Shown piece by piece: positions 1-34,250 of a stretch of DNA of 34,250 bases. Every line of letters begins with the position of its first letter. The first letter of the stretch is position 1. The notes under the pieces are model-generated. The model had not been told where the DNA came from, made no database searches, and was given only the letters and a program-made list of their open reading frames with translations. Source of the DNA: a virus; IMG/VR virus record IMGVR_UViG_3300032073_000108, positions 1-34,250 of that record; one strand, written 5' to 3'. A program made the position numbers and the translations under genes.

Positions 1-35
1 AAAACACTCCTTAATTTGTTTTGTTTATACTGCCT

Positions 36-63
36 ATTATACCATACCCACCGGGAATGTACA
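36..63 (-). promoter_or_regulatory. early sigma70-type promoter, copy 1
   Basis: Minus strand carries TGTACA (63..58), a 16-base spacer and TATAAT (41..36), preceded by TGG as an extended -10. It is one of seven copies of the same promoter in this window and is nearly identical over about 40 bases to the copy at 692-719. The predicted start is near position 29, so it serves a gene beyond the left edge. Confidence 0.75.
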
Positions 64-86
64 TGCTTTTTTTCACTTTTTTTCAT

Positions 87-440
87 TTATTTTATCATAT
101 GCCATGGAAAGCATTTCCCAAACAAATGATATTCGCGATCTTTTGCTTCGCGCTCTGAAGGATATTCTCCTCTCATAAACTGTTTAACGTGAACCATTTC
201 ATGTGCTAATGTACACATTTGTTCAAAAAAAGATAATGGTTCATCATATTGAGTTCTTGCTATTTCAATCTCAATAGGATCTCCTTCAGTACATAGACCT
301 TGACAATCACCTTCAAGTTTAGTTTTAAACATGATATCAATTTCTAATCTTTTGAATAGTTTAAGCTCTTTGCAGAGATTATCGATATATTGATCTACAG
401 CAGCTTTATTTTTATATCTACCTTCGATAGTATAAATCAA
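87..440 (-). CDS. zinc metallopeptidase-like protein (HExxH)
   Basis: 117-residue protein. The motif LAHEMVHVKQ near residues 79-88 fits the zincin HExxH helix, and a downstream acidic stretch (SEREAKDREYH) could supply a third ligand. It is shorter than SprT-type proteases and has no signal peptide, so it is probably cytoplasmic. The start chosen is TTG at 440, which overlaps the stop of the upstream gene as TTGA; the first in-frame ATG would remove 36 residues. It sits in a two-gene unit behind the early promoter at 692-719, which suggests an early host-takeover role (inference). Substrate unknown. Confidence 0.6.
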   Translation of the reverse strand: MIYTIEGRYKNKAAVDQYIDNLCKELKLFKRLEIDIMFKTKLEGDCQGLCTEGDPIEIEIARTQYDEPLSFFEQMCTLAHEMVHVKQFMRGEYPSEREAKDREYHLFGKCFPWHMIK

Positions 441-658
441 TGCAGTGGTCTCGGTGATCCTTCGATAACGATTTGATCAAGTTCCATTTGATCAATAATT
501 TCTATTCCACATCTATCTAAAACTAATGCACACATAATTTCCCATGAGTCATTTTGTTTATCAGATTTGTCCATTGCAAGTTGCATCTCTTTGTAATTCA
601 AAGGGATATCAACTGGATATCCTGTAGCAAGGTGCGTACATTTTAATCCATTTCTCAT
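437..658 (-). CDS. hypothetical early protein, 73 aa
   Basis: ATG at 658 is preceded by AAGGAT at normal Shine-Dalgarno distance, and the early promoter at 692-719 predicts a leader of about 27 bases. No signal peptide, membrane segment or recognised domain. The C-terminal half is acidic and hydrophobic. It overlaps the metallopeptidase-like gene by 4 bases, so the two are probably cotranslated. Function not recognised. Confidence 0.6.
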   Translation of the reverse strand: MRNGLKCTHLATGYPVDIPLNYKEMQLAMDKSDKQNDSWEIMCALVLDRCGIEIIDQMELDQIVIEGSPRPLH

Positions 659-691
659 AATTTAATCCTTATTTAATTGTTTAATAGGGAT

Positions 692-719
692 ATTATACCA
701 TACCCACCGGGAAAGTACA
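692..719 (-). promoter_or_regulatory. early sigma70-type promoter, copy 2
   Basis: TGTACT (719..714), 16-base spacer, TGGTATAAT with the hexamer at 697..692. Predicted start near 685, 27 bases before the ATG of the 437-658 gene. Nearly identical to the copy at 36-63, including the GGGTATGG spacer segment. Confidence 0.75.
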
Positions 720-734
720 TGTTTTTTTAATATT

Positions 735-858
735 TTTTTAGAATAAAGATATAACACCAAAGAATATGAGCCTGGTGTGCATCGTTCTTAGTAAGTACCT
801 TCAAACTTATTTTTAAACGCACACCCGCTCACAGAGCAATGAAGCCCTGCTTGGATTG
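735..858. other. non-coding gap with two weak hairpins
   Basis: No ORF was found in these 124 bases between the cyclase stop and the early promoter. An imperfect inverted repeat (CAATGAAGC / GCTTGGATTG) lies just after the cyclase stop, and a second (ACACCA / TGGTGT, 13-base loop) lies near 755-780. Neither is followed directly by a clean T-run on the minus strand, although T/A-rich sequence follows the second. They may form the terminator region of the long late operon or part of a small RNA; neither is proven. Confidence 0.35.
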
Positions 859-2727
859 TTATTTTTTAGCTGTTGGGGAGTAAATTGTAATTAGCTCTTC
901 TTTGCCTTTTACTTTGATTTTTCCAATCTCATGAGAGACATACCCAGACGGGAGTTCTTTCATTGTGAAAGATGAATATATTGTCTTATGATCTATATAT
1001 TCATGTCGTGCGGCAGTGGCCTCGAGCCGAGCGGCAAGGTTGACTGCATCTCCAATAACCGAATAGTCAAATCTGGATTCACTACCCATGTTACCAACAA
1101 TACAATCCCCGGTGTTAATACCAGTCCCAACATTAATGTCAGGAAGGCCACGTTCTTTATAGACTTCTTTAAGTTCATTTACTTTTTCTTCTATTTCAAT
1201 TGCTGACTTAACTGCCATTTCAGCATGATTTGTACAAGGTAATGGTGCATTCCAAAATGCCATTATGCAGTCTCCCATATATTTGTCAATTGTTCCCCCA
1301 TTTTTGAGAATGATTTTTGTCATTGCATCAAGGAATTCATTGACTAATTCTACTAATCCTTCTGGATCATCATTATTCTTATAATGCTCAGATATCGGAG
1401 TAAATCCACAGATATCCATAAATAAGAATGTCATTTCTTTTCTATCACCTCCAAGCTTCATCAAACTTGGATCTTTAATTAACATGTTAACCATATCTGG
1501 TGATAGATATGTACCAAATTGACCCTTAATTTGTTGCCTAAGTTTAAACTGAATCCAAAAGTTATTAAAACTTGCATGCGCGAATACTATTATATATAAT
1601 ACTATAGCGAATGTCCAATCAAGGAGATACATTGAATTCGACCAGAAATAGGCTGATGAGAAGTAGGAGGCAACGAGAGCTGTCACAAAGGCGATTGCAC
1701 CATAATATGCGGAAAAACGATATGAACAAACCAGAATTAACAGAGACCCAATTAGAATTAGACTTATTTCCAGTAGATTCGCCCAAATCGGACGGATTAT
1801 TGATGAAGAAGCTTGAAGACCACCTTCCAGGATTGTCGCAAGAACAGATGCTTGAATCTCATGAGGAAGCTTTAACCCTGACGGAGTCGGACTCTGTGGC
1901 ACTATCCCGAGAGCAGAAACTCCAATCAGAACTGTTTTCCCCTGAAGATCTGGAAGAACATCCACTCCAGCAGAATAACGATCAAACTTTATTGAAGGAT
2001 TAATCCATACCCTTCCAACATTATCTGTTTCAGCATATAATTTTGGTGGTATAAACAGATCCACTACTCCAGTTTCTTCTGTCTTTATTGTATAACCCTT
2101 TGTTTGTTTCTCTGCTCGTATTATTTCGACAGGTAGAGAAGGATATAACTTATTATTAGCCTGCACAACTAGAGGCATTCTTCGTACCAACCCGTCTATT
2201 TCTGGGGATACATTTATCATCCCTATGCCCCATGCGTCATCTTCTAGCATAGGAATGTTTGTTAGTATCTTATTATATTTTTGTACGAACTGATATGGAT
2301 CTCCCTCCCCGGCTTGGGCGGTGCCTACATATGGAGCTACATCATTCCTTCCTCGAGCATCGGCTTTCTGTGATAGGACAACACCAGAACCTTTAATCCA
2401 CGATTCAAATGCAGGATCTCCACCTAACCGATCCGGCTCAGGAAACATTATTGTGAAGGCCTTGATTCCAGCATTTGCATTAATTAAATCTGAAATTATT
2501 TGAGCATAGTATTGTCTTGGTAATGGATATTGTCCCCATTTGCCAAGAGTTTCTTCACTGATATCAAGTAAAACGATATCTTCTGATTTTGTTTGGGGAA
2601 TAGATTGTATTTTAGCATCAAAACCCATTAAACGTATTTGTTCAACAGGTTTGATATCGGCTACTCTAATTACTAAACCTAATACAATGACAATAGCAAC
2701 TGTCCAAAACGATGTAATATATTTCAT
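859..2727 (-). CDS. CHASE2-domain class III adenylate cyclase
   Basis: 622 residues. An N-terminal membrane anchor is followed by an extracytoplasmic CHASE2-type sensor domain (roughly residues 35-310), three transmembrane helices (about 315-390) and a C-terminal class III nucleotide cyclase domain. Metal-binding aspartates are in FLFMDICGFT and DKYMGDCIMAFW; the Lys of IDKYMGD and the Ser of DYSVIGD occupy the purine-recognition positions, and the Asn/Arg pair is in VNLAARLE. This pattern fits an active ATP cyclase of the bacterial IIIb type (family knowledge). The start is ATG 2727 after AGAAG; the longer reading begins with TTG. It is the last gene of the curli-like operon and overlaps the upstream gene by 4 bases. 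It probably makes cAMP in response to an envelope signal (inference). Confidence 0.88.
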   Translation of the reverse strand: MKYITSFWTVAIVIVLGLVIRVADIKPVEQIRLMGFDAKIQSIPQTKSEDIVLLDISEETLGKWGQYPLPRQYYAQIISDLINANAGIKAFTIMFPEPDRLGGDPAFESWIKGSGVVLSQKADARGRNDVAPYVGTAQAGEGDPYQFVQKYNKILTNIPMLEDDAWGIGMINVSPEIDGLVRRMPLVVQANNKLYPSLPVEIIRAEKQTKGYTIKTEETGVVDLFIPPKLYAETDNVGRVWINPSIKFDRYSAGVDVLPDLQGKTVLIGVSALGIVPQSPTPSGLKLPHEIQASVLATILEGGLQASSSIIRPIWANLLEISLILIGSLLILVCSYRFSAYYGAIAFVTALVASYFSSAYFWSNSMYLLDWTFAIVLYIIVFAHASFNNFWIQFKLRQQIKGQFGTYLSPDMVNMLIKDPSLMKLGGDRKEMTFLFMDICGFTPISEHYKNNDDPEGLVELVNEFLDAMTKIILKNGGTIDKYMGDCIMAFWNAPLPCTNHAEMAVKSAIEIEEKVNELKEVYKERGLPDINVGTGINTGDCIVGNMGSESRFDYSVIGDAVNLAARLEATAARHEYIDHKTIYSSFTMKELPSGYVSHEIGKIKVKGKEELITIYSPTAKK

Positions 2728-2945
2728 ATTTGTTCTTCTTGTTGGTGAATCCAAGTTTTCATATCAATTAACCAATTCTTCAATCTTAAAGCTTGTTTCT
2801 CATGAAATATTTGTTCTTCTGGATATTTTATCATTTGAATATTATGATAATCTATCATATGAAGAATTAGACCAATTGCATCTTGATATGGCATACGCAC
2901 TTCGGTAGAAAATGTTCGTTCTACCTTGGACTTTGACTTTTCCAT
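2724..2945 (-). CDS. hypothetical protein, 73 aa, in curli-like operon
   Basis: Begins at ATG 2945, ten bases after the stop of the upstream curlin-like gene, and its TGA overlaps the cyclase ATG (ATATGA). The protein is charged and helical, rich in His, Gln and Glu, with no signal peptide or membrane segment, so it is likely cytoplasmic. No family recognised. Its position between the secreted proteins and the cyclase suggests a regulatory or adaptor role (inference). Confidence 0.65.
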   Translation of the reverse strand: MEKSKSKVERTFSTEVRMPYQDAIGLILHMIDYHNIQMIKYPEEQIFHEKQALRLKNWLIDMKTWIHQQEEQI

Positions 2946-2955
2946 TACACATTAA

Positions 2956-3774
2956 TTATTCTTGTGTAATGCTTATTGAGCAACCCGTGGCGGTTAAACA
3001 GTTTTGAGATAATGTATAAGATTGAGCAGTACTTCCCTTTTGAACAAGATCTAAATCTGTAGGATATGATCCTAATAAATTTACTACTGCAGTATGTGCA
3101 CCGTTATCTCTTTGATTAACCATTACATCATTACCATTTGAATTTCTTATTGTCATAGTAAATGTTTTATTTCCATTTTGTGCTTGTCTAATAAATATGT
3201 CGTTATTATCAGTATATACATTAGCTGTGATTGAATGTGTAATACCAGCGGTATCCATTTTTTGACTTCCAACAAATTTATTATTATCACCATGCATGTC
3301 CAGCCTTACAAAATTTCCTCCGGGCTCATTACCATCGTAATTCCACGTTGGTGTCCAATTTGAAGTATCGTTTAATGAATAACCTTGACCAAATTTAACT
3401 GTATTACTATCTCCTAAAACATGAAATTGGAAATCATTATCTGCGCAACTTGATACAGAACATTTTTGTCGAATATCAAGATTATTACTTAATCCATCTA
3501 AATCTCCACCCCAACTATATCCAGAACCCCATGAATCGGTCCAACCAATATAATTGTTGTTTCCTAATTGTAAAAGATTTATAGTATTATTGTTATGATC
3601 AAATGAAAATTTGACCAAATTAGTATGACCAATTTGTTCTATACCGAGATTTAAATTATCTCCTGAATTGACTTGATCTATATCAATATGGTTGTGCTCA
3701 TCACCCGCCTTGACGAATGACGATAACGACAGACTGACCATCGCCAACAGTAATAAGATTTTTTTGTCCTTCAT
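2956..3774 (-). CDS. secreted curlin-like repeat protein 1
   Basis: 272 residues. It has a clear Sec signal peptide (MKDKKILLLL... to FVKAG, about residues 1-24), then Asn/Gly-rich strand-turn repeats such as IDIDQVNSGDNLN, LGIEQIGHTNL and INLLQLGNNN. These resemble curlin QxGxxN repeats. Two Cys loops are present (KCSVSSC and NCLTATGC, the latter near the C-terminus). The start is ATG 3774 after GGAGAG; a GTG lies two codons upstream. The reading frame overlaps the end of the FecR gene by 74 bases. Likely role is a fibre subunit or nucleator exported through the CsgG pore encoded upstream. Homology to CsgA/CsgB is by repeat pattern only. Confidence 0.75.
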   Translation of the reverse strand: MKDKKILLLLAMVSLSLSSFVKAGDEHNHIDIDQVNSGDNLNLGIEQIGHTNLVKFSFDHNNNTINLLQLGNNNYIGWTDSWGSGYSWGGDLDGLSNNLDIRQKCSVSSCADNDFQFHVLGDSNTVKFGQGYSLNDTSNWTPTWNYDGNEPGGNFVRLDMHGDNNKFVGSQKMDTAGITHSITANVYTDNNDIFIRQAQNGNKTFTMTIRNSNGNDVMVNQRDNGAHTAVVNLLGSYPTDLDLVQKGSTAQSYTLSQNCLTATGCSISITQE

Positions 3775-4849
3775 TTTCACTCTCCAACGTTGTTCCTGAA
3801 CCTATCGGTATTCTTACCGATATTACTCCGTTTACTTCTCTATAGAACCAAATTTGTCCAGCACCTTGATCTATAATTGTATTATATTGTGTTGTCTTAT
3901 CAAATCCTGGTGCGGTGGTTCCCGTAATATCTCCTGATCCGGATGATGAAGATAATACTCTTTTTTGCTTTAATATATTAACTTCTTCTAAAGCAACTAA
4001 AACATCTTGTAAGAAGTCGACATCGAGAAGATCCATGTCGAGTTCATTGAATTCTAAATCATCTTCTGCTAAAAAATCATCGGCCAGATAATCAGTATCG
4101 AGCTCAGTGAAATCAAGTAGGCCATTAGAACTGCCTTTAGCATTACTTTGACTTTCATCTTGTTGTTCCTTTATTTCTTGAGGAGGATTAACAATAAACA
4201 TATTGTCAATCATATTTAAATTTACATTTTGAAGCGTAACAGGTTGAGATGGTGATGTTCCATAACTCGATACCATTGTAGCTTGATATGCTTCAGAGAG
4301 TACAACTACACCACCCTCATTTGTGACTGTAATTTCTCCTGATGGTGAACAATCACCATCTATAGTACACTCAGTTTCCGGTAGGAGAATTACTAAACTT
4401 CTTCCTAACTCATCGACTGATGTAGTAAAATCCGTCCCACGTACGCCCACTGTGGCGGTTGGAGTTTCAATTACTATATTTTCTTTAGGTAATAATCCTA
4501 ATCTTCCAGTAGAAAATCGTGCAGTACCACTGACCATTTTCATACCTATTCCACCATCTTTGGTGTCTTTATTATAATAATATTCGTATAGAGTTACTTC
4601 AGTATGTTCCGTTAATCTAAGTACTGACGTATCTATAAAATCTAATTTAAGTCTACCATTGACCGTTTCAATATGATCCATAGCGACTACACCTAAACCA
4701 AGATCAGTGGCAAATGACTCGCCTTCACGAGTTATTCCACCACTGCCCTTGTGTTCAGTTATACTGCCAACATCATTGGCAAAAGCTGTTGAACTAATCA
4801 GTAATAAACTAGTCAGCAGTATCTTTTTGCTTAATGTCAACAATACCAT
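3701..4849 (-). CDS. FecR-domain exported protein
   Basis: 382 residues. Signal peptide at 1-24 ends in SSTAFA. A FecR-type domain follows (about 25-150): DVGSITEHKGSGG, the TGRLGLLPKEN region and the signature TPTATVGVRGTDF. A Cys loop (ECTIDGDC) follows, then a long acidic Leu/Asp-rich segment (DFTELDTDYLADDF) and a hydrophobic C-terminus. FecR-domain proteins are periplasmic or surface sensors and are often encoded beside CHASE2 cyclases (family knowledge), as here. The start is ATG 4849; an earlier GTG in frame lacks support. The gene overlaps curlin-like genes at both ends, so expression is probably coupled. Confidence 0.82.
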   Translation of the reverse strand: MVLLTLSKKILLTSLLLISSTAFANDVGSITEHKGSGGITREGESFATDLGLGVVAMDHIETVNGRLKLDFIDTSVLRLTEHTEVTLYEYYYNKDTKDGGIGMKMVSGTARFSTGRLGLLPKENIVIETPTATVGVRGTDFTTSVDELGRSLVILLPETECTIDGDCSPSGEITVTNEGGVVVLSEAYQATMVSSYGTSPSQPVTLQNVNLNMIDNMFIVNPPQEIKEQQDESQSNAKGSSNGLLDFTELDTDYLADDFLAEDDLEFNELDMDLLDVDFLQDVLVALEEVNILKQKRVLSSSSGSGDITGTTAPGFDKTTQYNTIIDQGAGQIWFYREVNGVISVRIPIGSGTTLESENEGQKNLITVGDGQSVVIVIRQGG

Positions 4850-5537
4850 TTTCTGTATCAAAATCCGCACTTATTACTCCATAACACCCGCTCACACCAG
4901 ATGGGCATGTACCAGATGATTGAATAATATCAATATCACCGTTTGAACCTATATATTCCATTGTTATTGAATTGTATGCACCATCAGATTGTGTTGTTAA
5001 GAAGTTATTTGAACTTCCAATAACATCTACATTCCAAGTTACATCATCAGCATTAATATCAATATTCCAAACGTTCGATCCACCAGTTATATCTAAATCA
5101 AAATCCAGTCTTTCAGCTGAGGCTGTATAGCCCCAATCTATATCGAAAGTATTTGAAGATCCAGCTATGTCAACGTCCATTACGGACGAATCAGCACTTC
5201 CACCATAACCTACGTTCCAATCCCATATGTTACTACTTCCAGTTAACTTTAAGTCAACATCAGTAGAATCAAATAGTGTTGGACCAAAGATTTGGTTCAA
5301 ATTACCGATCATATCTATATCCATCGTGACGGTATTACCAGTTAAAACCCAATCAGTAGCACAATCTCCACTTGAGATAGTTCCACAAAGCTTATTACCA
5401 TAACCGATTTGGTCTACGTATAGCTTTAGTGTATCTCCAGATTGATCTAAAAGAATTTTGTTGTCATTGGCACCAGCGAACACAATTACAGGGCATAATA
5501 AAAGAGCGAATGCGATATATCTTTTAAAAATATTCAT
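4809..5537 (-). CDS. secreted curlin-like repeat protein 2
   Basis: 242 residues. The signal peptide (MNIFKRYIAFALLL to VFAGA) is followed by about eight imperfect repeats of roughly 20-25 residues with a [DN]xDxxGSSN core, for example DLKLTGSSNIW, DVDIAGSSNTF, DLDITGGSNVW and NVDVIGSSNNF. The first repeat, LYVDQIGYGN, matches the curlin QxGxxN form. Cys pairs are LCGTISSGDC and TCPSGVSGC. It probably forms a beta-solenoid and is exported by CsgG. It differs from E. coli CsgA in having Asp where curlins have Gln. The ATG overlaps the csgG stop (ATGA) and AAGAGG lies upstream. Confidence 0.78.
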   Translation of the reverse strand: MNIFKRYIAFALLLCPVIVFAGANDNKILLDQSGDTLKLYVDQIGYGNKLCGTISSGDCATDWVLTGNTVTMDIDMIGNLNQIFGPTLFDSTDVDLKLTGSSNIWDWNVGYGGSADSSVMDVDIAGSSNTFDIDWGYTASAERLDFDLDITGGSNVWNIDINADDVTWNVDVIGSSNNFLTTQSDGAYNSITMEYIGSNGDIDIIQSSGTCPSGVSGCYGVISADFDTENGIVDIKQKDTAD

Positions 5538-6511
5538 CCTCTTATTTCCTCTATGTTATCAGGAGTAGGTACTTCCACTGGAAGATCTACTTCTGAGTTA
5601 TCTTCGGACTCAGGAACTAATATTATTTCGGCTTCGTCAATAATCTTTTCGACTTTACCTTCTATTATTTGCTCCATTGGCCAGTTTATTTTCCAGAAGT
5701 CGAGTTTCTCCCCCTGGTATATCATTTCTAACACAGCTGCTTCAATTGTTGAGCGAAGTGACCGTGTTACAGATTCGTTTTCTGTCATTCCATCTTCTAT
5801 TTCTACAAGTTGGGTGTCCATATCAACGAACTTAAAGACATCATAACCATCAGCTATAGACAAAATGGTTTTTGATGTTTGCACATTTAATAAAATCTCA
5901 CCTGTTAATGTGCTAACAGCTCTAAGCGAAACTGTAACTATATCTCTGCGGTATTGTTGTGAATAACCAATTCCGAGTGTTCTAGCTCCTATTCCCCCTG
6001 TCTCGATATTAGTATCAAATCCTATGATACCTCCCTCGAGAATGATTCCTGCGAAAAGAAGTGGTGCTAAACCAGTTTTATCTTCTTCTCCATATTGTTC
6101 TCTTGTAGTACGAACTATTTGACGTTCACGTGTAAGATGATCTATTCCTACACGTTCTACTACTCTGAACCATTGTCCTGATCCAGCATTTTTTAATGCA
6201 TCAATAAGCATTGTATCACCGCCTTGTGATACAGCAGTACTAAACATTGCAGCATTTCCTTTTTGTTTTCTTTGACCTGTTTTGTCAGGAAATCCGTATA
6301 CTGCTACAACTATTTGTTTCTCTTCTGGCCTTCCAGGTAAATTCCTTAATTGTTCATATGTAGGTAATTCTACAACTTGTGGAGCTTCTACACATGCTAA
6401 ATTTAATGATGGATTACAGTTTGTAGCTGATAATCCATTTGGTGGCACAATCGAAGCACATCCTTGCATAAGAATGACTCCGAAGAATATTCCGATAAAT
6501 TTCTTAATCAC
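5534..6511 (-). CDS. csgG: CsgG-like curli secretion channel lipoprotein
   Basis: 325 residues from GTG 6511, giving MIKKFIGIFFGVILMQGC, a lipoprotein signal with Cys about 18; a GTG six codons upstream is less likely. The CsgG core aligns clearly with the family: VAVYGFPDKTGQRK, FSTAVSQGGDTML, LERxx-like VVERVGIDHL, the RERQIVRTTRE helix, ILEGGIIGFDTNIETGGIGAR, and TGEILLNVQTSKTILS. CsgG forms a nonameric outer-membrane pore for curli subunits. The protein is longer than E. coli CsgG (277 residues) because of an acidic 50-residue tail after DFWKINW and an N-terminal insert with a Cys loop (NCNPSLNLAC). The gene lies directly after csgF. CsgE was not found. Confidence 0.93.
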   Translation of the reverse strand: MIKKFIGIFFGVILMQGCASIVPPNGLSATNCNPSLNLACVEAPQVVELPTYEQLRNLPGRPEEKQIVVAVYGFPDKTGQRKQKGNAAMFSTAVSQGGDTMLIDALKNAGSGQWFRVVERVGIDHLTRERQIVRTTREQYGEEDKTGLAPLLFAGIILEGGIIGFDTNIETGGIGARTLGIGYSQQYRRDIVTVSLRAVSTLTGEILLNVQTSKTILSIADGYDVFKFVDMDTQLVEIEDGMTENESVTRSLRSTIEAAVLEMIYQGEKLDFWKINWPMEQIIEGKVEKIIDEAEIILVPESEDNSEVDLPVEVPTPDNIEEIRG

Positions 6512-7064
6512 CGCCTGCTGTTCCTGCACCTATTGGAATTACTATTTGTGTTTCTGTGCCATCTTCAGCAATAATTGTCATAACTATGACATCATCGCCT
6601 TGAGTACATGCCCACAAACTAGCATCACATGTTGTTTTTTGATATGTAATCGTATTACCTTCAAGTATAAAACTACCATATGTTGTTTCTGTACATGTTC
6701 CAGCAGCAATTGCTTCAGCTGAACATGCTTTAAATAACTCTTCTACCAGTTGTTTACTTAATTGGGCATAAATCCTCGATTCGAGGTTTCGCATAAATTT
6801 AGCTAAAGTAGTATTTTCAGCATCTCTTTGTGCTGCTTGTAAAGCACTTTCTATGTCATCAGCAATAGCTTGTTTTCTGCTAAATTCCTGATTCTCAATA
6901 GTAAGATAATGTGATGATGTACCAACTCCGCTAAATGACGGATTTTTAAATTCATGTACTAATTCATCAGCATTAGCATTTGGCGTTAAGCTTAATACTG
7001 ATAATACAAAAATCCCAATTAAAGTAGTTACTTCTAATTTATCTCTTAGGTTTTTTATCTTCAT
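6504..7064 (-). CDS. csgF: CsgF-like curli assembly factor
   Basis: 186 residues. The start is ATG 7064, eight bases after GGAGA, giving a signal peptide that ends in PNANA. The mature N-terminus DELVHEFKNPSFSG is the CsgF signature that plugs into the CsgG pore in the known system. It is followed by the helical segment FMRNLESRIYAQLSKQL and a C-terminal strand region (MTIIAEDGTETQIVIP) like the end of CsgF. Two Cys pairs (ACSAEAIAAGTC and TTCDASLWAC) are absent from mature E. coli CsgF as I recall it. The gene overlaps its neighbours on both sides. Confidence 0.93.
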   Translation of the reverse strand: MKIKNLRDKLEVTTLIGIFVLSVLSLTPNANADELVHEFKNPSFSGVGTSSHYLTIENQEFSRKQAIADDIESALQAAQRDAENTTLAKFMRNLESRIYAQLSKQLVEELFKACSAEAIAAGTCTETTYGSFILEGNTITYQKTTCDASLWACTQGDDVIVMTIIAEDGTETQIVIPIGAGTAGGD

Positions 7065-7365
7065 TCTGTTTCTCCGCGAGAGCTTCCTTTTCCTCAATAT
7101 CTTCTAAGAATTTTTGTCTCTCTCTATATTCGAGTACAACATTTACCTTCTGCTGTAATCGTATCATATCTTGATCGAGCATTCGAACTTGATCAATTAA
7201 CCTGATAAGAGCAAAATGCATCTTTTCTATTTCAGGTTCTAATTCATTGGATATAAACTGCCATACGTAGTATATAAAATATCCCATTCCAACTGCCAAA
7301 ACAATTGGAAATCCATAATCGTTGATGAGAGCAACTAATGTAGGATCTTGTTCAAGAACATCCAT
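7039..7365 (-). CDS. membrane/coiled-coil protein, paralog B
   Basis: 108 residues. One hydrophobic helix (about 18-38, LAVGMGYFIYYVW) is followed by a heptad-like amphipathic helix (ALIRLIDQVRMLDQDMIRLQ) and a charged Lys/Glu tail. It parallels the adjacent upstream protein in layout and in the GYFI core, so the pair looks like a tandem duplication. The ATG at 7365 overlaps the upstream stop (TAATG) and has AAGGAGA upstream. It is positioned just before csgF, so a role in the secretion apparatus is possible, but similar small proteins occur in marine phages without curli genes (my recollection). Function unknown. Confidence 0.75.
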   Translation of the reverse strand: MDVLEQDPTLVALINDYGFPIVLAVGMGYFIYYVWQFISNELEPEIEKMHFALIRLIDQVRMLDQDMIRLQQKVNVVLEYRERQKFLEDIEEKEALAEKQNEDKKPKR

Positions 7366-7658
7366 TAATCTCTCCTTGCATCGATTTTACCATCCTCGAC
7401 AAAGTTTGACGCTCTTGCTACTCTGTCGACGGGTGGTGTAAGTTCCAATGCGCTACTCACCAATAAATCTATCTTTATCATCTCATTATTCATAGTCGTT
7501 ACTCTAGTTTCTAAGCTCTTAGTGAACATAGTAAGAGTGGCGATAGAATCAACGAGACCACCTAAAATCTGTCTTAATATTAAGAATATAAAATAGCCCA
7601 TCACCAGAGATCCGGCAATCGGTGTACCTACCTCCATTATGAGTTCAAATATTTCCAT
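7365..7658 (-). CDS. membrane/coiled-coil protein, paralog A; first gene of late operon
   Basis: 97 residues. The hydrophobic helix at about 12-30 (GSLVMGYFIFLILRQ) is followed by an amphipathic helix (SLETRVTTMNNEMIKIDLLV). It shares layout and core motif with the next protein. There is no Shine-Dalgarno sequence: only five bases separate the late promoter TATAAATA from ATG 7658, so the message is probably leaderless. Function unknown; both N-in and N-out topologies are possible. Confidence 0.75.
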   Translation of the reverse strand: MEIFELIMEVGTPIAGSLVMGYFIFLILRQILGGLVDSIATLTMFTKSLETRVTTMNNEMIKIDLLVSSALELTPPVDRVARASNFVEDGKIDARRD

Positions 7659-7663
7659 AGTAC

Positions 7664-7671
7664 TATTTATA
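7664..7671 (-). promoter_or_regulatory. T4-type late promoter for curli-like operon
   Basis: Exact TATAAATA on the minus strand (7671..7664), followed by GTACT and then ATG 7658. In T4 this octamer spans about -13 to -6, which puts +1 on the A of the ATG. No other promoter was seen before 859, so it probably drives the whole ten-gene operon late in infection. Confidence 0.75.
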
Positions 7672-7691
7672 CTGTTGGAAACTCTAGAATG

Positions 7692-8009
7692 TTAAAAAGA
7701 GACAGATTCTCCACAACCACAGGACGCAGTTGCATTTGGATTTATGAATTTAAATTCTGAATTGAGACCTTCTGTGACATAGTCTAAGGTTAATCCAGTA
7801 AAGTTGTGTAGTTGACCAGTTTCTACTACGATTAGAAAATTGCCATAATCGATTACGTGATCGTCAGTATGTACTGTATCAGCATAATCCAAAATATATT
7901 TAAAACCGTTGCAACCCCCAGGATGATACCCAATTCGTATAGTATCATTCCCCGCATCTTGGGTTTTTGATGTGAGTTGCTGTATTGCTTCATTAGTTAA
8001 CTCGATCAT
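7692..8009 (-). CDS. iscA: A-type Fe-S carrier protein, IscA/ErpA family
   Basis: 105 residues, the usual family length. The three conserved cysteines are C33 in HPGGCNGF and C97/C99 in SCGCG near the C-terminus, matching C35/C99/C101 of E. coli IscA. A-type proteins carry or transfer Fe-S clusters to client enzymes. The gene overlaps iscU by 17 bases and has GAGGT before its ATG. IscA, ErpA and SufA cannot be told apart here. The cluster ligands are intact, so the protein is likely functional. Confidence 0.92.
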   Translation of the reverse strand: MIELTNEAIQQLTSKTQDAGNDTIRIGYHPGGCNGFKYILDYADTVHTDDHVIDYGNFLIVVETGQLHNFTGLTLDYVTEGLNSEFKFINPNATASCGCGESVSF

Positions 8010-8430
8010 TTGGACCTCGATTGTGCTGTCTATGGGCTTTTTTATCTTCCCAATTTTCTATGGCTTTGCGAATAGAATCTTCGGCCAATACAGAACAATG
8101 AAGTTTGATAGGCGGAAGTTCTAAAGCTGCTGCAATATCTTTATCTTTAACTTGCTTAGCTTCGTCTATGGTTTTACCCATAAGCATATCAACGAATAAT
8201 GAAGAAGATGCGATTGCTGAACCACATCCGTATGTTTTAAATTTGACGTCAACGATTTGCTCGTCATCATTCAATTTCAGTTGTAGCTTCATGACATCAC
8301 CACACGCTGGTGCACCTGTCATTCCGGTTGCTACATTGGATTCTTTGGGATCGAATCGGCCTACAGAGAATTTCTCTGGAGAGTTTAAAACAGATTCAAA
8401 TCTGTCTACTACTTGCTTTGAATAGGCCAT
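7993..8430 (-). CDS. iscU: IscU-type Fe-S cluster scaffold
   Basis: 145 residues. Cluster ligands are present in the expected places: C43 and D45 in GAPACGD, C69 in KTYGCGS, and H111/C112 in KLHCSVLAED. The LPPxK chaperone-recognition motif is also present (LPPIK). It assembles clusters with sulfur from IscS and passes them to carriers such as the IscA encoded next. No IscS, HscA or ferredoxin is visible, so it would rely on host partners. No Shine-Dalgarno is evident before ATG 8430; expression may be coupled to the upstream gene. Confidence 0.95.
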   Translation of the reverse strand: MAYSKQVVDRFESVLNSPEKFSVGRFDPKESNVATGMTGAPACGDVMKLQLKLNDDEQIVDVKFKTYGCGSAIASSSLFVDMLMGKTIDEAKQVKDKDIAAALELPPIKLHCSVLAEDSIRKAIENWEDKKAHRQHNRGPNDRVN

Positions 8431-8441
8431 GATTCATTTAA

Positions 8442-8693
8442 TTAATTAGCGAATGCCACAGAAACTGCTAACGATGTAGCTGCTCCTGCAAGTGTATCAG
8501 AAGGAGCTTTTTGAATATATCCTACTTCACCAGCTGCTAATGTCACAGTTGCAAGAGTAGTACCACCTGCATTTTTCTGTGTTATAACTTGTACTGAAGT
8601 TTTATTGTTCAAAACTCTTACTAATTTAGCAAAGCCAACGTTAGATGCAGAGGCAATTCCTGCTTCTGATCCTAATAGTCTTATTACTGCCAT
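8442..8693 (-). CDS. small conserved phage protein, probable virion or decoration type
   Basis: 83 residues, Ala/Val/Thr-rich and predicted all-beta (alternating hydrophobic strands such as SVQVITQK and LATVTLAAGEVGYIQK). No signal peptide or membrane helix. It has AGAGGAAAA before ATG 8693 and an exact late promoter at 8722, so late expression is likely. Similar small beta proteins occur in marine T4-like phages (recollection); a structural role is inferred. Confidence 0.65.
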   Translation of the reverse strand: MAVIRLLGSEAGIASASNVGFAKLVRVLNNKTSVQVITQKNAGGTTLATVTLAAGEVGYIQKAPSDTLAGAATSLAVSVAFAN

Positions 8694-8714
8694 TTTATTT
8701 TCCTCTTAAATAAC

Positions 8715-8722
8715 TATTTATA
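8715..8722 (-). promoter_or_regulatory. T4-type late promoter
   Basis: Exact TATAAATA (8722..8715) followed by G, with a predicted leader of about 16 bases containing AGAGGAAAA before ATG 8693. Probably drives the small protein, iscU and iscA. Confidence 0.75.
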
Positions 8723-8734
8723 TATTTACAATCT

Positions 8735-9001
8735 TCATTTGATAATGTTAGCAATAACATCTTCAAATTCTTCGATCTTCTCTGTACGATTAGGCCAGAG
8801 TATATATTCCTTTTCAGGATTTTTCTTTAAGTTAGATAGCAATGGTAATATTGCGTTATATAACTTTCCTAATTTTGCTTCTGCTTCAGCTAAATCTGCT
8901 GATGCTGTTGAAGCGGTTTTAGTAACAGATTGTACTGCTTCTAATTCATGTTCGTCTACGGCTGTAAAACCAAAGTCGAAATCTAAATTTATGTCTGCCA
9001 T
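8735..9001 (-). CDS. conserved marine T4-like phage protein, 88 aa
   Basis: Acidic helical protein beginning MADINLDFDFGFTAVDE and containing KKNPEKEYILWPNR, a segment I recognise as conserved in marine T4-like phages. An Ala-rich helical stretch (SADLAEAEAKL) is probably coiled. No signal peptide. ATG 9001 follows the upstream TAA directly, with GAAGAGGA as ribosome-binding site. Function unknown; the late promoter at 9035 suggests a virion-assembly role. Confidence 0.72.
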   Translation of the reverse strand: MADINLDFDFGFTAVDEHELEAVQSVTKTASTASADLAEAEAKLGKLYNAILPLLSNLKKNPEKEYILWPNRTEKIEEFEDVIANIIK

Positions 9002-9160
9002 TTAAATGTCCTCTTCGTCTCTTATAGTATTTATATAAGAATACTTCTCTTTACGAGTATAATTTGATTTATCTCTCTCGACTTTCGTCATTGCATGTGC
9101 AGGAGTAACTCTGCGATGTTTCACCTTTGGAATTTTGATTGTTTCTTTTTTAATTTTCAT
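9002..9160 (-). CDS. small basic protein, 52 aa
   Basis: ATG 9160 to TAA 9002 encodes a very basic peptide starting MKIKKETIKIPKVKHRRV and containing RVTPAHAMTKVERDKS. The RVTPAHAMT segment recalls short proteins of marine T4-like phages. It is flanked tightly by genes on both sides in the same direction, which supports coding. The late promoter for the next gene lies inside its coding sequence (codons TAT ATA AAT ACT). Function unknown; nucleic-acid binding is possible from its charge. Confidence 0.65.
   Translation of the reverse strand: MKIKKETIKIPKVKHRRVTPAHAMTKVERDKSNYTRKEKYSYINTIRDEEDI
9028..9035 (-). promoter_or_regulatory. T4-type late promoter inside a small gene
   Basis: Exact TATAAATA (9035..9028) followed by a leader with GAAGAGGA before ATG 9001. 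It overlaps the 3' third of the 52-residue gene. Confidence 0.65.
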
Positions 9161-9166
9161 CTTTTA

Positions 9167-9400
9167 TTACCATGGTAACATTGTCATACCAAGTTGGTTC
9201 AAACCCAACTCTAATAATATGAATATAAGTAGACATGGACCTAACTGCCAAGCCCACCATTTCCAACCTTCTAAACTATCTACCCATTGTCTGAGTTTAC
9301 TGTTTCGAGCTTTATCATAGGCGCCAGAATTCTCACCAATTTGTTCTGCCCAATAATTAGGATCAACCCAATTTTTAATCTTTTTTAATATCTTTATCAT
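9167..9400 (-). CDS. small membrane protein, 77 aa
   Basis: Start ATG 9400 gives MIKILKKIKNWVDPNYW; the longer reading would run backwards into the tRNA and is rejected. Residues about 52-75 form a hydrophobic helix (WQLGPCLLIFILLELGLNQL), preceded by a Trp-rich interface (LEGWKWWAW). One C-terminal transmembrane segment is predicted. The gene starts ten bases past the tRNA 3' end and overlaps the tail of the ORF that reads through the tRNA. Function unknown. Confidence 0.6.
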   Translation of the reverse strand: MIKILKKIKNWVDPNYWAEQIGENSGAYDKARNSKLRQWVDSLEGWKWWAWQLGPCLLIFILLELGLNQLGMTMLPW

Positions 9401-9590
9401 TTTTAATAGTGGTGGAGCTGACAGGGGTCGAACCTGCGACCTCATCCGTGCAAGGGACGCGCTCTCCCAACTGAGCTACAGCCCCACGTTTTTTGTTTCC
9501 CCAAATTAAATCCCAATTATCTGCGTATTTACTTTCATCAGAATTTCTTCTTTTAGAACCTTTTCCTCCATGCCATTGTTCAGTCATCAT
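9375..9590 (-). CDS. GGKGS-type small phage protein whose frame runs through a tRNA
   Basis: Starts at ATG 9590 (or 9587) with MTEQWHGGKGSKRRNS and KYADNWDLIWGNKK, a short family I recognise from marine T4-like phages, where it normally ends about here. In this phage no stop occurs: the frame passes the tRNA-Ala at a codon boundary (last codon CGT at 9488..9486, tRNA begins 9485) and stops only at 9375. The last 37 residues are therefore tRNA plus spacer translation. RNase P cleavage would leave an mRNA without a stop codon. The functional protein is probably the first 35 residues. Confidence 0.6.
   Translation of the reverse strand: MMTEQWHGGKGSKRRNSDESKYADNWDLIWGNKKRGAVAQLGERVPCTDEVAGSTPVSSTTIKNDKDIKKD
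9410..9485 (-). tRNA. tRNA-Ala (UGC)
   Basis: 76-base cloverleaf on the minus strand. Acceptor GGGGCTG pairs with CAGCTCC (one G-U); D-arm GCTCAGTTGGGAGAGC; anticodon stem CGTCC/GGATG with loop CTTGCAC, anticodon TGC; T-arm GCAGG/CCTGT with loop TTCGACC; A73; CCA encoded at 9412..9410. It lies inside a protein frame on the same strand. Confidence 0.96.
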
Positions 9591-9599
9591 TTTCCCGTG

Positions 9600-9607
9600 T
9601 ATAAATA
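9600..9607 (+). promoter_or_regulatory. possible plus-strand late promoter
   Basis: TATAAATAG on the plus strand, 11 bases before ATG 9619. It is the only exact late octamer found pointing right in a non-coding position. It may drive the small plus-strand ORF, an antisense RNA, or nothing. Confidence 0.35.
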
Positions 9608-9618
9608 GTATAAATTAT

Positions 9619-9750
9619 ATGTTAAAGAAAGAATTAAAGAAATTTCATAAGCTTATGAAATCAGGTAGAATAAACAAGGTCTTAAAACTAATCCTACCAA
9701 TGGTGGATGATTCCAGCCGTTATAACGAAACACGTAAGAAAGTTAACTAA
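9619..9750 (+). CDS. possible small basic protein, 43 aa, plus strand
   Basis: The only plausible plus-strand gene. ATG 9619 to TAA 9750 encodes a basic helical peptide beginning MLKKELKKFHKLMKSG. A late-type octamer lies just upstream, but there is no ribosome-binding site, and the last 57 bases are antisense to the well-supported 54-residue gene at 9694-9858. The ORF also contains the 20-base palindrome at 9642-9661 that looks like a minus-strand terminator. A chance ORF is quite possible. Confidence 0.3.
   Translation: MLKKELKKFHKLMKSGRINKVLKLILPMVDDSSRYNETRKKVN
9642..9661 (-). terminator. palindromic hairpin, probable terminator
   Basis: Perfect 20-base palindrome (arms ATTTCATAAG / CTTATGAAAT). 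On the minus strand it is followed by TTCTTTAATTCTTTCTTT. It lies 33 bases after the stop of the 54-residue gene. GC content is low, so strength is uncertain; being palindromic, it may also act in the other direction or as a protein-binding site. Confidence 0.45.
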
Positions 9751-9858
9751 AACCACTGCTGTTCTAAATAATGCAACGTGATCACTGAATGTATCAGAAC
9801 CTTCATTTGCCTTTTCTCCGAGAGAAGCTGCCCAAACTTTCCATATATATTTCATCAT
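9694..9858 (-). CDS. conserved small membrane protein (MKYxWKVWAASLGEK family)
   Basis: 54 residues from ATG 9858 (or 9855), overlapping the SET gene stop as ATGA. The N-terminus MKYIWKVWAASLGEKA is one I recognise as strongly conserved in T4-like cyanophages and relatives. A hydrophobic helix covers about residues 32-52 (TAVVLVNFLTCFVITAG), ending in HHW. Single-pass membrane protein of unknown function. Confidence 0.8.
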   Translation of the reverse strand: MMKYIWKVWAASLGEKANEGSDTFSDHVALFRTAVVLVNFLTCFVITAGIIHHW

Positions 9859-10172
9859 TCATATTCTGCCAATGTATAATACACTGTTAATTCTTCACCT
9901 TCTATAATAGGTCTAACTGTAAATAATTCTCGTTGATCACCGTGATGATAATGAATATTGTTATTCACATAACAATTTGGATCCTCAGAATGATTCAAAA
10001 ATCCACCTAAAGGTGTTCTAATCCAATCTCTTCGTTGAGAACACCATATATGTGTTTCTCCTAAAAATATTCCAGCTTTGAAATCTTCGGTTGCTATTAT
10101 TCCGTTTCCATGCACTCCAGGTCCAACCTTTAAACCATCACATAATGGTTTATATCCATTCTTAAAATTCAT
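9855..10172 (-). CDS. SET-domain protein, putative lysine methyltransferase
   Basis: 105 residues, a minimal SET core. It begins with GLKVGPGVHGNGIIATEDFKAG, like the SET-N strand region, and contains the cofactor/catalytic signature GGFLNHSEDPNC (NHSxxPNC). The C-terminus GEELTVYYTLAEYE matches the GEELxxxY motif with the catalytic Tyr. It lacks the pre- and post-SET Cys clusters, as expected for small bacterial and viral SET proteins. Likely an S-adenosylmethionine-dependent protein lysine methyltransferase; target unknown. Sits in a run of small conserved phage genes. Confidence 0.8.
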   Translation of the reverse strand: MNFKNGYKPLCDGLKVGPGVHGNGIIATEDFKAGIFLGETHIWCSQRRDWIRTPLGGFLNHSEDPNCYVNNNIHYHHGDQRELFTVRPIIEGEELTVYYTLAEYE

Positions 10173-10382
10173 TTATGCCTCTTTTGGTACGTATACTATT
10201 TTTATGCCTCTTCTGACCAATTCATTTCTACATTTCTGCTTAAGTTTAGGTTTAGCATTAGAACTATTAATAGTATCAAATAATTCTTTTTGCGGTATAC
10301 CTTTTATCCAATAGTGAGTTGTAGTATATTTTCCGGTCTGTCTATCTCTTGTAATTTGAGATTCTTTAAATTTTGTAGGCAT
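10173..10382 (-). CDS. conserved T4-like marine phage protein, 69 aa
   Basis: Basic protein beginning MPTKFKESQITRDRQTGKYT with a core FDTINSSNAKPKLKQKC and a C-terminal RRGIKIVYVP. I recognise this pattern as widely conserved in marine T4-like phages. No signal peptide or membrane helix. It directly abuts the SET gene and follows the HAD gene by two bases. Function unknown; possibly nucleic-acid binding. Confidence 0.78.
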   Translation of the reverse strand: MPTKFKESQITRDRQTGKYTTTHYWIKGIPQKELFDTINSSNAKPKLKQKCRNELVRRGIKIVYVPKEA

Positions 10383-10384
10383 GT

Positions 10385-10984
10385 TTATTTCAATCGTTTT
10401 ATTTGTCCTTTATCGTTTGCTTTCCAAGCTTCGAATGACACATTATTATATTCATCTTTAAGAGATAATAAAGCTTTTAAATTACTTACATCATCATCAA
10501 AAAGTCTTATTGTGGAATATTCCCCAGTATCGAGGAATTGTTTAAAGATTACCGCCTTTGCGTCAGCGCTACCTTTTAGACCTAAGTTACCTGCTCTAAT
10601 AATATGAGCATTATCGATATCTATTCCATGAGATCTAAAAGTATTAAGGAATAATTTTTTATCATCCATATCGGCTCTTGCAGTTACGATAATAACTTTA
10701 GATCCTTTTTTGGTTGCATTCCTTAAGATTGCTTTAAACTTTTTGATCATTTTTCCGATCGGCACAGCTGTTTGTTGAAACAGTTTTGCAGATTTGAATT
10801 GACCATAATCAAATTCTTCATTACCACCTAGTTTATATGTATTATATTGTTTAGGAGTTAATGTTTTTTTCTTACCAGTTTTGGTATTTAAAACGACAAC
10901 TTTCGCAGAAGTTTTAAACATAGTATCATCTATATCAAAGATCGTCAGACCTTTTCCTTCACGAATCTCTGTGAACGTTTTCAT
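10385..10984 (-). CDS. HAD-superfamily phosphatase
   Basis: 199 residues. HAD motif I is FDIDDTMF (nucleophile D17, acid/base D19); motif II is IIVTARAD with the Thr; motif IV is LFDDDVSN. A helical cap region lies between about residues 25 and 85. The layout resembles small phage HAD phosphatases and the phosphatase half of polynucleotide kinase; the substrate cannot be told. The N-terminus MKTFTEIREG also resembles a capsid-targeting sequence, but the early promoter argues against packaging. ATG 10984 coincides with the predicted transcription start of the promoter at 10991-11019, so the message is probably leaderless. Confidence 0.8.
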   Translation of the reverse strand: MKTFTEIREGKGLTIFDIDDTMFKTSAKVVVLNTKTGKKKTLTPKQYNTYKLGGNEEFDYGQFKSAKLFQQTAVPIGKMIKKFKAILRNATKKGSKVIIVTARADMDDKKLFLNTFRSHGIDIDNAHIIRAGNLGLKGSADAKAVIFKQFLDTGEYSTIRLFDDDVSNLKALLSLKDEYNNVSFEAWKANDKGQIKRLK

Positions 10985-10990
10985 GGGTAT

Positions 10991-11019
10991 ATTATACCAT
11001 AGTTTTTAGCATTTGTACA
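10991..11019 (-). promoter_or_regulatory. early sigma70-type promoter, copy 3 (leaderless)
   Basis: TGTACA (11019..11014), 17-base spacer, TGGTATAAT (hexamer 10996..10991). Seven bases beyond the -10 is 10984, the A of the HAD gene ATG; no ribosome-binding site intervenes. Confidence 0.8.
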
Positions 11020-11022
11020 TGC

Positions 11023-11229
11023 TTATTTTAATTCTGATAGAGTGTTCAATTTATCTTGAGCTGTCGCTAATTTCTCCAATTCACCATCAATAGTGGTAAT
11101 CATATCAGGATGTTCTGCAACACCTGCATGTGAACCTATCATAATTTTAATATTCATTCTATGAGTAGCAATTTCACCTTTTAATTTAAGTGTTAATGCT
11201 TCCATAATTCCGTCTGTATAATTTGCCAT
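11023..11229 (-). CDS. conserved marine phage protein, 68 aa
   Basis: Helical protein with MIGSHAGVAEHPDMITTIDGELEKLATAQDKL. The EHPD and DGELEKLATAQ segments are ones I associate with short conserved proteins in marine T4-like phages. It has no signal peptide, and the C-terminal 30 residues are probably coiled-coil. It follows the nuclease gene by two bases. Function unknown. Confidence 0.7.
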   Translation of the reverse strand: MANYTDGIMEALTLKLKGEIATHRMNIKIMIGSHAGVAEHPDMITTIDGELEKLATAQDKLNTLSELK

Positions 11230-11231
11230 TC

Positions 11232-11903
11232 TTATCTCCCAAAGAGTTTTCTTCTTTTAAACTCTGTTATAGTATTTATTAAATCCTCAGTCCAATTATC
11301 ACGTTTTTCGATAAATATTTGAGGTTCTACATCTCCTGCAATGGCCACCACTAATTGAGTTATTGGTTGACCTGTTCTTTCTTCCCACATAATAGCATAA
11401 GCTGCCGCTTGCATAAAGTAATTTGATATCCATTCTTTTTTCTTATATTTTGCTGAAGTTTTCCAGTCTATAATACTTATCTTATTATCCCATACTCCAA
11501 CACAATCTACTGTTCCAGCTACACCTAAATGCTTTGAATACATTCTTTTTTCAGTAGCATAAACCTTTGTTAAATTCTTTTCTATAATAGGTTTAATATC
11601 TCTAAAGTTTGATTGAGCTATTAAACTTGGATTTGGTGCACCTGCTGCATTTAATACAAATGCTTCTAACATATCATGTACTTCGTTACCTCTTGATGAA
11701 GCATTTCTAGAAATTCTATTTGCTTCTTCTTCACCAACTTTAGCTCTCCATTTTTGAATGCTTTCTTCACTTAATATTGATAGTACATTTGTAATGCTAT
11801 AATACTTATCTCCATCTGGATCAGTATAGTATCTTCCGCCTGGTCCACCATTTACTTGTTCTAATCCGTATGGTGTGTTATTTAATTCTGATATATCAAA
11901 CAT
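11232..11903 (-). CDS. PD-(D/E)XK-fold exonuclease
   Basis: 223 residues from ATG 11903, which overlaps the upstream stop as TAATG; an ATG at 11930 would add nine residues. It contains RGNEVHDMLEAF (RecB-like helix), then AGTVDCVGVWDNKISIIDWKTS, giving the GxxD...D-x-K metal-binding core, and YFMQAAAYAIMW matching the Q-x-x-x-Y motif of RecB/Cas4-type nucleases. It is a stand-alone nuclease domain without helicase. Likely role is DNA end processing in replication or recombination, or host DNA degradation. Confidence 0.85.
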   Translation of the reverse strand: MFDISELNNTPYGLEQVNGGPGGRYYTDPDGDKYYSITNVLSILSEESIQKWRAKVGEEEANRISRNASSRGNEVHDMLEAFVLNAAGAPNPSLIAQSNFRDIKPIIEKNLTKVYATEKRMYSKHLGVAGTVDCVGVWDNKISIIDWKTSAKYKKKEWISNYFMQAAAYAIMWEERTGQPITQLVVAIAGDVEPQIFIEKRDNWTEDLINTITEFKRRKLFGR

Positions 11904-12142
11904 TATGCTATCATCATGCAATTTACCCATGTCTCTGGTTCATATAACCATGGTTCACAAAGTTCCCATTGATCAATTGGTTCTGATGGTATTTCTATTT
12001 CTTCTTCACACATATATGTTCCATCTTTATCATTATAGCATAATCCATCTATAATTTCAATAGATGAACAGCTTGATGTGAATAGTAATATTGATAAAAT
12101 AATTATAATTTGAACTATTACTAAATTGTGTAGTATTCTCAT
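11903..12142 (-). CDS. small acidic lipoprotein
   Basis: 79 residues. The hydrophobic signal (VIVQIIIILSILLF) ends in TSSC, a near-consensus lipobox with Cys about 25. The mature part is acidic and carries four more Cys. It would be anchored in the inner or outer membrane. The gene overlaps the gene on each side by 1-4 bases. Its role is unknown; a superinfection-exclusion or envelope role is conceivable. Confidence 0.65.
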   Translation of the reverse strand: MRILHNLVIVQIIIILSILLFTSSCSSIEIIDGLCYNDKDGTYMCEEEIEIPSEPIDQWELCEPWLYEPETWVNCMMIA

Positions 12143-12384
12143 TTTGTTCTTACATTGTCCCGCAATCTTGGTGGCATTCCACTTTTAATTCTATCTTGGA
12201 CTTCCTTCCATCCATCACCAGCTTTATTAAGCATAGAACCTTCTTTACCTCGAATCATATTCGATGTTCCAATTTGTTGCTGTAGATCTGGATTATCTTC
12301 CTTAAATTTGTCTAATTCTTTCCAACTCATAGTGTATTCGGCAATTTCACCCGTCTTTAAGTTTTTAAAATCATATCTTGGCAT
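12139..12384 (-). CDS. FmdB-like conserved phage protein lacking zinc cysteines
   Basis: 81 residues, MPRYDFKNLKTGEIAEYTMS, then KEDNPDLQQQIG and AGDGWKEVQDRIK. The overall pattern matches a small protein common in T4-like marine phages whose N-terminus resembles FmdB-type zinc-ribbon proteins. No cysteine is present, so zinc binding is excluded. Overlaps the upstream gene by 14 bases. Function unknown. Confidence 0.7.
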   Translation of the reverse strand: MPRYDFKNLKTGEIAEYTMSWKELDKFKEDNPDLQQQIGTSNMIRGKEGSMLNKAGDGWKEVQDRIKSGMPPRLRDNVRTK

Positions 12385-12922
12385 TAAACCACTCCGGTTG
12401 TTGGCGTTTTGTCCACACCATTTTAAATCGTTCTTGTTTTGTTTCGTAGAAATTTCTATAAGATTCTATTGGATCTTCAGTTATACATTCAGGAAATGCT
12501 GCCATTGCTAATTTGAATGGAGTCATTTTTTTAACTGGTATATTATCAGGAATTCTAGCTAAAGCATCTGCTAAATATTTTTCAGTAGAATGTACTTTTC
12601 CATAACGATATGTGTATTCCTTACATAGTGCCATAAAATGAACATAATGCCATCTATAATTGTGCATTGATTCTCTTGTCCATACAGTTGATGGATGATT
12701 AAAATGACATGCTTTATATAACAACTCTTCTCTTTCGTCGTCTAGTTTCCAATATTGCAACATAGATCCTGACTTTGATGGTCTACGTTCCATAGTTCCA
12801 TCGAGCATACGATGGACTGTTGAAAGCATTTGTCCTGATTCCACTATCATTTTTACGACGTGTTTGTCGCACTGCATTTGAGCAGCTTTCACGGGATCAT
12901 TATCTAAAATAAAAATATTCAT
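12371..12922 (-). CDS. conserved phage protein (MNIFxLDxDP family)
   Basis: 183 residues starting MNIFILDNDPVKAAQMQCDKHVVKMI, a start I recognise from a family found in many phages and some bacteria. Conserved polar motifs are CDKHVVKM, NHPSTVWTRES and KMTPFKLAMAAFPE. A bound metal or nucleic-acid enzyme function is plausible from the His/Asp/Cys content but not established. Because the N-terminus is conserved, ATG 12922 is secure. It lies one base after the predicted start of the promoter at 12930-12958, so the message is nearly leaderless. Confidence 0.78.
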   Translation of the reverse strand: MNIFILDNDPVKAAQMQCDKHVVKMIVESGQMLSTVHRMLDGTMERRPSKSGSMLQYWKLDDEREELLYKACHFNHPSTVWTRESMHNYRWHYVHFMALCKEYTYRYGKVHSTEKYLADALARIPDNIPVKKMTPFKLAMAAFPECITEDPIESYRNFYETKQERFKMVWTKRQQPEWFNAKI

Positions 12923-12929
12923 AATATAT

Positions 12930-12958
12930 ATTATACCACATTTTTGGTAAAAAGTACA
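12930..12958 (-). promoter_or_regulatory. early sigma70-type promoter, copy 4 (leaderless)
   Basis: TGTACT (12958..12953), 17-base spacer, TGGTATAAT (hexamer 12935..12930). Predicted +1 at 12923, next to ATG 12922. The -35 abuts the terminator stem at 12959-12978. Confidence 0.8.
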
Positions 12959-12978
12959 CCCCTACCTGCAGATAGGGG
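12959..12978 (-). terminator. hairpin terminator abutting the next promoter
   Basis: Arms CCCCTA and TAGGGG with an 8-base loop (itself containing CTGCAG). On the minus strand it is followed by TGTACTTTTTACC. The T-run starts five bases after the stem and shares bases with the -35 of the next promoter. It separates the RNase H/DUF6433 unit from the next unit. Confidence 0.7.
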
Positions 12979-13002
12979 TTTACTCGTAAATTCTTTGGCG
13001 TG

Positions 13003-13064
13003 TCCTCCTTATTAATAATTGATTAAAAAATACCAATCACAAAATAGTCTTGATCACCTCCTTA
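13003..13064 (-). other. two strong orphan Shine-Dalgarno sequences
   Basis: TAAGGAGGTGATC at 13064..13052 is the exact complement of the 13-base 3' end of 16S rRNA (GATCACCTCCTTA); its TAA is the stop of the upstream gene. TAAGGAGGA at 13011..13003 is a second strong site. No ORF of useful length follows either; only a five-residue GTG mini-ORF lies between them. May be a ribosome-binding RNA element, a leader-peptide remnant, or the relic of lost genes. Confidence 0.5.
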
Positions 13065-13556
13065 GTCTTCAGTTTTCTCCTTGACAGCTACTTTTTTCTC
13101 ACTTTTTTTAACTGTCTCCTTTGCTTGGATAAGAGTGGGCCATGTAGTTCTGATTAACTTTTCAGTTACGCCTTTATATTTGCCTGCTAATTTCTTATCC
13201 TTCATAGCAATAACTAGTTCAGCTTCACTTGGATGTAATGATTCCAATATGGAGATGAACAATTGTTCTCGTTTAACAGCAGTCATAGCTTCGCCTTTTC
13301 CGCCTTTAACGAAATATCCAAACCTTCTTTGCTGTTTATATAAATTTGAAGGTTCATACCCCTTTGGAGCATCATCCTTTCTATATGGAGGTTCACCTTT
13401 AGGTAGATTCCATTGAACAGAATCGTCAAAAGCACCTCTTAAAATTGTTATTAATGGAACTGAATAGTTCGCTTTTAGGAACTCAGAACGTTCCTCTTGT
13501 GATTCACACTTGGCAGCTAGCTCAAGTATTTCTGATATCATTTTCTTTTTAGCCAT
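13062..13556 (-). CDS. DUF6433-like phage protein
   Basis: 164 residues: MISEILELAAKCESQEERSEF, VPLITILRGAFDDSVQW, PPYRKDD and VIAMKDKKLAGKYKGVTEKL. This pattern matches the DUF6433 family, widespread in T4-like marine phages and often found beside RNase H and helicase genes (recollection). The C-terminal 25 residues are Lys/Glu-rich. It overlaps the RNase H gene by 8 bases. Function unknown; an accessory role in replication is inferred from context. Confidence 0.78.
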   Translation of the reverse strand: MAKKKMISEILELAAKCESQEERSEFLKANYSVPLITILRGAFDDSVQWNLPKGEPPYRKDDAPKGYEPSNLYKQQRRFGYFVKGGKGEAMTAVKREQLFISILESLHPSEAELVIAMKDKKLAGKYKGVTEKLIRTTWPTLIQAKETVKKSEKKVAVKEKTED

Positions 13557-14403
13557 TGTAAAATTCCTCTACGCTTTCAATCAAATTATTGCATCTTTTC
13601 TTGATTAGATAATTTAAAACCCGCATCTTCATCGCTGGTTTTTGGTTTATATAGTTATCTATAATAGTTTCAACCTTATCCGAAGGGATTTCGTGTAAAT
13701 CTATTAAAGTTTTATTCCTTTGAAAATTACGATATTCTTCTGAAGTCATAACTTCTTGCAATTTATCTGAATTTTCAAGCCAATGATCGATTTTCTTTTG
13801 TGTCATTGGGGATTGTCTTACTTCATCTACGAAGACATTATCACCTGATAATACATTAGGAATACCATCACTTTTATCACCTCGACATATATGTTCAAAT
13901 AAGAACTTTCGAGGATTCGAATCGGAAACAGTTTTCTTTTGAATAGGAGAAAACTGTTTCACATTTGAATATTTTTGTAATTGAACAAAATCTTTATCTG
14001 AAGATATAATCATTACTGGTTCATTCTTACCAAATTCTTGAGTATCTATTGCTAATGCACCTATCATATCATCAGCTTCAAAACCTTCCATATGCATTAC
14101 TTTATATGGAAGATATTCTCTAATTTCTTCTCTTACAAGATTTAAAACTCTAAATATTTCAGTCCAATCTTGATCCGAATTGTCTCTATTCTTTTTACGA
14201 TGTTGTTTATATTGTGGATAATATTCCTTTCTCCACGTATTAAAACCATCAGCACATATAACCATTTGGCCATATTCATCTCTATATTTCTTATTGTACA
14301 TACGAATACTATTTAGTATCATATGTCTTATAAGTGCTTCATCTCCTAGTTTTTGTATTATTATGTTTGATAAAGCAATTTGATTATAATCAAGTAATAT
14401 CAT
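13549..14403 (-). CDS. rnh: RNase H / 5'-3' exonuclease, T4 Rnh family
   Basis: 284 residues from ATG 14403 (an upstream ATG at 14418 is possible). Acidic metal-site motifs of the FEN/T4 RNase H family are in order: MILLDYNQ, VICADGFNTWRKEYYP, HMEGFEADDMIG and IISSDKDFVQL. The segment KQFSPIQKK followed by RGDKSDGIPNVLSGD corresponds to the helix-hairpin region. The length is close to T4 Rnh (305). It removes RNA primers from Okazaki fragments during phage replication. It overlaps both neighbours. Confidence 0.92.
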   Translation of the reverse strand: MILLDYNQIALSNIIIQKLGDEALIRHMILNSIRMYNKKYRDEYGQMVICADGFNTWRKEYYPQYKQHRKKNRDNSDQDWTEIFRVLNLVREEIREYLPYKVMHMEGFEADDMIGALAIDTQEFGKNEPVMIISSDKDFVQLQKYSNVKQFSPIQKKTVSDSNPRKFLFEHICRGDKSDGIPNVLSGDNVFVDEVRQSPMTQKKIDHWLENSDKLQEVMTSEEYRNFQRNKTLIDLHEIPSDKVETIIDNYINQKPAMKMRVLNYLIKKRCNNLIESVEEFYNG

Positions 14404-14803
14404 CTTCTTCAGTTTCATCCTTTATAATTAAATTGTCGAAATCTATTTCTTCACCGTCATCTGCATGGTATTCTAATATTTTTAATTTAGCATATAATTC
14501 AGTTAAATCATCTTGCAATATATGTTTTTGATCTTGACTACGCATAAACACAGAAACTAATAAATTCAATATAACGAACATATCTTTATATTCGTCTGAT
14601 TTTAGCACATTCATATCAAATGCGCTATCATAATGTTCTATTGCAGCTTCATCTATAAGAGTTAAGCAAAATCTAGCCAATGAGATACAATCTTCATGTA
14701 TGTTTAATTCTTCTAAATATTCTTCAGATTCGAACAATTGATCTCTTGCAATCTGTTGTTGCCTGAGCTTAGTAGGAAATTGTATTATGTTACTTTTCGA
14801 CAT
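14390..14803 (-). CDS. conserved phage protein (NIIQFP), acidic
   Basis: 137 residues, starting MSKSNIIQFPTKLRQQQ with an acidic C-terminus ending EEDDIT. It is largely helical (LARFCLTLIDEAAIEHY, DMFVILNLLVSVFM). Similar IIQFP-starting proteins occur next to Rnh in marine T4-like phages (recollection). ATG 14803 falls one base after the predicted start of the promoter at 14811-14839 and has no ribosome-binding site. Function unknown. Confidence 0.72.
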   Translation of the reverse strand: MSKSNIIQFPTKLRQQQIARDQLFESEEYLEELNIHEDCISLARFCLTLIDEAAIEHYDSAFDMNVLKSDEYKDMFVILNLLVSVFMRSQDQKHILQDDLTELYAKLKILEYHADDGEEIDFDNLIIKDETEEDDIT

Positions 14804-14810
14804 AGGGTAT

Positions 14811-14839
14811 ATTATACCATATTTTTACTCTTTTGTACA
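14811..14839 (-). promoter_or_regulatory. early sigma70-type promoter, copy 5 (leaderless)
   Basis: TGTACA (14839..14834), 17-base spacer, TGGTATAAT (hexamer 14816..14811). Predicted +1 at 14804, adjacent to ATG 14803. The last codons and the TAA stop of the upstream gene lie inside this promoter. Confidence 0.8.
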
Positions 14840-15267
14840 TGCTTTTCTTTTAGATATTTGACAGAATTTCCACCAATACGAACATTGATAATGCCATTGT
14901 AGTAATCCTCACGAAGTAATACATCTTCTTCGAACTGAACCTTTGCTTCCAAATAAGCACATTCACCCTTAGTTTTACAAAGAATAAGAATCTCGCGACA
15001 GAAAGCTTCAGCTCCCATCGTTTCAATGTCCTCCAGAAGGTTTTTACTACTTCCGTAATACTTTCTCCAATCACTTTCTACTAATAGTTTCTTTCTTCGT
15101 TTTCTTGTTTTTGTAATTGGTAAGGTCTTTTTACTCCAAAAGAACTTCTTACCGATGTATTTCATTCCGTTGAATCGATTTGTTATCTTATAAACAAATC
15201 CATAATATACGTCAGAATTAAAATCTGTCGGTGGCTCCCATATTCTGCCTAAATGTGTCCAATCCAT
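14812..15267 (-). CDS. GIY-YIG-like putative nuclease
   Basis: 151 residues. YGFVYKITN followed by MKYIGKKFF corresponds to the GIY...YIG core, with a basic stretch (KTRKRRKKLL) and WRKYYGSSKNLLEDI after it, and a Glu in the YLEAKVQFEE helix that could be the metal-binding residue. Such small proteins are frequent in T4-like marine phages. ATG 15267 lies five bases after the late octamer at 15273-15280 with no ribosome-binding site. The C-terminal four codons are shared with the next promoter. Confidence 0.72.
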   Translation of the reverse strand: MDWTHLGRIWEPPTDFNSDVYYGFVYKITNRFNGMKYIGKKFFWSKKTLPITKTRKRRKKLLVESDWRKYYGSSKNLLEDIETMGAEAFCREILILCKTKGECAYLEAKVQFEEDVLLREDYYNGIINVRIGGNSVKYLKEKHVQKSKNMV

Positions 15268-15272
15268 ATATG

Positions 15273-15280
15273 TATTTATA
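15273..15280 (-). promoter_or_regulatory. T4-type late promoter (leaderless)
   Basis: Exact TATAAATA (15280..15273), then CATAT and ATG 15267: the same 5-base spacing as the late promoter at 7664-7671. It overlaps the stop of the zinc-ribbon gene. Confidence 0.7.
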
Positions 15281-15428
15281 CATCTTCTTCATCGTCTATT
15301 TCTTCTTTAGGTTCTCCAAACCCGCAGAATGGGCAAAAACATGGTTCGGGTATTAACATATCATCATCCTCTTGTATGGAAATTTCAGATTCCATATAAC
15401 ATTCAGGACATGAAAAGTTAAAAATCAC
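15276..15428 (-). CDS. small zinc-ribbon protein, 50 aa
   Basis: GTG 15428 overlaps the glutaredoxin stop as GTGA, and the frame ends at TAA 15276. Cys pairs FSCPECYM and FCPFCGFG, about 22 residues apart, form a four-Cys zinc-ribbon. The C-terminus is very acidic (EEIDDEEDV). Its placement immediately after glutaredoxin suggests cotranslation with the ribonucleotide reductase set. Function unknown; the fold is inferred from the Cys pattern. Confidence 0.7.
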   Translation of the reverse strand: MIFNFSCPECYMESEISIQEDDDMLIPEPCFCPFCGFGEPKEEIDDEEDV

Positions 15429-15661
15429 CTTTCGTTCCAGTCAGTGTTGTGCCACTCTTCTAGTTGTTGATATCCTCCAATAGATTCACCATCAATTTTA
15501 ATTTGTGGAAATGTTCTTGCTCCTGGAAATTGTTCAAACAATTCTTCTCTCGTAAAATCAACATCAAGTTGTTTATATACATATTCGTAATTGTTTTGTT
15601 GACATAAAGCTTTTGCTTTATCACAGAACGGACATACCGGTTTTCCATATATTTCTATCAT
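15425..15661 (-). CDS. nrdC: glutaredoxin
   Basis: 78 residues. Active site CPFC at residues 10-13 (GKPVCPFCDKA); TFPQIKID has the cis-Pro; GGYQQLEEW has the glutathione-binding GG. It is slightly shorter than T4 NrdC (87). It reduces the phage ribonucleotide reductase encoded just upstream in the same operon. Overlaps its neighbours by 4 bases on both sides. Confidence 0.92.
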   Translation of the reverse strand: MIEIYGKPVCPFCDKAKALCQQNNYEYVYKQLDVDFTREELFEQFPGARTFPQIKIDGESIGGYQQLEEWHNTDWNER

Positions 15662-15840
15662 TTAAATAATACTCCTATTATCGACATCGATACACCCATA
15701 AAACCTAATACTACTATTTGAACAATGCTCATAATAAATACTTGCTTCATCGGATGTACTTCTACTACTTTCTCTATCCAATCTTCGCTCGGAGAAAGAT
15801 TGGCTGCTTGAAGGATTTTCTTTTCTGTTTCTTTTTTCAT
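15658..15840 (-). CDS. small membrane protein between nrdB and glutaredoxin
   Basis: 60 residues. A charged N-terminal half (MKKETEKKILQAANLSPSEDW) is followed by a hydrophobic helix at about 34-58 (FIMSIVQIVVLGFMGVSM). It overlaps nrdB and the glutaredoxin gene by 4 bases each, so it is cotranslated with them. Single-pass membrane protein of unknown function; its constant company with nrd genes may be only operon packing. Confidence 0.7.
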   Translation of the reverse strand: MKKETEKKILQAANLSPSEDWIEKVVEVHPMKQVFIMSIVQIVVLGFMGVSMSIIGVLFK

Positions 15841-16913
15841 AAACTTAAATTAGATAAAGTTTTTTGATCCACATCTTGTTTTACTCCACCAGAAACATAC
15901 GAAGTTATTTCGGTTTCTTGAGGAGCTACTTGGACATTTCCTCCACCTATCCATTTTTCAGTCCATGGTAATGGATTAAGTTTTCCTACAGTATAAGGAC
16001 ATGGCATACCTAAAGCCCGCATTCTTTTGCAGCCTATCCATTCTACGTAGTCACTTAAAAGCTTTTCATTTAAACCAATCATAGAACCATCTTTGAATAA
16101 GTAATTAGCCCATTCTTTTTCTTGTTCAATAACCTTAACGAATAAATCTATTGATTCTTGTTCCAGTTGTTTTTGTATTTTAACAAAATCTGGATCTTCT
16201 TGTAATAGCTTTTTAATTAAAACTGTTGTTCCTGCAAGATGAGTATTTTCATCTCTTGCAATAAACTTAATAATTTTAGCATTGCCTTCCATTCTTTTAA
16301 GCTCAGCAAATGCCCATGAACATGCAAAAGAAACATAAAAACGTATTCCTTCTAAAGCATTAGCTGATAACATACACATCCATAATGCCTTCTTATGATC
16401 CATTTTATTTGTAGGACCATTATTGCAATCTATTAAATCATCATAATATTTTGCTATATCATTACCACATTCTAATATTTCTTTTATATCTAACATATTA
16501 TCAAATACTTCAGATGGATTTGGATATATGTTTCTTATGATATGTGTATAAGATCTTGAATGTATTGTTTCAAAGAATGACCATGTTTCTATCCAATTTT
16601 CAACTTCAGGTAATGAAGCAATTGGTAAAAATGCCATATTTGGTGCTCTTCCTTGAACACTATCTAATAAGATTTGTCTTTTTAAGTTGCTTGTAAAGAT
16701 ATGTTTTTCGTGGTCTGTAAGTTGATCAAAATCCTTTTTATCTTTCGAAACATCTACTTCTTCTGGTCTCCAAAAGAATCCTAATTGTTTCTCTGTAATC
16801 TTATCTATTTGAGGATATTTTAATTGATCATATCTTGCGATATCTACTCCTTCATCGAAAAACATGTTTTTTACTAAGTGTGATTTTTTGTTTTTATTAA
16901 GTACTCTTGTCAT
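15837..16913 (-). CDS. nrdB: ribonucleotide reductase class Ia, beta subunit
   Basis: 358 residues, normal family length. The diiron and radical residues are intact: FFETIHSRSYTHI gives Glu, His and the radical Tyr; IARDENTHLAG gives Glu/His near residue 225; and the conserved Trp is in WSFFET. It houses the tyrosyl radical and pairs with NrdA to make deoxynucleotides for phage DNA. The ATG overlaps the nrdA stop. Confidence 0.97.
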   Translation of the reverse strand: MTRVLNKNKKSHLVKNMFFDEGVDIARYDQLKYPQIDKITEKQLGFFWRPEEVDVSKDKKDFDQLTDHEKHIFTSNLKRQILLDSVQGRAPNMAFLPIASLPEVENWIETWSFFETIHSRSYTHIIRNIYPNPSEVFDNMLDIKEILECGNDIAKYYDDLIDCNNGPTNKMDHKKALWMCMLSANALEGIRFYVSFACSWAFAELKRMEGNAKIIKFIARDENTHLAGTTVLIKKLLQEDPDFVKIQKQLEQESIDLFVKVIEQEKEWANYLFKDGSMIGLNEKLLSDYVEWIGCKRMRALGMPCPYTVGKLNPLPWTEKWIGGGNVQVAPQETEITSYVSGGVKQDVDQKTLSNLSL

Positions 16914-19228
16914 ATCACACAGCTCTCACAATCTTCATCATCTATTAATTGTTGTTCTGTCGTTTGTTCTTGTATTTCTTCTTCATTCATTTCACCAGCT
17001 CCATCGAAAGTGTTAAAGTAATATAGTTGTTTGAGACCAAATTTATATGCTGTTACTAAATCTCCAATCATGGCAGACATAGGAACTTTTTGATCTTCAA
17101 AATGTTCAGGGTTATAAGATGTATTGACACTAATTCCTTGGTCAATATATTTTTGAAGTATAGCACAGATTTTAAGATATCCATCTGGACTTTTTTGGTC
17201 CCAAAGGAGATCATATTTATTCTTCAATTGAACGATGCCTGGAACGACTTGAGCCATTACACCATCTTTCGATTGTTTATACGATACTAAAGCTCTTGGA
17301 GGTTCAATACCGTTTGTGCTATTACTAATTTGTGCAGATGTTTCAGCAGGCATTAATGCCATTAGAGTCGAGTTACGAATGCCTGTTTCTCTGAGTTGAT
17401 CTCTTAAATCGTCCCAAGGCATACGTTCTTTATGCTCTGTTAAATTATCTACTGCACCTTTATATGTATCAATTGGAAGAACCCCACGTGCATATTTTGT
17501 TTGATTATTCCATGTACATGGCGCCTTTTCTATAGCAAGATCTGCACTTGCTTTAATAAGATAATATGACCAAGCTTCTGCATATTCGTCAATGGTATCA
17601 AATGCGCTTTCATCGTATTTAAGACCACGTTTAGCTAAGAAGTATGCAAGATTAATTATCCCTATTCCCAATGGTCGTCTTCCCATTGTTCCTCTACGTG
17701 CTTCTTCAACGGGATAACCTTGATATTGAAGAAGATTGTCTAAAGCTCTAACAGCTAAAGTACAATATTTTTCGAAATCTTTTGGATCATTAATCATTCC
17801 CCAATTAATAGCACTTAATGTACATAAAGATATTTCTCCTTCATCTCCATGATCTAATGGAGTTGTAGGTAAATCAATCTCACAACATAAATTTGACATT
17901 CTAATTGGTGCTTCATATGGATCAAATGCACCGTGATCATTAGCATGATCTACATTCATTAGATATATTCTACCAGTGTCTTTTCTTTCTGTTAAGAATG
18001 ATTGAAATACTTCTAATGCTGGAAGAGTTTTCTTTCTTATAGAATATGCTCTTTCATATTTTTCATATAATTTTTTGAATTCTTTTTGATCTGAATAAAA
18101 TGCTTTATATAAATCTGGAACATCATCAGGAGAAAAGAAAGTAATATTACCACCTTCAAGCAATCGTTCATACATTAATTTATTAAATTGAAATGCGTAA
18201 TCCATATGTCTTACACGAGTTTCATCTACACCTTTATTGTTTTTTAATACTACTAAATCTTCAAATTCGTAGTGCCATATTGGAAGATATACTGTTGCTG
18301 CTCCGCCTCTTACTCCACCTTGAGAGCAAGATTTGACTGCTGCTTGAAAGTATTTTAAGAATGGAATTAATCCAGTATGAACAACAGAACCATCTCCGAT
18401 TCTTGCTCCTACACCTCTAATTCCACCTGCACCAATTCCAATTCCAGCTTTCTTACTTATATATTTGACAATAGATGTTGCAGTAGCATTAATAGAATCG
18501 AGACTATCGCCGGATTCAATAAGAACACAACTACTGAATTGTCTGGTAGGGGTGCGGACACCAGCCATAATTGGAGTCGGTAAAGATATGTAAAATTGTG
18601 ATATTGCATCATAAAATTCCTTTACCCATTTCATTCTAGTTTGATCTATGTCGTCTTCGGGTTTAGATGTTGATCTATCGCCAGAAGATTCGAATAGTGT
18701 TAAAGCTACCATCATATATAACATTTGAGGAGATTCAAATACTTTCCCAGTTGATCGATCTTGGACTAAATACTTACCTCTAAATTGTTCCATTCCAGCG
18801 TATGTAAATGTAAAGTCTCGATCATGTTTAATATAATCATTAGCTTCGTTTAATTCTTTTTCATTATATCGCAGTAATACTGCTTCATCATAAATCTTCT
18901 CTTCAACATTATGTTTAATAAGATCTACTAAATTCCATGGTTCATATCCACCATAAACTTCTTTACGAAGCTTATAATTAATAAGTCTTGCTGCTACAAA
19001 TTGATAATTTGGAGTGTGCTCATTAATTAATTCAGAAGCCGATTTAATTAATAATTCGTGCAAATCATACGCAGGAATATTATCGTATAATTGTATATTT
19101 GCTTTTAATTCGATTTCAGATACTGAAACCCCTGTGATTCCTTCAGTTGCCCAGAATAGGACTTTATGTATTTTATCTAAGTCAAATTCTTCTAACTTGC
19201 CATCTCTTTTAGTGACATTTATCGTCAT
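16910..19228 (-). CDS. nrdA: ribonucleotide reductase class Ia, alpha subunit
   Basis: 772 residues. N-terminal ATP-cone (VTKRDGKLEEFDLDKIHK); active-site cysteines in FSSCVLIESGDS and MSNLCCEIDLP; radical-transfer tyrosines in KQLYYFNTF; C-terminal redox pair in EDCESCVI. Complete and probably functional. Reduces ribonucleoside diphosphates with NrdB and the glutaredoxin. The early promoter at 19264-19292 gives a leader of about 30 bases, which matches early DNA-synthesis genes. Confidence 0.97.
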   Translation of the reverse strand: MTINVTKRDGKLEEFDLDKIHKVLFWATEGITGVSVSEIELKANIQLYDNIPAYDLHELLIKSASELINEHTPNYQFVAARLINYKLRKEVYGGYEPWNLVDLIKHNVEEKIYDEAVLLRYNEKELNEANDYIKHDRDFTFTYAGMEQFRGKYLVQDRSTGKVFESPQMLYMMVALTLFESSGDRSTSKPEDDIDQTRMKWVKEFYDAISQFYISLPTPIMAGVRTPTRQFSSCVLIESGDSLDSINATATSIVKYISKKAGIGIGAGGIRGVGARIGDGSVVHTGLIPFLKYFQAAVKSCSQGGVRGGAATVYLPIWHYEFEDLVVLKNNKGVDETRVRHMDYAFQFNKLMYERLLEGGNITFFSPDDVPDLYKAFYSDQKEFKKLYEKYERAYSIRKKTLPALEVFQSFLTERKDTGRIYLMNVDHANDHGAFDPYEAPIRMSNLCCEIDLPTTPLDHGDEGEISLCTLSAINWGMINDPKDFEKYCTLAVRALDNLLQYQGYPVEEARRGTMGRRPLGIGIINLAYFLAKRGLKYDESAFDTIDEYAEAWSYYLIKASADLAIEKAPCTWNNQTKYARGVLPIDTYKGAVDNLTEHKERMPWDDLRDQLRETGIRNSTLMALMPAETSAQISNSTNGIEPPRALVSYKQSKDGVMAQVVPGIVQLKNKYDLLWDQKSPDGYLKICAILQKYIDQGISVNTSYNPEHFEDQKVPMSAMIGDLVTAYKFGLKQLYYFNTFDGAGEMNEEEIQEQTTEQQLIDDEDCESCVI

Positions 19229-19263
19229 GATTTATCCCATAATGTAAATTTGTTGTAAGGTAT

Positions 19264-19292
19264 ATTATACCACAATTACGTACAAATGTACA
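19264..19292 (-). promoter_or_regulatory. early sigma70-type promoter, copy 6 (nrd operon)
   Basis: TGTACA (19292..19287)... wait-free 17-base spacer and TATAAT at 19269..19264, preceded by TGG. Predicted +1 near 19257, 29 bases before the nrdA ATG. Confidence 0.8.
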
Positions 19293-19299
19293 TGTTTAA

Positions 19300-19548
19300 T
19301 TATTTTTTAATATTTAATCTTTTTTCGATCTCCTCTATCCTCTTCATCATTAAAGGATAGTCTGCTTCAAATTTAGATTGTTTTTTTGTCAATTCAATAT
19401 GATATTTATCAGAAAGGTATTCCATAAATTGATCAATTCTTGCTTGAAAATAGATTCCTATAGTAGTTGTAGAATACCATTTATAAAATTGAGATCCTAT
19501 TACCGAAGTGAAAATACTCTTCAGCGTTAGAATAAACAAGAGATTCAT
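19300..19548 (-). CDS. small membrane-associated protein after the lipase gene
   Basis: 82 residues. A hydrophobic N-terminus (MNLLFILTLKSIFTSVIG) could be a signal anchor; a long charged helix ends in MMKRIEEIEKRLNIKK. ATG 19548 directly follows the lipase TAA. Last gene of the lysis-region operon, before the nrd promoter. A holin-related or anchoring role is possible by position, but no family is recognised. Confidence 0.6.
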   Translation of the reverse strand: MNLLFILTLKSIFTSVIGSQFYKWYSTTTIGIYFQARIDQFMEYLSDKYHIELTKKQSKFEADYPLMMKRIEEIEKRLNIKK

Positions 19549-20304
19549 TTACTTGACCTTGGATAGTCTCGTTATTGCTTTTACGTAATTAGGCATCCCA
19601 TGATCCACAATTCCATCAAAGAATTTAAACTTCTTCCAAGAATTAAAAACACCATAAAGCAAATCTTTCCATGTTGGTTTAATTTGTTTATTACCAAATC
19701 TATCGAAATAAATCATTTCGCCATGGTGTCTAAAACCTAACCATGATGGAGGTATTCTTGTTACAATATCATTATTGTTTTGAAAACGTAAATGTGGACA
19801 TGTAATATTTCTAATAAACTTTGGTCCACCTACTCTTGGAGATCCAAAAGTAAATAATTCGACTGGAGCATGTCGTGTAGCAGCTATAGTTGCCATTGCA
19901 GCACCTAATGAATGGCCACACATGTATATATCCTTTTTAACTTTAAGTTGTTCGTTATGTTCAATCTCTTTTAAGATATCCATCCAAAGATCATTGACCT
20001 CATCTTGGAACCCAGAATGAACTTTTCCCCCTGCCATTGCAGAGTTTTTAATTAATTTAAGATCTGCTGTTACATCATTTAGTTTACTTGGTTCTGTACC
20101 TCTAAATGCAAACCATAGATCGTTTCTGTCTTTTGCAATTAAGACTTCGGCACCATCTTTTGATATTAACTGAGCCCACGGAAATCCCATTTTTTTACAT
20201 GCTGATTTTGCTGCTTTTTCAGACTTATATGCATGTGCTGAAAGTTTAGCAGCTATTAAAGCTCTTTCCATTTGAGTTATTTGTTCTTTGTGTCTTGTTG
20301 CCAT
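19549..20304 (-). CDS. class 3 lipase
   Basis: 251 residues. The alpha/beta-hydrolase signature is clear: FAFRGTEPS (oxyanion region), nucleophile S132 in CGHSLGAAMA, FGSPRVGG, D179 in NNNDIVTRIPP and H235 in VDHGMPNYV, giving an intact Ser-Asp-His triad. There is no signal peptide, so it acts in the cytoplasm or reaches the membrane after holin lesions. It sits directly after the spanin pair (TAATG overlap) and near an acyl carrier protein gene, suggesting a role in breaking host membrane lipids at lysis or in lipid turnover. Substrate unknown. Confidence 0.88.
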   Translation of the reverse strand: MATRHKEQITQMERALIAAKLSAHAYKSEKAAKSACKKMGFPWAQLISKDGAEVLIAKDRNDLWFAFRGTEPSKLNDVTADLKLIKNSAMAGGKVHSGFQDEVNDLWMDILKEIEHNEQLKVKKDIYMCGHSLGAAMATIAATRHAPVELFTFGSPRVGGPKFIRNITCPHLRFQNNNDIVTRIPPSWLGFRHHGEMIYFDRFGNKQIKPTWKDLLYGVFNSWKKFKFFDGIVDHGMPNYVKAITRLSKVK

Positions 20305-20858
20305 TAGTCTTTTTTCACCTCGATTTTTCCACCTACGGCTTGTTCACCGTTAGGTAATGTAACGTTACGATAATAAACTACGACTTCTTGCACTTCACGT
20401 ATATATCTACGTAACTCTTGCATATTATAAGCCATTAGTTCATAATCTTCAACAGATATAGCAAAAAATACTACATCGCCATTGTTCTTTTTCTTCACAT
20501 CATCTAGAAATCTATCTAAATATGTATAGCCTTCGGGCCAATCAGGATTTTCTTTTCCTAATTTGCATACTCTTACAGGTTTACCGTTCTCTTTCAACAA
20601 TCCATCGGGATGATCCATTTTAGGCCTTTTGCCTTCTTCATCTTTTACGCATGGGTTTACTATTTTAGCTGTTGATACTACATGCCACATTGGTTCTTTT
20701 AGATCAATGTTTCTAGGCATTGTAGGTTGAATAATATCAATTTGTATAGGTTTACTGGAAACCTCAATTTGTTTTGTCCCCATTAAGGAACAACCACTAA
20801 TTATTAGGGTTAATATCGGTGCTAGGATCGTCCAGCGAATCGAGTTCTTTACTGTCAT
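20304..20858 (-). CDS. o-spanin-like outer-membrane lipoprotein
   Basis: 184 residues. The signal segment WTILAPILTLIISGC has lipobox ISGC (Cys about 22), then a Pro-rich stretch and EPMWHVVSTAKI, a motif seen in phage Rz1-like proteins. The C-terminal helix MAYNMQELRRYIREVQEVVVYY resembles the same group. Its start lies 62 bases inside the end of the i-spanin gene in another frame, the classic nested Rz/Rz1 arrangement. It is longer than lambda Rz1, as is common in T4-like marine phages. Likely joins i-spanin to fuse inner and outer membranes at lysis. Confidence 0.75.
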   Translation of the reverse strand: MTVKNSIRWTILAPILTLIISGCSLMGTKQIEVSSKPIQIDIIQPTMPRNIDLKEPMWHVVSTAKIVNPCVKDEEGKRPKMDHPDGLLKENGKPVRVCKLGKENPDWPEGYTYLDRFLDDVKKKNNGDVVFFAISVEDYELMAYNMQELRRYIREVQEVVVYYRNVTLPNGEQAVGGKIEVKKD

Positions 20859-21192
20859 TTTCTATACTCTCAAATACGGCCGCAGTTTGTTCATTGGCTC
20901 TTGTTTCAATCATACCTGGTTTAGCTATTGCTAATTTATTTAGATTGTGCCTTCTAAATATATCCAGATAACCATTCATTTCTTGCTCTATCTGAGCATT
21001 CTTTGAAGCTAGTTGATTCAAGGCTTTACCTTGATTCTCATAACTTTCTTTTATTACTTTAATTGTTTCTTCTTGTTCTGCTACAGCAATCTCTAATTGC
21101 ATATTATTCATTGTTAATGTTTGATTCTCTGAATACAACCACCAACATGCTAAACCAAGAATAGCTATTAATCCAATTAAAAACTGTTGCAT
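20797..21192 (-). CDS. i-spanin-like inner-membrane protein
   Basis: 131 residues. An N-terminal transmembrane helix (FLIGLIAILGLACWWLY) is followed by a periplasmic coiled coil (about 25-85: LEIAVAEQEETIKVIKESYE, LASKNAQIEQEM) and an acidic disordered tail. The layout matches Rz-type i-spanins, and the overlap with a lipoprotein gene supports it. The GAGGAT site lies in the end of the ACP gene. Confidence 0.75.
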   Translation of the reverse strand: MQQFLIGLIAILGLACWWLYSENQTLTMNNMQLEIAVAEQEETIKVIKESYENQGKALNQLASKNAQIEQEMNGYLDIFRRHNLNKLAIAKPGMIETRANEQTAAVFESIENDSKELDSLDDPSTDINPNN

Positions 21193-21410
21193 TATGCATT
21201 ATCCTCAATGTATTGCTTTAACTGTCCTACAGTAAAAAGCGTTTCAGCATCTTCATCTGGTATTTCAACATCAAATTGCTCTTCAACATCCATAATTACT
21301 TCTACTATATTAAGTGAATCTGCTCCAAGATCTTCAACAAAGTTTGATGCATCCTTGATTGAATCTATATCTACTTTTAGATTTTCTGCTATTATTTTTT
21401 CAACTGACAT
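21192..21410 (-). CDS. acpP: acyl carrier protein
   Basis: 72 residues, acidic four-helix pattern. The phosphopantetheine Ser is S32 in GADSLNIVEVIM, the canonical GxDSL motif; the C-terminal EDAETLFTVGQLKQYIE matches helix IV. The phage has no visible synthase for it, so it would be charged by host AcpS and enter host fatty-acid or lipid-A metabolism. First gene of the spanin-lipase unit; GGAGAT precedes the ATG. Intact, so a working protein is expected. Confidence 0.94.
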   Translation of the reverse strand: MSVEKIIAENLKVDIDSIKDASNFVEDLGADSLNIVEVIMDVEEQFDVEIPDEDAETLFTVGQLKQYIEDNA

Positions 21411-21692
21411 TTATATCTCCGATTTCTTCATGGTTTCTGTCATATAATCCATAGGTGTAGCGGCATTTAATTCCACTATTGTTCCTTCCATTGTTTTAAA
21501 TCTCATTTTCTTTGGACCTATTTTATAAAATTTACGTACGTCCCAACTTTTAATTAACACATCTACTACCTCACCTTCACTATTATATTTGGTGTGCGTT
21601 ACATGTAGATGTTGATGATTCTCGAAAAGAGATAGAATAAATTGCCATACTCTGGCAAAAAATGAACCGATCATTACAAAATATTTTTTCAT
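21411..21692 (-). CDS. small membrane-anchored protein, 93 aa
   Basis: An N-terminal hydrophobic helix (MKKYFVMIGSFFARVWQFIL) is followed by a soluble beta-rich segment (HLHVTHTKYNSEGEVVDVLI, FYKIGPKKMRFKTMEGTIVE). One membrane segment with the rest on one side is predicted. It abuts the ACP gene and overlaps its upstream neighbour by one base. Not recognised. Confidence 0.65.
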   Translation of the reverse strand: MKKYFVMIGSFFARVWQFILSLFENHQHLHVTHTKYNSEGEVVDVLIKSWDVRKFYKIGPKKMRFKTMEGTIVELNAATPMDYMTETMKKSEI

Positions 21693-21892
21693 TATACTTG
21701 TTGTTTAGCCAACTTAGCAGATCTATTTGCAAGAATCCTTTTTACTAATTTTCTTCCTTCTTTTGTTCTACCGTCATACATTGGCTTAGACTTATTTTTC
21801 TTCTTTTTGCTGGTTTGTACATCAGCTGGCATAGAAACACCACCTCCACCTACGGAGTTAGCTGCTTCTTCCCATTGTTTAAAAGTATTCAT
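21692..21892 (-). CDS. small basic phage protein with capsid-targeting-like N-terminus
   Basis: 66 residues. MNTFKQWEEAANSV resembles the T4 capsid-targeting pattern (MKTYQEFIAEA). A Gly-rich link GGGGVSMPADV and a Lys-rich tail with YDGRTKEGRKLVKRIL follow; the GGxGxxMPAD and DGRTKEGRK segments I recall from marine T4-like phages. Good GGAGA site before the ATG. Possibly a packaged DNA-binding protein (inference). Confidence 0.68.
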   Translation of the reverse strand: MNTFKQWEEAANSVGGGGVSMPADVQTSKKKKNKSKPMYDGRTKEGRKLVKRILANRSAKLAKQQV

Positions 21893-22497
21893 CTAATTAT
21901 GTCTCCATTATGTATATATATCTTTTGATTTGTCAATACGTGATGTACTTCATACATTGGTATTGCGCATATATACCCAGAAGGCATTGTTGTGTCTTTT
22001 ACTTTGACTTTGGAATTTTTATGTGCGATAATGTCACCAGTTGTTGGTGATGCAATATCGTTTACAAGCATATAAACACCTGGATTCAAATCGCCTTCTT
22101 TTGTTTGAAACCATGTTGATTCTGTTAGATTATCCCAATCAATATCATAATCAACTAAAGCTTTCTCTAAAGCATCATCTGACATTTTTGTATGTTCTTT
22201 TATAAGATACAAAGCTGCAGCCACTGAAGCTAATGTTGATTTTCCACCAGGAACTTTTCCTAATAGTCTTTTAACGTTAAAAACTAATCTATGAAAATAA
22301 GTATAAAATTGTTTATCTTTAGGTGGGACATCTTTTGACTTAATAAGATTCTTACCATCTTTATCAATTATGCCTGCTTTAAATGCACCTGTGTTTTCCC
22401 ATTTTTGTACTAAAAGACGAACAAAACGAAATGCATAGACGGTATCTGCCATTCTTGTAACGGCACCTTCTCGCAATCTTTTAATTTTAAAATTCAT
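21889..22497 (-). CDS. conserved T4-like marine phage protein (DTVYAFRF family)
   Basis: 202 residues. ADTVYAFRFVRLL, KTGAFKAGIID-like NTGAFKAGIIDKDGK and FHRLVFNVKRLLGKVPGGKS are hallmarks of a core protein of cyanophage-type T4-like genomes. The start is ATG 22497 (TAATG coupling); a second ATG before ADTVYAF has GAGAAGG upstream and is possible. No signal peptide. Its place in the head-gene block suggests an assembly or virion role; function unknown. Confidence 0.8.
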   Translation of the reverse strand: MNFKIKRLREGAVTRMADTVYAFRFVRLLVQKWENTGAFKAGIIDKDGKNLIKSKDVPPKDKQFYTYFHRLVFNVKRLLGKVPGGKSTLASVAAALYLIKEHTKMSDDALEKALVDYDIDWDNLTESTWFQTKEGDLNPGVYMLVNDIASPTTGDIIAHKNSKVKVKDTTMPSGYICAIPMYEVHHVLTNQKIYIHNGDIIR

Positions 22498-22865
22498 TAT
22501 AGTTTTCTTAATCTCTCTACAATTGTTTCGTCTAATGGTATTTCAACCATTTCGTCTTCTTTTAAATAATGCAAAAGAATTAGAAATGGTTTAATATAAG
22601 AATAATGCTCTTCATTAATCTTAAACCAAATCATCTTATTTGCTGCTTCTATACCAAATACATTGTATATAACAACTAGATGATTAAGAATCAGACGTTC
22701 TTGTAGATCGCCTGATTGTTCATACCTTTTTAAGAGACGTTTTAAATATTTAAATCGGCTTACGTCTTCTTTAAATTCACTAATATCTGTAGCTTCTGGA
22801 TTATTGTAATTATTAGCCGCAAATAATTCAAAATTCCTTCTATTTAGTTTATCAAATATCTTCAT
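22497..22865 (-). CDS. conserved T4-like marine phage protein (RFKYLKRLLKRY family)
   Basis: 122 residues. RFKYLKRLLKRYEQSGDLQERLILNH and IYNVFGIEAANKMIWFKI form a well-conserved pattern in marine T4-like phages. All-helical, soluble. It precedes the DTVYAFRF gene with a TAATG overlap, and the two occur together elsewhere (recollection). Function unknown. Only a weak promoter-like TATATAAG lies upstream at about 22900. Confidence 0.78.
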   Translation of the reverse strand: MKIFDKLNRRNFELFAANNYNNPEATDISEFKEDVSRFKYLKRLLKRYEQSGDLQERLILNHLVVIYNVFGIEAANKMIWFKINEEHYSYIKPFLILLHYLKEDEMVEIPLDETIVERLRKL

Positions 22866-22908
22866 AATGTGCCTATATTTTAGTAGTTACAATACTACTT
22901 ATATAGGT

Positions 22909-23772
22909 TTATTTCAAGTTTGGCCAAGTATCTAATACGTCTCTTTTATCCCAACCATATATAGCAGGATCTGTAAGCATTTTTATTATTTGCTTATTAT
23001 CACCTGTTACATCAGCTGTTCCATCACGATTAACTTTAAGCTTAAGCTTGAACTTTTTTTCAGCATCTTTTGTTTGTTTTTTATCACCAATCCAATCGAC
23101 ATCAATCGTTACTTTTTTTTCCATAAGTGCTGGATGATTAGGATCAAGAACGATTGTTACGTCTTCTTTCTTTTCTCCATCAGCTTCATAGTTAGCATCA
23201 ACGTAATCAAAGAATTCTTTCTTCTTATCGCCTTTTAATTCAGCAGGAGATGAGACTTTGAATTTCTTAAGAGCTTTATTGAAGAATGCTTGATATTTCT
23301 TTTGCTTATCAGACATTTCATCAACTTCATCTTCTTCATCTTCTTCGTCTTCTTCCTTTTCTTCAACGACTTCAGTAGACTCTTTCTTATAAGAAGCTTT
23401 TACTTCTTCTTCATCTTCGTCTTCTTCTTCATCTTTTTCGTAGTCTTCAACTTTATATTTCTTACCAGCAAACATGAATTCTTTATCGCCCTTTTTCTTA
23501 GCAGCCATTACAGCTTTACCAAAAGCATTGCCTTCTTTTTTAGAAGTAGCTTCTTTCATAAGGTCATCATGATTATCAGTAGCATATTTATTTGCTTCTT
23601 CTTCGTCATCGAATGATTTTACTACATCGCCTTTAACGTTAACTACAACGTATTTGTCGTCTTTCTTAGAAACGTGTTTCTTTGGGTCCATTTCTTTAAC
23701 CACTTTTTTACCCTCTAAAACGTCTTTGACGGTGTCTGCAACGCTGAGAGTTTCTTTATCTTGCAATTTCAT
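22909..23772 (-). CDS. acidic head or prohead-associated protein
   Basis: 287 residues. An N-terminal part with VVVNVKGDVVKSFDDEEEANKYA is followed by long Glu/Asp runs (about 110-155), then KKYQAFFNKALKKFKVSSPAEL and KKKEFFDYVDANYEA, a domain I recall in marine phage prohead or virion proteins. Strongly mixed-charge and low-complexity in the middle. AGGAGA precedes ATG 23772. Likely scaffold, core or virion protein by composition and neighbourhood; not certain. Confidence 0.7.
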   Translation of the reverse strand: MKLQDKETLSVADTVKDVLEGKKVVKEMDPKKHVSKKDDKYVVVNVKGDVVKSFDDEEEANKYATDNHDDLMKEATSKKEGNAFGKAVMAAKKKGDKEFMFAGKKYKVEDYEKDEEEDEDEEEVKASYKKESTEVVEEKEEDEEDEEDEVDEMSDKQKKYQAFFNKALKKFKVSSPAELKGDKKKEFFDYVDANYEADGEKKEDVTIVLDPNHPALMEKKVTIDVDWIGDKKQTKDAEKKFKLKLKVNRDGTADVTGDNKQIIKMLTDPAIYGWDKRDVLDTWPNLK

Positions 23773-23784
23773 AATTTCTCCTAT

Positions 23785-24108
23785 TTATTGCATTAGTAAC
23801 ATTCCGGAGAAGACTGTTGCACCCGCAACGACCACTATCCAAAATACTTTGTTAATTACATTTACTACTATCGCATTCTGATTAACTGTTCCTTCCAGTT
23901 TTTCCATTCTGCGAGTTAACTCACCAATCATTTCTGATTGTTGTTTACTGAAACTTGCAAGAGTAGTGATTTTCTCTTCTGCACGAGCTAACGATATTAT
24001 CGCCTCGGACATTTTATCAATCTTCTCTTCTATTCGGTCCAGTCTATCTGATTGTTCCATATGATCCCTTTTAACCTGCGTTATGTCTGATTCTTTCCAA
24101 TTAGCCAT
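23785..24108 (-). CDS. coiled-coil protein with C-terminal membrane helix
   Basis: 107 residues. Residues about 15-75 form a heptad-rich helix (DRLDRIEEKIDKMSEAI, MIGELTRRMEKLEGTV). A C-terminal transmembrane helix follows (VFWIVVVAGATVFSGMLLM). The layout is of a tail-anchored trimeric or dimeric protein, like several small marine phage proteins. Could relate to lysis or to virion membrane passage; not established. Confidence 0.68.
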   Translation of the reverse strand: MANWKESDITQVKRDHMEQSDRLDRIEEKIDKMSEAIISLARAEEKITTLASFSKQQSEMIGELTRRMEKLEGTVNQNAIVVNVINKVFWIVVVAGATVFSGMLLMQ

Positions 24109-24110
24109 AA

Positions 24111-24707
24111 CTATTTCTTCAAATCGTATCTAAATGTTTTATTCTTTTCTTGACCTTTTTTAGTAACTTTATATCCAGCCATTCTAGCTAGTGTATTTAC
24201 TAAAGGCCAAGCCTTTTCATATTTCTTTCTGATATGAAGTTTACTTATATCATCTTCTATTTTCTTTAAGATACTTTTTACGATATCCATATCATTCATT
24301 ACAAGAGGAGCTTCATCAAATTCTTGTTGCTCTTTGAAAGATAGCACAGTTGATTCTCCTCTTACTTTTTGGGCTAGATCTTTATCAGCTTTACCCCATG
24401 TTCCGGAAGATTTTGTTGCAAATGAATTAACTCTTGCTAATCCCCATTGAGTTGGATTTGTTCCAGGTCTATGACTTGAAGACCAAGCTGCATATCCACG
24501 ATCAAATACTTTTTTTAATATACCGTAAGGCATACCAGTTTTATCTGCCTTTTTCTTTAAGGCAGCTTTTACATCAGCTTCTTCTAAAGATTGTTCTCCA
24601 AACTTCTTTCTAAATGCTTTCGTATGCTGACTTTCAGGAGCATTTGGTCTAGGCTTATCATAGGATGCTTTTTGTTTAGCATTCATTTTGTCATACGATT
24701 CTTTCAT
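24111..24707 (-). CDS. DUF5824-like virion-associated protein
   Basis: 198 residues. The segment ALKKKADKTGMPYGILKKVF, then AAWSSSHRPGTNPTQWGLARVNSF, is the DUF5824 pattern, common in marine phages. The C-terminal part (about 115-198) holds VLSFKEQQEFDEAP, resembling a capsid-targeting motif in an internal position, then a KYEKAWPLVNTLARMAGY domain. This may be a two-domain fusion. It overlaps the upstream gene by one base. Confidence 0.78.
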   Translation of the reverse strand: MKESYDKMNAKQKASYDKPRPNAPESQHTKAFRKKFGEQSLEEADVKAALKKKADKTGMPYGILKKVFDRGYAAWSSSHRPGTNPTQWGLARVNSFATKSSGTWGKADKDLAQKVRGESTVLSFKEQQEFDEAPLVMNDMDIVKSILKKIEDDISKLHIRKKYEKAWPLVNTLARMAGYKVTKKGQEKNKTFRYDLKK

Positions 24708-25138
24708 TACTTCTTTTCTTTTGCCAACATATCAGCAATTTTAGTTAAAAGGTCTTTATCTTTCTTAGAGATCTTTTTCAACTGTTTATCTAATGCAATC
24801 TTTCTAAGGGATCTCGCATATTCTGCTGTAGAATCAGTTATTGGTTCTACAACATGTGCAGATTGCATTCCTATAATTTGTCTTTCTTCAAGCTCTTCAT
24901 CAAACATACCTGAACTTTTCATCATTGCAAGAGCATCTTTCTTTGCTTTTGCCATATTCTTTTTGTCGATCTTTTCAACTGCTTTACGAATCATATCTAA
25001 ACGTTTTTTCTTATCTTTATCTGACATTTTTTCGAATATTTCAAGATCAGATAAAGGAGCTTCAACTTTCTCAGATACAGTATAAACTCTACCATTTTCG
25101 ATAACTACTTTTGAATCTTTAGGATTATATTTTCTCAT
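24707..25138 (-). CDS. Lys-rich helical virion-region protein, 143 aa
   Basis: A short basic start (MRKYNPKDSKVVIENGRVY) is followed by charged helices (KKRLDMIRKAVEKIDKKNMA, LRKIALDKQLKKISKKDKDLL). VVEPITDSTAEYARSLRKIA has an ordered look. No signal peptide. It overlaps neighbours by 1-4 bases in the late head block. Not recognised as a named family; DNA-binding or structural role inferred from charge. Confidence 0.65.
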   Translation of the reverse strand: MRKYNPKDSKVVIENGRVYTVSEKVEAPLSDLEIFEKMSDKDKKKRLDMIRKAVEKIDKKNMAKAKKDALAMMKSSGMFDEELEERQIIGMQSAHVVEPITDSTAEYARSLRKIALDKQLKKISKKDKDLLTKIADMLAKEKK

Positions 25139-25929
25139 AGCTCCACCTTCATCATTCTACCATGGCCTCTTGGCTTAAAGTTGCCTTTCCTTCTTTTTTT
25201 CGAAGTTTCTTCAATCTCGTCTTCGTTGTTTACCCATTTTCCAGGTGCATGTGTAATTTTACGCATTTTAAATTTAACACCCCAAGGTTCTAAATGTTTA
25301 ACAATAACATCTCTTAGATCCTTTGTATCTTTATCTTGCCCTAACTCAACTCGAAGTAAATCGTCAAAGAAAGAATCGTCACCAAAAATATCATACATAT
25401 CATTAGCTAATTTTTTTGCATTTGCTGTGCTACCTTTTATAGGAGATTTCATTATACTCGCAAGCTTTTTAAGTTTACCCATTGAATCAGGAATTGCCCA
25501 TGTACCTTCATTGATATCTTCAGCCATTTCTTTAAATGATTTAAGACCGCTATAAGATCTTGAATTCTTAGTTTCACCAGCCATTTTACCAGTATACTGT
25601 GAATTAATCTTACCGCTTTTCATCCAACCAGCCATAATTTTAGCTTGTTTTGGATTAAGTTTCATTGCTGCACATAGTGATTCATATTCACCTTCAGAAA
25701 GTCTACCTTCTTCGATTTCTTCGTTATGTGCCTTATAAAGCAAATCTGCAATATGAGGATCTTTACTAATTCCTTTTTTGAATTTTTCAAGCTCTTTTAC
25801 TGCTTTAGTGTAATTTCCACCCTTTGTTTTTGGATTATTTACTATTTTTTCTGCTTTCTTCAGATCTGCAGGAGAAAATTTGCTTTTCTTCGCTTCGCTA
25901 ATATCAGCTCTTAATTGTTTAAATTTCAT
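25135..25929 (-). CDS. virion protein with repeated capsid-targeting-like motif
   Basis: 264 residues. N-terminus MKFKQLRADISEAKK; a second similar motif, LKSFKEMAEDINEGTWAIP, lies near residue 130. Between them are helical repeats (SPADLKKAEKIVNNP). The C-terminal half has SMGKLKKLASIMKSPIKG and YDIFGDDSFFDDLL, a domain I recall in marine T4-like virion proteins. The tail is very basic (KKRRKGNFKPRGHGRMM). AGGGGAAA precedes the ATG. Two joined modules, each beginning with a targeting-like motif, suggest a fusion. Confidence 0.72.
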   Translation of the reverse strand: MKFKQLRADISEAKKSKFSPADLKKAEKIVNNPKTKGGNYTKAVKELEKFKKGISKDPHIADLLYKAHNEEIEEGRLSEGEYESLCAAMKLNPKQAKIMAGWMKSGKINSQYTGKMAGETKNSRSYSGLKSFKEMAEDINEGTWAIPDSMGKLKKLASIMKSPIKGSTANAKKLANDMYDIFGDDSFFDDLLRVELGQDKDTKDLRDVIVKHLEPWGVKFKMRKITHAPGKWVNNEDEIEETSKKRRKGNFKPRGHGRMMKVEL

Positions 25930-25937
25930 TATTTCCC

Positions 25938-27032
25938 CTAGTCTAATAGACCTTTTTTACGTTTATAAATGTTTATAGCAGTTGCGATCTTTACTTTTTT
26001 CCAATCTGAACCATATTTGGCTTGAAAATCTTGATCATCTAATTTCTTAGCAATTGCTTCAATCTCTTTCTTAATTTCTGGAGTTAATTTTAACTCTGTG
26101 TCTTCTTTGTCGTTTTCATTTTTTATGAAATCTGCAAATTTAGTTACGCCTTCACCTGGAGTATTTTTCTTATAATTTTCAACAGATGCATCTGTACCCC
26201 ATTCTTTTGGTGATTCTTCTATTCGTTCTACTGAATCTAACCAACATCTTTTCTTTGTATTTCCGAATTTAACTAATACATAATTAGAAAGCAATCGTTC
26301 AACTATTCCTACTTGTTGAGACGCTACTTCTATAACTTCATCACCTACAGAAAAAAGTTTACCTTTTATATAATCTTCTCTAATAGTAGAAACTGATTCT
26401 AATTGTATATGCCCTTCTTTAAATACATTAGGTTTTAAACCCATGCCCTTTCGAACAGCATTATATAATCCTATTTGAGAATCACCTTGTATTTCAGGAA
26501 CTCCCATTGAAAATGTTTTTATATCACCATCGGCTGCAGCTTCTCTCATTTTAGAAGCACTCATTCCACTTGCACCTTCGGCGTCAGGATCTCTTTCACC
26601 TGCACTTATAACTTTAACACCGCTTTCAAATTGATAAAAACCATGTTTACCTTTTTTACCATTATATTTGTTAAGTAACGTATTAAACTCATTCACTCTA
26701 TCTGAACCAGCAACCATCGTTACTTGTGTAAAACCTTGTTTATATAACGTATCTAATACATCAAATACTGTACGTATATTTTTGTCTCCCATGATTTTTC
26801 TACCATGCTTTGGAAACATCTTACGAAGAAATTTAACCTTCGTTTTAAAATCTAAAGGATTCTTTTTCTTATCAACTGTCTTACTCGAATAAATTCTATA
26901 TTCTTTACCAGCTACTTTTTGTAATGTACCAAATAGCTTTGCGTGTCCTATTGTTGGTGGATTAAATCTACCAAATACAAAGCTGACATCTTTGGTATCT
27001 TCTACCAGAAAGTCCTTAAATCCTTTAATCAT
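25938..27032 (-). CDS. cytidylyltransferase-fold nucleotidyltransferase with targeting-like N-terminus
   Basis: 364 residues. After MIKGFKDFLVEDTKD comes a HIGH-type nucleotidyltransferase domain: VFGRFNPPTIGHAKL, VTMVAGSDRVNEF and GMSASKMREAA (the ISxSxxR-like site). A KOW/SH3-like barrel (SVGDEVIEVASQQVGIVERLL) and a C-terminal helix (KVKIATAINIYKRK) follow. Related domains make NAD, CoA or CDP-linked products; the substrate here is unknown. The first 14 residues fit a cleavable capsid-targeting peptide, so the enzyme may be packaged. Confidence 0.82.
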   Translation of the reverse strand: MIKGFKDFLVEDTKDVSFVFGRFNPPTIGHAKLFGTLQKVAGKEYRIYSSKTVDKKKNPLDFKTKVKFLRKMFPKHGRKIMGDKNIRTVFDVLDTLYKQGFTQVTMVAGSDRVNEFNTLLNKYNGKKGKHGFYQFESGVKVISAGERDPDAEGASGMSASKMREAAADGDIKTFSMGVPEIQGDSQIGLYNAVRKGMGLKPNVFKEGHIQLESVSTIREDYIKGKLFSVGDEVIEVASQQVGIVERLLSNYVLVKFGNTKKRCWLDSVERIEESPKEWGTDASVENYKKNTPGEGVTKFADFIKNENDKEDTELKLTPEIKKEIEAIAKKLDDQDFQAKYGSDWKKVKIATAINIYKRKKGLLD

Positions 27033-27040
27033 AATATTAT

Positions 27041-27409
27041 TTATTCGCCTTTATTTTTCTTTAATTTTTGTCTATCTGCTTGTTTAATTTTTGGCAATAG
27101 TTTTTTTGCTATTTTCTTAATAGCACCTTTCTTCTTAGCTAATTTTTTCTCGATTTCTTTACGAGCACCCATACCTAAGTCACCTTTGCTTTTATCTTTA
27201 AGCATTTTTTTGATGAGTATGTTTTTTGCTTGCTTTTCAGCACGCTTTTTGAGTTGTTCTGGGGATGCTAATTTTTTTGCTGCCTTCTTACGACCTAAGG
27301 CTATCTTAGCTTTGTTTTTGCGCATTGCGGCTTTCATCTTCATACGAGTAGCCATAGAAGCGACTTCGTCAACTTCGGCTTCTCTAAAGAAATCTGTAAA
27401 TGTTTTCAT
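27041..27409 (-). CDS. highly basic internal head protein candidate
   Basis: 122 residues. MKTFTDFFREAEVDEV is a near match to the capsid-targeting start of T4 internal protein III (MKTYQEFIAEARV). The rest is Lys/Ala-rich with repeated KKxxKK clusters (LGRKKAAKKLASPEQLKKR, KKLAKKKGAIKKIAKKLL), as in DNA-condensing internal proteins. Good GAGGAT site before the ATG. Probably packaged with and bound to phage DNA; host function unknown. Confidence 0.75.
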   Translation of the reverse strand: MKTFTDFFREAEVDEVASMATRMKMKAAMRKNKAKIALGRKKAAKKLASPEQLKKRAEKQAKNILIKKMLKDKSKGDLGMGARKEIEKKLAKKKGAIKKIAKKLLPKIKQADRQKLKKNKGE

Positions 27410-27431
27410 TTATATCCTCGGTATTCCCATA

Positions 27432-28673
27432 TTAGTTGGGATTGTCCCAACCTTTTATAATATCTTTGCTAAAATTGTTTGTAGAAAATTCTAATCTATC
27501 AACAAGCTTAACTGCTCCACCTTCCATACGATCTATGGCAACAAAACCTTCTGGGTTGGTTACCTTAAATCCGGATTTAGTCTTTACAAAGGTTCCTATT
27601 GTATTAAGACTGTTTAGTTTATTTATAATAATTAACTTCGCATCTGCAACAAAATTCTGTAAATCGTACACTTTTTGTAAGTTTTTTTGATTTTTTTTGC
27701 TAAAAAACTTCAAAAGGTCATCTCTTTTAGCATTTATTTTTTCTTTGCCAGCCGGAGTTGACCGTTTGTCTGCTTCTTTTGCATAACGATCATTAACAAA
27801 CATAATAAGACCAGTTACGTGTTGTTTCGTATCTTTAATTCTTTGACCTTCTCTAACTTTTTTATTGTTCCATATATTCATTACAAGGTTCAATTCTTTA
27901 TTTTTTTCAATTTCTTTTAACGTCGAAGATGCTATCTTCTTAAATACTTTACCTGCTTCTGATAGTTTCTTCGTTACTTCAGCGGTTTCTTTTGCTGTCA
28001 TTGTAGCACTACCTGAGATATCAGGTAATTTAGCATCAACTTGCCAAACTTTAGAAGTTTGTTTTAATTTACCAACAATTTCTCTACCAAAATCTGCGCG
28101 CATTGTTTCGAATGTTGCTCCTTCATAAACAGTATGCCATACGATACCGATTGTGGCTTTTGATATTTGTTTTGCCAATGGTGTCCCAACAGGAATAGCA
28201 TAAGCTATCGTGTTGGGATGCATTACTATGTGTTTTACACCATTGATATTCTCAGTCTTAAGATCACCTTTATCGAACATGAAGTCACCTTGAATGACTC
28301 CTTTAATTCCTAAACCTTTTAAATTATCATATGCTAATATTAGCTTTTTAGCTAAATCGCCCGATGTGTCTGCTTTAATGTCTGCATGTGATTTATATAT
28401 TTTTGGATTCTTTGCGAATATCCCTTTTTTTGCAACAAAGAATTCTCCAGTTTCTGGATCCTCTCCTGCAAAAACGGCGGGGGCACCGTCCCACTTTACG
28501 GTTACATCAACTGCAGTTTTGCTGCTTCCCGATAGCATATCTCTCAGTGATCTTAATGCGAGAATTGCTTGGCGTGCCCCCTTAACTCCACCGTCAAGTA
28601 TTAAATCCTCAATATGAGTCATATGAGTATTTTTACCTGCGGCCTCTGATAAGTGTTTCTTAAATTTTAACAT
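27432..28673 (-). CDS. DUF6267-like ligase/nucleotidyltransferase-fold protein
   Basis: 413 residues. After MLKFKKHLSEAAGKN a nucleotidyltransferase-like core has VTVKWDGAPAVFAG (K60, the KxDG motif of ATP-dependent ligases), FFVAKKG, KGVIQGDFMF and IGIVWHTVYEG. This matches the DUF6267 pattern of marine T4-like phages. An OB-fold is not obvious. It could be an RNA or DNA ligase-like enzyme or a relic fold; the nucleophile Lys is intact. The N-terminus fits a capsid-targeting peptide. Confidence 0.8.
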   Translation of the reverse strand: MLKFKKHLSEAAGKNTHMTHIEDLILDGGVKGARQAILALRSLRDMLSGSSKTAVDVTVKWDGAPAVFAGEDPETGEFFVAKKGIFAKNPKIYKSHADIKADTSGDLAKKLILAYDNLKGLGIKGVIQGDFMFDKGDLKTENINGVKHIVMHPNTIAYAIPVGTPLAKQISKATIGIVWHTVYEGATFETMRADFGREIVGKLKQTSKVWQVDAKLPDISGSATMTAKETAEVTKKLSEAGKVFKKIASSTLKEIEKNKELNLVMNIWNNKKVREGQRIKDTKQHVTGLIMFVNDRYAKEADKRSTPAGKEKINAKRDDLLKFFSKKNQKNLQKVYDLQNFVADAKLIIINKLNSLNTIGTFVKTKSGFKVTNPEGFVAIDRMEGGAVKLVDRLEFSTNNFSKDIIKGWDNPN

Positions 28674-28930
28674 ATTTTTATCTTTAAATTGTTATAACCT
28701 TTTATTAGCCTGTGGAACTCTCCTCTTGGTATTGTTATTTTATTAACTTCATTTAATAACATAGGCAAACAATTTTCAAATTGTATTTGCCAACCTTCGC
28801 CTTCGAGAATTTCTATTGTACGATCTTCTTCATCCCTATGCCAAACATATTCGGCACTAGGTCTATTAACGTCAAATTCTCTTATATTGTTGTTATCAAT
28901 ATAAGGCTTACCAAAAGTAGTCACCACCAC
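28667..28930 (-). CDS. small cupin-like protein
   Basis: 87 residues. SAEYVWHRDEEDRTIEILEGEGWQ and ITIPRGEFHRLIKG suggest a single cupin barrel with two His motifs (HxD and GxxH). A GTG at 28930 or 28927 is the likely start, overlapping the end of the upstream gene; no ATG is available before residue 56. Metal-binding enzyme or structural barrel; the target is unknown. Confidence 0.68.
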   Translation of the reverse strand: MVVTTFGKPYIDNNNIREFDVNRPSAEYVWHRDEEDRTIEILEGEGWQIQFENCLPMLLNEVNKITIPRGEFHRLIKGYNNLKIKIC

Positions 28931-29267
28931 CTTTTAATCCTAGCTCTTTTGCATATTTTGGTAATCTACATGACCAATATCCTGCACTGAGTTTATCTGT
29001 TTTGGTTTCGCAATTATGTCTTGATGCAAAGTTTTTTGCTGCATCTCTATCATTTATCTTTGCGCTTAAACCACCCTTTTCATCACCAAAATTGATCTTT
29101 TTAACATTTCCTGTTTTAGGATCCTTTACGTACACAACGTATTTTTTTGGACCCGCAGATCTTTTGGGTTTATTTAATTCTGGCCCATCGGCCTCAACCA
29201 TAGGAGTATCTAAAGGTACATGTTTACCTTCAAATAATCCGAATTTTTCGAAATAAGTTTTATTCAT
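28908..29267 (-). CDS. DUF5872-like small phage protein
   Basis: 119 residues from ATG 29267 (an ATG four codons upstream is possible). MNKTYFEKFGLFEGKHV resembles a targeting start. The core KKYVVYVKDPKTGNVKKINF, then RDAAKNFASRHNCE and AGYWSCRLPKYA, is the DUF5872 pattern seen widely in marine phages. The two Cys (HNC, WSC) are conserved in the family as I recall. Basic, soluble. Virion-associated role inferred. Confidence 0.78.
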   Translation of the reverse strand: MNKTYFEKFGLFEGKHVPLDTPMVEADGPELNKPKRSAGPKKYVVYVKDPKTGNVKKINFGDEKGGLSAKINDRDAAKNFASRHNCETKTDKLSAGYWSCRLPKYAKELGLKGGGDYFW

Positions 29268-30639
29268 ATACTTTAACATAAGCTGAAGAGTCTTCTGCTT
29301 TTGATCCTGCGTAATTAACTATTTTTGTTATAAATCTATTTGCTTTTCTACCCATATTAATATCAACATAATATGCTACATAAAGAGATGCTAATTTAGC
29401 TGATAACCAATTAGTATCTTTTTTAAATAATTCTTTTTCAAATTCTTCATAACTTACATTTTTATAGAAGTTATTAAACATAGTCCAAAAGATTTTTATA
29501 CCCTTTTTATCTCGTTTCTTTGCGATACCTTTAGCATATTTGTAAACTCCCGCTTTATGCTTCGGTAGGTTCTTTCTAAATACTTGTTTAACACCATCTG
29601 AGAATTCCCCCCATCCAGCACCACCACCTCTTGCAGTTTTCAATATGATTTCTCCTTTGATCGCTCCTCCAGGAGTACCGTCACGAAGAGACATCTTACC
29701 TTCATCAAATACAATTGTAATACCTTTTGCAGACCAGAACGTTCCTCTTTTTTCGCCTTGAGTAAGTATCTTTAATACTTTATGATCATCTGTATCTGGT
29801 GGAAGTTTAACATTAAATTCTTTCATTTTAAGATTTTTTACAATTTTCTTTAATGAAATACCAACTAATTTACGATCTACAAATAGTTGTAATATAGTTT
29901 TATTTAATGCTGCAACGTTTTCTGTATTCAAATCTTTTAATTTAAAATCACTTGTACATGCCCAAATATCTCCAGGATTCCATTTATCATCCATCATTGC
30001 TGATTGACCAGAGTTTTTATACGCAAGATTTTTAGCTTTATAAATTCCTTGCATCAATTTGGAATTACGATGAAATGTATGTCCTTTTTTGATATATCCA
30101 CCTTTAACAAGTGCTTCTGCAATCACGTACGATGAATGAAACCAATCATCTTCAACAGCTAAAATATCATCTAATTTAGCATCAACATCAACTTGTTTAT
30201 AAGCTGCCTTTAAAATATCATCATTTTTAAAATAATCTTCATTCTGCATACCATGATCTAACATAGCATAACATATAACGGCATTATGACATTCTGTTAT
30301 TTTAGTAGATAAGCTTCCTCCTCCGGATCCACCTCCACCTCCGAATAGTTCGGATTTACCAAGTTTTGAAGAAGATATAAATGTATCATTATCTCCTCTT
30401 AGCGTAAACGCCATACCATCTTTTTTAAATTGATTTACTGCAGCAACTCCACCTTCGATGTCAGTCACAGTAAATGTTCCACCTTTTGCAAGTTCTAAAG
30501 GAGTTTTTAATTTTATAAGTTTGATTAGAATATCAGGACGAGATTCGCCTTTATATTTACCAGCAGAAGAATCTCCCTTTAATTGAGCAGGAGTTAATGC
30601 TACTGTTTCTACTAAATTAAAATCTTTAAATGATCGCAT
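29260..30639 (-). CDS. large unknown virion-region protein, 459 aa
   Basis: Begins MRSFKDFNLVETVALTPAQ, again like a targeting peptide ending in VE-T. It contains a Gly/Ser linker (GGGGGSGGGS, about residue 100), KWNPGDIWACTSDFKLKDLN, RKLVGISLKKIVKNL and an Arg/Gly segment (ARGGGAGWGEFSDGVKQ). The KWNPGDIW...VGISLKK combination recurs in marine T4-like phages (recollection) but has no function I can name. The late promoter at 30661-30668 and AAGGAAA lie upstream; it is the first gene of the late block. Confidence 0.75.
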   Translation of the reverse strand: MRSFKDFNLVETVALTPAQLKGDSSAGKYKGESRPDILIKLIKLKTPLELAKGGTFTVTDIEGGVAAVNQFKKDGMAFTLRGDNDTFISSSKLGKSELFGGGGGSGGGSLSTKITECHNAVICYAMLDHGMQNEDYFKNDDILKAAYKQVDVDAKLDDILAVEDDWFHSSYVIAEALVKGGYIKKGHTFHRNSKLMQGIYKAKNLAYKNSGQSAMMDDKWNPGDIWACTSDFKLKDLNTENVAALNKTILQLFVDRKLVGISLKKIVKNLKMKEFNVKLPPDTDDHKVLKILTQGEKRGTFWSAKGITIVFDEGKMSLRDGTPGGAIKGEIILKTARGGGAGWGEFSDGVKQVFRKNLPKHKAGVYKYAKGIAKKRDKKGIKIFWTMFNNFYKNVSYEEFEKELFKKDTNWLSAKLASLYVAYYVDINMGRKANRFITKIVNYAGSKAEDSSAYVKVYE

Positions 30640-30660
30640 AAACGTTTCCTTTGTTAGTAC

Positions 30661-30668
30661 TATTTATA
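30661..30668 (-). promoter_or_regulatory. T4-type late promoter for the virion block
   Basis: Exact TATAAATA (30668..30661) followed by GTAC and AAGGAAA before ATG 30639. Likely drives the block from 30639 downwards. Confidence 0.78.
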
Positions 30669-30680
30669 CGTTTAAAAAAG

Positions 30681-30851
30681 TCAAGCGTCGAAAAACGGAT
30701 TAGGTTTTACGTTGCCTTTATCATCGTAACATATAATTTTTTGCTTATGTAATACAACCATTAATGATTCTGCACCATCTCTTCTTCCAATTTTATAAGA
30801 AGTATATGCGCAGGCAACTAATACTGGTATTAAAATTAAGATTTCATACAT
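30681..30851 (-). CDS. small membrane protein, 56 aa
   Basis: ATG 30851 to TGA 30681. An N-terminal hydrophobic helix (MYEILILIPVLVACAYTSY) is followed by a basic segment (KIGRRDGAESLMVVL) and a polar tail. It overlaps the upstream gene by 16 bases. A single-pass protein similar in style to many T4-like small membrane proteins. Function unknown. Confidence 0.65.
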   Translation of the reverse strand: MYEILILIPVLVACAYTSYKIGRRDGAESLMVVLHKQKIICYDDKGNVKPNPFFDA

Positions 30852-31030
30852 ATCGTATACTCTAACAAAAAAGCATCTTGTACATCAAATGCAACCTTCT
30901 CTTTGAACGTAATATCTTTGTCTGTAGTCTGAAGTTCTTTTATACGATCGTCTCGCTCACTTTCTGTGTGAAATGTCTCTATTGCAGTATAAGTTCTAGC
31001 TACAATAGAGTTGTTTATAAATCTTTTCAT
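30836..31030 (-). CDS. hypothetical protein, 64 aa
   Basis: MKRFINNSIVARTYTAIETF followed by a charged helix and KVAFDVQDAFLLEY. It starts with an ATGA overlap and has AGGA at ribosome-binding distance. Soluble; no domain recognised. Belongs to the small early unit begun by the promoter at 31455-31483. Confidence 0.65.
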   Translation of the reverse strand: MKRFINNSIVARTYTAIETFHTESERDDRIKELQTTDKDITFKEKVAFDVQDAFLLEYTICMKS

Positions 31031-31416
31031 AATGTCCTATTTGAACTCGCGTAAGCTGGTCCATACATTGTTCTGCTATTTATGACATAACCATCAAAAA
31101 GATTTCCTCTTGGTGTATTAAGAGCAGGAGCTCTCCATCCATTTGCCATTAAAACATCACCTTCTTTGAAAGTAACGCTTTTAACACAGTTTGCCATTTT
31201 TCTTTCTTTTGTGAATTCACCTATATTGATAAATCCCCAAACGCTTTCAGACATATCACCATTAAAATTGTCTTGTTTGATAATTTTAATAAATTTTCTG
31301 CCAGCTTCAGCAGTATAATTGTTATATTTAGCTAAAGTAGGATAAGCTTCGTGCGAAGTAGTTGTTAGATCTTCACATAGTTTATTTACTGCTTTTGTTA
31401 AATTTTCGTTTTTCAT
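31027..31416 (-). CDS. hypothetical early protein, 129 aa
   Basis: Start ATG 31416 after AAGGAG; a GTG two codons upstream is less likely. Sequence features are WGFINIGEFTKERKMANCVK, VLMANGWRAPALNTPRGNLF and MYGPAYAS. Probably a small alpha/beta fold; soluble. First gene after the early promoter copy 7, with a leader of about 32 bases. I recall similar proteins in marine phages but no function. Confidence 0.68.
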   Translation of the reverse strand: MKNENLTKAVNKLCEDLTTTSHEAYPTLAKYNNYTAEAGRKFIKIIKQDNFNGDMSESVWGFINIGEFTKERKMANCVKSVTFKEGDVLMANGWRAPALNTPRGNLFDGYVINSRTMYGPAYASSNRTL

Positions 31417-31454
31417 AATCACTCCTTACTTTGATTTTTTTAATTTATAAGGAT

Positions 31455-31483
31455 ATTATACCACATAATACCGGAAAAGTACA
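31455..31483 (-). promoter_or_regulatory. early sigma70-type promoter, copy 7
   Basis: TGTACT (31483..31478), 17-base spacer, TGGTATAAT-like TGTGGTATAAT with hexamer at 31460..31455. Leader of about 32 bases with AAGGAG before ATG 31416. Confidence 0.8.
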
Positions 31484-31502
31484 TGCTTTTTTTCAATTAT
31501 TT

Positions 31503-32165
31503 TTAAATAATATCGTCTACTGGGAATATGTTATAAATCACATCTGAACACGCTTTGGCTATTTCCATATGTTCTGCTTGTGTTCCATTAGAAGCTCTTA
31601 AATCTATATAATGGATCCACGATCTAAGCGTTCCATTTACATACATTTTGCTTAATGTAAGACCTTCAGGCAATACTGCTCGAGCTTGTTCTTTGGCTAT
31701 GCCAACATCTAAAGCCCACTGATATGCCTTTTGACATCTTTGAATAACAACTTCTTGATAAGATTCCCATATATGATTAATAGCACTATCTTCATCGATT
31801 GGAATAGAATTCTGTCTATTTTTCATGTCTTGTAATCTTGCTGGTCGAGTTTCAAATGCAACCTCAAGATCTTGTACATCTGCATACCTTTGTGAATATT
31901 CTTGAAATGAAAAAGATCTATGTCTTAAGATTTGTCTCGCAATATCACGAGTAGTTTCAATTTCTAAACACACATTAACCATTTCTAATGGTGACCAATG
32001 TTTGTGTTTTACTAAATATTTGACGAGCTTTTCAGCTGTTTGTTCGTTGAGTTGACCAGAGGGATTTGACACTCTGGCACAAAAGGCAACCAACTGAAGA
32101 AGATCTGCGTCATCCGCTGGAAAATCCTCAGTTGGCTGCGAATATGATATAAGTTTAACTTTCAA
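31503..32165 (-). CDS. thyX: FAD-dependent thymidylate synthase
   Basis: 220 residues. The exact ThyX signature RHR-x7-S is present (R81-S91, RHRSFSFQEYSQRY). ARAVLPEGL and NGTLRSWIHYIDLR match the dUMP/FAD-binding helices. It makes dTMP from dUMP using methylene-tetrahydrofolate and FAD, supplying phage DNA synthesis. T4 itself uses ThyA (td), so the ThyX form is a marine-phage feature. No Shine-Dalgarno is strong; the gene follows the porin gene by 21 bases. Confidence 0.97.
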   Translation of the reverse strand: MKVKLISYSQPTEDFPADDADLLQLVAFCARVSNPSGQLNEQTAEKLVKYLVKHKHWSPLEMVNVCLEIETTRDIARQILRHRSFSFQEYSQRYADVQDLEVAFETRPARLQDMKNRQNSIPIDEDSAINHIWESYQEVVIQRCQKAYQWALDVGIAKEQARAVLPEGLTLSKMYVNGTLRSWIHYIDLRASNGTQAEHMEIAKACSDVIYNIFPVDDII

Positions 32166-32186
32166 TCAATTCATCCTTAAGTTCAA

Positions 32187-32864
32187 TTAGAAATTATAGT
32201 GAATTCCTACGGATGCCATATCCATGACGTCGCCATGTCTTGCACCATCCATTACCATTGCCGATAACGCTACGTTACCATAATTTTTGGCCATTTTTAT
32301 ACCAAAATAATCTTCATCCGTACCCATAAGAGCAGCTGATTCATCAGAATGCATAGCATACATTAATGAAACATCTACTTGGGAAATGAAAGGTAATTGG
32401 TATTCAAGTTCAGTAAACGTAAGATCCGAATTATCAATATTAACAAAATGATATAATTGAAAATTATTTAAGGCTACGCCTAAATATAATTCTTCAGATG
32501 ATTTATATGTAGTCTTATCATGACCACGTCCATCAACTATTATATCAAGATTTGTATCATAATTATATTGAATTAGACCTACATCGATCGCCATAGCATC
32601 AGTCAAAGCTAATGCATAACCAGCGTACCAATCATATTCTATTTCAATGTCGTCTCCATAGTCTACTTGGCTACCCCAAACTCCTGCATAAAACCCATCA
32701 CCTTGATATTCAAGGTTCAAGCTTATTGCTGGATTGCCATCATTTTGTGATACACCTCTCCAGAAGTAGTCAGAATCAACTCCGACGGATCCTTCTACAT
32801 CAGCGTACATAAAGGGTGTGAAAAGAGCTGCCATTAATGCGGGCAGTACGAGATACTTCTTCAT
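32187..32864 (-). CDS. TorF-family putative outer-membrane porin
   Basis: 225 residues from ATG 32864, after AGAGG and two bases past the upstream stop. A longer frame from 32918 would overlap the upstream gene and is rejected. Signal peptide MKKYLVLPALMAALFTPFMYA, then VEGSVGVDSDYFWRGVSQNDGNP, the signature of the TorF (TIGR02001-type) beta-barrel group, with alternating strands such as LSLNLEYQGDGFYAGVWGS and a C-terminal aromatic (IHYNF) typical of outer-membrane barrels. It would insert in the host outer membrane; its substrate is unknown. A porin between gp41 and thyX is unusual for a phage. Confidence 0.85.
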   Translation of the reverse strand: MKKYLVLPALMAALFTPFMYADVEGSVGVDSDYFWRGVSQNDGNPAISLNLEYQGDGFYAGVWGSQVDYGDDIEIEYDWYAGYALALTDAMAIDVGLIQYNYDTNLDIIVDGRGHDKTTYKSSEELYLGVALNNFQLYHFVNIDNSDLTFTELEYQLPFISQVDVSLMYAMHSDESAALMGTDEDYFGIKMAKNYGNVALSAMVMDGARHGDVMDMASVGIHYNF

Positions 32865-32866
32865 AA

Positions 32867-33049
32867 TTATGCCTCTTTCCTCACGAGTGTATAAACACCC
32901 CATAACAATCCTACCCATGCGAGTAGTTTAGCTAAACCACCAAAAAGAATAACACAACCACAGCATACTATTAATAGTATTCCATCGTGTGAAGTTCTTT
33001 CAGGCAATCTTGCCATTAGCCAATCTTTGGCTTTAGTAAATATATTCAT
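32867..33049 (-). CDS. small membrane protein, 60 aa
   Basis: MNIFTKAKDWLMARLPERTSHDG is followed by two close hydrophobic segments (LLIVCCGCVILFGGL, LAWVGLLWGVYTLV) and a charged end. KLPERTSxDG-like starts occur in small marine phage membrane proteins (recollection). GGAGAAAT precedes the ATG. Hairpin topology is compatible with a holin, but there is no direct support. Confidence 0.7.
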   Translation of the reverse strand: MNIFTKAKDWLMARLPERTSHDGILLIVCCGCVILFGGLAKLLAWVGLLWGVYTLVRKEA

Positions 33050-33060
33050 AGATTTCTCCT

Positions 33061-34250
33061 CTATATTTTGAATTCGGTGAAGTCTTTACTTTCTCTATCA
33101 CCGAACTTATTTATCGGTCCAGTATCTGGTGCCATGTCAGACATGATATCAGATTGGGCCGACTCCTCTACATCATAAAGTTTCATTCGAGATCGATCGA
33201 TCCCGACAACAAAGCGTTTAAACTTTGTTGGATCATTATAACGATTTTTCAATTGCTTTACCATAATTTGACCGAGCTCTTCAAGTTCCTCTGTTGAAAT
33301 AAGAGCAAACATTAAATCAGCTGTCGCTGGTAAACCAAATGATTCCGAAGTGTCCTCCAGGCCTACATCAGTATTACTAAATCCAGACCTAGTAGTTTGC
33401 GTTGCACTAACTATAGGGACATTAAATTCAACCGCTAAGCCTCGCATTTCTTCTGCTATTGCTTTTACGTATGAATATGTATTTATACTTCCACCTAACC
33501 CTCGGACGCGACTAGACGCGCAAATATTTAAATAATCTATATAAATTATATCAGGTTGAAAGTTCTTTTTAAGCTTTAATTCATTAAGTAAAGCTCTGAA
33601 ATGTCCAGTGTGGGCTGCCCCAGTTGGATATTCCTTTACAATCAATTTACCAATATTAGTATGAGCAAGCTTTGATATCTTGCCATCGAATACATTTTTT
33701 GGTAAACTTTCTAATTGTTCGATTGGGAAATTCATAAGATTAGCATCTATTCTTTCTGCTATACGTTCTTCTGCCATTTCCATTGTTATATACAAAACAT
33801 TTTTACCTAAATCTAAATTAGATGCTGCACAATGACACATGAATAAGGACTTTCCTACTCCTGTGCCTGCTAATGCAATATTTAATGTTTTATTAGGTAA
33901 ACCGCCTTTTGTAATCTTATTAAAGAAATCTAAATCAAATGGAATTCTACTTTCAGTTTTATTATAGAATTCAAATCTTTCATCAGAATTATCTATGTAA
34001 TCATGTCCAATGTTGGGATCAAAACTAACACCAAGAGCTTTCGTAAGTATTTCTGGAATAATTCCTTCACCTCTTTCGTCATTAGATTTTCCATCGATGA
34101 TAGATATTGATTCCATGATTGCGTTATAAACGGCTTTTTCTTGACACCATTTTTCGCTTTCTCGTACAATATAATCATGATCTATATCTGATTTTTCTTT
34201 GCATTCATTAATAAGTTGATTAGCTTGATTTAATACATCTTCTGGTGCAT
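33061..34250 (-). CDS. 41: replicative DNA helicase gp41 (5' part cut by window edge)
   Basis: 395 residues are visible; the frame is open to the right edge, so the ATG at 34116 is internal. The upstream 44 residues (ending CQEKAVYNAIMESIS) match the gp41 N-terminal domain style. The RecA/DnaB-type core has Walker A GTGVGKS (visible residues 128-134), Walker B IIYIDYLNICASS, ATQTTRSGF (H3-like) and a C-terminal arginine region (KQLKNRYND). gp41 is the hexameric helicase that unwinds the phage fork with the gp61 primase. T4 gp41 has 475 residues, so about 80 are missing at the N-terminus. The tail ESKDFTEFKI is complete. Confidence 0.95.
   Translation of the reverse strand, partial: APEDVLNQANQLINECKEKSDIDHDYIVRESEKWCQEKAVYNAIMESISIIDGKSNDERGEGIIPEILTKALGVSFDPNIGHDYIDNSDERFEFYNKTESRIPFDLDFFNKITKGGLPNKTLNIALAGTGVGKSLFMCHCAASNLDLGKNVLYITMEMAEERIAERIDANLMNFPIEQLESLPKNVFDGKISKLAHTNIGKLIVKEYPTGAAHTGHFRALLNELKLKKNFQPDIIYIDYLNICASSRVRGLGGSINTYSYVKAIAEEMRGLAVEFNVPIVSATQTTRSGFSNTDVGLEDTSESFGLPATADLMFALISTEELEELGQIMVKQLKNRYNDPTKFKRFVVGIDRSRMKLYDVEESAQSDIMSDMAPDTGPINKFGDRESKDFTEFKI

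Follow-up and report, generated by a model that had tools for sequence, protein, structure and literature searches.

A curli-type secretion cassette behind a predicted T4-type late promoter in a marine phage

We identified a phage-borne operon of the curli (type VIII) secretion type in a 34,250-nt stretch of viral DNA (IMG/VR record IMGVR_UViG_3300032073_000108, positions 1–34,250; hereafter, the window), which probably exports fibres in late infection under a promoter with the sequence TATAAATA. The operon itself is a further case of a known marine-phage module, published in 2020 and twice in 2022 (PMC7029224, PMC9004378, and PMC9599517, respectively). Our comparisons add to this module a fixed eight-gene cassette, two apparently phage-confined genes that are not kinases, a FecR protein predicted to be secreted, and a promoter that would tie the operon to the virion-assembly programme. 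The unexpected element was the placement of this promoter: its +1 would fall on the start codon, which predicts leader-free messages.

Gene content of the operon

The open reading frames of the window gave a minus-strand run of nine genes (859–7658), joined by overlaps of approximately 1–75 nt and a single gap of 10 nt (Table 1). The initial annotation had described ten genes with overlaps or gaps of at most 10 bases; its bound on the gaps stood and its count did not. Other genes of the window (gp41, RNR, RNase H, and a DNA-binding protein) matched those of the pelagimyophage HTVC008M, and a 130-kb relative, G001, encodes T4-type capsid, portal, gp55, gp45, and gp43. Judged by this gene content, the window phage is T4-type. 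A non-T4 phage, suggested by the PHROG names DnaB and exonuclease, was dropped after the comparison with HTVC008M. A bacterial chimera was ruled out, as the other genes matched HTVC008M and the same junction was present in dozens of contigs.

Table 1 Features of the predicted operon in the window
Feature	Position	Strand	Characteristics
T4-type late promoter box TATAAATA	7664..7671	-	Exactly 5 nt ahead of the first-gene ATG
TM1 (97-aa membrane protein)	7365..7658	-	phrog_18771 (small membrane proteins); phage-specific; no Pfam domain
TM2 (108-aa TM1 paralogue)	7039..7365	-	phrog_18771; conserved C-terminal coil RMLDQDxIRL
CsgF	6504..7064	-	Pfam PF10614, 2.3e-10; phrog_35372; signal peptide; conserved N-terminal segment; longer C-terminal part
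CsgG outer-membrane secretion channel	5534..6529	-	Pfam PF03783, E = 1.7e-48; phrog_20175; lipoprotein signal MQGC
Rep1, secreted curlin-like repeat protein	4809..5537	-	Family matches to Curlin_rpt; all-beta AlphaFold (AF2) model
Secreted FecR-domain protein	3701..4849	-	Pfam PF04773, 1.8e-10; phrog_37870
Rep2, second secreted curlin-like repeat protein	2956..3774	-	Family matches to Curlin_rpt; all-beta AF2 model
orf73 (73 aa, optional)	2724..2945	-	Matched only in nearest relatives and contig L033
CHASE2 sensor and class III adenylate cyclase	859..2727	-	Pfam CHASE2, 2e-34; Guanylate_cyc, 2.4e-19; phrog_35576, 2e-190

The identities of CsgG and CsgF, read from conserved segments in the initial annotation, were borne out by the HMM search it had called for, as was the presence of a FecR domain and a CHASE2 cyclase. 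The reported absence of CsgE, CsgC, and CsgD also agreed with the Pfam scan, in which none of the ten proteins scanned matched these families. In addition to a lipoprotein signal and the CsgG domain, the channel protein showed a profile match to solved CsgG structures in the PDB at 2e-67, and it was 47% identical to CsgG of HTVC008M. The conserved N-terminal segment of CsgF was FKNPSFSGxGTSxHYLTIENQE in the family alignment, and the window CsgF aligned weakly (E = 0.065) across it with the CsgF of 6L7A. On the Pfam match and this conservation, the protein is predicted to be a CsgF with an N-terminal docking segment. CsgF of phage Melnitz has been suggested to have possibly lost its pairing with CsgG (PMC9004378); this suggestion is weakened, because the segment aligning with the N-terminus of Escherichia coli CsgF is highly conserved in the phage family. 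The missing gating cap, CsgE, is not decisive for membership of the curli systems, since alphaproteobacterial versions likewise lack it (PMC9599517).

Two secreted repeat proteins, which the initial annotation had also listed, were recovered as curlin-like families: 30 of the 42 Rep1 members and 13 of the 27 Rep2 members matched Curlin_rpt (E ≤ 0.1; best Rep2 match, 3.4e-9), and the copies in the window fell under the Pfam cut-off. Their AF2 models had pLDDT values of 85.5 (Rep1) and 76.9 (Rep2), and a Foldseek search of both against the PDB returned nothing at E ≤ 0.001. The curlin-like assignment of Rep1 and Rep2 is thus supported at the level of the families.

According to its alignment, the FecR protein opens with a signal peptide, continues with a FecR beta domain and an acidic linker, and ends in a curlin-like strand; no cytoplasmic tail was seen in its sequence. 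No sigma factor was matched among the operon proteins in the Pfam and PHROG scans. The signal peptide, the absent tail, and the lack of a sigma-factor match speak against a role as an anti-sigma or iron regulator. The protein is therefore predicted to be secreted rather than a membrane regulator. Given its beta domain, acidic linker, and curlin-like C-terminus, a place in what the system exports is more plausible than a part in iron regulation. The cyclase retains visible metal-binding and catalytic residues and is a plausible CHASE2 sensor. Hence, of the two sensors proposed by the initial annotation, the cyclase stands and the FecR protein does not. Outside curli loci, FecR adjoined a cyclase in 4 of approximately 29 loci, a count made on flanks too short for a fuller one.

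TM1 and TM2 were paralogous by sequence comparison and measured approximately 80–130 aa across the family. In the viral loci that we examined, the pair occurred together with the cassette; contig L276 had no recognisable csgF or csgG. When 289 alphaproteobacterial genomes were searched for genes resembling TM2, with a positive control that performed well, a single weak partial match was found, and the pair appears to be phage-specific. TM2 had no significant match in the PDB or Pfam. By position and size, TM1 and TM2 are probably the genes published as a ‘histidine kinase’; this label was ruled out, as no kinase domain (HisKA/HATPase) was found in either protein.

The late promoter and its spacing

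The exact box occurred eight times in the window against 7.2 expected, and 40 of 100 shuffles reached eight. Motif abundance was therefore rejected as promoter evidence; seven of the eight copies lay on the coding strand. The single exact copy that the initial annotation had placed before the first gene was present, although its presence alone is at chance level. Its position was conserved: NATAAATA lay within 60 nt ahead of TM1 in 87 of 112 viral loci and ahead of each other cassette gene in only 0–8 loci. The remaining 25 loci belonged to distant groups, carried variant motifs (e.g., CCTAAATAG), or had starts mispicked by the script. In 56 loci the box stood exactly 5 nt before the TM1 ATG, a somewhat generous figure, as the script preferred, among several ATGs, the one giving this spacing. 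T4 late boxes are numbered from their T at −13 in the numbering cited; with a spacing of 5 nt, +1 would therefore fall on the A of the ATG, and the sequence and conserved position of TATAAATA are those expected at −13 to −6 before a transcript start. Furthermore, gp55 was found in 14 of the 20 records checked, some of them fragments, and gp55 and gp45 are both encoded by G001, HTVC008M, and others, the window being a fragment that does not span those loci. The conserved box and the gp55 and gp45 of the relatives support the predicted T4-type late promoter of the operon, in line with the initial annotation.

The 5-nt spacing extended beyond the operon. In the pooled loci, it occurred 100 times, compared with approximately 8 for any other spacing, and these 100 sites largely include the 56 before TM1. 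The start codons at this spacing were ATG (100) and GTG (1), and a Shine-Dalgarno-like sequence was present at 2 of 100 such sites, whereas boxes spaced 12–40 nt from the start had one in 126 of 237 cases. Genome-wide jitter tests, which are free of the ATG choice described above, gave p of approximately 2e-4 for the peak in the window and ≤5e-5 (0/20,000) in HTVC008M and G001. In HTVC008M, such boxes preceded csgF and the tape measure, DNA end protector, tube cap, and baseplate genes, so that virion genes share the arrangement of csgF; in Melnitz, one preceded the cyclase gene. The spacing was enriched genome-wide in most pelagimyophages checked. The pelagimyophage Mosig had a single 5-nt-spaced box in 50 kb, so pelagimyophages may differ in this trait. 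None was found in the segments (not whole genomes) of T4, Syn9, and P-SSM2 that were checked.

We consider it fairly likely that pelagimyophages, as a class, use leaderless late mRNAs: many of their gp55-type promoters, before the curli operon as well as several virion genes, would start transcription on the A of the ATG, with neither leader nor Shine-Dalgarno sequence, unlike the sampled T4 and cyanophage segments. Translation would thereby be adapted to streamlined marine hosts. For neither SAR11 phages nor cyanophages did the literature searched contain a report of T4-type late genes with leaderless messages. If true, a T4-type phage has rewired translation initiation for SAR11-like hosts.

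Conservation and origin of the cassette

CsgG scans of viral contigs gave 43 and 80 loci, from which the family profiles were built. The synteny search proposed in the initial annotation showed the order TM1-TM2-CsgF-CsgG-Rep1-FecR-Rep2-cyclase in approximately 110 viral loci, nearly all of those long enough to display it; related contigs were counted separately, and these numbers are not independent events. The cassette is a fixed core of eight genes with orf73 as an optional member. Its order was also kept in the isolates HTVC008M and Melnitz, the second repeat of HTVC008M being assigned by position, as it did not match Rep2 of the window.

Three loci in alphaproteobacterial MAGs (L059–L061; Caulobacteraceae/Hyphomonas) carried csgF-csgG-repeat(s)-FecR-cyclase without TM1 and TM2. 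In a midpoint-rooted CsgG tree of 63 rows, they were nested in the clade that contains every viral CsgG, with the HTVC008M/Melnitz group on one side and the remaining viral CsgGs on the other (99/98 and 100/97). Either direction of transfer fits this nesting: two acquisitions by phages or one return to bacteria. FecR and the cyclase have been described as not lying within bacterial curli operons (PMC9599517); these three loci are exceptions.

Proposed role and relation to known systems

We propose that the gp55/gp33/gp45 late-transcription apparatus would start at the box and yield a polycistronic mRNA with its 5' end at or beside the AUG of TM1. CsgG would form the outer-membrane channel into which CsgF docks, and Rep1 and Rep2, as curlin-like subunits, would cross it and build fibres on the cell surface. 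The FecR protein, itself secreted, probably becomes part of the exported structure or caps it, the cyclase may signal the state of the envelope as cAMP, and TM1 and TM2 would be a phage-specific inner-membrane addition. The likely benefit is an altered surface of the infected cell during virion assembly, by which neighbouring hosts are held or competing phages are kept off. Among the roles offered in the initial annotation (aggregation, exclusion of other phages, decoy fibres, and export of a toxin or lytic factor), fibre-mediated aggregation or exclusion seems to fit the gene content best. Shielding may be likelier than aggregation, because Melnitz cultures showed neither fibres nor clumping (PMC9004378). 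This lack of clumping, the sub-threshold repeats of the window, the empty Foldseek search, the missing CsgE, and the loci without a box are points against fibre export.

A lysis-timing device, in which CsgG, with CsgF, and TM1/TM2 make the envelope permeable late in infection as a holin or pinholin would, would suit the late promoter and the small, phage-specific TM1 and TM2 with their very weak holin/YvrJ similarity, and a pinholin-like CsgG has been proposed for Melnitz (PMC9004378). We regard it as unlikely, as CsgG is an outer-membrane lipoprotein channel, the holin matches were insignificant (E of 0.012 and 0.055), and the retained repeat proteins, FecR protein, and cyclase would be left unexplained. 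That CsgG opens the outer membrane to larger nutrients during infection, an idea raised previously (PMC7029224, PMC9599517) and compatible with the absent CsgE gate, is quite improbable: CsgF and the two repeat proteins are retained although a mere uptake pore would not need them. A complete exporter is favoured over a bare pore by the substrates kept beside the channel and by the related bacterial operon.

It is also very improbable that the box is a chance match in AT-rich DNA and that another promoter, or read-through from the upstream iscA/nifU genes, drives the operon. The count in the window equals expectation and the iscA stop lies only 33 nt from the first ATG, but the position and spacing of the box are conserved among relatives and the 5-nt peak recurs genome-wide.

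The window operon shares homologous CsgG and CsgF, and curlin-type repeat substrates, with csgBAC/csgDEFG of E. coli. It lacks CsgE, CsgC, and CsgD and adds the FecR protein, the CHASE2 cyclase, and TM1/TM2. Tyr51, the residue at the CsgG constriction, is not conserved in the phage protein. The chromosomal operons L059–L061 hold the csgF-csgG-repeat-FecR-cyclase block in the same order as the window and have no separate Rep2 after FecR. Among phages, csgGF clusters had indeed been noted in pelagimyophages, as the initial annotation had suggested, as csgF/csgG plus unknowns (PMC7029224). Lysis control was discussed for Melnitz (PMC9004378), and curlin repeats, FecR, an adenylate cyclase, and the ‘histidine kinase’ were described elsewhere (PMC9599517). 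The view that the full set was little studied is not supported, as FecR, the cyclase, and CsgA/B-like repeats are in these three papers. The operon of Melnitz EXVC044M, a Methylophilales phage, is alike in order, with 34–41% identity to the window, and the module of HTVC008M (gp011–gp019) is alike in families and order, including FecR, the second repeat, and the cyclase, its box standing before csgF and that of the window before TM1.

Boxes before TM1 in other cassette loci

The late box, a T4-type late promoter motif, varied among contigs carrying the curli-type cassette. In L141–L145 and L149, a CCTAAATAG variant replaced the TATAAATA box at a roughly equal distance 5′ of TM1, the first cassette gene. 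L156–L158 and L160–L163 formed a distinct cassette-bearing group, in part on very large viral contigs (216-kb and 340-kb for L160 and L161). The NATAAATA box was absent from this group wherever the upstream region was readable, and an (A)ACAGAGTGTG-like sequence was common to several of its loci 5′ of TM1.

Cassettes in atypical records

The cassette was also present, without a late box, on 103-kb and 114-kb contigs (L179 and L200), in whose records neither gp55, the late-transcription protein, nor capsid of the T4 type was detectable. These contigs are possibly from another phage lineage, or fragments. In L276, TM1, TM2, cyclase, FecR, and Rep1 were found and csgF/csgG were not recognised; we regard this locus as rearranged, frameshifted, or misassembled. 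The complete viral cassette, including TM1/TM2, also occurred in a contig labelled Sphingobacteriales (L058, JAAXIF010000105.1). Its CsgG clustered with viruses in the CsgG tree, and the contig is probably of phage origin and was assigned to a bacterial MAG during binning.

Late-type boxes and flanking genes in the window

Within the window, NATAAATA also preceded two ORFs. The small protein encoded downstream of the operon carries an HExxH-type motif (HEMVH), by which it is a candidate metalloprotease. An IscA-like and a NifU-like Fe–S cluster gene lie immediately upstream of the operon, and in many relatives the same pair is likewise found there.

Features of the window outside the operon
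Feature	Position	Box
Small HEMVH protein	87-440	
IscA-like and NifU-like genes	7692-8430	
tRNA-Ala (TGC)	9410-9485	
151-aa ORF	14812-15267	NATAAATA, 15273-15280, exactly 5 nt 5′ of ATG
364-aa cytidyltransferase-like ORF	25938-27032	NATAAATA, exactly 5 nt 5′ of ATG
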